Assembly (NCBI GenBank): GCA_902543295.1
Contig: CACBXW010000002.1
Location: 181,501-245,500 of the forward strand
Reading direction: 5' to 3'
Origin: an uncultured Pelagibacteraceae bacterium
Lineage (GTDB): Bacteria; Pseudomonadota; Alphaproteobacteria; Pelagibacterales; Pelagibacteraceae
Length of the DNA: 64,000 nucleotides
Shown here: one piece after another, positions 1 to 64,000 of the stretch
Layout of the letters: each line of letters opens with the position of its first letter
How positions within the stretch are numbered: position 1 is the stretch's first letter
Position numbers and translations under genes: made by a program
The notes under the pieces: model-generated
Databases searched by the model: none
What the model was told of the DNA's origin: nothing
Seen by the model: only the letters and a program-made list of their open reading frames with translations

Positions 1-682
1 AGTCAATACGCTTAAAAATTATTTTTCTAATTTAGATAAAAATAAAAAATTAAAAGCTTTAGTTACTGCCGGACCAACTAATGAATATATTGATCCAGTA
101 AGATTTATTACAAATAAATCCAGTGGCAAACAAGGATATGAAATAGCCAAATGTCTTAGAGATAATGGATTTGATACGACACTTATTTCTGGAAAGACAA
201 GCATTAAACCTTTGGACGGTGTTAATTTTGTAAGCGTTGAAACGGCTGAACAGATGTTCAAAGAAAGTTTAAATAATCTACCAACAGATGTAGCTATTTT
301 TTCTGCAGCTGTTTCTGATTTTAAAGTGAAAAATTATAAAAGTACAAAGATTAAAAAGAATGAAGAATTTAACTTAGAGCTAGAAAAAAATATTGATATT
401 TTAAATCATATATCTAATCACAATTCATTAAGACCAAAAATAACAATTGGTTTTGCAGCAGAAACAAACAATCTCTCGACAAATGCAAAAGAGAAGTTGA
501 ATGAAAAAAATTGTGACTGGATAATTGCAAATGATGTCTCAGATCAAACTATAGGATTTGGATCAGATTTTAATAAAATTTCTATATTTTACAAAGATAA
601 ACTTGAAGAAAATTTTGAAAAGATGAGTAAATCATTGGTAGCTGAGGAAATAGTCAAAAGAATAATTCAACAGATTAATTAA
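1..682 (+). CDS. coaBC: Phosphopantothenoylcysteine decarboxylase/phosphopantothenate-cysteine ligase, C-terminal part (5' truncated by window edge)
   Basis: Frame of ORF 212..682 stays open to the window start and reads LKALVTAGPTNEYIDPVRFITNKSSGKQGYEIAK, the CoaB ligase signature. Confidence 0.93.
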   Translation, partial: VNTLKNYFSNLDKNKKLKALVTAGPTNEYIDPVRFITNKSSGKQGYEIAKCLRDNGFDTTLISGKTSIKPLDGVNFVSVETAEQMFKESLNNLPTDVAIFSAAVSDFKVKNYKSTKIKKNEEFNLELEKNIDILNHISNHNSLRPKITIGFAAETNNLSTNAKEKLNEKNCDWIIANDVSDQTIGFGSDFNKISIFYKDKLEENFEKMSKSLVAEEIVKRIIQQIN

Positions 683-686
683 CTTA

Positions 687-1124
687 ATGGTGAAAGTCTT
701 AATTAAAAAATTAGACAAGAAAGTTAAACTGCCAGAATATAAAACAACAGGATCATCTGGACTAGATTTGACTGCATTCATTGAAAAGAAAATAGTAATT
801 AAACCGGGCGAAAACGCTTTAGTGCCAACAGGTATATCCATTGCAATACCTGAGGATACCGAAGTTCAGATCAGGCCACGATCAGGTTTAGCAGCTAAAA
901 ATAATATAAGTGTATTAAATACTCCTGGAACAATTGATAGTGACTATAGAGGAGAAATAAAAGTAATTTTATTTAATCATGGAGATAAAGACTTTACAGT
1001 AAATAACAATGATAGAATTGCTCAAATGATACTAGTGCCAATTCTAAAAGTAGATTTTGAAACTGTAGAAACTTTGCCTGAGACAATTAGAGGTTCGGGT
1101 GGATTTGGATCAACGGGTAAGTGA
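687..1124 (+). CDS. dut: dUTP diphosphatase
   Basis: Motifs SSGLDL, RPRSGLA, NTPGTIDSDYRGEI, RGSGGFGSTG. Confidence 0.97.
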   Translation: MVKVLIKKLDKKVKLPEYKTTGSSGLDLTAFIEKKIVIKPGENALVPTGISIAIPEDTEVQIRPRSGLAAKNNISVLNTPGTIDSDYRGEIKVILFNHGDKDFTVNNNDRIAQMILVPILKVDFETVETLPETIRGSGGFGSTGK

Positions 1125-1873
1125 AAAATTCATTATCTAAACGAAAGCTTGAGAGATACTCTAGACAAATAATACTTAAGGATATTGGTATATTAGGACA
1201 AAAGAAAATAATTAATTCAAAAGTTTTAATTGTAGGAATTGGTGGATTAGGTAGTCCAGTTGCAGATTTGTTGGCTAGATGCGGTGTAGGGTATATAGGC
1301 GCTATTGATCACGATAAAGTAGATATTTCAAATCTTCAAAGACAAATTTTGTATACTTCAAAAGATGTTGGAAAATTTAAGGTTGATATCTTTAAAAGAA
1401 GAATAAAATTAATTAACAGAGATGTAAAAGTCAAAATTTTAAAAGAAAAAGCATCAGAAAAAAATTTAAATAAAATTGTAAAAGATTTCGATATAATTGT
1501 AGATGGAACAGATAATTTTAAAACTAAATTTTTAATAAATAAATTTTCATTAAAATATAAAAGAAAATTAATAGTTGGTGCTATTAGCAAATTTGATGGA
1601 CATATTTTTTCATTCGATTTTAATAATAAATCAAGCCCATGTTTAAAATGTTTTTACCAGTCAGAACCTTCTGATGAAGTTTTAAATTGTGAAAGTGAAG
1701 GAATATTGGGAACTACATCAAATATAATTGGGAGTATGCAAGCAAATGAAGTTTTAAAAAATATAATTTCTTCTGATAAAAGTCTTCACTCATCAATTCT
1801 GGTGGTGAATCTAAAAAAACTAGAATTTAGAAAAATAAAATTTACTAAAAAAAGAGGTTGCTTGTGCAATTAA
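1121..1873 (+). CDS. moeB: ThiF/MoeB/HesA-family adenylyltransferase
   Basis: ERYSRQIILKDIG, GIGGLGSP, DGTDNFKTKFLIN; CxxC pairs. Confidence 0.85.
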   Translation: MKNSLSKRKLERYSRQIILKDIGILGQKKIINSKVLIVGIGGLGSPVADLLARCGVGYIGAIDHDKVDISNLQRQILYTSKDVGKFKVDIFKRRIKLINRDVKVKILKEKASEKNLNKIVKDFDIIVDGTDNFKTKFLINKFSLKYKRKLIVGAISKFDGHIFSFDFNNKSSPCLKCFYQSEPSDEVLNCESEGILGTTSNIIGSMQANEVLKNIISSDKSLHSSILVVNLKKLEFRKIKFTKKRGCLCN

Positions 1874-2310
1874 TCTTCAAGATTTTAATCATAATATTTT
1901 TTACCTCGAATGCCATTTCGGAGGATAATGAAAAATTTTTAATGCTTAAAAATAATAAGGTAAACGTAAGATATGGACCAAGTTTTGATTATCCAATAAA
2001 GTATATTTACAAGAAAATAAACTTGCCAGTAAAAGTGATTGATAAAAAAGAAAATTTTAGAAGAATAATTGATAATAAAAAAAATGGTGGGTGGATACAT
2101 ATATCTCAATTGAAGCAATCAAAATCCTTTATAACTGCGTCAAATAAAATTCTTTTCAAAAAACCAACTAAATTTTCCAAACCATTGGCTAAAATAGAAA
2201 CTGGAAGATTATTGTTAGTAAAAAAATGTGAGAGAAATTGGTGTTTAGTAGAAACAAAAAGTTTTAAAGGGTGGGTTGATGAAGAAGATCTTTGGGGAAA
2301 AATCAACTAA
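1858..2310 (+). CDS. SH3-domain exported protein
   Basis: N-terminal signal peptide; NVRYGPSFDYP and GWVDEEDLWG SH3b-like motifs. Confidence 0.7.
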   Translation: MLVQLIFKILIIIFFTSNAISEDNEKFLMLKNNKVNVRYGPSFDYPIKYIYKKINLPVKVIDKKENFRRIIDNKKNGGWIHISQLKQSKSFITASNKILFKKPTKFSKPLAKIETGRLLLVKKCERNWCLVETKSFKGWVDEEDLWGKIN

Positions 2311-2336
2311 CCCTTCAAGTTATATATATTAACTAT

Positions 2337-2516
2337 TTATTTTTGTTGTACACATACGTCTTTGATCACTGGAGCATTCGCACAATCAACACATTTAGTC
2401 TTTTGAACAATACATCCATCATCAAGGACTTCAACATCAACTATTTTATCACACTTAGAACAAGTTGAAGAAATTGTTAATCCACATTTTTTACAATTGT
2501 AATTTTCTATTTGCAT
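2337..2516 (-). CDS. Small 59-aa cysteine-rich (zinc-ribbon-like) protein, absent from the supplied ORF track
   Basis: Manual translation: MQIENYNCKKCGLTISSTCSKCDKIVDVEVLDDGCIVQKTKCVDCANAPVIKDVCVQQK*; three CxxC pairs, 8 Cys. Confidence 0.65.
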   Translation of the reverse strand: MQIENYNCKKCGLTISSTCSKCDKIVDVEVLDDGCIVQKTKCVDCANAPVIKDVCVQQK

Positions 2517-2560
2517 ACTTTAAAATTAAATATGAAAAAATTATTTTCAACAAATATCCT

Positions 2561-2664
2561 TGCGAATAATTATTATTTAAGCATTTTTTTTGCGAATAAT
2601 TATTATTACTACAAATTATCCTTATAAAATTTTTTCTATTTATTTATTGATAATGATTATTATT
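2561..2664. promoter_or_regulatory. Three-copy Fur-box-like repeat array
   Basis: tgcgaataattattatt at 2561-2577 and 2591-2607; tgataatgattattatt at 2648-2664 (14/17 identical). Confidence 0.5.
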
Positions 2665-2902
2665 AACTTTTTGATCTACTTGCCCACCACTTATCTAAAA
2701 TGAAATACCAAATAGAATTAGCAATTGGTTCTACTATTGCATCAGTTAAGGCTATCATAAATGATACATCCGCAACCAACATCAAAACTGTTATGGCAAT
2801 TGCAAAGTGACCAATCGTATAAACGATTGTTCTTAAAATTGAGCCTCTGTTATTAGTGTAAATCTGTCCAGCAGCTTTAAAAATACCGTTAGTAACTTCC
2901 AT
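2663..2902 (-). CDS. DUF2061-like small membrane protein
   Basis: R-T-I-V-Y..GHF...TVLMLVADVSF..A...EP.ANSIWYF..D..W pattern. Confidence 0.75.
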   Translation of the reverse strand: MEVTNGIFKAAGQIYTNNRGSILRTIVYTIGHFAIAITVLMLVADVSFMIALTDAIVEPIANSIWYFILDKWWASRSKS

Positions 2903-3498
2903 TATTCTTTAAACGGGCTCTCAAGAACACAAGCAACTAAGTGAACTCTAGCCTGTTCTCCTCCATTAAAAAAGTTATGATATTTTGTATTATTGGTAAT
3001 CCACACATGACCATCAGCAGGTAAGTGTTTTGCAACATTTTCTATGACCATTGAACAACCAGCATTAGTTACTATTGGAACATGCAATCTACATTCTGGG
3101 TCTTTATGCCAGCTTAGTGTAGATCTAGGTTCTTTTAACAGGAGTCTTACCCTTCCTAATTTAAATTTTTTGCTCAGGATTTCATAAACTTCCTTGAAAT
3201 AAGTATTCTCAAATTCGGGCACTAATTGAGTATATTTTGACTCGTCAATATCAATGTCTCTTGAAACTTCTTTTCCTGTCTCATCAGCAATAGTCCAATA
3301 TCTTCCTCTAATGTTATTTCCCTTAATTGACTCTTCATCATTAGGGATTTGATTTAAAGGAATTGCGCCAAAGTGAGTTACTCCTGGTGAATTAAATCTT
3401 TTTTTCTCTAATATTGCATCTAGATCTTTACGTAATTTTGAGATGTCAAATTTGATTTCAGGAACTTTATAAAAATCTTCAAAATTTAATGATGTCAT
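2902..3498 (-). CDS. Aspartyl/asparaginyl beta-hydroxylase-like 2OG-Fe(II) oxygenase
   Basis: LSWHKDPECRLHVPIVTN...HVWITNNTKYHNFFNGGEQARVHLV: HxD...H plus R. Confidence 0.75.
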   Translation of the reverse strand: MTSLNFEDFYKVPEIKFDISKLRKDLDAILEKKRFNSPGVTHFGAIPLNQIPNDEESIKGNNIRGRYWTIADETGKEVSRDIDIDESKYTQLVPEFENTYFKEVYEILSKKFKLGRVRLLLKEPRSTLSWHKDPECRLHVPIVTNAGCSMVIENVAKHLPADGHVWITNNTKYHNFFNGGEQARVHLVACVLESPFKE

Positions 3499-3520
3499 TT
3501 TTTTTCCGCCTTTTTCTATA

Positions 3521-5758
3521 CTAATTTAATCTTAAATCAAATCTATCTGCATTCATCACTTTGACCCATGCGGATACAAAGTCTTTGATAAATTTGTCTG
3601 ATGAATCTTTGCAAGCATATACTTCGGCTAATGCTCTTAATTGAGAATTTGAACCAAAAATAAGGTCAACTCTTGAACCTTTCCACTTAGTTTTTTTAGA
3701 CTTTCTATCTTTACCAACAAAATATTGTTCAGATTTGTCAGTTTCTTTCCAAGTGGTACTCATATCAAGAAGATTTACAAAATAATCTGTTGATAGAGTT
3801 CCAGGTTTTTTTGTGAAAACTCCATTTTTAGAACTATCATAGTTTGTATCTAAAACTCTCATTCCTCCTACAAGAACTGTCATCTCTGGTGCCGTTAATC
3901 CCATTAATTGTGCCTTATCAATTAATTTTTCCTCAGCTGAAACATTAGATTTACCTTTTTTCATGTAGTTTCTAAAACCATCCGCTTGTGGCTCAAGTAA
4001 TCCAAATGAATTTACATCTGTTTGGTCTTGTCTTGCATCTCCTCTTCCAGGAGTAAATGGAACCTGAATTTTATGACCAACTTTTTTTGCTGCCATCTCT
4101 ATTCCTACATTTCCACCTAATACTATAAGATCCGCCATTGAGACTGATTTTTTATTTTTATCAAATTTTTTCTTAATTTTTTGTAAAGCTTTAATAACCT
4201 TTGAAAGTTTTTTAGGGTTATTAACTTTCCAACTTCTTTGAGGTTCAAGCATAATTCTTGCTCCGTTTGCTCCACCTCTTTTGTCAGAACCTCTGTATGT
4301 AGAAGCAGAAGCCCAAGCCGTAGAAACTAAATCAGAAACAGAGATTTTTGATTTTGAAAGCTTTGATTTTAAATCTCTTATATCTTTTGATTTAAGTTTA
4401 TATTTTGGTTTATCTATAGGATCTTGCCAAATTAATTGTTCTTTTGGTACTTCGCTACCCAAATAACATGCTCTTGGTCCCATATCTCTATGAGTAAGCT
4501 TAAACCAAGCTCTTGCAAATGCATCAGCAAATTCATCTGGATTTTGATAAAAATGTTTTGAAATTGGTCCATAGCTTTTATCCATTCTCAAAGATAAATC
4601 AGTTGTTTGCATCATTGGAGGATGCATTTTGCTTTTATCATGAGCATCAGGTACCATTTTAATTCTCTGACCATTCTTTTTTGGAGTCCATTGGAATGCT
4701 CCAGCAGGTCCTTTAGTCAATTCCCATTCATGGTTAAATAAACAATCAAAGTAACCCATATCCCATTGTGTTGGTGTTTGTGTCCATGCTCCTTCAATAC
4801 CACTACTTATTGCATGTACACCTTTTCCTGATTTGTAATTACTATTCCAACCAGTTGCTTGATCTTGAATTCTTGATGCTTCTGGATCAGGTCCTTTATG
4901 TGATTCAGGTGCAGCACCATGAGATTTTCCAAAAGTATGACCACCAGCAACTAGTGCAACTGTTTCATAATCATTCATTGCCATTCGTCCAAATGTTTCT
5001 CTAATATCATGAGCTGCTTTCAATGGGTCTGGATTAAAATCTGGACCTTGTGGATTTACATAAATTAATCCCATGTGAGAAGCCCCCAAAGGTTGTTCAA
5101 GATCTCTTTTTCCGCTGTATCTCTTAACACCTAACATTTCTTTTTCTGAACCCCAGTAAATATCATCTTCTGGTTCCCAGATATCAGTTCTTCCCGCTCC
5201 AAAACCGAACGTTTTAAAGCCCATAGACTCTAATGCTACATTTCCAACTAGTATAAATAAATCTGCCCAAGAAATTCTTTTTCCATATTTCTGTTTTATT
5301 GGCCATAAAAGTAATCTAGCTTTATCTAGATTAACATTATCAGGCCAAGCATTTAACGGTGCAAACCTTTGATTGCCTGTTCCAGCTCCCCCTCTACCAT
5401 CACCTGTTCTGTATGTACCTGCTGCGTGCCATGCTAATCTAATAAATAAAGGACCATAATGACCGTAATCTGCTGGCCACCAATCTTGTGAGTCTGTCAT
5501 TAATTTGTTTAAATCTTTTTTGAGTGCTTTGTAATTCAGTTTTTTAAATTCTTTAGAATAATTAAATTTTTTCTCCATTGGATTTGATAAATTCGAGTGC
5601 TGACTTAAAATTTTCAAATTCAAACTATTTGGCCAAAAATCTCTATTTGTTTGTCCTCTACCAGCGCTAAATTTTGCTGGTGTACCTGCGCCCGTAAAAG
5701 GGCACTTACTTAATTCTGCTGATTTAAATGTTTTACTTTTATGAAATTCCGCACTCAT
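3521..5758 (-). CDS. katG: Catalase-peroxidase
   Basis: Full-length 745 aa; [60 protein letters not shown]. Confidence 0.99.
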
Positions 5759-5779
5759 TATTATATATCTCCTTTAATA

Positions 5780-5794
5780 TTATAATTATTCTAA
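5780..5794. promoter_or_regulatory. Candidate Irr/PerR-type operator, copy 1 (katG upstream)
   Basis: ttataattattctaa; reverse complement TTAGAATAATTATAA. Confidence 0.55.
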
Positions 5795-5802
5795 TTCGTT
5801 GT

Positions 5803-5817
5803 TTATAATTATTCTAA
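5803..5817. promoter_or_regulatory. Candidate Irr/PerR-type operator, copy 2 (katG upstream)
   Basis: Identical 15-mer ttataattattctaa, 23 bp from copy 1. Confidence 0.55.
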
Positions 5818-5863
5818 AGAAGATTGTCAATAAGTCAGAATATTTATGATTTAATTTTGAAAC

Positions 5864-6280
5864 TTAGTCTTCTAATTTTACTAAAACTTCAACTGATTTA
5901 ATTTTTTTTCCAGGTATTGATTTTTGTATCTCTATCGGTCCCACATCCTCATTTTTAAGATCAATAAGCTTTTCTTCTTTAACATCAAAGAAATGGTGGT
6001 GATCTGTGACATTTGTATCAAAGTAGGTTTGATTAGAATTTATTGGAATTTCTTTTAGATATCCTTTTTTATGAAATGCATGAACTGTATTGTAAACAGT
6101 TGCTAAAGAAACTTTCTCTCCAGTTTTATCTTTTATCAAATTGAATAAGTCGTTTATTGTGAAATGGAAAGTTTTATCTCTATTAAATAAAACCTCGCAT
6201 ATATTTATTCTTTGTTTAGTTGGTCTTAAGCTAGAGTTTCTTAGTTTTTCAATAAATTCTTGTTTACTAGTCATTAGCAA
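5864..6280 (-). CDS. irr: Fur-superfamily regulator, probably Irr-type
   Basis: Fur fold (SLATVYNTVHAFHKKGYL), HHHFF motif; adjacent to fabA-fabB-fabI as irr is in rhizobia. Confidence 0.75.
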   Translation of the reverse strand: MLMTSKQEFIEKLRNSSLRPTKQRINICEVLFNRDKTFHFTINDLFNLIKDKTGEKVSLATVYNTVHAFHKKGYLKEIPINSNQTYFDTNVTDHHHFFDVKEEKLIDLKNEDVGPIEIQKSIPGKKIKSVEVLVKLED

Positions 6281-6281
6281 T

Positions 6282-6296
6282 TTAAAACTATTCTAA
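6282..6296. promoter_or_regulatory. Candidate autoregulatory operator of the Irr-like gene
   Basis: ttaaaactattctaa, 13/15 identical to the katG-upstream 15-mers. Confidence 0.4.
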
Positions 6297-6347
6297 ACTA
6301 TTTGTATATTATAATGTACCTAAATCAAGTAATAAGATTACAAAATT

Positions 6348-6848
6348 ATGAAAAAAAGTTCCTTTAATTACAACGAACTAATTGATTGCGCTAATGGTAA
6401 GTTATTTGGTCCAGGTAATGCAAAATTACCTTCTCCACCAATGCTAATGTTTGATAGAATTACAGAAATAACTGAGAGTGAGGGTTTTTATAAAAAAGGA
6501 TCTATGAAAGCCGAACTTGATATTAAGGATAATTTGTGGTTCTTTGATTGTCATTTTAGAGAAGATCCAGTTATGCCAGGTTGTCTTGGTTTAGATGCAA
6601 TGTGGCAGCTGGTTGGCTTTTTTCTTGGTTGGCTTGGAAAACCAGGAAGAGGTAGAGCATTGGGTGTAAGCACTGTAAAATTCACTGGGGAAGTTCTTAA
6701 AAATGTCAAAATGGCAACATATGAAATAGATGTGAAAAGAATTCTTGTTAAAGGAGAAACAACTGTAGGTCTTGCAAATGGAATATTACTTGCTGATGGA
6801 AAAAAGATTTATAGTGCAGAAAATCTTAAAGTAGGATTATTTAAATAA
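6348..6848 (+). CDS. fabA: 3-hydroxydecanoyl-ACP dehydratase/isomerase
   Basis: [31 protein letters not shown]. Confidence 0.97.
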
Positions 6849-8059
6849 TGAAAAGAGTAGTTGTAACAGGACTTGGTGTAGTTTCATGTTTGGGGAATAA
6901 CCAAGATGAAGTTTATCAATCGTTAGTTAATACAAAATCAGGAATAACATTTTCTGAGGAATACAAAGAGCATAATTTAAAAAGCCATGTTCATGGTAAA
7001 CCAAATATCAAATTGGAAGATTATATAGATAGAAAAGTTATTAGGTTTATGGGTGCTGGATCAGCATATAATTATGTTGCAATGAGTGAAGCAGTTAAAG
7101 ACTCTGGATTAGAAGAAAATGAGGTTAGTAATATTTCAACAGGTATGGTCATGGGATCTGGAGGACCATCAATTGAAAATGTGATTTTAGCATCAGATAA
7201 GACTAGAGAAAAAAATCCAAAAAAAATGGGTCCATTTATTGTTCCAAGAACAATGGCAAGCACTGCTTCTGCCACTCTAGCAGTTCCATTTAAAATAAAA
7301 GGAACTAATTACACAATAAGTTCTGCATGCGCAACGAGTGGTCATTGTATTGGTAACGCAATGGAACTTATTCAATTAGGAAAACAAAATATTATTTTTG
7401 CAGGTGGTAGTGATGAGGTTCACTTTGCTATGACTGCAATGTTTGATGCAATGACTGCGCTATCATCAAAATATAACGATACCCCTGAAAAAGCTTCAAG
7501 ACCATATGATAAAACAAGAGATGGTTTTGTGATTGCTGGTGGAGGTGGAGTTCTTGTTTTAGAAGAATATGAACATGCCAAAGCAAGAGGAGCTAAAATA
7601 TATGCTGAATTAACTGGATATGGAGCAACATCAGATGGCTATGATATGGTTGCACCATCTGGTGAGGGAGCGGTCAGATGTATGAGAATGGCTCTAGCAA
7701 CTTCTAAAAATAAAATTGACTATATTAATACTCACGGGACATCAACACCTGTAGGAGATATTACAGAATTAAAAGCAGTTGGTGAGGCTTTCCCAGACTA
7801 TAAACCTAAGATAAGTTCAACAAAATCTTTGTCAGGTCATTCTTTAGGCGCAACTTCAGTTCACGAAGCAATTTACAGTTTGATAATGATGAAAAATAAT
7901 TTTATATCAGCCTCAGCAAATATTTCTGAGATGGATGACGAAGCAAAAAACTATCCAATTGTTACACAAGTTGAAAAAGATGTAAATTTAAACGCGATTA
8001 TGTCTAACAGCTTTGGTTTTGGTGGAACTAATGCAACATTAGTTTTTGAGAAAGTTTAA
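6848..8059 (+). CDS. fabB: Beta-ketoacyl-ACP synthase I
   Basis: [52 protein letters not shown]. Confidence 0.96.
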
Positions 8060-8063
8060 ATCT

Positions 8064-8849
8064 ATGAGTTTAATGAAGGGAAAAAAAGGTCTTATCATGG
8101 GTATTGCCAATGAGAGATCAATTGCATGGGGTATATCGCAAAAATTAGCAGAAGCTGGAGCAGAGTTAGCTTTTACATATTTGGGTGATGCTTTAAAAAA
8201 AAGAGTTGTTCCACTTGCAGAAAAACTAAATTCAAATGTAACATTTAGCTGTGATGTAGAAAAAAAAGAAGAAGTTGTAAAACTTTTTGAAGATGTAAAA
8301 AGTCAATGGGGAGAAATTGATTTTGTTGTGCACGCAATTGCATTTTCAGATAAGTCCGAGTTATCAGGAGAATATTTAAATACAACTAGAGAAAACTTTT
8401 TAAGAAGTATGTTGATATCTTGTTTTTCATTTACTGAAGTTGCTAGAGAGGCATCTAAAATAATGAAGCAAGGTGGTAGTATGATTACTTTGAGTTATGA
8501 AGCAAATAAAGCCATACCCAATTATAATGTAATGGGAGTGTGTAAAGCTGCACTAGAATCTAGTGTTAAATATCTTGCGAGGGATCTAGGAGCAAAGAAT
8601 ATTAGAGTTAATGCAATTAGTGCGGGACCAATAAAAACTTTAGCAGCTTCTGCTATTGGGGATGCTAAATTTCTTTACAAGTGGAATGCCGATCATTCAT
8701 TTTTGAAAAGAAATGTAGATAATCTTGACGTAGGAAATTCAGCATTATATCTTTTAAGTGATATGGCTGGTGGTGTTACTGGTGAAATTCACTATGTAGA
8801 TGCCGGTTACAATAAAGTTGGAATGCCAGATCCTAAAAACATTACCTGA
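8064..8849 (+). CDS. fabI: Enoyl-ACP reductase (NADH)
   Basis: MKGKKGLIMGIANERSIAWGI; SYEANKAIPNYNVMGVCKAALE; start re-picked downstream of ORF-track start. Confidence 0.96.
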   Translation: MSLMKGKKGLIMGIANERSIAWGISQKLAEAGAELAFTYLGDALKKRVVPLAEKLNSNVTFSCDVEKKEEVVKLFEDVKSQWGEIDFVVHAIAFSDKSELSGEYLNTTRENFLRSMLISCFSFTEVAREASKIMKQGGSMITLSYEANKAIPNYNVMGVCKAALESSVKYLARDLGAKNIRVNAISAGPIKTLAASAIGDAKFLYKWNADHSFLKRNVDNLDVGNSALYLLSDMAGGVTGEIHYVDAGYNKVGMPDPKNIT

Positions 8850-8863
8850 AATTTAGTTAAATT

Positions 8864-9253
8864 ATGATGCATCAAATTAGTATTTATCTAACGAGTATAA
8901 TATTAGGAATTATGGTCTTCTTTTCTTTTGTTGTAGCGCCTGTAACTTTCACTGCATTAGATGAGGAAAATGCTAGAAAATTTATAAGAAAAATATTTCC
9001 TTACTACTACACTGTTAATTTAACTATTAGTGTTTTAGTTTTAATTTTATTCATAATTCTAAAAATTTTTTCCTTAGATTTTTATTTAATTTTAAGTGTT
9101 GCGGTATTATTTGCTGTATCGAATTTTATACTAATGCCACTGATAAATAAGTTCAGAGATGAAAGACAGGATAAAAAATTTAAACAATCACACTTTGTTT
9201 CTGTGGTGATAAATTTTGTGCAAATGATTTTGTTGGTAATTGTCTTAATTTAA
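8864..9253 (+). CDS. DUF4149-like membrane protein
   Basis: Four predicted TM segments, FFSFVVAPVTFTALDEENARKFIRKIFPYYY. Confidence 0.55.
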   Translation: MMHQISIYLTSIILGIMVFFSFVVAPVTFTALDEENARKFIRKIFPYYYTVNLTISVLVLILFIILKIFSLDFYLILSVAVLFAVSNFILMPLINKFRDERQDKKFKQSHFVSVVINFVQMILLVIVLI

Positions 9254-9402
9254 AATGAATTAGTAATACCTAAGCCAACAGCAATAAAAAAACCTAACCA
9301 GATTAAACCTTTAATAAAAAAAAATGCAAAACTGCCAAATAATAAATATCTTCCATATTTATTATTCTGTAGTTCTAACTTAAAGTTTTTTAAAAGCTTC
9401 AT
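9250..9402 (-). CDS. Small membrane protein, unknown function
   Basis: MKLLKNFKLELQNNKYGRYLLFGSFAFFFIKGLIWLGFFIAVGLGITNSF; start re-picked. Confidence 0.5.
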   Translation of the reverse strand: MKLLKNFKLELQNNKYGRYLLFGSFAFFFIKGLIWLGFFIAVGLGITNSF

Positions 9403-9428
9403 TTTATTATAATTTATTACAATTATTT

Positions 9429-9791
9429 TTACTTGATCTTTTCCCACTCTTTCATACCACCAGTGATATTCTTGACATTTTTAACCCCCATATCCTTCAT
9501 AGTTTTAGTTGCTAATGTTCCTTGTCCACCAACACCACAAAAAACTACATATTCTTTATCAGGATTATTTTTAAACATATCATTTTCAAGAGGACTTCCT
9601 TCTGCTAAATAAAATTCTAGTAAACCTCTATCTAAGTGAAGCGCATTACCGATCGTACCTTTTGAATAGCTTTCTTTGTCTCTAACATCGATAAATTGAA
9701 CATTTGGGTCATTTAACTTTTCTTTTGCATCACTAGCGCTGATATTTTCAATTTCATTGCTTACGCTCATCAAATCATCAAATTTTTTCAT
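9429..9791 (-). CDS. Rhodanese-like domain protein
   Basis: FIDVRDKESYSKGTIGNALHL...YVVFCGVGGQGTLATKTMKDMGVKNVKNITGGMKEW. Confidence 0.9.
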   Translation of the reverse strand: MKKFDDLMSVSNEIENISASDAKEKLNDPNVQFIDVRDKESYSKGTIGNALHLDRGLLEFYLAEGSPLENDMFKNNPDKEYVVFCGVGGQGTLATKTMKDMGVKNVKNITGGMKEWEKIK

Positions 9792-9806
9792 ATATCTCCT
9801 ATACAT

Positions 9807-11879
9807 TTATATTGCAGCTTGTTTAATTGATAACTTAACTTTTCCTCTATCAAAGCCGATTACCTTAACTTTGACTTCATCACCTTCTTTCACGACATCA
9901 GTTACCTTACCGACTCTCTTATCAGCAAGCTCTGAAATGTGAACTAGACCATCTTGTTTTCCTAAGAAATTAACAAATGCACCAAACTCCATAATTTTCA
10001 TAACTTTACCATTGTAAATTTTATTGAGTTCAGCTTTAGCAGTTAAGTCTTTTATCATCTGCATAGCTTTATTTCTTGATTCCTCATCCGGAGCTGCTAC
10101 TGTGACTTCTCCTTCATCATTGATGTCAACTTTTGCACCTGACACTTCAACTATTTCTCTTATAGTTGCACCACCTTTTCCAATGACTGTAGCAATATCT
10201 TTCTTATCTACAGTGATTTTTTCCATTTTAGGCGTATGTTTTCCAACATCTTCTCTTGATTTGGATAAAGCTTTGTTCATTTCGCCTAAGATATGAATTC
10301 TTCCATTTTTTGCCTGTTTTAGAGCTTGCTCCATAATTTCAAATGTTATTCCTGTAATTTTAATATCCATTTGAAGAGATGTTATTCCGTCTTTAGTTCC
10401 AGCAACTTTAAAGTCCATATCACCTAGGTGATCTTCATCTCCTAAAATATCTGAAAGAACACTAAATTCTTCTCCTTCTTTAATTAACCCCATAGCAATA
10501 CCAGCAACAGGCTCTTTAATTGGTACGCCTGCATCCATTAATGCTAAAGAAGAACCACAAACAGTTGCCATGGATGAAGAGCCATTTGACTCGGTTATCT
10601 CTGATACAATTCTGAATGTATATGGAAAACTTTCCTTTGAAGGCAAAGATGAGTTTATTGCTCTCCAAGCTAATTTCCCATGACCTATTTCTCTTCTTCC
10701 AGTACCTATTCTTCCAGTTTCTCCAACAGAGAAAGGCGGAAAATTATAATGAAGCATAAATCTTTCTTTTTGTAATCCGTCGAGACTTTCTATTTTCTGC
10801 TCATCATCAGATGTGCCGAGTGTAGTTGTAACTATTGCTTGTGTTTCTCCTCGAGTAAACAAAGCAGAGCCATGTACTCTTGGAAGAATTCCAACTTCAC
10901 ACATAATTGGTCTAACATCTGCAAGACCTCTACCATCAATTCTATTTTTATTTTTTAAAATATCTGTTCTGACAATTCTTTTTTCTAAATTTTTAAGTTC
11001 AGAATTTACATCAAGATCTGTATAATTTTCGTCTTCTTCATAAAGCTTTTTTGCTTTATCAGTTATCTCAGAAATTAAATTTGATCTTTCCTGTTTATCT
11101 TTTATTGAAAATGCTTTTTTAAGCTCTTCTGTAAATTCGCTTTCTAATTTATTTTTTACTTCTGAAAGATCTTTTTTCTCTACTACCCAATCAGGTTTTT
11201 TGCATTCTTTAGCTAGATCCTCAATCATCTCTATTACAGGAACAAACCCTTCGTGACCGAACTTAACAGCATTTAACATTTCCTCTTCAGTTAAACCACT
11301 TGCTTCGGACTCAACCATTAAAACCGCGTCTTTTGTTCCAGCCACCACAAGATCTAAATTAGAGTCTTTAAGTTGTGCTTTGGTAGGGTTAAGAACGTAT
11401 TCTCCTTTAATAAAGCCAACTCTAGACGCACCTACTGGGCCTAAAAATGGCATTCCTGAAATTGCTAATGCAGCTGATGATGCAATTATTGATAAAATAT
11501 CTGCTTCGTTCTCTTTGTCATAAGATATCACAGTTGGTAGTACCTGAACTTCGTTTTTAAATTCATCTGGGAATAATGGTCTAATAGGTCTATCAATTAA
11601 TCTTGAAATTAATGTTTCACTATCTGTTGGTCTGGCTTCTCTTTTAAAATATCCGCCAGGAATTTTACCAGCTGCGTAATATTTTTCTTGATAATTTACT
11701 GACAAAGGAAAGTAATCCATATCTGGATTAACTTTTTTGGCTCCAACTGCTGTTGCTAAAACTACTGTTTCTCCACACTGAGCGATGATTGCACCATCTG
11801 CTTGTCTTGCTATTTTACCTGTTTCTAAACTAATTTTTTTTCCTGCTACTTCTATTTCTTTCTTTACAACTTTAAACAT
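9807..11879 (-). CDS. pnp: Polyribonucleotide nucleotidyltransferase
   Basis: Full-length PNPase with KH and S1 domains; [16 protein letters not shown]-like core. Confidence 0.98.
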
Positions 11880-12128
11880 TTACTTCCTTAAATTTAATTT
11901 TGATATTACTTCTTTATAAGACTCCATTTTATTTTTCTTTAAATAGTCTAATAATTTTTTTCTTCTATTTACTGCTCTTAAAAGTCCAACAGATGAATGT
12001 TTATCTTTTTTGAACTGTTTAATATGTTTAGACAAGTTCTCAATTTTATCTGTTAATTGAGCAACTTGAACTTCTGAAGAACCTGTATCCTTATCATGAA
12101 TTGAGAGTTCTTTTGCTTTATTTGTCAT
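11880..12128 (-). CDS. rpsO: 30S ribosomal protein S15
   Basis: DTGSSEVQVAQLTDKIENLSKHIKQFKKDKHS...LRAVNRRKKLLDYLKK. Confidence 0.98.
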   Translation of the reverse strand: MTNKAKELSIHDKDTGSSEVQVAQLTDKIENLSKHIKQFKKDKHSSVGLLRAVNRRKKLLDYLKKNKMESYKEVISKLNLRK

Positions 12129-12138
12129 TTTCTTTTCC

Positions 12139-12504
12139 TTATTTATTTGTTTGTTTTATTAAATTTTCAATTTTTTCTGCATAATCAAAAGAATCATCTT
12201 TTACGAAAAATAGTTTTGGTAAAAATTTCATTACTATCTTTTTTGATAAAACTTTTCTTATTACAAATGAAAATTCTTTTAATTTAGCAACGACTTCTTC
12301 AGCGTCTTTACCACCTAAAGGCATTACAAAAATTTTTGCTGTCTTTAAATCTGGAGACATTCTTACTTCAGTTACTGTTATTTCTTTGGTAGATAAATTT
12401 GGCAATTTTGCTTCATCTCTTATAAATAACATTCCAAGCGCCTGTTTAATCATTTCACCAACTCTTAGTTGTCTTTGAGTAACTGGTTTACCTAAACTGG
12501 TCAT
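12139..12504 (-). CDS. rbfA: Ribosome-binding factor A
   Basis: QRQLRVGEMIKQAL...ITVTEVRMSPDLKTAKIFVMPLGG. Confidence 0.93.
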   Translation of the reverse strand: MTSLGKPVTQRQLRVGEMIKQALGMLFIRDEAKLPNLSTKEITVTEVRMSPDLKTAKIFVMPLGGKDAEEVVAKLKEFSFVIRKVLSKKIVMKFLPKLFFVKDDSFDYAEKIENLIKQTNK

Positions 12505-14723
12505 TATATTGTTCTTTCTGTTATTGTAGAATTATAAACTTCAATTACGTCATTTTTCTGGAAATCGACAAAATCTTTTAGTGTTATTCCACATTCTAAA
12601 CCAGCAGATACTTGTTTAGTTTGATTTTTTTCTCTAAATATTGATCCTATTTTCCCATTGAAAATTATAGCTCCATCTCTAATTACCCTAGCGCTAGAGT
12701 CTTGTATAATTTCTCCATCTGTTACTTTTGAGCCCGCAACCTTGCCAACTTTTGAAACTTTAAATATTTCCAATATCTCAGCAGTTCCAATAATTTTTTC
12801 GTCTACTTCTGGTGTTAGTAAGCCAGACATTTTATTTTTTATGAAATCTAAAACTTCATAAATAATATTAAAATTAGAAATTGAAATTTTCTCTTGTTCA
12901 GCTCTTTTTTTAGCTTCTTTGCTAGGTTTAACATTAAAAGCTATAATTACGGCATTAGACGCTTTTGCTAATGTTACATCAGTTTCTGTAACCATTCCAA
13001 TATCTGATAAAAGTATTTTTGGCTTTACTTCATCATGTTTAATTTGATTTATAGCATTTTTTATAGCTTCTGATGAACCATGGACATCTGATTTTATAAT
13101 AATATTTAGTTCCTCAGATGATGTATCTTTAAAAGCAGAATCTTGGGTAACAAAAGATAATGGATTTTTGCTCTCTTTTGACTCTTGTATTCTGCCATCA
13201 GACAAAGATTTTGCTTCTTTTTCAGTTTTCAGAACAATAAAGTCATCTCCTGATTTAGCCGCTCCATTAATTCCTAGTATCTCAATTGGTGTTGAGGGTT
13301 CAGCTATATCAATTTGTTTCCCCTGATCATTTATTATGGCTCTGACTTTTCCCCACTTTAAACCGCTAACAAAATAATCTCCCTTTCTCAAAGTTCCTGC
13401 AGTAATAATTACATTTGCAATCGGTCCTCTTCCTATATCAATTTTGGACTCCAGAACAATCCCCTTTGCATCAGTATCAAAATCAGTTTTTAGGTCTAAT
13501 ATCTCAGCTTGCAAAATAACACTCTCAACTAATTTATCTAAATTCTGTTTTGTTTTAGTTGATATTTCTACCATCAATGTATCTCCTGATAAATCTTCAG
13601 CTATTAGTTCATATTCTAAAAGTTGATTTTTAATTTTTTGTGGGTCAGCTTCAGGGAGATCACATTTATTTATTGCTACAACAATTGGTACCCTGGCAGC
13701 TTTTGCATGTTTTATTGACTCTATTGTTTGAGGTTTTACCCCATCATCAGCAGCGACTACTAGTATTACTATATCAGTTAACTTTGAACCTCTTGCCCGC
13801 ATTTCAGTGAATGCTGCGTGACCAGGAGTATCGATAAAAGTTATCTTATTTTTTTGATGTGTTAACTGATATGCACCGATATGTTGGGTGATACCTCCAA
13901 ATTCACCTGAAACAACATTAGCTTTTCTTAAAGTATCTAAAACAGATGTCTTTCCATGATCCACGTGACCCATAACTGTTACAATAGGAGCTCTACTTTT
14001 TAGATTTTGAGTTTTAATTTCTTTAATTTTTTCTAAAATTTCTTCCGCTTTTTCCTCTTTAACAGGATTATGTCCAAATTCTTTAACTAAATATTCAGCC
14101 GTATCAGCATCAATTGTATGATTGATTGTAACTGTTACACCCATGCCCATCAAATGTTTTATTATGCTACTTGACTGCTCAGCCATTCTATTCGCCAATT
14201 CTCTTATAGTAATTACCTCAGGTATATTAATATCCCTTTTAATTGGTTTGAAGCTCTCTTTTGACTGCTCTTTGTTAAGTAATCTATTTTCTTTTTGCTT
14301 TGCTCTTTTTAAAGAAGCAAGACTTCTTGATCTTGTACCAATATCATCTTCACTTAAGGCTCTAGATACTGTAAGTTTTAATTCTCTCCTTTTGCTCCCT
14401 AATTTAGAAGATTTATTTTCTTTTTGAGAATTTTCGCCTTTTAATCTTCTTGTGGCCCTTTGTTCAGCTAATTTTCTTTTTTCAAAATCGGATGTTATAG
14501 GCGATGGAGGCTTTGAAAAATTGGTTTTTTTTGGAATAATTGTGTTTTGTGATTTACTTTCCGTTGAATTAAAACCTCTAGAAAAATTTGGCTTACCTCC
14601 AAACTTAGGAGTTCTTTTTTCAATTACGACTGTATTTTTTGATTGAGATTTTGCTTGTTCAATACTATTGATTGTCTTTTTGGACGCTCCAGAAATTGAT
14701 AACTTTAATTTTTTCTTTTCCAT
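12504..14723 (-). CDS. infB: Translation initiation factor IF-2
   Basis: VTVMGHVDHGKTSVLD, DTPGHAAFTEMRARG; start re-picked at MEKKKLKLS. Confidence 0.97.
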   Translation of the reverse strand: MEKKKLKLSISGASKKTINSIEQAKSQSKNTVVIEKRTPKFGGKPNFSRGFNSTESKSQNTIIPKKTNFSKPPSPITSDFEKRKLAEQRATRRLKGENSQKENKSSKLGSKRRELKLTVSRALSEDDIGTRSRSLASLKRAKQKENRLLNKEQSKESFKPIKRDINIPEVITIRELANRMAEQSSSIIKHLMGMGVTVTINHTIDADTAEYLVKEFGHNPVKEEKAEEILEKIKEIKTQNLKSRAPIVTVMGHVDHGKTSVLDTLRKANVVSGEFGGITQHIGAYQLTHQKNKITFIDTPGHAAFTEMRARGSKLTDIVILVVAADDGVKPQTIESIKHAKAARVPIVVAINKCDLPEADPQKIKNQLLEYELIAEDLSGDTLMVEISTKTKQNLDKLVESVILQAEILDLKTDFDTDAKGIVLESKIDIGRGPIANVIITAGTLRKGDYFVSGLKWGKVRAIINDQGKQIDIAEPSTPIEILGINGAAKSGDDFIVLKTEKEAKSLSDGRIQESKESKNPLSFVTQDSAFKDTSSEELNIIIKSDVHGSSEAIKNAINQIKHDEVKPKILLSDIGMVTETDVTLAKASNAVIIAFNVKPSKEAKKRAEQEKISISNFNIIYEVLDFIKNKMSGLLTPEVDEKIIGTAEILEIFKVSKVGKVAGSKVTDGEIIQDSSARVIRDGAIIFNGKIGSIFREKNQTKQVSAGLECGITLKDFVDFQKNDVIEVYNSTITERTI

Positions 14724-14733
14724 TTTCCATCTC

Positions 14734-16287
14734 TCAATCTTGATACACAATATCTCTTGCAGACATAATCAAATCATCAGCCTCTTTTTTTGAAAGAGCA
14801 AAATCTTCTAAATACCCCTTTATTCTTACTCTTTCACCTTTGATAATATCATATCCGCCCGTCAGTTCGTCAGATGCCAAATCTGCAAAATCATTTAGTG
14901 TTAATATTTTTTGTTCACCAAGTGTCACGAGCATTCCAGGCGTTAATCCTTTATGATTAATTAAATCATTCTCTAATCCTAAATCTTTAATTCTTTTAGC
15001 TATTTCCTCTTGGTCTTTTTGATAATATTCTTTAGCTCTTTCGATTAATTCTTTAGCAGTCTCTTCCTCTATACCTTCTATTTTCATTAAAGCATCTGGA
15101 TTACTATCTTTAATGTCATCTATTGATGAAAATCCTTCTGCTACTAATAACTGACCTAATGTTTCATCTAGCTCTAAATTTTTTACAAAATTATCTGTTT
15201 TCTCTTTGAATTCAATTTGTCTTCTCTCCGAATCTTCTTGGTCTGTCATTATGTTTATTTCATAATTCATTAGTTTAGTTGCCAATCTAACATTCTGCCC
15301 CCTTCTACCAATTGCTTTACTCAAATTTTCCTCAGTCAAAATAACGTCAAGCTTTCTTCCATCTTCATCTACATTAACTCTTTGAACTTCTGCTGGAGAA
15401 AGTGCATTTGCAACTACAACTGCTGGATCTTCTGACCAATTAACTATATCAATTTTTTCACCTTGTAGTTCGTTCACAACTGCTTGTACTCTACTTCCTC
15501 TCATACCTACACACGCTCCCACTGGATCTAGTGATGTATCAATTGCCTTTACACATATTTTAGCCCTGCTACCTGGATCTCTTGAGGATGATTTAATCTC
15601 AATAAGTCCATCGTATATTTCTGGAACTTCTTGAATGAAGAGTTTTTCCATAAATTTTGGATGTGCTCTTGACAAAAATATTTGTTGTCCTCTGGGTTCT
15701 CTTCTAACGTCTAAGCAATACGCCTTTACTCTATCTCCTGCTTTTATATTTTCTCTTGGAATCATTTCATTTTTTTGAATTATTGCTTCGGTTCTTCCTA
15801 GATCGACAATTACGTTTCCAAACTCTAATCTTTTAACTATACCGCTCAAGATTGTATCAATTTTATCTTTAAAATCATTATATTGTCTCTCTCTTTCAGC
15901 TTCCCTTACATTAAAACTTATTACTTGTTTTGCGGTTTGCGCTGCTATTCTCCCGAAATCAAAAGATGGTAATGGTTGAAGCACCTCATCTCCAATTTGT
16001 TTCCCTTCGTTTTTTTCGTTAAGTTTTATAGCTTCATTAAGAGTTATTTCTAAATTTGAATTTTCAGGTTTTTCAACAATTACAAGTTTTCTAAAAATTC
16101 CAATTTCACCATTTTCCCTATCTATTTCAACTTTGATTTCATTTTCAGATCCAAACTTAGATTTAGCTGCTTTTGCAATACCATTTTCCATCGATCCAAT
16201 TATTAACTCTTTATCAATAGATTTTTCTAATGCTACTGCCTCGGCTATTCTTATCAATTCTAATTTATCTGCTCTTCTATTTAACAT
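14734..16287 (-). CDS. nusA: Transcription termination/antitermination protein NusA
   Basis: S1/KH domains (VGACVGMRGSRVQAVVNELQGEKIDIV, LSKAIGRRGQNVRLA). Confidence 0.97.
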   Translation of the reverse strand: MLNRRADKLELIRIAEAVALEKSIDKELIIGSMENGIAKAAKSKFGSENEIKVEIDRENGEIGIFRKLVIVEKPENSNLEITLNEAIKLNEKNEGKQIGDEVLQPLPSFDFGRIAAQTAKQVISFNVREAERERQYNDFKDKIDTILSGIVKRLEFGNVIVDLGRTEAIIQKNEMIPRENIKAGDRVKAYCLDVRREPRGQQIFLSRAHPKFMEKLFIQEVPEIYDGLIEIKSSSRDPGSRAKICVKAIDTSLDPVGACVGMRGSRVQAVVNELQGEKIDIVNWSEDPAVVVANALSPAEVQRVNVDEDGRKLDVILTEENLSKAIGRRGQNVRLATKLMNYEINIMTDQEDSERRQIEFKEKTDNFVKNLELDETLGQLLVAEGFSSIDDIKDSNPDALMKIEGIEEETAKELIERAKEYYQKDQEEIAKRIKDLGLENDLINHKGLTPGMLVTLGEQKILTLNDFADLASDELTGGYDIIKGERVRIKGYLEDFALSKKEADDLIMSARDIVYQD

Positions 16288-16298
16288 TTCTAAGTCCT

Positions 16299-16321
16299 AA
16301 AAAAAAATGGGCCGAAGCCCA
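16299..16321 (-). terminator. Rho-independent terminator following metK (minus strand)
   Basis: Minus strand reads TGGGC-TTCG-GCCCA followed by nine T. Confidence 0.8.
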
Positions 16322-16381
16322 CTTTGAAATTTCAATAATGTTTTTGAAATATATTTATTTTTTTTTATTATTCAACTTTAT

Positions 16382-17545
16382 TTACTTACTAAATATGTCT
16401 GATTTATCTGTCTTTTCCCATGAAAATGAGCCTTTATCATCAGGAATTCTACCGAAGTGTCCGTAAGCAGCTGTTTTTTCATAAATAGGTTTATTTAATC
16501 CTAGCATTTCTCTTATTCCTCTAGGGCTTAAATCGAAATTTTCATGAATTAGCTTTTCTACATGAATATTTTTTTCGTTATCATTATCAAATAATTCGAC
16601 ATAAATAGATAAAGGTTTTGATACACCAATTGCATAAGCAAGTTGTATTAAACATTTATCAGCAATTTTAGATGCAACAACATTTTTTGCTAGATATCTA
16701 GATGCGTAAGCAGCGGATCTATCAACTTTTGTTGGGTCTTTGCCTGAAAAGGCTCCTCCTCCATGAGGTGCGGCTCCGCCATAAGTATCAACAATAATTT
16801 TTCTTCCTGTCAAACCGCTATCTCCATCAGGACCTCCAATTACAAAGTTACCAGTTGGATTTACATAAATTTCATTTTCATCCAATGAATTTAATAAATC
16901 TTTAGGTATTGATCTTTCGATATAAGGTTTAACTAGATCTCTTACTTGAGCTTGATTTACATCAGGTGAGTGTTGAGTTGATATAACTACAGATTTAACT
17001 GATGATGGCTTGCCATCTTTATATTCAATTGTTATTTGGCTTTTTGAATCTGGTTCTATATTTTTTAATTTACCAGATTTTCTATCCTCCGCCATAAGTC
17101 TTAATATTTTATGAGAATAATGTATTGGCGCCGGCATAAGAACATCGGTTTCATTGCATGCGTAACCAAACATAATACCTTGGTCACCAGCACCTTCATC
17201 TTTATTTCCAGAAGAGTCTACACCCATAGCAATATCAGAAGATTGAGCATGTAAATGACTTTCAACTGAAGTTGCCTCTTTCCAGGTAAATCCCTTTTGA
17301 TCATAACCTATATCTTTAATGCAATGTCTTACTTTTTCTATTAAATCTTCTTTTTTAATTTCTGGACCTCTTACTTCACCAGCTAATACAACTTTGTTTG
17401 TTGTTGTTAAAGTTTCACAGGCAACTCTTGATTGAGGTTCAGCTGCCAAATATGTATCTACAACCATATCTGAAATTCTATCGCAAACTTTGTCTGGATG
17501 ACCTTCGGATACTGACTCGCTAGTAAATAAGTAATCTTTTTTCAT
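16382..17545 (-). CDS. metK: S-adenosylmethionine synthetase
   Basis: [39 protein letters not shown]. Confidence 0.98.
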
Positions 17546-19062
17546 TTATTCTCCCTAATTTTTAAAATCACAATGAAAGTAGTATAAATTAGAACAAAAT
17601 AAAAGAAGATCTTATTACCGTACTTAGCAAAATAAGTTTTATTAACACGTTTGATTTTTTTAACATCAAAGTATCCTTTTTCTGTAATTTGTTTAATAAT
17701 TTGACCTTTAGGATTAACAAAAGCAGATATTCCATTATTTGTTGATCTTATAACATTTTTACCTTCTTCAATTGATCTGAATATTGAGTGACTCAAATGT
17801 TGTTGAGGTCCAATGGTTTTTCCAAACCAACCATCCTCAGAAATATTTAATATAAAATCATAATAATTTTTATTTGGATTGATTTTTCCTGAATAGATAA
17901 TTTCATAACAAATAAGTGGGATAAATTTTAATTGATTCATTTCCAAAATTTCTCTTTTATCATCAGCTGAAAATGATTGATATCCTTGAGTTATTTTTTT
18001 TAAACCTATTCTTTTAAAGAAATTTTCAAAAGGCAAAAATTCTCCAAATGGAACAAGTTTATTCTTATTATACTTATATAATAATTCTGACTCATTATTT
18101 AATACTATTAAAGAATTATAAATTTTATTTTGGTTGATACTATTTATACCCAATATGACCTTATGGTTAGTATTATAATTGTCTTTGAAGATATCTTTGA
18201 AAAATTTTAGATCTTTTAAGTATATGCCTGTAATAATTCCCTCTGGGTAAATGAATATTGTTTTTTTTAGGTTCTGTGGATCACTTAGACTAATCAATTC
18301 ATTAATACTTTTTTCAGTATCTTGGTTTGATAAAAATCTTTCAATGGGCACATTTGGAGAGACAACCCGAATAATGGAACTTAAATAATCATATTTTTTT
18401 TTTTCAAAATTTTTAATAATCAAATTTCCATATAAAAAGTTGATCATTACTAAGATTAAACTAAGACCAAATATTAAAAACTTAGTTAAGCTTTTATATT
18501 TAAAAAAGAATATTACTGGTAATAAAAATAAAGTTATTGATAATAAATTTAATGAATAAGTGCCTATATAAGACAAAATTTGTAAAGAATGTAAATTATT
18601 TGAAAGACTAAAAACCACTAAATTCCACGGAAAACCACCAAAAATAAAACTTCTCAGAAACTCAATTCCACCAAAAAAAATTGAAAAGATTAAAATTGAT
18701 GAGATTTTATTTTTTAAATTAAAAAAATTGCATAGAAAAGTAACTAAACCATAAAATATTCCCAAAAATAAAGGGATTAATAATAATGCAAATGGAATTA
18801 TAAATTTAAAATTTACATCGAATGTCAGGGAATTTGTAATCCAATAAAGGTTAGAAATAAAATAACCAAATCCAAAGACCCAACCTACAAAAAATGAAAT
18901 AATTTTATTATCTGCATAATTAATTAAAATGTAAAGTAATGTCGGGAGTGTTAAAAAATTAATAAAAACTAAATTATAAGGAGGTAAACTAAATGACGTT
19001 AATATACCTAAAAGTAAGCATATTAAAAATAGATACGCTTTATTTTCTAGAATAGAGTTCAA
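17542..19062 (-). CDS. lnt: Apolipoprotein N-acyltransferase
   Basis: Multi-TM N-terminus plus nitrilase domain ([29 protein letters not shown]). Confidence 0.93.
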
Positions 19063-19505
19063 TTTATTTTATTCAATTTTTTAAATATTAAATTTTCTTT
19101 TTTTTTCATTAAATAGTAATCTTTATTTTTTTTATGATCATATCCCAGCAGATGTAAATAGCCGTGTATCCACATTTTATCTAATTCATAATCAAAACTA
19201 GATGATTTTGATCTTCTATTAATTATTTCAAAAGAAATTGCTATATCTCCTAAATACAATTTATTTTTTAATTTAACTTTTAAAGGAAAAGAAAGCACAT
19301 CTGTTGAAACATTTTTATTTCTAAACTTTGAATTTAAATCTTTCATTTTTTTATTATTAGTAAGCATCACAGTAAATTCTTGGTTTTTATTCTTAAAGGT
19401 ACTAAATCTAGATAATTTGTTTAATTTCTTTTTGAAGTAAATTTCCGGTTTTTTTAATTTTTTTTCCCAAATTTTTTTATCTATAACTATGTTGGCTTTA
19501 ATCAT
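19059..19505 (-). CDS. ybeY: Endoribonuclease YbeY
   Basis: STDVLSFPL, HGYLHLLGYDHKKN. Confidence 0.95.
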   Translation of the reverse strand: MIKANIVIDKKIWEKKLKKPEIYFKKKLNKLSRFSTFKNKNQEFTVMLTNNKKMKDLNSKFRNKNVSTDVLSFPLKVKLKNKLYLGDIAISFEIINRRSKSSSFDYELDKMWIHGYLHLLGYDHKKNKDYYLMKKKENLIFKKLNKIN

Positions 19506-20512
19506 TAATCTGAATTTTTATCAGAATAAGCCTTGACTATCTTAGAAACTAGTGGGTGTCTTACAACATCAGTATGATCGAAATCTACTGCAGATATCTC
19601 CTTTAAATGACCAAGTAATTTTTTTGATCTATTTAAACCTGACATTGTTTTATTAGGTAAGTCTATTTGTGATGGATCACCATTAATGACTATTTTAGAA
19701 TTTTCACCAATTCTTGTTAGGAACATTTTTATTTGAGTGTCAGTAGCATTTTGCGCTTCATCAAGAATTGCAAAAGAATTCTTTAAAGTTCTTCCTCTCA
19801 TAAAAGCAAGTGGTGCAATTTCAATATCTCCAACCTCTATTTTCTTTTGAATTTTTTCAAAATCTAATAAGTCATACAATGAATCATAAAGAGGTCTTAA
19901 ATAAGGATCAACTTTCTCTCTCATATCTCCTGGTAAGAAACCTAATCTTTCTCCTGCTTCTACTGCTGGTCTGGACAAAATGATACGTTCTATTTTTTTT
20001 TCAAGTAACATTGTTAAAGCAACCGCTACAGCTAAAAAAGTTTTACCAGTTCCTGCTGGTCCTGCAGAAATAACAATATCCGATTCTTTTAAAGCTCTTA
20101 TATAATTTTTTTGCTTCTCTGATCTTGGTATTACAGATTTTTTTGGAGTTTTTATTATGTATTCTACATTCCCACTTTTATTTGTAACTTTCTCATCAAT
20201 CATAAATTTATTTACAGATGACTCTATATCCTTTTTTTCTAATGTTCCATTATTTAAAAATTGATCTACAAGAAATTGAATTGCATTTTTTATTAATTCA
20301 TTTTTTTCAGGAGTATTTTTTAATAAAATTGAATTTCCTCTAGAGTAAATGCTAGTATTTGTAATTTTTTCTAATTCTTTTAAGTTATTATTAAATTCTC
20401 CTAAAACACCTAAAAGTAGTTCATTACTTTGAAATACAATGCTTAAGGCATTATTTTCTGAATATACGTATTTTAAATCAGGATTAATTTTTGATTTTGC
20501 AAAATTTTTCAA
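19505..20512 (-). CDS. phoH: PhoH-like ATPase
   Basis: SAGPAGTGKTFLAVA, RPAVEAGERLGFLPGDMREKVDPYLRPLYD. Confidence 0.96.
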   Translation of the reverse strand: MKNFAKSKINPDLKYVYSENNALSIVFQSNELLLGVLGEFNNNLKELEKITNTSIYSRGNSILLKNTPEKNELIKNAIQFLVDQFLNNGTLEKKDIESSVNKFMIDEKVTNKSGNVEYIIKTPKKSVIPRSEKQKNYIRALKESDIVISAGPAGTGKTFLAVAVALTMLLEKKIERIILSRPAVEAGERLGFLPGDMREKVDPYLRPLYDSLYDLLDFEKIQKKIEVGDIEIAPLAFMRGRTLKNSFAILDEAQNATDTQIKMFLTRIGENSKIVINGDPSQIDLPNKTMSGLNRSKKLLGHLKEISAVDFDHTDVVRHPLVSKIVKAYSDKNSD

Positions 20513-20513
20513 A

Positions 20514-21845
20514 TTATGCTGCTTTCATTTCATCTATTACTTTACCAAATAAAGAATTTTGATTACTTTTTTCGATATTAACTTTAATTAGTTTACCAAT
20601 AAGACTTTCATTACCATCAAAGATTACTGAGTTTAAAAATTTATTTCGTCCAAAATATTTGTTTTGGTTTTTAAGTTTATTCTCCACAAGTACCTCTAAG
20701 GTTTTGCCTTCTAAAGATTTATTCAATTCTATTTGATTACTAAATAATTTTTCTTGAATGCTTATCAGCCTGTTTTTAAGTTTATATTTATCAGTAATCT
20801 CTAATTTGGCAGCCTTTGTTCCTGGTCTTGGACTAAAAATAAAAGAAAATGAATTTATAAATTTAATTTTATTAACTAAATTTAAGGTTTCTTTAAAATC
20901 ATTCTCCGTTTCTCCAGGATATCCAATAATAAAGTCGCTAGAAAATTTTATATCTGGGTTAATTTTGATTAATTTTTCATAAATACTAAAATAATAACTT
21001 ACAGTATGCTTTCTGTTCATCATTTTTAATATTCTGTCAGAGCCACTTTGGATTGGTAAATGAACAAAAGGCATTAATTTTTTTGAATTTTTGTAACATT
21101 CAATAAGATCATCTGTCATATCTCTTGGATGAGATGTGGTATATCTAATTCTACTTATTTCAGAATATTTGCTGAGTGTGTTTATAAGATCTGACAGTCG
21201 GTACTCCCTGGATCCATCTTTATAAGAATATGCATTTACATTTTGACCAAGAAAAGTTATTTCTCTAGATCCGTTCTTTATCAATCTCTCAGCTTCATCA
21301 ATAATGCTTTTGAATGGTCTAGAATATTCTGGTCCTCTAGTATAAGGGACGACACAAAAGTGACAGAACTTATCACAACCCTCTTGAATTGTTAAAAAAG
21401 ATGATACGTTGGTATTGTTATTTTTAATATTATCGAAGTACCTAAACTTTGAAACTGAGTCGAATTCAGTTTCTTCAACTTTATTTTCTTCTTCAAAGCT
21501 TTTTAAAAAATTATTTATCTTTTGATAAGATTGAGGACCTATAACTAAATCTATATATTTCTCCCTATCAAGCATCTCAGTATTTTCAGCTTGTGCAACG
21601 CAACCTGCAACAATCATGATTGGTTTTTTTTTATCTTTATATAATTTTTTTACTCTCCCTATCTCATGATAAACTTTATCCTTGGCCTTATCTCGAATAT
21701 GACATGTATTCAAAATATAACAGTCAGCATCATCTTGATTTTCTGTTTTATTATATCCTATGACTTTAATAGCATCGTATATCCTGTTAGAATCATATTC
21801 ATTCATTTGACAACCAAATGTCTTTATAAAAACCTTTTTATGCAT
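20514..21845 (-). CDS. miaB: tRNA-2-methylthio-N6-dimethylallyladenosine synthase
   Basis: TFGCQMNEYDS, EGCDKFCHFCVVPYTRGPEYSR. Confidence 0.97.
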   Translation of the reverse strand: MHKKVFIKTFGCQMNEYDSNRIYDAIKVIGYNKTENQDDADCYILNTCHIRDKAKDKVYHEIGRVKKLYKDKKKPIMIVAGCVAQAENTEMLDREKYIDLVIGPQSYQKINNFLKSFEEENKVEETEFDSVSKFRYFDNIKNNNTNVSSFLTIQEGCDKFCHFCVVPYTRGPEYSRPFKSIIDEAERLIKNGSREITFLGQNVNAYSYKDGSREYRLSDLINTLSKYSEISRIRYTTSHPRDMTDDLIECYKNSKKLMPFVHLPIQSGSDRILKMMNRKHTVSYYFSIYEKLIKINPDIKFSSDFIIGYPGETENDFKETLNLVNKIKFINSFSFIFSPRPGTKAAKLEITDKYKLKNRLISIQEKLFSNQIELNKSLEGKTLEVLVENKLKNQNKYFGRNKFLNSVIFDGNESLIGKLIKVNIEKSNQNSLFGKVIDEMKAA

Positions 21846-21848
21846 GAA

Positions 21849-22268
21849 TTATTTTTTTTTAATTCCGTACAATTCTAATTTATGATCAACCAGCTTATAA
21901 CCATATTTGTCAGCTATTTTTTTTTGTAACTCTTCGATTTCTTCATCAACAAATTCTATAATTTCTCCTGTTTTAATATCAATTAAGTGATTATGATCAT
22001 CATTTAATTCATACCTTGCTTTACCAGACTTAAAGTCGTGTTTTGTTAAGATACCTGCTTCTTCAAAAAGTTTAACTGTTCTATAGACCGTAGCAATACT
22101 AATTTTTGAGTCTATTTGAGAAACTCTATTATATAATTCATCAACATCTGGGTGGTCAGACTCCCCGTATGTTTTTTTCGATTCGGATATTACTCTTGCA
22201 ATTATTCTTCTTTGGTCTGTGAGTTTAACTCCATTTTTTTGGCATTTTTCTTCAATAGTTTCTAGCAT
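21849..22268 (-). CDS. fur: Fur-family transcriptional regulator
   Basis: KLTDQRRIIARV, ISIATVYRTVKLFEEAGIL; canonical fur-miaB neighbourhood. Confidence 0.9.
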   Translation of the reverse strand: MLETIEEKCQKNGVKLTDQRRIIARVISESKKTYGESDHPDVDELYNRVSQIDSKISIATVYRTVKLFEEAGILTKHDFKSGKARYELNDDHNHLIDIKTGEIIEFVDEEIEELQKKIADKYGYKLVDHKLELYGIKKK

Positions 22269-22276
22269 AATATATT

Positions 22277-22654
22277 TTAACTCGAGTAAAGGGGTTTAAT
22301 CAAATTAATATTTGTAAAATTTTTTTTATCAATTTTTACTAACTGATCTACGCCTTTATCAGTTAAATGTTCACTCAAAAATCCATATAAATCAATATTT
22401 TTTGCAAAAGCAATACCTTTAGCAATTGCTATAGAATTTCTAATACTTGAGATTTTGCCAGGACCTTGATTAACAAATATTTCACTTATTTTATCTAAAT
22501 TTAAATTATGCTCATTTAAGAAATTCAAAATTAATATCATTATTTTGTCAAAATTTTCTCTACTGTTTATATGAGCGGTAGTATAAGATTCTATTTTGGT
22601 TATGAGAGAAAATAAAATTTTATCGTCTGCAGCATTAATAACTAAAGTATTCAT
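22277..22654 (-). CDS. tsaB: Short TsaB-like protein (t6A biosynthesis), N-terminal domain only
   Basis: INAADD..., NQGPGKISSIRNSIAIAKGIA in tsaB-fur-miaB context; only 125 aa. Confidence 0.7.
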   Translation of the reverse strand: MNTLVINAADDKILFSLITKIESYTTAHINSRENFDKIMILILNFLNEHNLNLDKISEIFVNQGPGKISSIRNSIAIAKGIAFAKNIDLYGFLSEHLTDKGVDQLVKIDKKNFTNINLIKPLYSS

Positions 22655-23654
22655 ATTTTTTACTATTTTTGTAAACGTTAAAGCTGAAGTAGTAAATAAA
22701 AAATATTTTAAAAATGAACAAGGTATTTTAGCAATTATGTATCATAGATTTGAAGAAAATAAGTATCCATCAACAAATATAAGATTAGATATATTTAAAA
22801 AACATATTAATTTAATAAAAGAAAATAATTTAAATTTTTATAATCCTGGAGAATTTTCAAAAAATTTTAAAAAAGTTAAGAAACAAAAAAAAATTTTACT
22901 TACTATTGATGATGCATTTACATCATTTTATGAAAATGCTTGGCCAATTTTAAAAGAAGAAAAAATTCCTTTTATTTTATTTGTTTCAACAGAATCTGTT
23001 GGAAATAAAGGATATATGAGTTGGGACCAAATAAAAGAAATAGAAAAGGAAAATTTTGCATACATTGGCAATCATTCACATTCACACGATTATTTAACAA
23101 AATTTACTTTTCAAAAATTTGTAGAGGATATTGAAAAATCAATTAACATTTTCAATGATAAATTAGGTTATAATCCAAGCTTTTTTTCATATCCTTTTGG
23201 TGAATATAATTTAGAGCAAAAAAATTATGTTTCAAACAATTTTGAATTTGCATTTGGGCAACATTCAGGTGTTATTGATTTAAATAAGGATAGGTATGAA
23301 CTACCAAGATTTCCTATAAACGAAAAATATGGAGAAATAAAAAGATTTAATGAAATAATATCTTATTTGCCACTTCAGTATAAAATTATTAAACCAGAAG
23401 ACAAATTTATGAATGATGGAGAAAACCCACCTAAAATGATGATAGAATTTTTCGAAGACCAAAAAAATTTAGAAAATATTAATTGCTTTTCAAATGAAGG
23501 CTCAAAGTGGAGAAAAACAAAAATTGTATTAATTGACAATGTATTAAATATTAATTTTTCAGAAAAATTTACTGAAAGAAGAGGGAGAATTAACTGTTCT
23601 TTAAAAGATGAAAATGGGTGGAGATTTTCAGGTTTCCAATTTGTTCAAAATTAA
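22602..23654 (+). CDS. Polysaccharide deacetylase (NodB-like) exported protein
   Basis: LAIMYHRFEENKYPS, LLTIDDAFTSFYENAWPILKE, NHSHSHDYL, FSYPFGEYN. Confidence 0.85.
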   Translation: MRENKILSSAALITKVFIFFTIFVNVKAEVVNKKYFKNEQGILAIMYHRFEENKYPSTNIRLDIFKKHINLIKENNLNFYNPGEFSKNFKKVKKQKKILLTIDDAFTSFYENAWPILKEEKIPFILFVSTESVGNKGYMSWDQIKEIEKENFAYIGNHSHSHDYLTKFTFQKFVEDIEKSINIFNDKLGYNPSFFSYPFGEYNLEQKNYVSNNFEFAFGQHSGVIDLNKDRYELPRFPINEKYGEIKRFNEIISYLPLQYKIIKPEDKFMNDGENPPKMMIEFFEDQKNLENINCFSNEGSKWRKTKIVLIDNVLNINFSEKFTERRGRINCSLKDENGWRFSGFQFVQN

Positions 23655-24742
23655 ATTAATTTTTTTGTCTTATTACTTGTTGGCATTATATTTACATCAT
23701 CAAAATCCGTAAGTGAATTTTGCTTTATAATTTGTTTTAACACATCAATATACTGTTGCCCTGTCTCTGCATATTTATCTAAAAAATTTACCAACTTTAA
23801 ACTGTCTAATTTTTCATCGTTGTCTCTTTGAATTGCTCTTTCTTTTCTAAATTCAATATAGCTACTATGAGTATTTAAATTTCTTTGATATGCTCTCACT
23901 GATGCTTTAAGGACTGCAAACTTTGCAACTTTATGTTTTGCATCTTTGTCTACACCTGCTGGCCTGATTCCTTCTCCATTCCAAGTCCATTGTCCAAATA
24001 ATGCATTACCCTCTTGAGCAAATCTCGATGTTCCCCATCCAGTTTCTTTAGCAGCTTGCGCAAGTGCTAAAGAGACAGGTATTTCATCCATTCTAACTTT
24101 TAGGGAATAAAAATCCCCATCTCTTAAACCGTATTGTTTAAATTTTTCTTTTAACCAATTCTTTTCTTTTTGTGTGTTAATATTTTTAGCTAATATTCTA
24201 AATAATTCTTTTCTATCAAGTCGAATTTTAGCGTTCTCTTCTACGATTAACGGTAAAACTATTTGAATAAATAGTTTCTTTCTCTTTTTTGAACTCTCAA
24301 TACTTTTAATTTCTTTTGGAAGATGGTCAATTTTGTTACCTATATTTACTAACTTAGTCTCTCGAACTCTTTCAAGATTATAATTTGTATCTTTAAACAA
24401 TTGTTCAATTGTTCTTGCATCAAATCTAATTGAGTTTTGTCCCTCTTCATCTGTGCTAAAAAAATCGATGTCTGCAAAAATATTTTTTAAACTCAGATTT
24501 TTTGTTTTAGTTTCTTTCTCTCCATCAAGTATTTTTTTTCTTTTTTCTAGTTCTTGGTCAAAATTTACACCAGCATTTGAGATTACAGATTTTTTGAAAA
24601 TTAAATTTTTATCTAAAAAATTGTTTAAAGTTGGTAAAGAGAAGAATGAAAATATCACAAAAATGCTAATTGCAGAAAATCTGAATATATTATTTTTCTT
24701 TTTAATCTGCTTTATATTTTTATTTTTTATACGTCTAACCAT
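23651..24742 (-). CDS. Bax-like glucosaminidase-domain membrane-anchored protein
   Basis: LALAQAAKETGWGTSRFAQEGNALFGQWTW. Confidence 0.85.
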   Translation of the reverse strand: MVRRIKNKNIKQIKKKNNIFRFSAISIFVIFSFFSLPTLNNFLDKNLIFKKSVISNAGVNFDQELEKRKKILDGEKETKTKNLSLKNIFADIDFFSTDEEGQNSIRFDARTIEQLFKDTNYNLERVRETKLVNIGNKIDHLPKEIKSIESSKKRKKLFIQIVLPLIVEENAKIRLDRKELFRILAKNINTQKEKNWLKEKFKQYGLRDGDFYSLKVRMDEIPVSLALAQAAKETGWGTSRFAQEGNALFGQWTWNGEGIRPAGVDKDAKHKVAKFAVLKASVRAYQRNLNTHSSYIEFRKERAIQRDNDEKLDSLKLVNFLDKYAETGQQYIDVLKQIIKQNSLTDFDDVNIMPTSNKTKKLI

Positions 24743-24771
24743 TAATTTTTAATATAATAATTATTAATAAA

Positions 24772-25314
24772 TTATACAGCTAAAACTTCTTTAACTTCAG
24801 GAATATAATAACAAAGCAAGTTTTCTACGCCCTTTTTTAAAGTAAGAGTTGAAGACGGACAACCTGAACAGCTGCCTTTTAATAGAACTTTAACTTTTCC
24901 ATCCTTGAATTCTTGGAATTTTATATCTCCACCATCTCTTGCAACCGCAGGTCTTATTTTAGAGTCTAAAATACTTATAATTTTTTTTTCAATCTCTGAA
25001 TAATTTTTGTTTTGCTCTTCCTCATTTACTTTATCAATAATGCAAGTATTGCCATTTGCATAATGCTCGTTAACATAAGAAATAACAATATGCTGAATAT
25101 CTTCCCATTTTTTATTCTCTTCTTTATTTACTGAAAAGAAATCTTCTCCTAAAAATACCCCAGTCACTCCATTTATTTGTAGTAAATTCTTTATCAATAA
25201 ATTATTTGTATCTTCCTGATCTAAAACTTCTAAAGGACCATTATTAGATACCTTTCTGCCAGGTAAAAATTTTAATGAATTTGGGTTTGGTGTATTTTCA
25301 GTTTGTATAAACAT
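24772..25314 (-). CDS. NifU-like Fe-S scaffold (Nfu)
   Basis: MFIQTENTPNPNSLKFLPG; RPAVARDGGDIKF...LKGSCSGCPSS. Confidence 0.95.
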   Translation of the reverse strand: MFIQTENTPNPNSLKFLPGRKVSNNGPLEVLDQEDTNNLLIKNLLQINGVTGVFLGEDFFSVNKEENKKWEDIQHIVISYVNEHYANGNTCIIDKVNEEEQNKNYSEIEKKIISILDSKIRPAVARDGGDIKFQEFKDGKVKVLLKGSCSGCPSSTLTLKKGVENLLCYYIPEVKEVLAV

Positions 25315-25351
25315 AACTCTTTTATAGTATTTATTTCAAATTATTAAATAA

Positions 25352-26353
25352 CTAAAAGCCAACTATTTCCTTAATCTTTTTAACTTTTTTTGATGAAATG
25401 TCCTGCGCTTTTGAACCTCCATTATCTAAAATTTGATCTATATAATTTTTATCTGACAATAATTTTTGTATTTCTTTTGATATTGGTGACAGTTTCGTTA
25501 CAATTATTTCAGAAAGTTTATTTTTTAAATCAGAAAAGTTTTTTCCCTCAAATTCATTTAATGTTTGAGTAATATTTTGATTGCTCAAACTAGAGTAAAT
25601 ACCCAACAAATTTTCTGCCTCAGGTCTGCCTTTAAGCTCACTTTCATTTCCAGGCAAAGTATCATTATCTGTTTTTGCTTTTTTTATTTTGTTAACAATT
25701 TGATCCTCGGTATCTGTTAAATTGATCCTACTTCCTTCAGCAATATCTGACTTGCTCATTTTTTTTGTGCCATCTTTTAAGCTCATTATTCTTGAAAAAT
25801 GTTTTTGTATGAGAGGCTCAGGAGGTCTTAAGAACTCTGGTCTTTTGTATTCATTATTAAATTTTTGAGCTATATCTCTACAGAGTTCTAGATGCTGTTT
25901 TTGATCATCTCCTACTGGTACATGAGTAGCATCATATAGAAGAATATCAGAGGCCATTAGAACTGGATAAATATATAAACCAACACTAGCTTTTTCCTTA
26001 TCTTTTCCAGCTTTCTCTTTGAATTGTGTCATTCTATTGAGCCAACCCATTCTGGCAACACATCCTAAAATCCAAGAACCCTCTGAATGTGCTGGAACTA
26101 AAGATTGATTAAATATTATACTTTTTTTTGGATCAATACCGCTTGCAATAAATGCTGCTGCTGTCTCTCTTATATTATTTTTTAACTCTATCGGATCTTG
26201 CATTACAGTAATGGCATGAAGATCAACTACACAAAAAATGCAGCTGTTGTCTTTGTTGTTTTGTAAATCAACAAAATTTTTTATTGCTCCTATGTAATTT
26301 CCTAGATGTAAATTTCCTGTTGGCTGAACTCCAGAAAAAATTTTTTTAGACAT
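25352..26353 (-). CDS. trpS: Tryptophanyl-tRNA synthetase
   Basis: [24 protein letters not shown]. Confidence 0.97.
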
Positions 26354-26357
26354 ATAT

Positions 26358-27884
26358 TTAATAGTTTAATTTAATATCAGATATTTTAAAGGCCTTAATG
26401 AGTATTGAAATCAACAAATAAAAAGCAAAAGTTAAAAGAACTAATAATATAATTGCTAGAAACTTATAGCTATTTGAAAATATAAAATAATTATCAAAAT
26501 AATTTATTGATAATTTAAACAATCCCAAACAAATTATATTTGAAATAAATATTTTAAAAAGCTGCATAAAAAATGAATTGTTGAAATTAAAGTAATTTTT
26601 ATTTAAGACAAATATCATCAGTAAAAATCCATTCAACCACGAAGAAATAGTTGTTGCTATAGGAATTATAATAAAACCTAGTTTACTAAATAAAGATACA
26701 CTAATAACAATATTCAAAATTACAGAAACCAATGAAAAGTAAAAAGGAGTTTTAGTATCATTTCTGGCAAATATAAAACTTGAAAATATTTTTATCAGCG
26801 AGAATGCAGGTAGACCAAATGCAAAATAAAATAATGCGAGAGCTGAATTTTTAACACTTTCTTCATTAAAAGATCCATAACCAAAAAGTGCAGAAACAAT
26901 TTCTTCAGAAGCAATAATTAATGCTAGAGAAGCAGGAAGACTTAAAAATAAACTTAATTCTAAAGACTTATTTTGTAAAATTTCCAATTTAATCTTATTT
27001 TTACTTTTTACATATCTACTTAAGTTGGGCAGAATAATTATACCGATTGCAATCCCTGCTATAGCTAAGTTTATCTGGTATATCCTATCTGCATAATATA
27101 AATATGAAACAGCACTTGCTTGGAAAGAGGCAATTATTGTACCAACTAATATATTAATCTGAGTAACGCCAGACGAAAATATACTGGGCAAAAGTTTTTT
27201 AAAAAAAAATTTTATTTTACTATCTATTTGAAAATTGAATTTAAAACTTGGATAAAAATACTTTCTAGTAAAAATAATTAAAAATATAAATTGTATAATT
27301 CCCGCAAATGTTATTGCATAACTTAAATAGTAAACTAAATCAGTATCGTTTTTTATAAAAAGGAAACATATTATTAATATTATATTTAAAAAAAGTGGGG
27401 CTGCGGCTGCGACGGCAAATTTGTTGTGAGAATTTAAAATTGCTGAAAAAAAAGAGGCTAAACTTATAAAAAGTAAGAATGGAAAAGTAATTCTTGTTAA
27501 ATCAACTGCTAACTTGAACTTTTCATCTATATCTGAGAAACCAGGAGCGATCAATTTTATGAAGGTTGGCATAAAAATCTCGATAAGTATTGTTAAACTT
27601 AAAAGTGCTAGGACCAATAAATTAAATACTGAGTTTGCAAACTGTTGTGCTTTTTTTTTACTAGACAAAAGTTCTGATGTGTAAGAGGGAACAAATGCTG
27701 CATTAAAAGTACCTTCTGCAAACAATCTTCTAAAGGTGTTTGGTATTCTAAATGCTACGAAGAATGCATCAGCAATTGGTCCCGAACCAAGATAAATAGC
27801 TATAAAAAAGTCTCTAATATAGCCTAATATTCTGCTTAGTATAACAAACAGACTAAACGTGCCTGTTGACTTAATTAAATTCAT
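26358..27884 (-). CDS. murJ: Lipid II flippase MurJ
   Basis: Polytopic; [50 protein letters not shown]. Confidence 0.97.
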
Positions 27885-27928
27885 AAATCATATTACTAAC
27901 TTAATCCTTTTGTATATCTAAACAAATA

Positions 27929-30217
27929 ATGAAAAAAAACAAAATTGAACATTATTCTGATAAAGAAGCTTTAGATTTTCATACTAATGATAAATCTGGC
28001 AAAATAGAGATCGTTTCATCTAAGCCTGTAACTACAAAAAGAGATCTAGCCTTAGCATATTCTCCTGGTGTTGCAGCTCCTGTAAAAGCAATAGCTGATA
28101 ATCCTGAGTTGGCATACGAATATACTACTAAAGGTAACCTAGTTGCTGTAATTAGTAATGGATCAGCAATATTGGGGCTGGGAAACTTAGGTGCTATAGC
28201 ATCAAAACCAGTTATGGAAGGAAAAGCTGTTCTATTTAAAAGATTTGCAGATATTGACTCTATAGATTTAGAAATAGATACAGAAGATACAAAAGAAATA
28301 ATTAATACCATTAAACATATAGCAAAAAGTTTTGGTGGTATAAATCTTGAAGACATTGCGGCTCCAAACTGTTTTATAATTGAGGAAGAATTAAAGAAAA
28401 TTTTAGATATTCCTGTATTTCACGACGATCAACATGGTACGGCAATAATAACAACAGCAGCATTAATTAACGCTGTGGATATTGCAAAAAAAAATTTAAA
28501 AAAAATTAAGGTAGTAATAAATGGTGCAGGTGCTGCAGCTATGGCATGTGCTAAATTATTTAGAAGCACTGGAATTCCAAAAAATAATATCAAAATGTTG
28601 GATACAAAAGGAGTAATAAATAAAAATAGAAAAGATATTAATTCTTGGAAAAAAGAATTTGCAGTGGAAACAAAGGATAAAAGTTTAGATGATGCGATGA
28701 AAAATGCAGATGTATTTTTAGGCTTATCCGCTGCAGGTGTTGTAAAAAAAAGTATGGTTAAAAAAATGGCTAAAAATCCTATTATATTTGCGTGCGCAAA
28801 TCCAGATCCCGAGATTAAACCCGAAGATATAGAAGAAGTGAGAAATGATGCAATTATAGCAACAGGTAGATCCGATTATCCAAACCAAGTAAATAATTTG
28901 ATTGGTTTTCCATACATATTTAGAGGAGCATTAGATGTTAGAGCAAAAACTATTAATGAAGAAATGAAAGTTACAGCAGCTAATGCTATTGCTTCACTTG
29001 CAAGGGAATTTGTGCCTGACGAGGTCGCAGCGGCTATGGGTGGTGAGAGACCTAATTATGGAAAAGAATATATTATTCCATCTACTTTTGACCCTCGGTT
29101 AATAAGCGTAATACCAGTAGCAGTAGCAAGAGCTGCTATAAAATCTGGTGTAGCTAGAAAAAAAATAGAAAATTTTGATCAATATTCAGAACAGCTAAAA
29201 CAGAGGCTCGATCCATCTGTAACGATTATGCAGGGAATAAATAACCAAATTAAAAAAACAAATAAAAAAGTTGTATTTGCCGATGGTGAGGATGAAAATA
29301 CTTTGAAGGCTGCAATAGCATTTAAAAATAGTGGACTTGGCACACCTATTTTAGTTGCTAAAGAGAAAGTGGTTAAAGAAAAACTTAGAGAGATTGGTTA
29401 CGGAGAAAACTTTGATATTGAGATTGTAAACTCTACTTTAAGTGACAAAAGAAAAAAATATGTGAATTACTTATTTAAAAAACTTCAAAGAACAGAGGGA
29501 TTGCTTGAAAGAGATTGTGATAAAATGGTTAGAAATGACAGGGTTATATGGGGTTCTTGCATGGTTGCATGTGGAGATGCTGATGCAATGGTAACTGGAA
29601 ATTCAAGAAGGTATGGACAATCTCTCGATAAAGTAAAAAAAGTCATAGATGCTAGACCGGGAGAAATTATGTTTGGATTAAACATGATTGTAAATAAGGG
29701 CAAGACAGTTTTTATTGCAGATACTAGTGTTCATGAATATCCAACATCTGAACAACTTTCTGAAATAGCTATTTCTGCATCTAGAGTAGCAAAATTATTC
29801 GGTTTTGAACCAAAAGTTGCTTTTCTTTCACACTCTACCTTTGGTCAACCAATTACAGCTAGAACTAAACATATAAGAGATGCTGTAGAAATTTTAAAAA
29901 ATAAAAATGTTAACTTTAAGTTTGATGGAGACATGCAGCCTGATGTAGCTTTAAGTGACGAATATAAAGACCTTTATCCATTCTCTGAGATTGTTGGTAA
30001 TGCAAATATATTAATTATGCCTGGACAGCATAGCGCTGCTATAACATATAAAATAATGAAAACATTAGGTGGCGCTAAAGTTATTGGACCACTATTAATC
30101 GGTTTAGGTCAGGCAATTGAAATTGCACCCTTAAGATCATCGACATCTGACATATTAAATTTAGCATCTGTTGCAGCATATTCGGCAGGAGTAATTAATT
30201 ACAAAAAGCCAAATTAG
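27929..30217 (+). CDS. maeB: NADP-dependent malic enzyme with C-terminal phosphotransacetylase-like domain
   Basis: LALAYSPGVAAPVKAI, FHDDQHGTAII; C-terminal PTA-like domain. Confidence 0.96.
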   Translation: MKKNKIEHYSDKEALDFHTNDKSGKIEIVSSKPVTTKRDLALAYSPGVAAPVKAIADNPELAYEYTTKGNLVAVISNGSAILGLGNLGAIASKPVMEGKAVLFKRFADIDSIDLEIDTEDTKEIINTIKHIAKSFGGINLEDIAAPNCFIIEEELKKILDIPVFHDDQHGTAIITTAALINAVDIAKKNLKKIKVVINGAGAAAMACAKLFRSTGIPKNNIKMLDTKGVINKNRKDINSWKKEFAVETKDKSLDDAMKNADVFLGLSAAGVVKKSMVKKMAKNPIIFACANPDPEIKPEDIEEVRNDAIIATGRSDYPNQVNNLIGFPYIFRGALDVRAKTINEEMKVTAANAIASLAREFVPDEVAAAMGGERPNYGKEYIIPSTFDPRLISVIPVAVARAAIKSGVARKKIENFDQYSEQLKQRLDPSVTIMQGINNQIKKTNKKVVFADGEDENTLKAAIAFKNSGLGTPILVAKEKVVKEKLREIGYGENFDIEIVNSTLSDKRKKYVNYLFKKLQRTEGLLERDCDKMVRNDRVIWGSCMVACGDADAMVTGNSRRYGQSLDKVKKVIDARPGEIMFGLNMIVNKGKTVFIADTSVHEYPTSEQLSEIAISASRVAKLFGFEPKVAFLSHSTFGQPITARTKHIRDAVEILKNKNVNFKFDGDMQPDVALSDEYKDLYPFSEIVGNANILIMPGQHSAAITYKIMKTLGGAKVIGPLLIGLGQAIEIAPLRSSTSDILNLASVAAYSAGVINYKKPN

Positions 30218-30807
30218 TTTTTTATTACTCTCAAGTCCTCAACTAAAAAAATACTTGTAACTACATCTTCTACATCAAGAACTTTCTTAGCTTCGTTTAT
30301 AACTTCAGCTCTTTCTTCTTCATTCTGCGAAATACCATAAACATAAATGATTTTTTTATATGTATCGATATCGTAATTTGCAGACTTTATTTTTTTATTA
30401 GCAATCATCGCTGTTCTTAATTGGGAAGTTATAAGTACATCTTTAGCTGTTTGTTTAAAATTAAATTTTTCTTTAATTTTTAAATCATTTTTAACTGATC
30501 TTGCGCCTTTTATTTCCCAACCTAGTTTTGTAATTTTTAATTTTTCTTCCACCGTATTTACTTTACCTGTTATAAAAATTCTTCCATCTAAAACTTTGGT
30601 TTTTACATTTAGTAAATAACCTTTATCCATTAATATCAATTTTGCTCTTAAATTTTTTTGCATTAATGAGTCATCTATTTGTGTTCCAATAGTTCTTGGA
30701 TCCATTGCAATCGAAACACCTGTGCCTAAAACACCAGTTGAAGAATAACCAACACATCCGGAAACTGAAATAAGGATTATAATTAATAATAGGTTTCTAA
30801 ATTTCAT
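30214..30807 (-). CDS. BON-domain lipoprotein (DolP/YraP-like)
   Basis: Lipobox VSGCVGY; two BON-like repeats. Confidence 0.85.
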   Translation of the reverse strand: MKFRNLLLIIILISVSGCVGYSSTGVLGTGVSIAMDPRTIGTQIDDSLMQKNLRAKLILMDKGYLLNVKTKVLDGRIFITGKVNTVEEKLKITKLGWEIKGARSVKNDLKIKEKFNFKQTAKDVLITSQLRTAMIANKKIKSANYDIDTYKKIIYVYGISQNEEERAEVINEAKKVLDVEDVVTSIFLVEDLRVIKN

Positions 30808-31654
30808 TTTTTTTCTTCAAACAAAAATTATAAACAATTTTTTTTGATATATTATTTTCGTTACTAATTTTTAAGGTCACATCTTTAATTGACATTTTTT
30901 TTAAAAGTTTGATGATTTTTTTTTTAACAGATTCTTCAATTACTTGTAACCTGTTTTGTAAATTTAAATTTTCTGATATTACTACAGTCATCTCACCTTT
31001 TTCAGATATGTTAATATTATTGAGGTTTTTAACCTTGTCTCTAATATATTCTTCATGCAATTTAGTCATTTCTCTAGTAATTAAAATATCTCTATCATTA
31101 AAATATTTTTGGATTTGAGGTCTTATTTTTTTTATTTTTTTAGGTGAAATAAAAAAAACAATTGAATAATTTAAATTTGAAATTTTTTTAAAAAGTTGAT
31201 CAATTTGCAACTTTTTATCAGGCAAAAAACCACAAAAAAAGAAATTGTTTGAAAAGCCACTTACAGAAACAGCTGCTGTAGCAGCAGAGGATCCTGGAAC
31301 TGGAAATATATTAATTTTATTCTTGATGCATTCATTTATCAAAATTCCTCCTGGATCTGAAATTGTTGGAGTACCTGCATCTGAGATTATAGAAATTATT
31401 TTGTTTTCTTTTAATAAATTTAAAACATTTTTAATGTTTTTTTTTTCATTAAATTTGTGATTAGACAATAATTTTGTATTTATATTGAACCTAGATAATA
31501 GTTTACTTGAAACTCTTGTATCTTCTGACAAAATTAAGTCTGATTTATTAAGAATGTATATGGCTCTTAAAGTAATATCACCCAGGTTTCCTATTGGTGT
31601 TGAAACACAATATAGCCCAGGTTTTAAATTATCATTTAATTCAAAATTATACAT
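30797..31654 (-). CDS. rsmI: 16S rRNA (cytidine(1402)-2'-O)-methyltransferase
   Basis: GLYCVSTPIGNLGDITLRA, SEDTRVSSKLL, ISDAGTPTISDPG, PGSSAATAAVSVSGF. Confidence 0.97.
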   Translation of the reverse strand: MYNFELNDNLKPGLYCVSTPIGNLGDITLRAIYILNKSDLILSEDTRVSSKLLSRFNINTKLLSNHKFNEKKNIKNVLNLLKENKIISIISDAGTPTISDPGGILINECIKNKINIFPVPGSSAATAAVSVSGFSNNFFFCGFLPDKKLQIDQLFKKISNLNYSIVFFISPKKIKKIRPQIQKYFNDRDILITREMTKLHEEYIRDKVKNLNNINISEKGEMTVVISENLNLQNRLQVIEESVKKKIIKLLKKMSIKDVTLKISNENNISKKIVYNFCLKKKNEI

Positions 31655-31657
31655 TTA

Positions 31658-32815
31658 ATGACGATGAAAAATTTATATATCATAGTTTTAAAAGTTTTAC
31701 TTATAATCGTTTTATTTCAACTAAAAGCAATATCGGAGGAGAAAATTAAGATAGGTTTAATAGTGCCTCTATCAGGTGAATATTCATATATTGGTAAGTC
31801 AATTCTAAAATCTACAAGAATGGCGTTAAATAAAATTAATGATGACAGAATAACTGTAATACCTAAAGATACCAAAGCAAACCCAATAGATACACTTAGA
31901 GTATCAAATGAGCTTTACAATAATGGTGTAAAAACAATTATTGGACCAGTTTTCAATGAGAGTAATAAGTATTTAGATGAATTAAATGAAGTAACATTCT
32001 TATCTTTCACAAACAAAATTAGAAATAATCCAAAAAATGTGATTTCTGCAGGAGTAAATGCAATATCACAAATAAATACAATTAAAAAATATTTAAGTGA
32101 AAATAATTTAAAAAATACAATATTTTTAATACCAGAAACAGATTATAAAAGAGAAATTGAAGAAGCTATTAAGAAATCTAATTTAATATTAAAAGAAAAA
32201 TTTATATATAGCAAAGATCCAACATTACTAACAAAGCAAATAGAAGATTTAACAAGGTATCAACAAAGAAAACAAAATTTAGAAAACGAAATTAAAAGAG
32301 TAGAAAATTCAAACACATTAAATAAAAAGAAAAAAATAGATGAATTAAAAAAAAAAGATACTTTAGGCTTTATTAATTTTGACTCAGTAATAATTGCTGA
32401 TTTTAGTGAAAGTCTAAAAAGTGTTGCCACATCATTATTATATACAGATGTCTCATCAGAAAGAATAAAATACATTACATTGAATCAATGGTTTGATGAA
32501 AGTCTTTTAAAGGAAACTTCGTTGCATCCAATATATTTTCCATCAATAAATAAAGATAATTTTGAAATATTTCAAAAAGAATACATTCGAAACTTCAAAA
32601 ATACTCCAAATCAAATTTCTTTTTTAAGTTATGACCTAATAGGGTTGGTATATTATTTATTAATAAATAATGATTTTAAAACTAATGAAAATTTATTTAT
32701 TAAACAAAATAAGTTTAAAGGAAAAATAGGAATTTTTGAAATTAATAAAAAAACAATCACACATCAATTAAACTTTTATGAAATACAAAATAAAAGTTTT
32801 AAAGAAATTTTTTAA
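31658..32815 (+). CDS. LpoA-like penicillin-binding-protein activator / periplasmic-binding fold protein
   Basis: IKIGLIVPLSGEYSYIGKSILKSTRMALNKI; next to rsmI as in the E. coli rsmI-lpoA locus. Confidence 0.75.
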   Translation: MTMKNLYIIVLKVLLIIVLFQLKAISEEKIKIGLIVPLSGEYSYIGKSILKSTRMALNKINDDRITVIPKDTKANPIDTLRVSNELYNNGVKTIIGPVFNESNKYLDELNEVTFLSFTNKIRNNPKNVISAGVNAISQINTIKKYLSENNLKNTIFLIPETDYKREIEEAIKKSNLILKEKFIYSKDPTLLTKQIEDLTRYQQRKQNLENEIKRVENSNTLNKKKKIDELKKKDTLGFINFDSVIIADFSESLKSVATSLLYTDVSSERIKYITLNQWFDESLLKETSLHPIYFPSINKDNFEIFQKEYIRNFKNTPNQISFLSYDLIGLVYYLLINNDFKTNENLFIKQNKFKGKIGIFEINKKTITHQLNFYEIQNKSFKEIF

Positions 32816-33401
32816 TTTTTTTAAAAGCTTTTGCTCGGTGATCGCTTTTAAATTTTAACTTTTGACTCATTTGACCGAATGTTAATCTTTTATTTTCGGG
32901 AATAAAAATTGGATCATAACCAAAACCTTTATTACCAACTTTTTTTTTAGAAATTCTGCCACTAATAATCCCTAAAGATTGGATCGGTTTTTTTTTTAAT
33001 CCATAAATAGTTAATGCACAAATAAATCTCGCTTTAATCTTTTTTGACTTCCAATTTTTATCTACCTTCGATAACTTTTGATATACTTTAGATATTGCCA
33101 AATTGAAATCTCCCCTTTTCCCACCCCATCTTGCTGAATAAATACCTGGTTGATTATTTAGTAAATCAATTTCAAGCCCAGAATCATCCGCGATACAAAT
33201 TTTTTTTGTTTTTTTTGAAAAATGCTTTGCTTTAATTAAAGAATTTTTTAGAAAAGTATGTCCATTTTCTTTAGGGCTTTTTAGACCATAGTCTTTTGGA
33301 GAAGTAATAATGTAGTATTTGGGCAGTAAATCTTTAATTTCTTTTATTTTTCCTTCATTATTTGACCCTACAACGATTTCTTTAATTTTTTTTTTTAACA
33401 T
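32799..33401 (-). CDS. rdgB: dITP/XTP pyrophosphatase
   Basis: VVGSNNEGKIKEIKDLL, ADDSGLEIDLLNNQPGIYSARWGG, GFGYDPIF. Confidence 0.96.
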   Translation of the reverse strand: MLKKKIKEIVVGSNNEGKIKEIKDLLPKYYIITSPKDYGLKSPKENGHTFLKNSLIKAKHFSKKTKKICIADDSGLEIDLLNNQPGIYSARWGGKRGDFNLAISKVYQKLSKVDKNWKSKKIKARFICALTIYGLKKKPIQSLGIISGRISKKKVGNKGFGYDPIFIPENKRLTFGQMSQKLKFKSDHRAKAFKKIKKFL

Positions 33402-33437
33402 CTAGAATTTCATGAATTTCTTACCATATAGACTCTA

Positions 33438-34073
33438 ATGGAAAAAGAAGAATCAGAAAATAAAGAAAATCAAAATTTAAAAGACGAAAACTCAGAGCTA
33501 AGCAAAGATAAACAGGCCTCGGAGGAAACCGAAAAAAAAGAAGAAGAACAACTTTCACCCGAAGATGAAATTGCAAATCTTAAAGATAAAGTTGCTAGAA
33601 CATTTGCTGAAATGGAAAATCAAAGAAGAAGATTTGAAAAAGAAAAAAACGAAGCTTTTGAATATGGTGGATTTGCATTTGCGAAGGAAACTCTTAATCT
33701 TCTAGATAATTTAGAGAGATCAAAACAAACACTGGAAAGTGATGAAACTATAAAAGATAAAGACACACTAAAAAAATTGATAGAACATATTAATATTATT
33801 AATAAAGATATGATTTCTATTTTCAAAAAAAACAATATTGAGCCGATTAAAGCAATTAACGAAAAACTGGATCCAAATTTACATCAGGCTATGATGGAAG
33901 TTGAAGATGATACAAAAGATCAAGGGACAATAGTTCAAGAAATTCAAAAAGGTTTTATGATGAAGGATAGGTTGCTAAGACCTTCGTTAGTAGCTGTATC
34001 TAAAAAAAAAGTTGAAAAGGAACAAAATAACAAAAAAGTCAAGGAAATTGAGGAAAAAGAGGCAAAAAATTAA
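33438..34073 (+). CDS. grpE: Nucleotide exchange factor GrpE
   Basis: Acidic N-terminus; FAEMENQRRRFEKEK, LNEKLDPNLHQAM-like core. Confidence 0.96.
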   Translation: MEKEESENKENQNLKDENSELSKDKQASEETEKKEEEQLSPEDEIANLKDKVARTFAEMENQRRRFEKEKNEAFEYGGFAFAKETLNLLDNLERSKQTLESDETIKDKDTLKKLIEHINIINKDMISIFKKNNIEPIKAINEKLDPNLHQAMMEVEDDTKDQGTIVQEIQKGFMMKDRLLRPSLVAVSKKKVEKEQNNKKVKEIEEKEAKN

Positions 34074-34134
34074 TTATTTATTATGGTTGTAGTTGTAAAA
34101 TTAGCACTTATATGAGGATCAATTAGGGTAAATT

Positions 34135-36057
34135 ATGAGTAAAGTTATAGGAATAGATTTAGGAACAACAAATTCTTGTGTAGCCGTTATGGAGGGAACA
34201 CAAGCAAAGGTTTTAGAAAATGCAGAAGGAGCAAGAACAACACCCTCTGTTGTTGCATTTACAGATGAAGGTGAAAAGTTAATAGGTCAACCAGCAAAAA
34301 GACAAGCTGTTACAAATCCTGAAAATACAATATTTGCAGTTAAAAGATTAATTGGAAGAAATTTTGATGATCCAACAGTAAAAAAAGATGTAGAGACTGC
34401 ACCTTTTAAAATAGTTAATTCAGATAAAGGTGACGCATGGATTGAAGCAAAAGGCCAAAAATATTCGCCATCACAAATATCGGCTTTCACACTTCAAAAA
34501 ATGAAAGAGACAGCAGAGAAATATTTAGGTTCTGAAGTAAAACAAGCAGTTATTACCGTTCCAGCATATTTTAATGATGCTCAAAGACAAGCTACTAAAG
34601 ATGCAGGTAAAATAGCTGGCCTTGAGGTTTTAAGAATTATAAATGAGCCAACAGCAGCATCTCTTGCATATGGTTTAGATAAAAAAGCAAATAAAAAAAT
34701 AGCAGTCTATGATCTAGGTGGAGGAACATTTGATGTTTCGATACTTGAATTAGGTGATGGTGTATTCGAAGTTAAGTCAACCAATGGTGATACATTTTTA
34801 GGTGGAGAAGACTTTGATAATTCAATAGTTGATTACTTACTTTCAGAATTTAAAAAAGAAAATGGTATAGATTTAAAATCAGATAAACTAGCTTTACAGA
34901 GATTAAAAGAAGCTGCAGAAAAAGCAAAAATAGAATTATCATCTGCAACACAAACTGAGATAAATCTTCCATTTATTACCGCGGATAAAACTGGACCAAA
35001 ACATATAAACTTGAAAATGACTAGAGCTAAATTAGAGGCATTAGTCGAAGATCTAATTTCAAGAACAATTCCACCATGCAAAACTGCTCTAAAAGATGCA
35101 GGCTTATCAGCAAGCGAAGTAGATGAAATAGTGCTAGTTGGTGGTATGACAAGAATGCCAAAAGTTATAGAAGAAGTAAAAAATTTCTTTGGGAAAGATC
35201 CTAACAAATCTGTAAACCCTGATGAAGTTGTTGCTATGGGCGCTGCAATTCAAGCAGGTGTGTTACAAGGTGATGTAAAAGATGTGTTACTTTTAGATGT
35301 AACTCCTTTATCATTAGGAATAGAAACATTGGGGGGTGTATCAACAAAATTGATTGATAAAAATACAACGATTCCAACGAAAAAAAGCCAAGTGTTTTCT
35401 ACTGCAGAAGATAATCAACCAGCAGTATCAATTAGAGTTCTTCAAGGTGAAAGAGAGATGGCTTCAGATAATAAAGTATTAGGAAACTTTGAGTTAGTTG
35501 GAATAGCTCCTGCGCCAAGAGGGGTTCCTCAAATTGAAGTGACATTTGATATAGACGCAAATGGTATCGTAAATGTCTCAGCCAAAGACAAAGGAACTGG
35601 TAAAGAGCAAAAAATACAAATTCAAGCATCTGGAGGATTGAGTGATGAAGAAATTAATCAAATGGTAAAAGATGCAGAATCTAACAAAGAAGAAGATAAG
35701 AAAAAAAGAGAGGCAGTAGATGCAAGAAATCAAGCAGATACATTAATACACTCAACTGAAAAGAATCTAAAAGAGCACGGAAGTAAGGTTTCAGACGCAG
35801 ACAAAAAATCTATTGAAGATGCATCAGCAAACTTAAGAAATGCACTTAAAGGAACTGATGTTGAAGAAATTAAGAAGAAAACACAAGATTTAGTTCAGGC
35901 ATCTATGAAATTAGGTGAAGCAATCTATAAATCACAACAAGGTGCAAAACCTGAAGATGCTCCAAAAGACGCAAAGAAAGAAGATACGAAAGACGATAAC
36001 GTTGTTGATGCAGATTTTGAAGAAGTAAAAGACGAGAATAAAGAAAAAAGCGCCTAA
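34135..36057 (+). CDS. dnaK: Chaperone DnaK
   Basis: [31 protein letters not shown]. Confidence 0.99.
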
Positions 36058-36085
36058 CAAAACAACTGTTTGTCTATAACATGTT

Positions 36086-37210
36086 ATGGCAAAAAGAGAT
36101 TATTACGAAGTTTTGGGTGTAAATAAAAGTGCTTCAGCAGACCAAATAAAATCAGCTTACAGAAAACTTGCAGTTAAATATCATCCAGATAAAAATAAAG
36201 GTGATAAAGGTGCAGAAGAAAAATTTAAAGAGGCATCTGAAGCTTATCACGTTCTCTCTAATTCGGAAAGAAAGCAAAATTACGATAATTTTGGTCATGC
36301 AGCCTTTGAAAATGGAGGAGGTGGAAGAGGCGGATTTGGAAATTTTGATTTTTCAAATCATTTCTCTGATATTTTTGAAGACTTTTTTGGAGAGGGTTTT
36401 GGTGGGAGCCGTAGATCAAGAAGGTCAAATAATAGAGGATCAGATTTAAGATATGATTTATCTATATCTTTGGAAGAAGCCTTTTCTGGAAAGAAACAAG
36501 ATATAAAATTCTCTACATCTGAAAAATGTGACACTTGTAGTGGGTCGGGTTCAAAACCTGGACATCACGCAGGAGCATGCTCAATGTGTGGTGGTCATGG
36601 TCAAGTAAGATCAAGCCAAGGTTTTTTTACAGTCCAACAAACCTGTCCTCAGTGTGCAGGTGCAGGAGAAGAAATTACTCATCCTTGCTCAAGTTGTAAT
36701 GGGCAAGGTAAAAAACAAGCATCTAAAAGATTATCAGTAACAATTCCAAAAGGTGTAGATGATGGAACAAGAATAAGACTTTCTGGTAAAGGTGAAGCAG
36801 GATCAAGAGGTGGTGGTAGTGGTGATTTATATTTATTTATTAATGTTCACTCTCATGATTTATTTAAAAGATCAGATGAAAACTTATTTTTTGAATGTCC
36901 AGTCTCTATAGCAGATGCTGCACTAGGTACTTCAATTGAAATTCCAACTATTGACGGTGGTAAAGCTAAAATAAAAATTCCAGCAGGAACTCAAACTGGA
37001 AAACAATTTAGATTAAGAGGAAAAGGCATGCCTTACATGAGGGGTAATGATTTTGGAGACCTTTATGTTCAAGTAAATACTGAAGTCCCAATATCTCTAA
37101 ATAAAGAACAAAAAGAATTACTAGAAAAATTTAGAGAAATTGAAAATGAAAAATCTAATCCAAGTATTAAAAAATTCTTTCAAAAAGCTAAAAGTTTCTG
37201 GAAAAACTAA
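36086..37210 (+). CDS. dnaJ: Chaperone DnaJ
   Basis: J-domain with HPD, G/F region, four CxxCxGxG-type motifs. Confidence 0.99.
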
Positions 37211-37237
37211 TCAATAGTGCTAATCTAAATTATTATA

Positions 37238-38014
37238 ATGGGTAAAATTAATCTAGCCATAACAGGATGTATGGGAAGAATGGGTCAACAGCTCATTAAA
37301 TCTGCAACAAAAGATGAGTCTATTAAATTAGTTGCTCTCACAGAAAATAAATTAATGAAAAAAAAGATTTTTGGGATTAAACCTGAATTAAATAATGAGA
37401 AATCTCTAGGCAAAGCGAATGTAATAATAGATTTCACAATACCAAAATGTACATTTGAAGTTTTAAAAATAGCAACAAAATTAAAAAAAAAAGTAGTCAT
37501 TGGTACAACGGGTTTTACAAAAAAAGAGGAAGAATTAATAAAAATGTTTTCTAGAAAAATCCCTATTTTAAAGGCAGGTAATATGAGCCTTGGAATTAAT
37601 CTGCTCATGTATCTGACGGAAATCGCATCATCATCACTTAGCAATAATTATCTAAGTAAAGTTTTTGAAGTACATCACAAACACAAAAAAGATTATCCTT
37701 CTGGAACAGCTTTAATGCTTGGAAAAGGAATTGCTACAGGAAAAAATAAAGACTTTTATAAAATGATGGGAAAAAAGTATCTAAATAAAAAAAAATTTCC
37801 TTATGGAAATAAAATTAATTTCAATTCAATTAGAAAAGGTGAAATTATAGGTGAACACGAAGTTACTTTTTCAAGTGGAAAAGAAATTATAACGCTAAAC
37901 CATGAAGCTTTCGATCGAGCTTTATATTCAGAAGGAGCAATAACCGCTGCCAAATGGCTAAAAAATAAAAAACCAGGTCTTTATTCAATGAGAAGCCTTC
38001 TGAATTTTAAATAA
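37238..38014 (+). CDS. dapB: 4-hydroxy-tetrahydrodipicolinate reductase
   Basis: ITGCMGRMGQQL, VIGTTGF, EVHHKHKKDYPSGTAL. Confidence 0.97.
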   Translation: MGKINLAITGCMGRMGQQLIKSATKDESIKLVALTENKLMKKKIFGIKPELNNEKSLGKANVIIDFTIPKCTFEVLKIATKLKKKVVIGTTGFTKKEEELIKMFSRKIPILKAGNMSLGINLLMYLTEIASSSLSNNYLSKVFEVHHKHKKDYPSGTALMLGKGIATGKNKDFYKMMGKKYLNKKKFPYGNKINFNSIRKGEIIGEHEVTFSSGKEIITLNHEAFDRALYSEGAITAAKWLKNKKPGLYSMRSLLNFK

Positions 38015-38667
38015 TGAATGAAGTTCAGAGAGCCAAACTAGTATTAAAAATACTCAACAAAACTTATCCAACAACACCTATACCATTAAAACATAGAAAT
38101 ATATTTACACTTTTAATATCTGTATTACTTTCAGCTCAATGTACAGATGTAAATGTAAATAATGTTACTAAAAATATTTATCCAAAATATAATAGACCTG
38201 AGCATTTTGTTAAACTTGGAAGAAAGAAAATTGAAAAATTAATAAAGAGTATAGGTATTTTTAGAATTAAAGCTAAAAGTGTTTACAATCTCTCAAAAAC
38301 TTTAGTTGAAAAATATAACAGCAAAGTTCCAAAGACTTTTGAGGAGTTAGAAGAATTGCCTGGAGTAGGACATAAAACAGCAAGTGTAGTTATGTCTCAA
38401 GGCTTTGGTTACCCTGCATTTCCGATTGATACACATATACACAGACTTGCTCAAAGATGGGGCTTAACTAAAGGAAAAAATGTTGTTCAAACAGAGAAAG
38501 ATTTAAAGCGTTTATTTCCTAAAAAATATTGGAACAAACTGCATCTTCAAATAATTTATTATGGAAGAGAATATTGTAAAGCAAGAGAATGCTATGGTAT
38601 TGCTTGTAAAATTTGTACATCTTGTTATCCTAATAGAAAAAAACCAATTAAAACAAAAAAAGCTTAA
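38014..38667 (+). CDS. nth: Endonuclease III
   Basis: LLSAQCTDVNVN, LPGVGHKTASVV, FPIDTHIHRLAQRWG; 4Fe-4S cysteines. Confidence 0.97.
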   Translation: MNEVQRAKLVLKILNKTYPTTPIPLKHRNIFTLLISVLLSAQCTDVNVNNVTKNIYPKYNRPEHFVKLGRKKIEKLIKSIGIFRIKAKSVYNLSKTLVEKYNSKVPKTFEELEELPGVGHKTASVVMSQGFGYPAFPIDTHIHRLAQRWGLTKGKNVVQTEKDLKRLFPKKYWNKLHLQIIYYGREYCKARECYGIACKICTSCYPNRKKPIKTKKA

Positions 38668-38668
38668 C

Positions 38669-39598
38669 ATGAAAATTCTAGGTATTGGAAATGCAATTGT
38701 GGATGTAATTTGTAAAGTTGATGAAAAATTCATTAAGCAAAATAATCTTACAAAAGGAACTATGAAGCTAATTATTGATGATAAAGAATTTCAATCATTA
38801 TTATCAAGTCTTAAAATTGAAAAAACTGTATCAGGTGGGTCAGTTGCAAATTCAATTGTTGGATTATCACAATTAGGAAACGAAGTAGGTTTTATTGGCA
38901 AAGTGTGTGATGACAATCTAGGAAATAAATATGAAGAGGGACTAAATTCTGAAAATGTTGAATATTTTTATAAAAAAAAGAAAGAAGACTTGCCAACCGG
39001 AACTTGTTTAATTTTAGTCACGCCAGACTCTGAAAGAACAATGTGTACTTACCTGGGTATCGCAGGAAAAATTAATGAGAATGATGTAAATGGTGATGTT
39101 ATTAAGCGATCAGAAATGATTTTTTTAGAAGGCTATTTGTGGGATGAAGGTGAGCCTAAAAAAGCATTTGAAAAAGCCATTAATTGTGCTCATAAGGTTG
39201 CTATGTCACTTTCAGATCAATTTTGTGTAGATAGGCATAAGTCACATTTTCTAGATTTAGTAAAAAACAAGTTAGATATAACATTTGCTAATGAGCAAGA
39301 AATGATGTCATTGATTGATGCGAAAGATTTTGATGACGTGGTTGATTTTGGAAAAAGCTTAAAAAAATTATTAGTCATAACAAGAGGAAATAAAGGAGCT
39401 GTATCAATAAATGGTGATGAGGTTATTCAGAATGGAATTGAAAAAAATTTAGATGTTAAAGATCTTACTGGTGCTGGAGATTTATTTGCTGCAGGCTTTT
39501 TACACGGAAGCTTAAATAATTTAAGTATGCTCGAAAGTCTGAATAAAGGTAAAGAAATGTCCTCAAAAGTAATTCAACAAATAGGGGCAAGATTGTAA
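38669..39598 (+). CDS. PfkB-family carbohydrate/adenosine kinase
   Basis: GIGNAIVDVICKVDE, SGGSVANSIVG, DLTGAGDLFAAGFLHG; start re-picked. Confidence 0.9.
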   Translation: MKILGIGNAIVDVICKVDEKFIKQNNLTKGTMKLIIDDKEFQSLLSSLKIEKTVSGGSVANSIVGLSQLGNEVGFIGKVCDDNLGNKYEEGLNSENVEYFYKKKKEDLPTGTCLILVTPDSERTMCTYLGIAGKINENDVNGDVIKRSEMIFLEGYLWDEGEPKKAFEKAINCAHKVAMSLSDQFCVDRHKSHFLDLVKNKLDITFANEQEMMSLIDAKDFDDVVDFGKSLKKLLVITRGNKGAVSINGDEVIQNGIEKNLDVKDLTGAGDLFAAGFLHGSLNNLSMLESLNKGKEMSSKVIQQIGARL

Positions 39599-39600
39599 TT

Positions 39601-40212
39601 ATGGCCCTAGATGAAAAAAAAATTCTTAAATTTTTTCCTCAACCTATCTTTTATTATAAATTAGAAAACTCAAAAAAACACAATGAGAACTTATCTAAAT
39701 ATATATACAAATTATACGACGAAGATAATGAAGGATTAGCAAGATCAAATCAAGGAGGATGGCATTCAAAACCTTTTGATTTAAAAAAAAGAAATGAAGC
39801 ACCCTTTTTATTTTTTTTAGATATACAAAAATATGTTGCAGATGTATTTAAAGAATATGGTTGGTTTTATGCACCAGATAAAGTTAAATTAACAGAAATG
39901 TGGGCAATTATTAATAAAAAAAATAATTTTAATTTAGAACACACACATCCAAATAATTACTTAAGTGCTGCCTACTATGTTAAGGCACCTGAAAATTGTG
40001 GTTCATTTAAAGTTTCAAATCCAAATCAAATAGCTAAAGAGAGAATAGCTTTAAGTGATAAAAGAACTGAATTTAATCAAAATATTGCACAAATAAAACC
40101 TGTTGAAGGAGACTTGTTACTCTTTCCAGCATATCTTCCTCATTCAGTTGGAATGAATTTATCAGAAAAAGATAGAATAGTCATAAGTTTTAATATTGAT
40201 ATTTTAAAATAA
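39601..40212 (+). CDS. Putative 2OG-Fe(II) oxygenase (TIGR02466-like)
   Basis: LEHTHPNNYLSAAYYVKAPENCGSF...GDLLLFPAYLPHSVGMN...RIVISFNI. Confidence 0.8.
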   Translation: MALDEKKILKFFPQPIFYYKLENSKKHNENLSKYIYKLYDEDNEGLARSNQGGWHSKPFDLKKRNEAPFLFFLDIQKYVADVFKEYGWFYAPDKVKLTEMWAIINKKNNFNLEHTHPNNYLSAAYYVKAPENCGSFKVSNPNQIAKERIALSDKRTEFNQNIAQIKPVEGDLLLFPAYLPHSVGMNLSEKDRIVISFNIDILK

Positions 40213-40323
40213 TCAATTTTTTCTTCTTTTAAAACTACCCTTTCCTTTTTTTGGTTTAAAAATCTTTGGTTTATATTTTTTTGAAAATAAATCTTTGGCA
40301 ATTAAATTTTTTTTCTTAACCAT
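40213..40323 (-). CDS. arfA: 36-aa ArfA-like alternative ribosome-rescue factor, absent from the ORF track
   Basis: Manual translation MVKKKNLIAKDLFSKKYKPKIFKPKKGKGSFKRRKN*; DLF...K.KKGKGSF.R matches the ArfA core (E. coli [21 protein letters not shown]). Confidence 0.6.
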   Translation of the reverse strand: MVKKKNLIAKDLFSKKYKPKIFKPKKGKGSFKRRKN

Positions 40324-40330
40324 AAAAATA

Positions 40331-40891
40331 TTAATTTGCTTTGATCTTATAACCGTTTTTATCACTGATTATAAAATTCTTTTCTTTAAACACATTTTCA
40401 ATTTTTTTTCTCAACCTGTAAACATGAGTCTCAACAGTATGGGTTTCCGTTTGAGCCTTGTAACCCCAAACTTTAGTTTGCAAGTCATGGACTGAAACAG
40501 ATTTTTTTGAATTAAACAAAAAATTTATAATAGTTGTTTCCTTTTCAGTTAAATTTAGAGTTTTGTTATTTCTGTTTAACTTTCTTGAATTAAAATTAAT
40601 ATTATATTTTCCTATTTTAATGTCTTTTTGAAATTCTATTTTTTTTTTTAAAAACGAGAGATTAATTATATCTATTAATTTCCCTATTTGAACAGGCATT
40701 TCCTCTATTTTTATTTGATTACTTATTTTTAATTGATCGAGTGATATTACTAAATCTTGATTGTTAAGATTATGCATAATCAGGTCTTTATTGTCTATTT
40801 TTTTTATGCTGAAGTTAAGTATAAATTTAACTTCTTTTAAAATATCATATAAAGCTGGAAAATTATGAATTATTAAATATTGTTTCTCCAT
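40331..40891 (-). CDS. OmpR-type winged-helix response-regulator-like protein with a divergent receiver
   Basis: C-terminal LNLTEKETTIINFLF...VWGYKAQTETHTVETHVYRLRKKI...GYKI; N-terminus poorly receiver-like; start re-picked. Confidence 0.8.
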   Translation of the reverse strand: MEKQYLIIHNFPALYDILKEVKFILNFSIKKIDNKDLIMHNLNNQDLVISLDQLKISNQIKIEEMPVQIGKLIDIINLSFLKKKIEFQKDIKIGKYNINFNSRKLNRNNKTLNLTEKETTIINFLFNSKKSVSVHDLQTKVWGYKAQTETHTVETHVYRLRKKIENVFKEKNFIISDKNGYKIKAN

Positions 40892-40904
40892 AAATTTAAA
40901 AGAT

Positions 40905-41399
40905 ATGACAATTGTTTTAAAAAATAAACAAACACTTTTATTTGATGATTTCATATTTAAATGTTCGGTAGGTAAAAAGGGCTTTTCTGCTGATAAAATT
41001 GAAGGTGATCAAAAAACTCCATCAGGAACTTACTCTCTGGGAAACTTATACTTTAGAAAAGATAGAGTAAAAAAACCTAAAACTTTATTAAAATGTATTG
41101 AAATTAAAAAAGAGATGGGATGGTGCAATGACATAAAAAGTTTAAGGTATTACAATAAGCTTATCAAATTAAAAAGAAATCTTAGATCGGAGAAAATATT
41201 TAGGCATGACTTTAAATATGACCTCTTCATACCAATCAAATATAATTGGAAAAAAACAACTCTGGGTAAAGGTAGTGCAATTTTTATCCATTTAACAAAA
41301 GATTACAAACCAACAGCAGGATGTATATCATTAACTAAAAAAGATTTTTTAATATTATTAAGTTTAATCAATAAAAATACAAAAATTAAAATACCTTAA
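40905..41399 (+). CDS. L,D-transpeptidase (YkuD) family protein
   Basis: GDQKTPSGTYSLG, GSAIFIHLTKDYKPTAGCISLTKKD (HxxGC-S-type active site). Confidence 0.85.
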   Translation: MTIVLKNKQTLLFDDFIFKCSVGKKGFSADKIEGDQKTPSGTYSLGNLYFRKDRVKKPKTLLKCIEIKKEMGWCNDIKSLRYYNKLIKLKRNLRSEKIFRHDFKYDLFIPIKYNWKKTTLGKGSAIFIHLTKDYKPTAGCISLTKKDFLILLSLINKNTKIKIP

Positions 41400-42055
41400 T
41401 CTCTTTTACCAAAAATATTAGATCCGATTCTAATATAAGATGCCTCATATTCTGTTGCCTCTAAATAGTCAGATGACATTCCCATGCTTAGATCTTTAAT
41501 ATTAAGTTTTCTTTTTAGGTTTTTCATTTTTTCAAAATATAACCTTGCATCTTGATTGATGGGAGGTATGCACATTATACCAATAATATTTAGTTTTAAA
41601 TCAATACAGTAATTATAAAAGTCTGGTATACTTCTTTCACTTATACCAGATTTCTGTTCTTCATTTCCAATATTTACCTGTATGAATAATTTTAAATTTT
41701 TATTTTTCTCTACTTGTAAAGAAGATATTTTTTTGGCTAATTTTTCGTTATCTAAAGAATGAATATAATCAAATATTTCTAACGCAAACTTTACTTTATT
41801 AGTTTGTAACTTACCAACTAAGTGAAGTTTTATTTTTTGGTTTTGCTTTTTGATTTCAAACCATTTATCCATTGCCTCCTGAACTTTATTTTCTCCAAAA
41901 TGGATATGACCATATTCAATAAGAGGATTTATATGATTTAATTTAAATGTTTTTGAGACTGCTATAATTTGAGGAATTTGGTCTAAATTTTTATCCTTAA
42001 CTTTTTGCTTAACTTTTGATTTTATATTGAGTAAATTTTTTATTGTTACATGCAT
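41396..42055 (-). CDS. PLP homeostasis protein (YggS family)
   Basis: IIAVSKTFKLNHINPLIEYGHIHFGENKVQEAMDKW, HLVGKLQTNKVK, LSMGMSSDYLEATEY, IRIGSNIFG. Confidence 0.95.
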   Translation of the reverse strand: MHVTIKNLLNIKSKVKQKVKDKNLDQIPQIIAVSKTFKLNHINPLIEYGHIHFGENKVQEAMDKWFEIKKQNQKIKLHLVGKLQTNKVKFALEIFDYIHSLDNEKLAKKISSLQVEKNKNLKLFIQVNIGNEEQKSGISERSIPDFYNYCIDLKLNIIGIMCIPPINQDARLYFEKMKNLKRKLNIKDLSMGMSSDYLEATEYEASYIRIGSNIFGKRD

Positions 42056-42574
42056 AAATTATTTAAAAAATACTATTTTATAAATCGATTAAAAAAAAAT
42101 AATATTGATAAATTAGATAATAATACAGAAGTTATTTTCAGGAATTATCATTTAAAAAACCCTATAATAGAAATAATAAAAGTAAGAGATTACTGTAAAA
42201 AAAAAGGTATAAAAATCTATTTAGCCAATGATATAAAACTTGCACTAAAGTTAAAGCTAGATGGTGCATACTTGCCTTCATTTTATAAGAATTTTAGACA
42301 TCTAGCTTATACTCTAAGAAAAAAATTTTTGTTAATCGGGTCAGCCCATAACTTAAGAGAAATTAGACTCAAAGAAACACAATGTGTGGAATATATATTT
42401 ATTTCATCTTTATTTAAGAGGAACAAAAATTATTTAGGAGCGTATAAATTTATCAGTCTAAAAAAGCTTACAAGAAAAAGGATCATTGCTCTTGGAGGAA
42501 TTTCCGAAGAAAACTTTAAACAATTTAGACTTACGAAATGTATTGGTTTTAGTGGAATAAGTTATTTCGAGTAA
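42050..42574 (+). CDS. ThiE/TenI-like TIM-barrel protein, divergent
   Basis: IKIYLANDIKLALKLKLDGAYLPS, LIGSAHNLREI, IIALGGISEENF. Confidence 0.7.
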   Translation: MHKLFKKYYFINRLKKNNIDKLDNNTEVIFRNYHLKNPIIEIIKVRDYCKKKGIKIYLANDIKLALKLKLDGAYLPSFYKNFRHLAYTLRKKFLLIGSAHNLREIRLKETQCVEYIFISSLFKRNKNYLGAYKFISLKKLTRKRIIALGGISEENFKQFRLTKCIGFSGISYFE

Positions 42575-42603
42575 AAAAAAGGCCCTATTTCTAGGGCCTT
42601 TTT
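42573..42603. terminator. Bidirectional Rho-independent terminator between convergent genes
   Basis: aaaaaaaa-ggcccta-tttc-tagggcc-ttttt. Confidence 0.9.
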
Positions 42604-42625
42604 GTAAATTTAGATTTTACTTAAC

Positions 42626-43567
42626 TTAGAAGTTAAATCCAACGCTTAACTCGTAATGCTCTCTATCATTTGTTGTAGAGTGATTTACACTGTCAACATT
42701 ATGAAGTGAACCGCTTATGCTTAAAGATCCCATTGTGTATGAGAAAGATACAGCAGACGAATCCTGGTCTGGAGTAGTCGTGCTTGTCTCAATTGTATGA
42801 GCTCCGTAAGATACAGCTAAGTCATCATTAACTTGGTATGATACACCAACACCTGTTGACTCGTAATCAACACCTGACTCGTTATCTTTTTCAGAGAACT
42901 GTATACCAGCTGTAATTCCACCGATTGCATACTTAGCATACATAGTGTCATTTGTGCTTTTTGTGTTTGTAGTCTTCTCTACATCACCCTGTGCATAACC
43001 AATAGTTAAACCTTCCATACCAGTATATTCAATACCGTACTCAGTGTTTGATACATCAGTTACCGCATCTGCTGCGTTTACGTAAGTAATGTTAGCAGTT
43101 AAACCTGAATCGTGGCTGTATGTGTATGAGAACATATTGTCTCCTCCACCACCACCGATTAAAGTAGTCTCTGCTCCTGTTACAACATCCCATGGCTCTT
43201 GGTAAGCTGTTGGCATTACGTCATCTTTTGCACCAACTGCTGAACTTCCACCGTGACCAAAGAACGCTAATGTTCCTGCATCACCTAAATCAAATGTGAT
43301 TGAGTGAGTGTCATAAACGTTACCACCACCTACGTCATCGTTATCGATTTCGAAAGATAGTGTTACACCAATGTCATTTACATCACCTGATGCAGACATA
43401 GTGATTGAGTCGCCCATAGTCCAACCTTGACCAGTAGTTTCTTTTTCGTCACCACCTGAATATGTCAAAGAAGCTGAACCTGTAGCTGTTAACTCAGCTG
43501 CTGATACTGAACCAGCAACTAGGGAACCAGCAAGTGCTGTTAACCCTATTTTTTTAAAGTTGTCCAT
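42626..43567 (-). CDS. Outer-membrane porin
   Basis: Signal peptide MDNFKKIGLTALAGSLVAGSVSAAELTATGSASLTYSG; repeated amphipathic beta strands; C-terminal ELSVGFNF. Confidence 0.9.
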   Translation of the reverse strand: MDNFKKIGLTALAGSLVAGSVSAAELTATGSASLTYSGGDEKETTGQGWTMGDSITMSASGDVNDIGVTLSFEIDNDDVGGGNVYDTHSITFDLGDAGTLAFFGHGGSSAVGAKDDVMPTAYQEPWDVVTGAETTLIGGGGGDNMFSYTYSHDSGLTANITYVNAADAVTDVSNTEYGIEYTGMEGLTIGYAQGDVEKTTNTKSTNDTMYAKYAIGGITAGIQFSEKDNESGVDYESTGVGVSYQVNDDLAVSYGAHTIETSTTTPDQDSSAVSFSYTMGSLSISGSLHNVDSVNHSTTNDREHYELSVGFNF

Positions 43568-43786
43568 ATTAAGTACTCCTTATTAATTGTTTAATATTAA
43601 ACACAAATCTTTTATCAAAAAGTCCCTAAAACACTTATCTTTTAAAGAAAATTCTCTAATTTTATCTAAATATGTTGCAAATATACATCACAAAAATACA
43701 ATTAAATTAAGGTTTATTTGAAGAAATAAATATAAATATTAAAATTATTGTAAATAATCTAAAAAATTGTGAATTAAATAAAAAAT

Positions 43787-44347
43787 ATGAAATTCCGAAT
43801 CATTTACTTTTTAATAGTTTCTTTATTAATAAGCGGCTGTAACGGTAAAATACCAGGCGCAGATGCGAGGAAAATACCACCTCAAGCTCAAGATAGAGTA
43901 AAAAAAAATATAGAAGAAGGTAGAGGTTTTACGCTTATGAGCTCAACAAATAAAAATATTGGGGAATTTGATTTTGCAAGTTCTAATGAACTTTGGAGAG
44001 CTTCTTTAGATACATTAGAATTTATGCCTTTAGCACTTGCAAATTATAGTGGAGGTATAATAGTTACCGATTGGTATAGTGATGGTTCATCGACCGATGA
44101 GTCTGTTAAAATTTCTGTTAGATTCTTAAGTAACGAAGTAAGATCTGATGCATTAGCAATAAAAGTTTTTTATAAAAACTGTTCGATGCAAAACAGTTGT
44201 CAAGTAACGGACAGATCGAGTGAACTAGCGTCAGAATTATCAAAAAAAATATTAAATCTAGCAGCAATTTATGAAAAAGATACTCAAGCTAAGAAAAAAA
44301 GAAAATACATAAATGAAGCTTTAAGAACAGACGAAAACGACCAATAA
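43787..44347 (+). CDS. DUF3576-like lipoprotein
   Basis: Lipobox [37 protein letters not shown]. Confidence 0.8.
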
Positions 44348-44358
44348 AATCTTTTATT

Positions 44359-46902
44359 GTGGAAAGATATAATTTCAAAAAAATTGAGGAAAAATGGCAA
44401 AAATTTTGGTCAGATAATGAATCTTATCTAACAAAACTCGATAAAAATAAAAAAAAATTTTATTGCCTAGAAATGTTTCCATATCCATCAGGAAGAATTC
44501 ATATGGGTCATGTGCGTAACTATACAATTGGTGATGTATTATCAAGATATAAGTCTTTAAAAGGCTATAATGTTTTACATCCAATGGGATGGGATGCTTT
44601 TGGAATGCCCGCTGAAAATGCGGCTAGGGATAATAAGTTAGATCCAAAAGAATGGACTAACAAAAATATAAATGCAATGAAAAACCAACTTAAGAAACTT
44701 GGTCTTTCGATAGATTGGAGTAGGGAAATTTCTACTTGTTCAGAAGAATATTATAAACATCAACAAATTTTTTTCTTAGAGCTATTAGAAAAACAACTTG
44801 TTTATAGAAAAGAAAACTACGTTAATTGGGATCCTATAGATGAAACCGTACTAGCAAACGAACAAGTAATTGATGGAAGAGGATGGCGATCTGGTGCGAT
44901 AGTTGAAAGAAAGAAACTAAGTCAATGGTTTTTCAATATATCAAAATTTTCAGAGGAGTTGCTTGAAGGTTTGAATGAATTAGATAATTGGCCCAATAAG
45001 GTTAAGATAATGCAAAAAAATTGGATTGGTAAATCCTTTGGATGCGAGATCGTATTTGATATAAAAGGAGATCTACCTATAAAAAAAATAAAATGTTTTA
45101 CAACTAGGCCAGATACATTATTCGGATTTTCTTTTTTAGCACTTTCTGTAGATCACGAATTATCGAATTTTTATAGATCAGACAAAGAATTTTTAAAATT
45201 TAAAGAAGAATGTTCAAAAACAGGTACGACAGAAGAAGCAATTGCTGTCGGTGAAAAAATTGGATTTAAGACTGACCTTTTTGCAATTAATCCACTAAAC
45301 CCAGAACAAAAAGTTCCTGTATATTTTGCAAATTTTGTTTTAATGGATTATGGCTTTGGTGCAGTGTTTGGTTGTCCTGCACATGATCAGAGAGATTTTG
45401 ACTTTGCAAAAAAATATAACTTGGAAATAAAAACCGTTGTCAAACCTAAAGACAAAGACTTAGATTTTGAGGTTGTTGACGAGGCTTATTCTGGACCTGG
45501 TACATTGATTAACTCTGAGTTTTTGAATGGACTTGAGGCGCCAAAACAATCAGTATTTGAGACAATTAAAATTTTAGAAAAAAGAGAACTGGGGAGAAAA
45601 AAGATAAATTATAGACTTAAGGATTGGGGCGTGTCTCGACAAAGATACTGGGGCTGCCCAATTCCAGTAGCATATGATGAAGATGGAAATGTGCACCCAA
45701 TACCAAGAGATATGTTGCCAGTAAAATTACCAGAAAATATAGATCTTGAAATAAAAGGAAATCCACTAGATAGCCAAAATGAGTGGAAGAAAATAAATAT
45801 AGGTGGAAAAAAAATGACTAGAGAAACAGACACACTAGATACTTTTGTTTGCTCTTCTTGGTATTACTTAAGATTTTGTTCTCCAAATGAAAGAGGTTAT
45901 GGTTTCAAGAAAGAGGACATAGATTATTGGATGCCTGTTGATCAATATATCGGTGGTGTCGAACATGCAATTCTGCACTTACTTTACTCTAGGTTTTTTA
46001 TGAGAGCGATAGATTATAAAAATGAGAATTTTAATATTAAAGAACCATTTCAGAATTTATTTACACAAGGAATGGTCTGTCATGAAACTTACAAAGATGA
46101 AAAAGAAAATTGGTTGAGCCCTAATGAGGTTGAAAAAATAAATAACAGGTTTGTTATTAAAGGTTCCAAAGATAAATTTGTCAAAGTTGGCCCATCAGAA
46201 TCAATGTCAAAATCAAAGAAAAATGTGATTGATCCAGAATATATTATAGAAAATTATGGAGCTGATTCAGTAAGGCTTTTTATATTATCAGACTCTCCTC
46301 CAGAAAAGGATATCCAGTGGTCGGACCAAGGGATGGCATCTTCTTACAAGTTTATTCAAAAACTTTGGGTATTACACAACGAAATTAAAAAGAAAATATT
46401 AACAGAAAAAAAAATTAAAAAAGATATTATTTTAGAGAAATTTACTAATCAAATAATTTCAAAGATTACAAATAATCTAGAAAAATTTAATTATAATGTG
46501 ATTATTGCAAATATGTATGAAACCTATAATCATTTAAAAAATTACATAAAAGACTATAGGGATTTAGAAAACTTGGAAGAAAATTATAAAAAAATTCTAA
46601 TTTGTTTCTCCCCAGTTATTCCACATTTTACAAATGAGTGTTTAGAAAACCTTAATGTAAAAGAAAAAATAACTTGGCCTGAATATGATGAGACACTATT
46701 GGATGAAGAAAAAATTAAAATAATTATTCAGGTAGATGGTAAAAAAAGAGCTATATTAAGTGTGAAAAAGGGTGAAGAAAAAGATAAAATTTTAAAAATT
46801 GCCAAAAATGAAAATATTATAAAAAAATACCTAGATGTGAAAGGAGTAAAAAAAGTAATATTTGTTAAAGATAGGATTATGAATATTTTAACTAATGATT
46901 AA
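44359..46902 (+). CDS. leuS: Leucyl-tRNA synthetase (GTG start)
   Basis: [38 protein letters not shown]. Confidence 0.99.
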
Positions 46903-47347
46903 ATTTAAAAAAATATTGTTTTTGCTGTTCATTTTACAAGCTTGTTCTTACGAACCAATTCTTACAAAAAGAAACTATGATTTTAATTTTGGTGCAATTA
47001 ATACATCAGGAGACGCAACTATAAACAAAACCATAAAAGATAAACTCATTAGCAGAACTAGTGGAAATAACAAATTTGATCTGCTCCTTAAATCAAAAAA
47101 AAATAGAGAAATAGTAAGTTCAGATACTAAGGGAGACCCCAAAATATATAGCTTGATAATAATTGTAGAATATTTCGTTTCAAAAGATGGTGAGGACATT
47201 TATCAAAACAAAATAATAAAACAAACTACGTATAATAATCTAAGTGACAAATATGAATTATCTCAATACGAGGAAGGAATTATAAAAAATTTGTCTGACA
47301 TTTTATCAAATGAAATACTGTTCTCAGTTAAAACAATAAGTGAATGA
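46895..47347 (+). CDS. lptE: LPS-assembly lipoprotein LptE-like
   Basis: Lipobox [10 protein letters not shown]; leuS-lptE-holA synteny. Confidence 0.8.
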
Positions 47348-48321
47348 TTAAAAAATACTTTGAATTAAAAAATACAAATATAAATTTGAATTATATATAT
47401 CTAATTCATGGAAAAAATGAAGGACTTCAAAAACAAATACTAGATGAAAATTTTCTTAAGGATTTTAAAGGATCAATAAATAAATATGAACAAAACGAGT
47501 TTATAGAAAATTATGACATTATATTAAACGAAATTCTCACAAAATCTTTATTTGAAATTGAAAAAGTAATAATTATTTCAAGAGCAGATGATAAAATTTC
47601 AAAATATATTGAAGAGATTTTAGATAAAAATTTAAAAGATATCAAAATAATTTTAAAAAGTAGCATACTAGAAAAGAAATCAAAATTAAGAAATTTATTT
47701 GAAAAGAATAATTCTTTAGTTGCAATACCTGTTTATCCAGATGATGCAAAAAATTTATCATTGTTAGTTATGGAATTTATTAATAAAAATAATATAAAGT
47801 TATCTAGGGAGTCGATAAATTTACTCGTGGATAGGTCACAAGGAGATAGAGCTAATTTAAAATTAGAACTTGAAAAAATATTAAATTATTCATTAACAAA
47901 TAAAAAAATCGATACACTAAATGTTAAGAACTTAACAAATTTATCTGAAAATTATAGTGTGAATATACTTGCAGATAATTATCTTGCTAAAAATAACAAG
48001 GTTGTTTCAAAAATTTTAAACGAAAATAACTATACTGATGAAGATTGTATCTTAATACTAAGAACACTATTGAGTAAATCAAAAAGACTAATGAATATTA
48101 TTGAAAGATATAATGAAACCAAGAACTTAAATGAAGTGATATCTACCATTAAGCCTCCAATCTTTTGGAAGGATAAAGAAATAGTAAAAAAACAAGCAAG
48201 TAGTTGGAAAATTAAAGATCTTAAAAATAAAATTTACAATATAAATGAAGTTGAAGCTATGATTAAGGGAAATTCAAAGAGCTCATTAAATTTGTTATCA
48301 GATTTTATTGTAAATTATTAA
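47344..48321 (+). CDS. holA: DNA polymerase III delta subunit
   Basis: YLIHGKNEGLQKQIL...; DRSQGDRANLKLELEKIL; synteny. Confidence 0.88.
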   Translation: MIKKYFELKNTNINLNYIYLIHGKNEGLQKQILDENFLKDFKGSINKYEQNEFIENYDIILNEILTKSLFEIEKVIIISRADDKISKYIEEILDKNLKDIKIILKSSILEKKSKLRNLFEKNNSLVAIPVYPDDAKNLSLLVMEFINKNNIKLSRESINLLVDRSQGDRANLKLELEKILNYSLTNKKIDTLNVKNLTNLSENYSVNILADNYLAKNNKVVSKILNENNYTDEDCILILRTLLSKSKRLMNIIERYNETKNLNEVISTIKPPIFWKDKEIVKKQASSWKIKDLKNKIYNINEVEAMIKGNSKSSLNLLSDFIVNY

Positions 48322-49169
48322 TAATTTTTTTTTATAACATCAATAAGCCTGTCAAGCTGATCTATTCCTTTATACTCAATTGATAGAATTCCAGAATTAT
48401 TTTTTTTGTTATTCAGAACAACTCTCATGCCGATTTTCTGAGATAGATCACGTTCTGTTTCAAGTATATTTGAATCCTTTGACTTAAAAGATTTGGTAGA
48501 TCCATTTTTAAAAATTCTAACTAAACTTTCTAACTGTCTTACAGATAGTTTTTTTTTAATTATTTTATCTGTTAATAAAAGTGCATTTTCTAAACCAACT
48601 AAAACTTTAGCATGACCTTGTGAAATTTTATTATTTCTTATTAACTCTAGTATCTTTTCTGGTAGAGATAGTAAACGAATAGAGTTTGAAATATGCGATC
48701 TACTTTTTCCAATAAACTGGGAAACTTTTTCGTGATCGTATCCAAAATTTTTTATAAGATTATTGTAACTTTCAGCCTCCTCTACAGGATTTAGATCTTT
48801 CCTCTGAACATTTTCTATAATCGCTAATTCTAATGATTTTAGATTATCTGCATCAATAATGACTACAGGCACTTCATGAAGACCAGCTGATTGAGCTGCT
48901 TGCCATCTTCTTTCGCCTGCTATTAATTCAAATTTATCGTCTTGATCATCTGATTTTCTAACAATCAATGGTTGGATTATGCCTCTTTCTTTAATCGAAT
49001 TTTTTAATTCTTCTAAAGCCTCCTTTTCAAATAATTTTCTAGGTTGATTTTTATTTGGAACTATAGAACTTATAGAAATTTTATCTTTAGAAGACTTTAT
49101 GTCACTATCTCCTATTAGTGAAGATAGGCCTCTACCTAAGCCCTTCTTACTTTTAAAAGGATTTATCAT
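48318..49169 (-). CDS. parB: Chromosome-partitioning protein ParB
   Basis: GLGRGLSSLIGD, LIAGERRWQAAQSAGL, ENVQRKDLNPVEEAE. Confidence 0.98.
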   Translation of the reverse strand: MINPFKSKKGLGRGLSSLIGDSDIKSSKDKISISSIVPNKNQPRKLFEKEALEELKNSIKERGIIQPLIVRKSDDQDDKFELIAGERRWQAAQSAGLHEVPVVIIDADNLKSLELAIIENVQRKDLNPVEEAESYNNLIKNFGYDHEKVSQFIGKSRSHISNSIRLLSLPEKILELIRNNKISQGHAKVLVGLENALLLTDKIIKKKLSVRQLESLVRIFKNGSTKSFKSKDSNILETERDLSQKIGMRVVLNNKKNNSGILSIEYKGIDQLDRLIDVIKKNY

Positions 49170-49966
49170 GCAGCACTCTCCACTGGTTTATCTTGTTCTA
49201 AGAATTCATCAGTAAATTCAAAGTAAGCCTTACTTCCAGGACATATTTTGTCATATATTAGGACAGGTATTCCGTGAGATGGTGCCTCAGACAATCTAAC
49301 ATTTCTTGGCACAGCAGTTGAGTAAACTTTTTCTTTAAAATAGTTCCTTGCCTCTATCTCCACTTGACCCGAAAGCTTATTTCTCTTGTCGAACATTGTA
49401 AGCAGTATGCCTCTAATTTCTAATGTTGGATTTAAATTGGATTTTATCCTTTCTATAGTCTTCATGAGTTGAGTAAGCCCTTCTAATGCAAAAAATTCTG
49501 TCTGCAGCGGAACCACTAAAGAGTCGGAGGCCACCAATGCCATAATTGTAAGTAAACTTAGGGATGGAGGACAGTCAATTATTATGTAATCATACAGTGC
49601 TCTAGAATCATTTAAAATTAGGCCTAATTCGTCTTTTAATTTAAACGCCCTTCGGCTATCCCCGGCTGTTTCGACCTCAAGACCTGATAAATCAACATTT
49701 GAAGTTATTACATTTAGATTTTCAAAGCTTGATGGTTGTATAACTTCTGAAATTTTCTTATTTCCATTTAGAACACTGTAAATAGTATTCTCTGAGTTAG
49801 TTGTGTTAGTTAATCCAAGACCAGTTGAGGCATTACCTTGTGGATCTAAATCTATTACTAAAACTTTTTTTCCTTTCATTGATAGCCCTGCCGCTAGATT
49901 AATTACTGTTGTGGTTTTGCCCACTCCTCCTTTTTGATTTATTACTGAAATTATTTTTTTATCCAT
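49166..49966 (-). CDS. parA: Chromosome-partitioning ATPase ParA
   Basis: ISVINQKGGVGKTTTVINLAAGL, DLDPQGNAS. Confidence 0.98.
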   Translation of the reverse strand: MDKKIISVINQKGGVGKTTTVINLAAGLSMKGKKVLVIDLDPQGNASTGLGLTNTTNSENTIYSVLNGNKKISEVIQPSSFENLNVITSNVDLSGLEVETAGDSRRAFKLKDELGLILNDSRALYDYIIIDCPPSLSLLTIMALVASDSLVVPLQTEFFALEGLTQLMKTIERIKSNLNPTLEIRGILLTMFDKRNKLSGQVEIEARNYFKEKVYSTAVPRNVRLSEAPSHGIPVLIYDKICPGSKAYFEFTDEFLEQDKPVESAA

Positions 49967-50060
49967 TATTTTTATATATATTTTTCATTTTTATAATTTT
50001 TCTAAGACCCTCTTTAATTGTTGCGTCTCATTAAAAATTTTTTTTAAGAAAATATCTTTG

Positions 50061-50705
50061 TTAAACATTTTTTTTTTTTAGATTTGAAATTTTTACTATT
50101 AAAGATTGGTTACTTGTTAAACTTTTTTTTTCTTCATAATCAAAATTCCAATTCTCACGCGCATTATTAATAACTGTCTTTCCAGTCATACCTAAAAATA
50201 AAATAATATACTTAAATTTTTTAAAATTATTTTTTGCTATTTGAAAAATTATTGGCAAAGGTTTAAATGCTCTTGAAATTATAACATCCGTTGTTAAATC
50301 TTTTTCTCCAAAAATATTTTTTCGATGAATTTCTGAATTTAGACTAAATTTATCTGCCATTTCTCTTAAGAAAAGACTTTTGTGATAGCTCTTTTCATAG
50401 AAAATTAGCTTAAATAAAGGTTTTTTTGGTTTCATCAAAATACCTAAAACTATACCAGGTAATCCAGCGCCAGATCCCAGATCTGTGCAAACTTTTATAT
50501 CATTTTTATCAATAAAATCAATTATTTGAGCGCAATCTTCTATATGCCTTTTTTTTATGGAATTTTCAGTGCTTTTACTGATCAAATTTATTCTTTTATT
50601 TCTTGAAATAATTGCATTTGAATAGTCTTCTAATTCCTTTAATGTTCCACGTGAAACATTTGAGGATTTATCATTATATATTTTTAAAATATTCGAATCA
50701 ATCAA
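50061..50705 (-). CDS. rsmG: 16S rRNA (guanine527-N7)-methyltransferase
   Basis: [17 protein letters not shown]; mnmG-rsmG-parA synteny. Confidence 0.95.
50643..50658. promoter_or_regulatory. parS: parS centromere-like site inside rsmG
   Basis: tgttccacgtgaaaca, 15/16 match to TGTTTCACGTGAAACA. Confidence 0.9.
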
Positions 50706-52573
50706 GCTATATGCTTAATAGACTTTCTTTTAAGATGAGACAACAAAATATATACAGCAGCGGGAGTAATTCCATCTATTCTTAATGCTTGTCCCATTGT
50801 TTTAGGTCTTATTTTTTTAAATTTTGATTTTACTTCGTTTGAAAGTCCAGAAAAACTATCATAATTTAGGTTTTCTGGAATTAATAAATTTTCATCTCTT
50901 TTAAATGCTAAAATATCTGCTTTTTGCTTCTTTAAATAACCTTTATAATGTGAATTTATCTCTAGTTGTTCATCAATTTCACGTGAAAAATATGGTATAT
51001 CTGGCCATATTTCTCTTATTTTACTCATATTAACGGATTTTTGTCCTAATAACTGATTTGCCGATCGGCTCACACCATCTTTTGCAATATTTATTGCAAA
51101 TTTAGAGGCTTTTGATGGTGAAATCATCAATTTATCCATTTTAGACTGAATTATTGATAAATTAATAAATTTATCTTTATAAATCTTCTTTCTTTGATCT
51201 AACACTAGTCCTATATCAATTCCTTTTTTTGTAAGTCTAACATCTGCGTTGTCAGATCTTAATGAGAGTCTATATTCGGCCCTTGATGTAAACATTCTAT
51301 ATGGCTCTGCAACACCTTTTGTTACAAGATCATCTATCATGACTCCTATATAAGCTTCAGACCTATCTAAAATAAACGGCTCTTCTTCTTTAAAGGCTAG
51401 TGCAGCATTAGTTCCAGCGATAAGGCCTTGAGCAGCGGCTTCTTCATATCCAGTAGTTCCATTTATCTGGCCGGCTAGATAAAGGTTTTTAATTTTCTTA
51501 GTCTCCAAAGTTAAAAAAAGCTCTCTTGGATCTATAAAATCATACTCTATGGCATATCCAGGTCTTAAAATTTTAACGTTCTCTAAACCATTGATTTTAC
51601 TGCATATTTCTTGCTGTACGTCAGCAGGTAAAGATGTCGAAATTCCATTCGGATAAATTGTATGATCATTTAAACCTTCTGGCTCTAAAAAAATTTGATG
51701 TCTTTGTTTATCTGCAAATTTTTTAATTTTATCCTCTATAGAGGGGCAATATCTTGGACCTACTCCTTTTATGGTTCCAGAGTACATAGCGCTTCGTTTT
51801 ATATTTTTTGAAATAATTTTATGAACTGCTCGATTGGTATAGGTCATTCTACATGAAATCTGTTTATTGTATTTTTTTCTTGTAAGGAAAGAAAAAAAGT
51901 ATGGTTCATCATCAGCTTGCTGCTCTTCTAAATTTTCAAAATTTATTGTTCGAGAATCAAGTCTAGGCGGAGTTCCAGTTTTAAGTCTTCCTATTTTAAA
52001 ATTATACTTTTCTAACTGTTCACTTAAACCTGTTGAAGGTTTCTCATCAAACCGACCAGCTGGTATTTTATCTTCACCAATATGTATCAAACCATTTAAA
52101 AAAGTGCCAGTTGTTAAAATTATCTTAGACGATTTAATTTCTTTACCTGATTGTGTTAAAAAACCAATTATACTGTTATTTTTAAAATAGAACCTAATTA
52201 CAGGATCGCTAAAAATACTTAAATTACAGTAGTTTACAAGTTTTTGTTGCATGAATTTTTTATATAATGATCTATCACTTTGAGTTCTGGGTCCTCTAAC
52301 TGCAGGCCCCCTGCTTCTATTTAGTAATCTAAATTGGATACCTGATTTATCTGCTACTTCTCCCATCACTCCATCTAATGCATCTATTTCTCTGACTAGG
52401 TGTCCTTTTCCTAATCCACCAATTGCTGGATTACAAGACATCTCTCCTATTGTATTAAATTTGTGTGTAAACAAGGCGGTGTTAACACCCAACCTTGCAG
52501 AAGCAGCTGCTGCTTCACACCCAGCATGACCCCCTCCTATTACCACTACATCAAATGTTAATTCGTTTTTCAT
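50702..52573 (-). CDS. mnmG: tRNA uridine-5-carboxymethylaminomethyl(34) synthesis enzyme MnmG
   Basis: [45 protein letters not shown]. Confidence 0.99.
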
Positions 52574-52649
52574 ATTTGTAATTTATTATTGATCCTAAAA
52601 TTTACAAGAAAACACTTAAATTTGTTTAAAAAGTGAGTAATTCCAACGT

Positions 52650-53981
52650 TTATTTACCAATGCAAAAATCTTTAAAAATTGATCCTAATATCTCCTCAAC
52701 ATCAACCTGTCCCACGATAGTTCCAAGATATCTGGTTGCCAATCTTAAGTCTTCCGCCGCTTTATCAAAATCTTCTAAGGATTTTTTTTCTTCAAAATTT
52801 GTTAAATGCTCGACACATTTTTCAAGATTAGTCCTGTGTCGTTGTCTTGTAATATATATGTCATCTTGAAGAATAAATTTATTTTTTAAATTTTCTTTAA
52901 TCAAATTTATAAGTTTATCTAAATTTTTTTCCTTTTTTATTGAAATTAAAACCGTCTCATAATTTTTTATTTCTTCTGTAATATTATCATTCCCTAATTC
53001 CATTTTATTAATTACTAAAATAGAGTTTTTTGGTCGAAATTTCTTTAAAAAACTAGAAAAATCAACACTTTTGGGCTCTATAACTATTAAATTTAAATCA
53101 GCTTTTTCTGCTCTTTCTAAAGCTAATTTAATACCCTTCTTTTCAATTTCGTCTTTTGAATCTCTTATCCCGGCTGTATCAGAAATTACAACAGGATAAC
53201 CATTTAGATTAAGGTGTGCCTCAATAACATCTCTTGTCGTTCCTGCAATTTCAGAAACAATTGAAATATCTCTTTTTGATAGGTAATTTAACAAAGAAGA
53301 CTTTCCAGCGTTAGTGGGACCAACAATTGCAATTTTAAAACCTTCTCTTATTCTTTCTCCAACTTTTTGATCATTCAATATTTTATCTATCTCATTTTTG
53401 ATACTTTTAGTTTCTGAATGAATATTTTTTAAAATATTATCTGGCAAATCTTCATCAGGAAAATCAATTTTGGCTTCAATGTTTGACAATATTTTTAACA
53501 ATCTTTCTCTAAGTGAATTAAATTTATCTGAGCTTTTGCCAGACATAATTTTTAATGCTTGTCTTCTTTGGATTTCAGTTTCTGATGAAATTAAGTCAGA
53601 AATACTTTCAGCTTTTAGCAAATTTATTTTACCATTTTGAAATGCAATCTTAGTAAATTCACCTGGTTCAGCTAATCTACATCCATCTATTTTAGAAAGA
53701 GCTCTATGTATTGTATGAATTACTGCTTTACTTCCATGAACATGAAGTTCAGCCATATCCTCTCCTGTGTAGCTCTTGGGGCCAGGAAACCATAACAAAA
53801 TACCCTCGTCTATTAGTTCCTGAGTTTGTGGATCTTTAAATTTTCTTAAAGAAGCTACTTTTGGATTTGGCAAAGGTAAAAAAGTAATGTTTTTCAACAC
53901 TTTTTTTGTGTTCGGACCAGATATTCTTATTACAGAAATGCCAGAAAGTCCGGGTCCAGAGGAAAGTGCATATATGGTCAT
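52650..53981 (-). CDS. mnmE: tRNA modification GTPase MnmE
   Basis: TIYALSSGPGLSGISVIRISG, GPTNAGKSSLLN, DTAGIRDSKDEIE, C-terminal CIGK. Confidence 0.99.
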   Translation of the reverse strand: MTIYALSSGPGLSGISVIRISGPNTKKVLKNITFLPLPNPKVASLRKFKDPQTQELIDEGILLWFPGPKSYTGEDMAELHVHGSKAVIHTIHRALSKIDGCRLAEPGEFTKIAFQNGKINLLKAESISDLISSETEIQRRQALKIMSGKSSDKFNSLRERLLKILSNIEAKIDFPDEDLPDNILKNIHSETKSIKNEIDKILNDQKVGERIREGFKIAIVGPTNAGKSSLLNYLSKRDISIVSEIAGTTRDVIEAHLNLNGYPVVISDTAGIRDSKDEIEKKGIKLALERAEKADLNLIVIEPKSVDFSSFLKKFRPKNSILVINKMELGNDNITEEIKNYETVLISIKKEKNLDKLINLIKENLKNKFILQDDIYITRQRHRTNLEKCVEHLTNFEEKKSLEDFDKAAEDLRLATRYLGTIVGQVDVEEILGSIFKDFCIGK

Positions 53982-54023
53982 TTTATTATAGCTACAATAT
54001 GAATTTAATATAAAAATAATTCA

Positions 54024-54863
54024 ATGATTATTTGGTTGGCTTCTTATCCAAAAAGTGGAAATACTTGGGTTAGATCTTTTTTATCTGCTTACTATTATGC
54101 ACCAGATGGAAAATTTACATTTGAATTATTAAAAAATATAAAGCAATTTCCTAGTAAAGATTTTTTTAACAAAGAATTAAAAAGTGTTGATGAGGCGTCT
54201 GAAAATTGGTTAATTGCTCAAAAAAAAATCAAGGAAAATGGTAAATTTTGTTTTCTTAAAACACACAACGTAAACGGGGCATACAAGGGAAGAAGCTTTA
54301 CAAATGGCGATTATACTCTAGGAGCAATTTATATTGTTCGAGATCCAAGAAATGTTCTCACATCTCTGATGAACCATTACTCCATCAGTGAAAAGCAGGC
54401 TTTGAAAATGATTAGTAGTGTTTATAGGAATTTAAGAGATGAAAATAATGATGCAGATTACTCAAGTTATTCGTTTATAAGCTCATGGTCAAATAATTAT
54501 AATTCTTGGAAGTTTTCAAAAAATATAAATACATTATTTGTAAAATATGAAGATTTAGAAAAGGAAAAAGAAAAGACTTTTTTAAAGATAATTAATTTTG
54601 TTAATAAAAACATTCAAAATAATGAGGGCATAAATGAAAAAAAATTTAGATCAGCAATTGAAACAACAGATTTTGAATTATTAAAAAGAAATGAAGAAAA
54701 AGAAGGCTTTGAGGAAGCAATTTTTTCTAAAAAGGAAAAAAAATATAAACCATTTTTCAATTTGGGACACAAAAATAATTATAAAAAACTTTTAAACAGC
54801 AAAACTATAAGACATATAGAAAAAGAATTTAGTAAAGATATGAAAGAATTAAAATATTTATAA
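54024..54863 (+). CDS. Sulfotransferase-domain protein
   Basis: IIWLASYPKSGNTWVRSFLSAY (5'-PSB-like loop), YIVRDPRNVLTSLMNHY. Confidence 0.9.
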   Translation: MIIWLASYPKSGNTWVRSFLSAYYYAPDGKFTFELLKNIKQFPSKDFFNKELKSVDEASENWLIAQKKIKENGKFCFLKTHNVNGAYKGRSFTNGDYTLGAIYIVRDPRNVLTSLMNHYSISEKQALKMISSVYRNLRDENNDADYSSYSFISSWSNNYNSWKFSKNINTLFVKYEDLEKEKEKTFLKIINFVNKNIQNNEGINEKKFRSAIETTDFELLKRNEEKEGFEEAIFSKKEKKYKPFFNLGHKNNYKKLLNSKTIRHIEKEFSKDMKELKYL

Positions 54864-56135
54864 TTAACTTGGTTTATTCATTGAATTAAAAAAGTCAGAA
54901 TTATTTTTAGTTTCTTTCAATTTAGAATTAATAAATTCAATAGCATCCATTGAACCCATTGGAGCTATAATCCTTCTTAAAACATTCATTTTTTGTAAAT
55001 CATTTTTTTCGAAGATCAATTCTTCTCTTCTTGTTCCTGATTTAGTAATGTCAATAGCTGGAAAAATTCTTTTTTCAGAAATTTTTCTGTCTAATATAGT
55101 TTCGCTGTTTCCAGTACCTTTAAACTCTTCAAAAATAACTTCATCCATTCTACTACCAGTATCTATAAGTGCAGTCGCTATTATAGTTAGAGATCCTCCC
55201 TCTTCAATATTTCTAGCTGCACCAAAAAATCTTTTTGGCCTTTGAAGAGCATTTGCGTCTACACCTCCTGTTAATACTTTTCCTGAACTTGGTACCACAG
55301 CATTATACGCTCTACCTAGCCTTGTTATTGAATCTAATAAAATTACAACATCTTTTTTATGTTCAGTTAATCTTTTCGCTTTTTCTATAACCATCTCTGC
55401 GACAGCCACGTGTCTTTGAGCTGGCTCATCAAAAGTTGAACTGATAACTTCACCTTTTACAGTTCTTTGCATATCAGTAACTTCTTCTGGCCTTTCGTCT
55501 ATTAGCAAGACCATTAAATAGCATTCAGGATGATTTGCAGTTATAGAATTTGCGATGCTTTGTAAAATCATTGTTTTTCCTGCTTTAGGTGGTGAAATGA
55601 TTAGTGATCTTTGTCCCTTTCCAATTGGACTTACTAAATCAATCAATCTCGGGGTTAAGTCTACCTTTTTATCAACCTTAACAGCTTCAACTTCCATCAC
55701 TAATTGTTTGTTTGGGTAAAGGGGGGTTAGGTTATCAAAAGCGATCTTATGTTTAAATTTTTCGGTTTCTTCAAAATTAATTTTGCTAACCTGCAACAAT
55801 GCAAAATATCTTTCTCCCTCTTTAGGCGCTCTTATTGGTCCTTCAACTGTATCGCCAGTTCTTAATCCAAATCGTCTTATTTGATTTGGGCTTACATATA
55901 TATCATCTGCTCCAGGTAAATAATTGGACTCCATTGCTCTTAAAAAACCAAAACCATCTTGAAGTAATTGAAGAACTCCACCTCCAGTAATTTCCTCTCC
56001 TTTTTCTGCAAGTTTTTTTAAAATAGCAAAATAAATTTCTTGCCTTCTTAGTGTGCTTGCATTTTCTATTCCTAAGTTTTCCGCTTCTTTTATTAACTGC
56101 TCTGAGCTTTTTTCTTTTAATTCTTGAATATTCAT
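54864..56135 (-). CDS. rho: Transcription termination factor Rho
   Basis: [69 protein letters not shown]. Confidence 0.99.
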
Positions 56136-56187
56136 ATTGGGAGATTTTAATTAGATTAGTATAATATAGTTATGTGTTAACAGGATT

Positions 56188-56628
56188 TCAACCCCATAAA
56201 GGCTTAAAAACAACAACAAAAACAATCAAAATAAGTAATAATGTAGGTATTTCGTTAATGAGTCTGTAGAATTTGTGACTATGTACATTTTGATCAATTT
56301 TAAATTGGGCAAGAATTCTACCAAGATATAGATGATAAAGTGTTAATATAACTACAAAAATTATTTTTAGTATCATCCAAGTTTGTCCTATTTGTTGAAA
56401 TCCTATACTGTGAATTAATATTACACCAAAAATCCAAGACAAAATCATTGCTGGGGTCATAATGTAAAAAAATAATTTTCTTTCCATTATCTTAAATATT
56501 TCTGAAGTTTTTTTCTCCGAACTGTTTTCAGCGTGATAAACAAAAATTCTAGGTAAATATAAAAGTCCAGCCATCCAAGATATAACGGAAATTAAATGTA
56601 ATGACTTAAATAATAAGTATAAATTCAT
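56188..56628 (-). CDS. hemJ: Protoporphyrinogen oxidase HemJ-like
   Basis: KSLHLISVISWMAGLLYLPRIFVYHAE; next to hemH/hemE. Confidence 0.92.
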   Translation of the reverse strand: MNLYLLFKSLHLISVISWMAGLLYLPRIFVYHAENSSEKKTSEIFKIMERKLFFYIMTPAMILSWIFGVILIHSIGFQQIGQTWMILKIIFVVILTLYHLYLGRILAQFKIDQNVHSHKFYRLINEIPTLLLILIVFVVVFKPLWG

Positions 56629-56630
56629 TA

Positions 56631-57623
56631 TTATATATGTTTTTCAATCAAATTTTTTAACAAAAGTATGTGATCATCGCTGTCATTTAGACAAGGAACC
56701 ATGTCAAAATTTTCTCCACCAGACTCTATGAAGCTCTCTTTGCCTTGTATAAGTATTTCTTCTAATGTTTCGACACAATCAGAAGAAAAGCCCGGACATA
56801 TAGCAAGGACATTTTTTTTTCCTTCTTTTGGGAGCTCTTCTAAAGTTTTGTCTGTATAAGGTTGTAACCATTTCTGTGGTCCAAACCTTGACTGAAATGT
56901 AGTTTTAATTTCAATTGAGTTTAGTTTTTCGGTAATTAGCCTTGTCGTTTTATGACAATAACAATGGTAAGGATCACCTTTGTCAAAATATTTTTTCGGG
57001 ATTCCATGATAAGAAGCCAATATTAAATCTGGTTTCCAATCAATCTCACTGATTTTTTTATTTATAGATTTTACCAATGCCTCTATATACAAAGGATCAG
57101 ATTCATAGTGCGGTATTATTTTTAAGGAAGGCTGCCATCTCATTTTCATGAGTGTTCTATAAACCTCGTCGCAAACTGTGGCTGTAGTAGCCGCAGCATA
57201 TTGAGGGTATAGAGGTAAGATTACTAAATTTTCACATCCCTCTAATTGTAGTTTTTCTATTTTACTTTTAATACTTGGATTTCCGTATCTCATTGCAAAA
57301 TCTATAATTAGATTTTCATTTTTTAGATAGTTAGAAGTCTTTTCCATTTGTTTTTTTGTATAATAAAGTAATGGAGACATATTTTTGTCTTTCATCCAAA
57401 TTTCTTTATATGCTTTAGCTGTTTTAGAGGGTCTAAACGTAAGAATAAAGAGATTAAGAATTATTTGCCAAATAATTGGGTTTACTTCGATTACTCTCCT
57501 GTCGGATAAAAATTCCTTTAAATATTTTCTTATATCAGACCAACTAGTAGAATCAGGAGTTCCTAGATTGATCAATAACACTCCCGTCTTTCCAAATTTT
57601 ATTGGTGGGTGTTCTTCTTTCAT
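56631..57623 (-). CDS. hemH: Ferrochelatase
   Basis: VLLINLGTPDS, LPLYPQYAAAT, SYHGIPKKYFDKGDPY. Confidence 0.97.
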   Translation of the reverse strand: MKEEHPPIKFGKTGVLLINLGTPDSTSWSDIRKYLKEFLSDRRVIEVNPIIWQIILNLFILTFRPSKTAKAYKEIWMKDKNMSPLLYYTKKQMEKTSNYLKNENLIIDFAMRYGNPSIKSKIEKLQLEGCENLVILPLYPQYAAATTATVCDEVYRTLMKMRWQPSLKIIPHYESDPLYIEALVKSINKKISEIDWKPDLILASYHGIPKKYFDKGDPYHCYCHKTTRLITEKLNSIEIKTTFQSRFGPQKWLQPYTDKTLEELPKEGKKNVLAICPGFSSDCVETLEEILIQGKESFIESGGENFDMVPCLNDSDDHILLLKNLIEKHI

Positions 57624-58621
57624 TTATAATTTCTCACTGTTTGTACAAGTTCATAAACCATATCAACTTCAGTTTCAGGCAAAATGCCATGACCCAAGTT
57701 AAAGACGTAAGGATGGTCTTTAAATATATTCAGATACTTCTTAATTTGTTTTCTTAGGTTTTCTTTATCGGATAAAAGGATCTTTGGATCTAAACCTCCC
57801 TGTACTGGCACATCCAAATATTTAATTAAATTTTCAGGATCTACGTTATAATCAATATTTATCATACTAGGCTTAACAATATTAGTGAATTTAATATAAT
57901 CAGTGATGCCTCTAGGGAAACATATAACAGGTACACCTAAATTTTTTACATGGTTTACAAGAGATAAGGTTGGATTATATAAAAATTTATCAAAGTTATT
58001 TTGTATTAAACCAGCCCAACTATCAAATATTTGAATTATTGTAGCACCAGCTTTTATTTGGTTTTCAATATGAATTTTAATAAATTTATCCAACAAAGTT
58101 AAAATTTCATTAATTATAACCTCGTCTTTAAAAAAATCATAAGATAGTCCATTCTTAGGTGAAACTTTGTTTACCATATATACCAAAAGCGTCCATGGGG
58201 CCCCTACAAAACCAATTAAATCTTTGTTTTTGAGATCATTACTATTTTTAAGATTAGACAATAGTTTATATACAGGGGATAATTTTTCTGTTAGATCCTT
58301 CCTACTTACACTTGCGAGTTTATTTAATTCAAAAGCTCCTAGACTTGGACCAAAATTTTTTTTAAACTCAACAATCTGACCCATACCATGTGGTATCATT
58401 AGTATATCTGAGAATATTATTGCAGCATCAAAACCAAATCTTTTTATCGGCTGTAATGTTATTTCTTCAGCTAAAGTATGATTTAAGCATAATTTTATGA
58501 AATCTGGGTTTGCTTTTCTAATTTCTCTGAATTCTGGTAGATATCTGCCAGCTTGCCTCATTAACCATACTGGATTAACCTTAGTGTTTTTGTTTATCAA
58601 ACATTCTTTTATTGGTGTCAT
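57620..58621 (-). CDS. hemE: Uroporphyrinogen decarboxylase
   Basis: PVWLMRQAGRYLPEFREIR, FVGAPWTLLVYM, FNLGHGILPETEVDMV. Confidence 0.98.
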   Translation of the reverse strand: MTPIKECLINKNTKVNPVWLMRQAGRYLPEFREIRKANPDFIKLCLNHTLAEEITLQPIKRFGFDAAIIFSDILMIPHGMGQIVEFKKNFGPSLGAFELNKLASVSRKDLTEKLSPVYKLLSNLKNSNDLKNKDLIGFVGAPWTLLVYMVNKVSPKNGLSYDFFKDEVIINEILTLLDKFIKIHIENQIKAGATIIQIFDSWAGLIQNNFDKFLYNPTLSLVNHVKNLGVPVICFPRGITDYIKFTNIVKPSMINIDYNVDPENLIKYLDVPVQGGLDPKILLSDKENLRKQIKKYLNIFKDHPYVFNLGHGILPETEVDMVYELVQTVRNYK

Positions 58622-58903
58622 TTATATTAAGATAATTATATTTAGTATTTATTATTAGTATGTATTGTTGATAACGTAAATTACTCAATTTCAACACTTT
58701 ATTAACTTTTTTTACATCTCACTGGCTAAAAAACCCTTTAAAAACAAGTCTATTTAATTATTTTACAAAACTTTAAAATTGTTAATAAGTTATCCACATT
58801 AATTTTAAATGTTAATTAAATGAGTAAAAAAAATGTTTCTTTTAGAATTTTACTAATTGAAAATGATTTCTTAATTTTAAATTAATTTATAAACAAATTA
58901 TAC
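58622..58903. other. oriC: Putative chromosomal replication origin (oriC)
   Basis: Longest non-coding gap in the window (282 bp), between hemE and the RP001/DUF299 homolog as in Caulobacter and Rickettsia; perfect DnaA box TTATCCACA 58790-58798, near-match TTATCAACA on the minus strand 58666-58674; parAB/parS nearby. Confidence 0.75.
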
Positions 58904-59725
58904 ATGAAAAATACACATCAAATATTCTTGATTTCTGACTCAACGGGTGAGACATTGGACAGAATTTTTATGGCTTTAAAAGCCCAATTTAATAACTTTA
59001 ATTATGAACTAAATCAATTTTCTTTTACAAGAACAGAGAGCCAAATATCAACAATACTTAAAAATGCAAAAGAACAAGACAGCCCTATCATATTATACAC
59101 TGTGGTTAATAGTAAACTTGCAAAGTTTTTAGCTGAAGAAGCAAATAGAATTAGCGTGCCTTGTTTTGGCGTTCTAGGAGATTTGATTTTAAATTTTTCA
59201 AAAATTCTTAATCAAAAAGCAACTCATAAACCTAGTGGTCAACACGCTCTAGACGATGAATATTACAAAAGAATTGAAGCAATTCAATTTACAATGAACC
59301 ATGATGATGGCAATCAAACAGGAAATATACTTGAGTCAGATATTATATTAATAGGTGTTAGTAGAACAAGTAAAACACCAACTTCTATTTATTTGGCTAA
59401 TAAGGGATTAAAAACTGCTAATATTCCATTAGTAAATGAAATGCAAATACCTAAAGATGTGACCGAGTCAAGCAACCTATGTGTTGTTGGATTAGTAACA
59501 GAAGCTGAAAGATTGTTTGATATTCGTCGTAATAGATTAAATTCGCTCAGGGAAAAAGAAGCATCCGATTACACAGACTTAGAAAAAATTAAAATTGAAG
59601 TAGAACAATCAAAAAAAATCTTTAAAAAAAATAAATGGCCCACGATAGATGTAACAAGAAAGTCAGTTGAAGAAACTGCTGCATCAATTATCAAAATATA
59701 TGAAATAAAAAATAAAAATGCATAA
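58904..59725 (+). CDS. ppsR: Pyruvate,phosphate dikinase regulatory protein (DUF299; RP001-like)
   Basis: HQIFLISDSTGETLDRI, HKPSGQHALDDEYYKRIEAIQFTMNHDDG, ILIGVSRTSKTPTSIYLANKG. Confidence 0.95.
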   Translation: MKNTHQIFLISDSTGETLDRIFMALKAQFNNFNYELNQFSFTRTESQISTILKNAKEQDSPIILYTVVNSKLAKFLAEEANRISVPCFGVLGDLILNFSKILNQKATHKPSGQHALDDEYYKRIEAIQFTMNHDDGNQTGNILESDIILIGVSRTSKTPTSIYLANKGLKTANIPLVNEMQIPKDVTESSNLCVVGLVTEAERLFDIRRNRLNSLREKEASDYTDLEKIKIEVEQSKKIFKKNKWPTIDVTRKSVEETAASIIKIYEIKNKNA

Positions 59726-60299
59726 ATTAGTTTTGGCGTCAAAAAGTAAGGTAAGATATCAAATTCTGGTAAAACATAGTATTGACTGCAAGGTAGAACA
59801 CTCAAATATTGATGAAGAACCAGTAAAACAAAGCTTATTAAATGAAGGCGCAACTCCAGAAATTATCTCAAAAAATTTAGCTGAATTGAAAGCAAACAAA
59901 GTAAGCCAAAGATTGGTTGACCAGTTAGTGTTGGGAGCTGACAGCGTTATAGACTTAAACGGTGAATTGATTTCTAAACCAGAAAATAGAGAGCAAGCAT
60001 TCAATATTTTGAAAAAATTAAATGGAAAAATACATCATTTAATAAGTTCTGTGTGTATTTCAAAAAATGGTTCAATGATATGGAATTATACAGACAAAGC
60101 AAATTTAACTATGAAAAAATTTAATGATGGTGATTTAAAAGAGTATTTAAACAAAATATCAGATGAAGCTTTATATTCTTATAATGTCTACCAAATAGAA
60201 GGTGAAGGAAAAAATTTATTTTCTAAAATTGATGGAGATCAAAATACTATTATGGGTCTTCCTGTTGATGAAATTAAACAATATATCGAAAGTTTATAG
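59718..60299 (+). CDS. maf: Maf-family nucleotide pyrophosphatase
   Basis: LVLASKSKVRYQIL, VLGADSVID, NVYQIEGEGKNLFSKIDGDQNTIMGLPVDE. Confidence 0.95.
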   Translation: MHKLVLASKSKVRYQILVKHSIDCKVEHSNIDEEPVKQSLLNEGATPEIISKNLAELKANKVSQRLVDQLVLGADSVIDLNGELISKPENREQAFNILKKLNGKIHHLISSVCISKNGSMIWNYTDKANLTMKKFNDGDLKEYLNKISDEALYSYNVYQIEGEGKNLFSKIDGDQNTIMGLPVDEIKQYIESL

Positions 60300-61093
60300 T
60301 GAAAAAATATTTAGTTGTTGGAAATCCTGTTGAACATTCACTATCACCAAAACTACATAATTATTGGTTAAGTTCTAATAAAATTGATGCGATTTATGGG
60401 AAATTGCAGGCATATGATCATGATTTGGAAGAGTTGTGTAGCAGTATTAAAAATGGCCAGATAAACGGGCTTAATATTACAGTCCCTTTCAAAAAAAAAA
60501 TTATACCTCATTTAGATGTACTAAGCGGTCATGCATTAAGGACTCAATCTGTGAATACAGTTTGTCTGAATAATGGAAATGTTACTGGTTATAATACCGA
60601 TATAGAAGGGTTTGAACTTAGTCTCAAAGCATTGGATTACGATGTTAGTGATAAAAAGGTAATGATCTTGGGGGCAGGAGGAGTTGTACCTTCAATTATA
60701 TATGCCTTAAAAAAAATGAATGCTCCACAAATTTATTTAAGTAATAGAACTAAAGAGAAGGCACAGATTTTAAAAAAATTATTTGATGGACTAGAAGTTA
60801 TAGATTGGGGAATTCTCCCTGATTTTGATATGATTATTAATGCTACTAGCCTTGGGTTAAAGGAAAACGATAAATTTGAAATTGATTTTTTAAAAGCTGG
60901 AAACAATAAACTGTTTTTTGATGTTATTTATAATCCATTTAACACTGATTTTTCTAAAGCTGGAAATAAACCGGGAAATATAATTGAGAATGGTTTAAAT
61001 ATGTTTCTCTTTCAGGCACAAAAAGCATTTAGTATATGGCATAATATTGAACCAAAGATTGATCAAAAAGTTATAAAATTTTTAGAAAGTTAA
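60299..61093 (+). CDS. aroE: Shikimate dehydrogenase
   Basis: VVGNPVEHSLSPKLHN, GLNITVPFK, NTDIEGFE, ILGAGG. Confidence 0.96.
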   Translation: MKKYLVVGNPVEHSLSPKLHNYWLSSNKIDAIYGKLQAYDHDLEELCSSIKNGQINGLNITVPFKKKIIPHLDVLSGHALRTQSVNTVCLNNGNVTGYNTDIEGFELSLKALDYDVSDKKVMILGAGGVVPSIIYALKKMNAPQIYLSNRTKEKAQILKKLFDGLEVIDWGILPDFDMIINATSLGLKENDKFEIDFLKAGNNKLFFDVIYNPFNTDFSKAGNKPGNIIENGLNMFLFQAQKAFSIWHNIEPKIDQKVIKFLES

Positions 61094-61098
61094 TTTTT

Positions 61099-61839
61099 GT
61101 GAGACTTAATAATAAAATTGCAATAATAACAGGTTCAGCTTCTGGTTTTGGTAAAGGAATAGCAAAAAAGTTTACCGAAGAAGGTGCCAATTTAATATTA
61201 GTTGATGTAAATTATAAATTATTAAAGGAAGTTTCTAAGAATTTATCTCAAGACTATTTTGTTGCTGATGTATCTAAAGCATCAAATTTTAATTCTCTAC
61301 TAAAATATGCTTATAAAAAGTACAATTCTGTGGATATATTTGTAAATAATGCCGGCATTACTCACAAACCCAAACCTATGGAAACTGTAACAGAAAAAGA
61401 ATTTGATAAAGTATTTAGTGTAAATGCAAAGTCAGTTTACTATTGTGGAAAATATTTTGTGCCAAGAATGAAAAAAATAAAGAGAGGAGTCATCCTAAAT
61501 GTTGCGTCAACGGCAGGATTATCTCCAAGACCTAAATTAAATTGGTATAACGCAAGCAAAGGCTGGATGATTACTGCAACAAAGGCCATGGCTGTAGAAT
61601 TGGCCCCATTTAATGTGCGTGTTAATGCTATAGCGCCGGTAGCCGGAAAAACACCATTATTAAAATCATTTATGGGAGGTAATACGCAAAAAAAAAAACA
61701 AACTTTCTTATCTACAATCCCACTAGGTAGATTTTCTACTCCTCAAGATATGGGGAATGCTGCTTGTTTTTTATGTTCTGATGAAGCAAGTATGATAACA
61801 GGAACAGTTCTGGAAGTTGATGGTGGGAGATGTATTTAA
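61099..61839 (+). CDS. Short-chain dehydrogenase/reductase
   Basis: AIITGSASGFGKGIA, NNAGITHKPK, YNASKGWM, MITGTVLEVDGGRCI. Confidence 0.93.
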   Translation: MRLNNKIAIITGSASGFGKGIAKKFTEEGANLILVDVNYKLLKEVSKNLSQDYFVADVSKASNFNSLLKYAYKKYNSVDIFVNNAGITHKPKPMETVTEKEFDKVFSVNAKSVYYCGKYFVPRMKKIKRGVILNVASTAGLSPRPKLNWYNASKGWMITATKAMAVELAPFNVRVNAIAPVAGKTPLLKSFMGGNTQKKKQTFLSTIPLGRFSTPQDMGNAACFLCSDEASMITGTVLEVDGGRCI

Positions 61840-61845
61840 TTTGAA

Positions 61846-62433
61846 ATGATTAGAATAGGAGTTATTGGAGGGATTGGATCTGGCAAATCTTTTATATCTA
61901 AACTTTTCAAATCACCAGTTTTTAACGCAGATAGGGAAGTAGAATTACTATACAAAAATAATTTGGAGTGTTACAAAAGATTAAAAAATAAACTCCCTAG
62001 ATTTGTTAAATCTTTACCAATATCAAAAAGTCAACTAATAAAAGCAATTAACGAAGATAAAAAAAATCTGAAAAGGATATCTTCTGTAGTTCATCCACTA
62101 GTTAGAAAAAAATTGAAATCATTTTTAAATAAAAATAAGAAAAATAAAATTATAGTTTTAGATATTCCCTTATTAATAGAAAATAAACTTTATAATAAAA
62201 AAGATATTTTAATATTTGTTAAATCTAATCAAAATAAAGTAATAAATAGATTAAGAAAAAGAAAAAATTTTAACAAAAAATTACTTTTAAATTTAAGAAA
62301 AAACCAAACCAATCTGTTAAAAAAAAGAAAATTAGCAAATTATATTGTCGATAATAATTTTAGTCCAAATATAATGCAAAAAAAAATTAATTTGCTAAAG
62401 AATAAAATTTTAGATGAAAGAAATAGTACTTGA
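61846..62433 (+). CDS. coaE: Dephospho-CoA kinase
   Basis: IGVIGGIGSGKSFISKLF, VVHPLVRKKL, LDIPLLIE. Confidence 0.93.
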   Translation: MIRIGVIGGIGSGKSFISKLFKSPVFNADREVELLYKNNLECYKRLKNKLPRFVKSLPISKSQLIKAINEDKKNLKRISSVVHPLVRKKLKSFLNKNKKNKIIVLDIPLLIENKLYNKKDILIFVKSNQNKVINRLRKRKNFNKKLLLNLRKNQTNLLKKRKLANYIVDNNFSPNIMQKKINLLKNKILDERNST

Positions 62434-63079
62434 CACTGAAACCACGGGTCTTTCGGTAAAAGATGGGCATAGAATAGTAGAAATTGGTTGTATAGAAATT
62501 GAAAATTTAATACCAACCAAAAATGTTTTTCATTGTTATCTAAATCCTGAAAGAAAAGTTTCTGAGAGTGCATTAAAAGTTCACGGATACACAGATGAAT
62601 TTTTAGCTGATAAAAAAAAATTTAACGAAATTGCTGATGATTTCTTAAAATTTATAGAAGGTAAAAAAATTATAATTCATAATGCAGAATTTGATATAGG
62701 TCATCTCAATAATGAACTTTCATTAATTAAAAAAGAAAAAATTACAAAGGAAAATGTGATAGATACACTTGAAATTGCTAGAAACAAATTTCCAGGTTCA
62801 GGGATAAGTTTAGATGCATTGTGCAAGAGATTTAGAATTGATAATTCCAATAGAAAAAAACACACAGCTTTAGTTGATTGTGAGTTATTATCAAAAGTAT
62901 ATATAAATTTATTAGATCAGAAAGAACCAAAATTTCAGTTCATTAACAACAAGGAAAAAAGTTTCTATAAAAAAAATGTTTTAAAAAATTATTCAAAAAT
63001 AGTTATAAAACCTACTTCTGAAGAATTAATAAATCATAAAAAATTCTTAGATAAGGAACTAAAAAAAAATTATTATTAG
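62414..63079 (+). CDS. dnaQ: DNA polymerase III epsilon subunit
   Basis: EIVLDTETTGLSVKDGHRIVEIGCIEI, HNAEFDIGHLN, HTALVDCELLSKVY. Confidence 0.97.
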   Translation: MKEIVLDTETTGLSVKDGHRIVEIGCIEIENLIPTKNVFHCYLNPERKVSESALKVHGYTDEFLADKKKFNEIADDFLKFIEGKKIIIHNAEFDIGHLNNELSLIKKEKITKENVIDTLEIARNKFPGSGISLDALCKRFRIDNSNRKKHTALVDCELLSKVYINLLDQKEPKFQFINNKEKSFYKKNVLKNYSKIVIKPTSEELINHKKFLDKELKKNYY

Positions 63080-63507
63080 TTATATTTTTGATTATATAAT
63101 TTTTCAAAGTCTACTTTCTTTTCTAATATTAAGTTTGGAAATCCAGAGTTTTTAATTATATTTAAAAATATTTTTTCTAATTCTGGATAAATTTTATTTT
63201 GGATATCAACAAGAATAATTCTCTCTAATTCTTTTTTTTTTAAATCTTTATCTATTATTTTTGCAACTGTTGCATAACTTATTTCAAAATAAGATTTTCT
63301 TTTATTATTTGACGGGTCTTTGTAATGTAATTTTGTTAAAACCTCTATAACATCATTTTGCATTGGCTGTGTTGTTACATTGATACCAAGGGTGTATTTA
63401 GTTATATATTCTTTACTAAACACAAAGGTCTGAACGTCTGGAATTTCTACTGAAAGATCTTTTATATAATTTAATAAAATTTTAAATTTTTTTGTCATCG
63501 TCTTCAC
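63076..63507 (-). CDS. secB: Protein-export chaperone SecB
   Basis: YIKDLSVEIPDVQTFVF; dnaQ-secB-fxsA synteny. Confidence 0.92.
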   Translation of the reverse strand: MKTMTKKFKILLNYIKDLSVEIPDVQTFVFSKEYITKYTLGINVTTQPMQNDVIEVLTKLHYKDPSNNKRKSYFEISYATVAKIIDKDLKKKELERIILVDIQNKIYPELEKIFLNIIKNSGFPNLILEKKVDFEKLYNQKYN

Positions 63508-63907
63508 CTAATTCTTCAAATTCTCCATCTATGTAGGTTTTTTCTCTCCTCTTTTCGTATTTATTTTTACTAACAAATTTTGCTAATATAATCTTTCTTG
63601 TGAATGGTACGATTAATAAAACTCCAATTAGATCTGTTGCAAATCCTGGTATGATTAATAATAATGCTGCGAAGGCTAGAGTAGCACCTGAAATTATTTC
63701 ATACACCGGAATTTCATTTTTAATTAATTGCCTCATGCCAGATTTTAAAGTGTTAAATCCTTCATATCTAGCGTAAGCAATTCCTGCAATCGCAGTACCG
63801 AATATTAGTAAAATTGTATTAAAAGCTCCGATTTGAGATCCAATTTTAATAAATAAGTAGATTTCTATTAGAGGAGTCCCAATTATTAAAATTAATAGTG
63901 TGTTCAT
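63482..63907 (-). CDS. fxsA: FxsA family membrane protein
   Basis: LILIIGTPLIEIYLFIKIGSQIGAFNTILLIFGTAIAGIAYARYEG. Confidence 0.93.
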   Translation of the reverse strand: MNTLLILIIGTPLIEIYLFIKIGSQIGAFNTILLIFGTAIAGIAYARYEGFNTLKSGMRQLIKNEIPVYEIISGATLAFAALLLIIPGFATDLIGVLLIVPFTRKIILAKFVSKNKYEKRREKTYIDGEFEELGEDDDKKI

Positions 63908-63964
63908 TTGTCTATTATCTAATTAGCAGGTTGAAATTATCAACATAGTAAATATTATACTCAT

Positions 63965-64000
63965 ATGAGTTATAGCTTTGAATACATTGATATTATACTT
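63965..64000 (+). CDS. Tim44-like domain protein, N-terminus only (truncated by window end)
   Basis: MSYSFEYIDIIL divergent from fxsA, matching the common alphaproteobacterial fxsA/Tim44 arrangement. Confidence 0.6.
   Translation, partial: MSYSFEYIDIIL

Follow-up and report, generated by a model that had tools for sequence, protein, structure and literature searches.

The hemE–ppsR intergenic region as the very probable, compact replication origin of a SAR11 bacterium

The hemE–ppsR gap among described origins

The origins of Caulobacter crescentus (Cori) and Rickettsia are located in the intergenic region between hemE and a COG1806 gene, and those of Wolbachia, Ehrlichia, and Anaplasma between hemE and a COG1253 gene (PMC1914354). 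A basal unwinding system consisting of DnaA boxes and a DnaA-trio has been described in Bacillus subtilis (PMC8287927).

Here, we analyzed a 64-kb window (positions 181501-245500 of contig C2) of a SAR11 genome, G000, which comprises 1.31 Mb in 17 contigs. SAR11 bacteria form one of the most abundant bacterial groups of the ocean. In the open-access literature searched, we found no paper identifying their origin by sequence. In the window, hemE (57620-58621, minus strand; 305.4 bits to TIGR01464, cut-off 302.95) and ppsR, an RP001-type DUF299 gene of COG1806 (58904-59725, plus strand; 314.4 bits to NF003742, cut-off 225), bracket a gap of 282 bp (58622-58903), making it a hemE–COG1806 intergenic region. 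An initial annotation had named the same two neighbors, for which both profile scores exceed the cut-offs, and had proposed that the gap is an origin. Our results support this proposal through a cluster of DnaA boxes, the conservation of these boxes, and a strand asymmetry that changes at or near the gap. Thus, the entire hemE–ppsR intergenic region is very probably the chromosomal replication origin (oriC) of this bacterium and, by its location, probably a compact member of the Caulobacter/Rickettsia group.

Like Cori and the Rickettsia origins, the gap has these flanking genes, DnaA boxes, and an AT content above the genome average (16.3% GC as compared to 29.2% for the window). However, it is shorter than the 383-404 bp of those origins, its boxes are mostly of a degenerate form (TTATNNACA), and it carries no IHF consensus; moreover, no CtrA of G000 scored above the cut-off of the curated model, and the CcrM site GANTC seems to be avoided despite a CcrM homologue. 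With the Wolbachia, Ehrlichia, and Anaplasma origins, the SAR11 gap shares hemE as one neighbor, a small number of DnaA boxes, and AT richness, but those origins span ~385-620 bp and have COG1253 as the neighbor, which in SAR11 is ppsR, or maf in a sister family. Finally, the gap resembles the basal system of B. subtilis in that a box, a 4-nt spacer, at least three triplets with a middle A, and AT-rich DNA follow one another, with the strands arranged alike. In contrast to B. subtilis, the triplets are mostly 3'-TAT-5' with one 3'-GAT-5', and one clear box rather than two stands beside the tract.

As the initial annotation had pointed out, the gap is the longest non-coding stretch of the window. 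A stretch of 591 bp (2311-2901) that the ORF scan had left open holds two short minus-strand ORFs, one encoding a cysteine-rich protein of 59 amino acids and the other a protein of 79 amino acids. No tRNA or Rfam RNA was detected in the 64-kb window. The partition genes were likewise found 8-10 kb from the gap, where they had been noted before: parB and parA, named from ORF translations, occupy 48318-49966 on the minus strand, and a parS-like site, TGTTCCACGTGAAACA, with one mismatch to TGTTTCACGTGAAACA, lies at 50643-50658 on the plus strand.

DnaA boxes and the adjoining triplet tract

All three DnaA boxes listed in the initial annotation were present in the gap. The number of TTATCCACA boxes was rejected as evidence for an origin because they are not enriched: with up to one mismatch, there were 24 matches in the window against 20.8 expected, and perfect boxes numbered 9 in the whole genome as compared to 17 for the reversed control. 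We fetched 80 SAR11 loci with ppsR; in 78 of these, hemE adjoins ppsR in the same arrangement, which together with the window gave 79 gaps. Their alignment revealed that the SAR11 box is a degenerate TTATNNACA, in which the outer bases hold while the two center bases vary. This settles the earlier concern that a compact origin with so few clear boxes would be unusual. The commonest forms were TTATTAACA and TTATAAACA, with the exact TTATCCACA accounting for 5 of the 239 boxes in the 79 gaps. The source genome encodes a DnaA with the domain IV motif RDHTTV, and we infer that SAR11 DnaA reads the degenerate box.

The gap contains four TTATNNACA sites as compared to 0.26 expected, a number reached in none of 2000 shuffles, although this score is partly circular because the alignment that defined TTATNNACA includes the window. 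A scan of C2 and of the complete 1.2-Mb genome G018 showed that the densest 282-bp window of each is the hemE–ppsR gap; G018, like other genera, was absent from the defining alignment yet is only partly independent of it, and the other contigs of the source genome were scanned for perfect boxes only. The conservation on which the initial annotation had made its proposal depend was also observed, as the 79 orthologous gaps carry on average 3.03 TTATNNACA sites (0.32 expected), and these occupy fixed positions. The exact TTATNNACA was absent from the gaps of G061 and G003.

Box 1 (TTATCAACA, 58666-58674, minus strand) adjoins the triplet tract and is an exact TTATNNACA in 61 of the 79 gaps, with high per-base conservation of the outer bases and low conservation of the two in the center. 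It is directly abutted by TAATTTACG (58675-58683, minus strand), part of a strongly conserved CGTAAATTA block, which matches five of the seven core bases and is a possible second, degenerate box. Box 2 (TTATTAACA, 58780-58788, minus strand), kept in 52 of 79 gaps, stands back to back with box 3 (TTATCCACA, 58790-58798, plus strand), which is a perfect box and whose position is occupied by a TTATNNACA site in 32 of 79. The position most often kept (62 of 79) is that of box 4 (TTATAAACA, 58887-58895, plus strand), which lies 8 bp ahead of the ppsR start and had been overlooked earlier; it is occupied likewise in G058, G014, G018, and G009-G012, and beside rho in G007. A further TTATNNACA site recurs in 18 of 79 gaps at the position corresponding to 58710 (plus strand). 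We also noted a conserved TGTTAATTAAA block (58811-58821), which reads as a one-mismatch box, TAATTAACA, on the minus strand and reaches 1.51 bits per base as compared to a gap mean of 1.17.

The length of the gap is nearly constant as well. Almost all of the 79 gaps measure 278-288 bp (two shorter ones have 254 and 271 bp), with hemE identity down to 61%. In a set of 98 Pelagibacteraceae hemE–ppsR gaps with hemE identity down to 46%, lengths range from 254 to 288 bp (median 281, SD 5.7). Within the alignment of the 79 gaps, conservation is concentrated in islands, most of which are DnaA boxes; base by base, the footprint of a box is visible as mostly conserved TGT and ATAA with two free bases in the center.

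Next to box 1, at a spacing of 4 nt, lies a DnaA-trio-like tract, TAT TAT TAG TAT (58650-58661, plus strand), which read 3'-5' from the box is TAT, GAT, TAT, TAT. An A in the middle of four successive triplets was present in 97% (weighted) of the 79 gaps, in one register only. Reading from the box, variation is mainly seen at the base that opens each triplet, and the G shifts between the second and the third unit. A 3'-GAT-5' triplet closest to the box characterizes the basal unwinding system; within the genus, the GAT is the second or third triplet, and in G001, of the sister family, the tract is TAGx4. The published search rule for DnaA-trios demands a box, a spacer of up to 16 bp, and at least three (.A.) repeats (PMC8287927), and the tract with box 1 conforms to it, on the right strand. 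The pattern TA[TGA]x4-N4-TGTnnATWW matched C2 once, at the tract and box 1 (58650-58674). Over the genus, a strict pattern of trio plus box proved too narrow, being found in 16 of 201 genomes, with one match in each and none for the reversed control. In G018, the triplets are partly broken.

Between the tract and hemE lies an AT-rich stretch (58622-58649), a putative DNA-unwinding element. The least stable 40-mer of the window starts at 58622, and the minimum of duplex stability averaged over the relatives is also found at the hemE end of the gap. As a general marker of the unwinding element, however, the least stable DNA fails in G018, where the minimum is central in the gap.

Chromosome-scale asymmetry and alternative readings

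We examined the strand asymmetry of three relatives, placing the terminus opposite the candidate point. G018 was read whole, while G017 and G058 (1,308,759 bp; the latter presumably HTCC1062) were sampled at ~30%; because most of the gene order is common to SAR11 genomes, these three do not count as independent cases. The co-orientation of genes peaked at the gap in G018 and G017 (offset 0.00 genome lengths) and next to it in G058 (+0.02), with 64-68% of coding bases co-oriented. In G018, where the gap is at 66.8 kb, a free two-point fit placed the change in synonymous T/A at 50-60 kb; gene direction was best split at 20 kb and 670 kb, positions up to 100 kb scoring almost as well. Pooled synonymous G/C asymmetry peaked at the gap, and pooled synonymous T/A asymmetry at -0.08 genome lengths, toward hemE, on a broad plateau. 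Thus, in the relatives, the gap or its vicinity is where both strand asymmetry and gene direction switch. At synonymous sites of all three genomes, T is scarcer relative to A on the presumed leading strand.

The initial annotation had expected a minimum of cumulative GC skew at the gap. In G018, the raw minimum lies nearby, at 31 kb (within 2.6% of the genome), the maximum is 7 kb from the antipode of the gap, and the range exceeds that of all 1000 block shuffles. On C2, the raw minimum is found at 208.6 kb, which is 31.5 kb from the gap toward hemE, and the skew follows gene direction; since the contig ends 27 kb past the gap, this skew is a weak test and was rejected as a decisive one. One study with a skew model counts HTCC1062 among chromosomes whose arms are unequal (PMC2099444). 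A search for a dif site as terminus marker gave a best match with seven mismatches, and dif/Xer has been reported absent in Pelagibacter (PMC2731167).

The gene dnaA, 63-64 kb from the gap on the hemE side, would itself mark the origin under the rule that oriC is the first base of dnaA, which was applied to a set of chromosomes including that of P. ubique (PMC2031905). The T/A plateau takes in dnaA, and in HTCC1062, this asymmetry is somewhat better at dnaA than at the gap (18.9 versus 14.3). Co-orientation, however, is lower at dnaA than at the gap in each of the three genomes (0.621 versus 0.642, 0.634 versus 0.682, and 0.635 versus 0.662), neither C2 nor G018 shows a comparable cluster of boxes in any window near dnaA, and parABS and the conserved element are found at hemE–ppsR instead, which makes an origin at dnaA very improbable. 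It is less probable still that the flip point is the terminus and the origin lies opposite. Although the sign of the synonymous G/C asymmetry in G017 and G018 is unusual, being opposite to that in HTCC1062, under such an arrangement the forks would meet some two thirds of coding bases head-on, the sign of the raw GC skew would be wrong, and the terminus would be the site of the DnaA boxes and of parABS; we consider it scarcely credible.

Between these two in probability, and likewise very low, is the reading of the gap as merely a region of divergent promoters for hemE and ppsR, possibly under DnaA control, with the origin elsewhere. The flanking genes do diverge, and a nearly invariant TTATAC (58898-58903, plus strand; 1.94 bits per base in the 79 gaps) directly precedes the ppsR ATG. 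This motif may be a promoter or translation-start element or possibly part of the origin; no obvious ribosome-binding site is seen there, consistent with a possible leaderless start or promoter element. The element nevertheless survives changes of its neighbors. The hem genes do not adjoin ppsR in either G007 or G008. In G007, rho borders the gap directly, and this rho–ppsR gap has 353 bp and three boxes, one of them just ahead of ppsR; these three boxes recur in the corresponding stretch of G008. The sister-family genomes G001-G003 lack ppsR, and a similar gap there separates hemE from maf (280 bp in G001 and 271 bp in G003; maf adjoins hemE in G002 too). In G001, the hemE edge of this gap carries TAGTAGTAGTAG, while G002 and G003 have a deviant form with TTG-type triplets there. 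The survival of the element after replacement of hemE by rho and after loss of ppsR argues against the gap being simply a promoter of hemE or ppsR. Furthermore, a promoter does not call for register-locked triplets beside a DnaA box, gene direction flips at or near the gap, and in the complete genome G018, the largest cluster of boxes is that of the gap.

Together, our reading of the gap as oriC follows from the TTATNNACA cluster, the fixed positions of the boxes and the fixed gap length, the box footprint, the trio-like tract, and the low duplex stability, combined with the co-orientation peaks, the skew, the persistence of the element without hemE or ppsR as a neighbor, and the proximity of parAB and parS.

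Putative initiation and its regulation

From the anatomy of the gap, we infer how initiation at this oriC could proceed. DnaA would bind box 1, assisted by boxes 2-4 and probably also by the weak abutting box. A filament of ATP-DnaA would then grow from box 1 toward hemE onto the triplets at 58650-58661, as in the basal system of B. subtilis, and the AT-rich stretch at 58622-58649 would melt and receive the helicase. Two forks would then move apart, each running in the direction in which most genes of its arm are transcribed. A further suggestion, which we regard as possible but rather doubtful, is that the SAR11 origin is an unusually small, stripped one that consists nearly entirely of weak boxes degenerate at two bases and a diverged trio, is kept free of CcrM sites, and works without CtrA, its timing being set by the level of DnaA alone. 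With a fixed origin, the peak-to-trough ratio of read depth in ocean metagenomes would give access to growth rates, and a 282-bp DNA with compact, conserved parts offers a test of how little a DnaA origin needs.

Regarding CtrA, none of the four Trans_reg_C proteins of the source genome passed NF045991, the best score shown being 128.4 against a cut-off of 350. The motif TTAAN7TTAA was present in 44 of the 98 gaps; DNA this rich in AT yields it easily, and with no CtrA gene above the cut-off of the model, CtrA sites were rejected as an origin feature. Some origins of the hemE–COG1806 group have few or no CtrA sites (PMC1914354), and therefore, the missing CtrA does not exclude membership in that group. 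The strict IHF consensus WATCAAN4TTR was absent from 58622-58903 and present in 8 of the 98 gaps; a looser consensus is used in PMC1914354.

A CcrM homologue has been reported for SAR11 (PMC3973325). The source genome encodes one at C3:194500-195159, which scored 578.8 bits to NF050803, below the strict cut-off of 830. A second methyltransferase gene (PF01555) lies just past the window, at C2:257145-257816; no such second gene was seen in G018 or G058. In Pelagibacter, GANTC methylation was found to be lower near the origin, as set by GC skew (PMC9516812). The 98 gaps together contained two GANTC sites as compared to ~34 expected, while other intergenic DNA was near expectation; the gaps being mutually related, this result is suggestive of an avoidance of GANTC in the hemE–ppsR gap.
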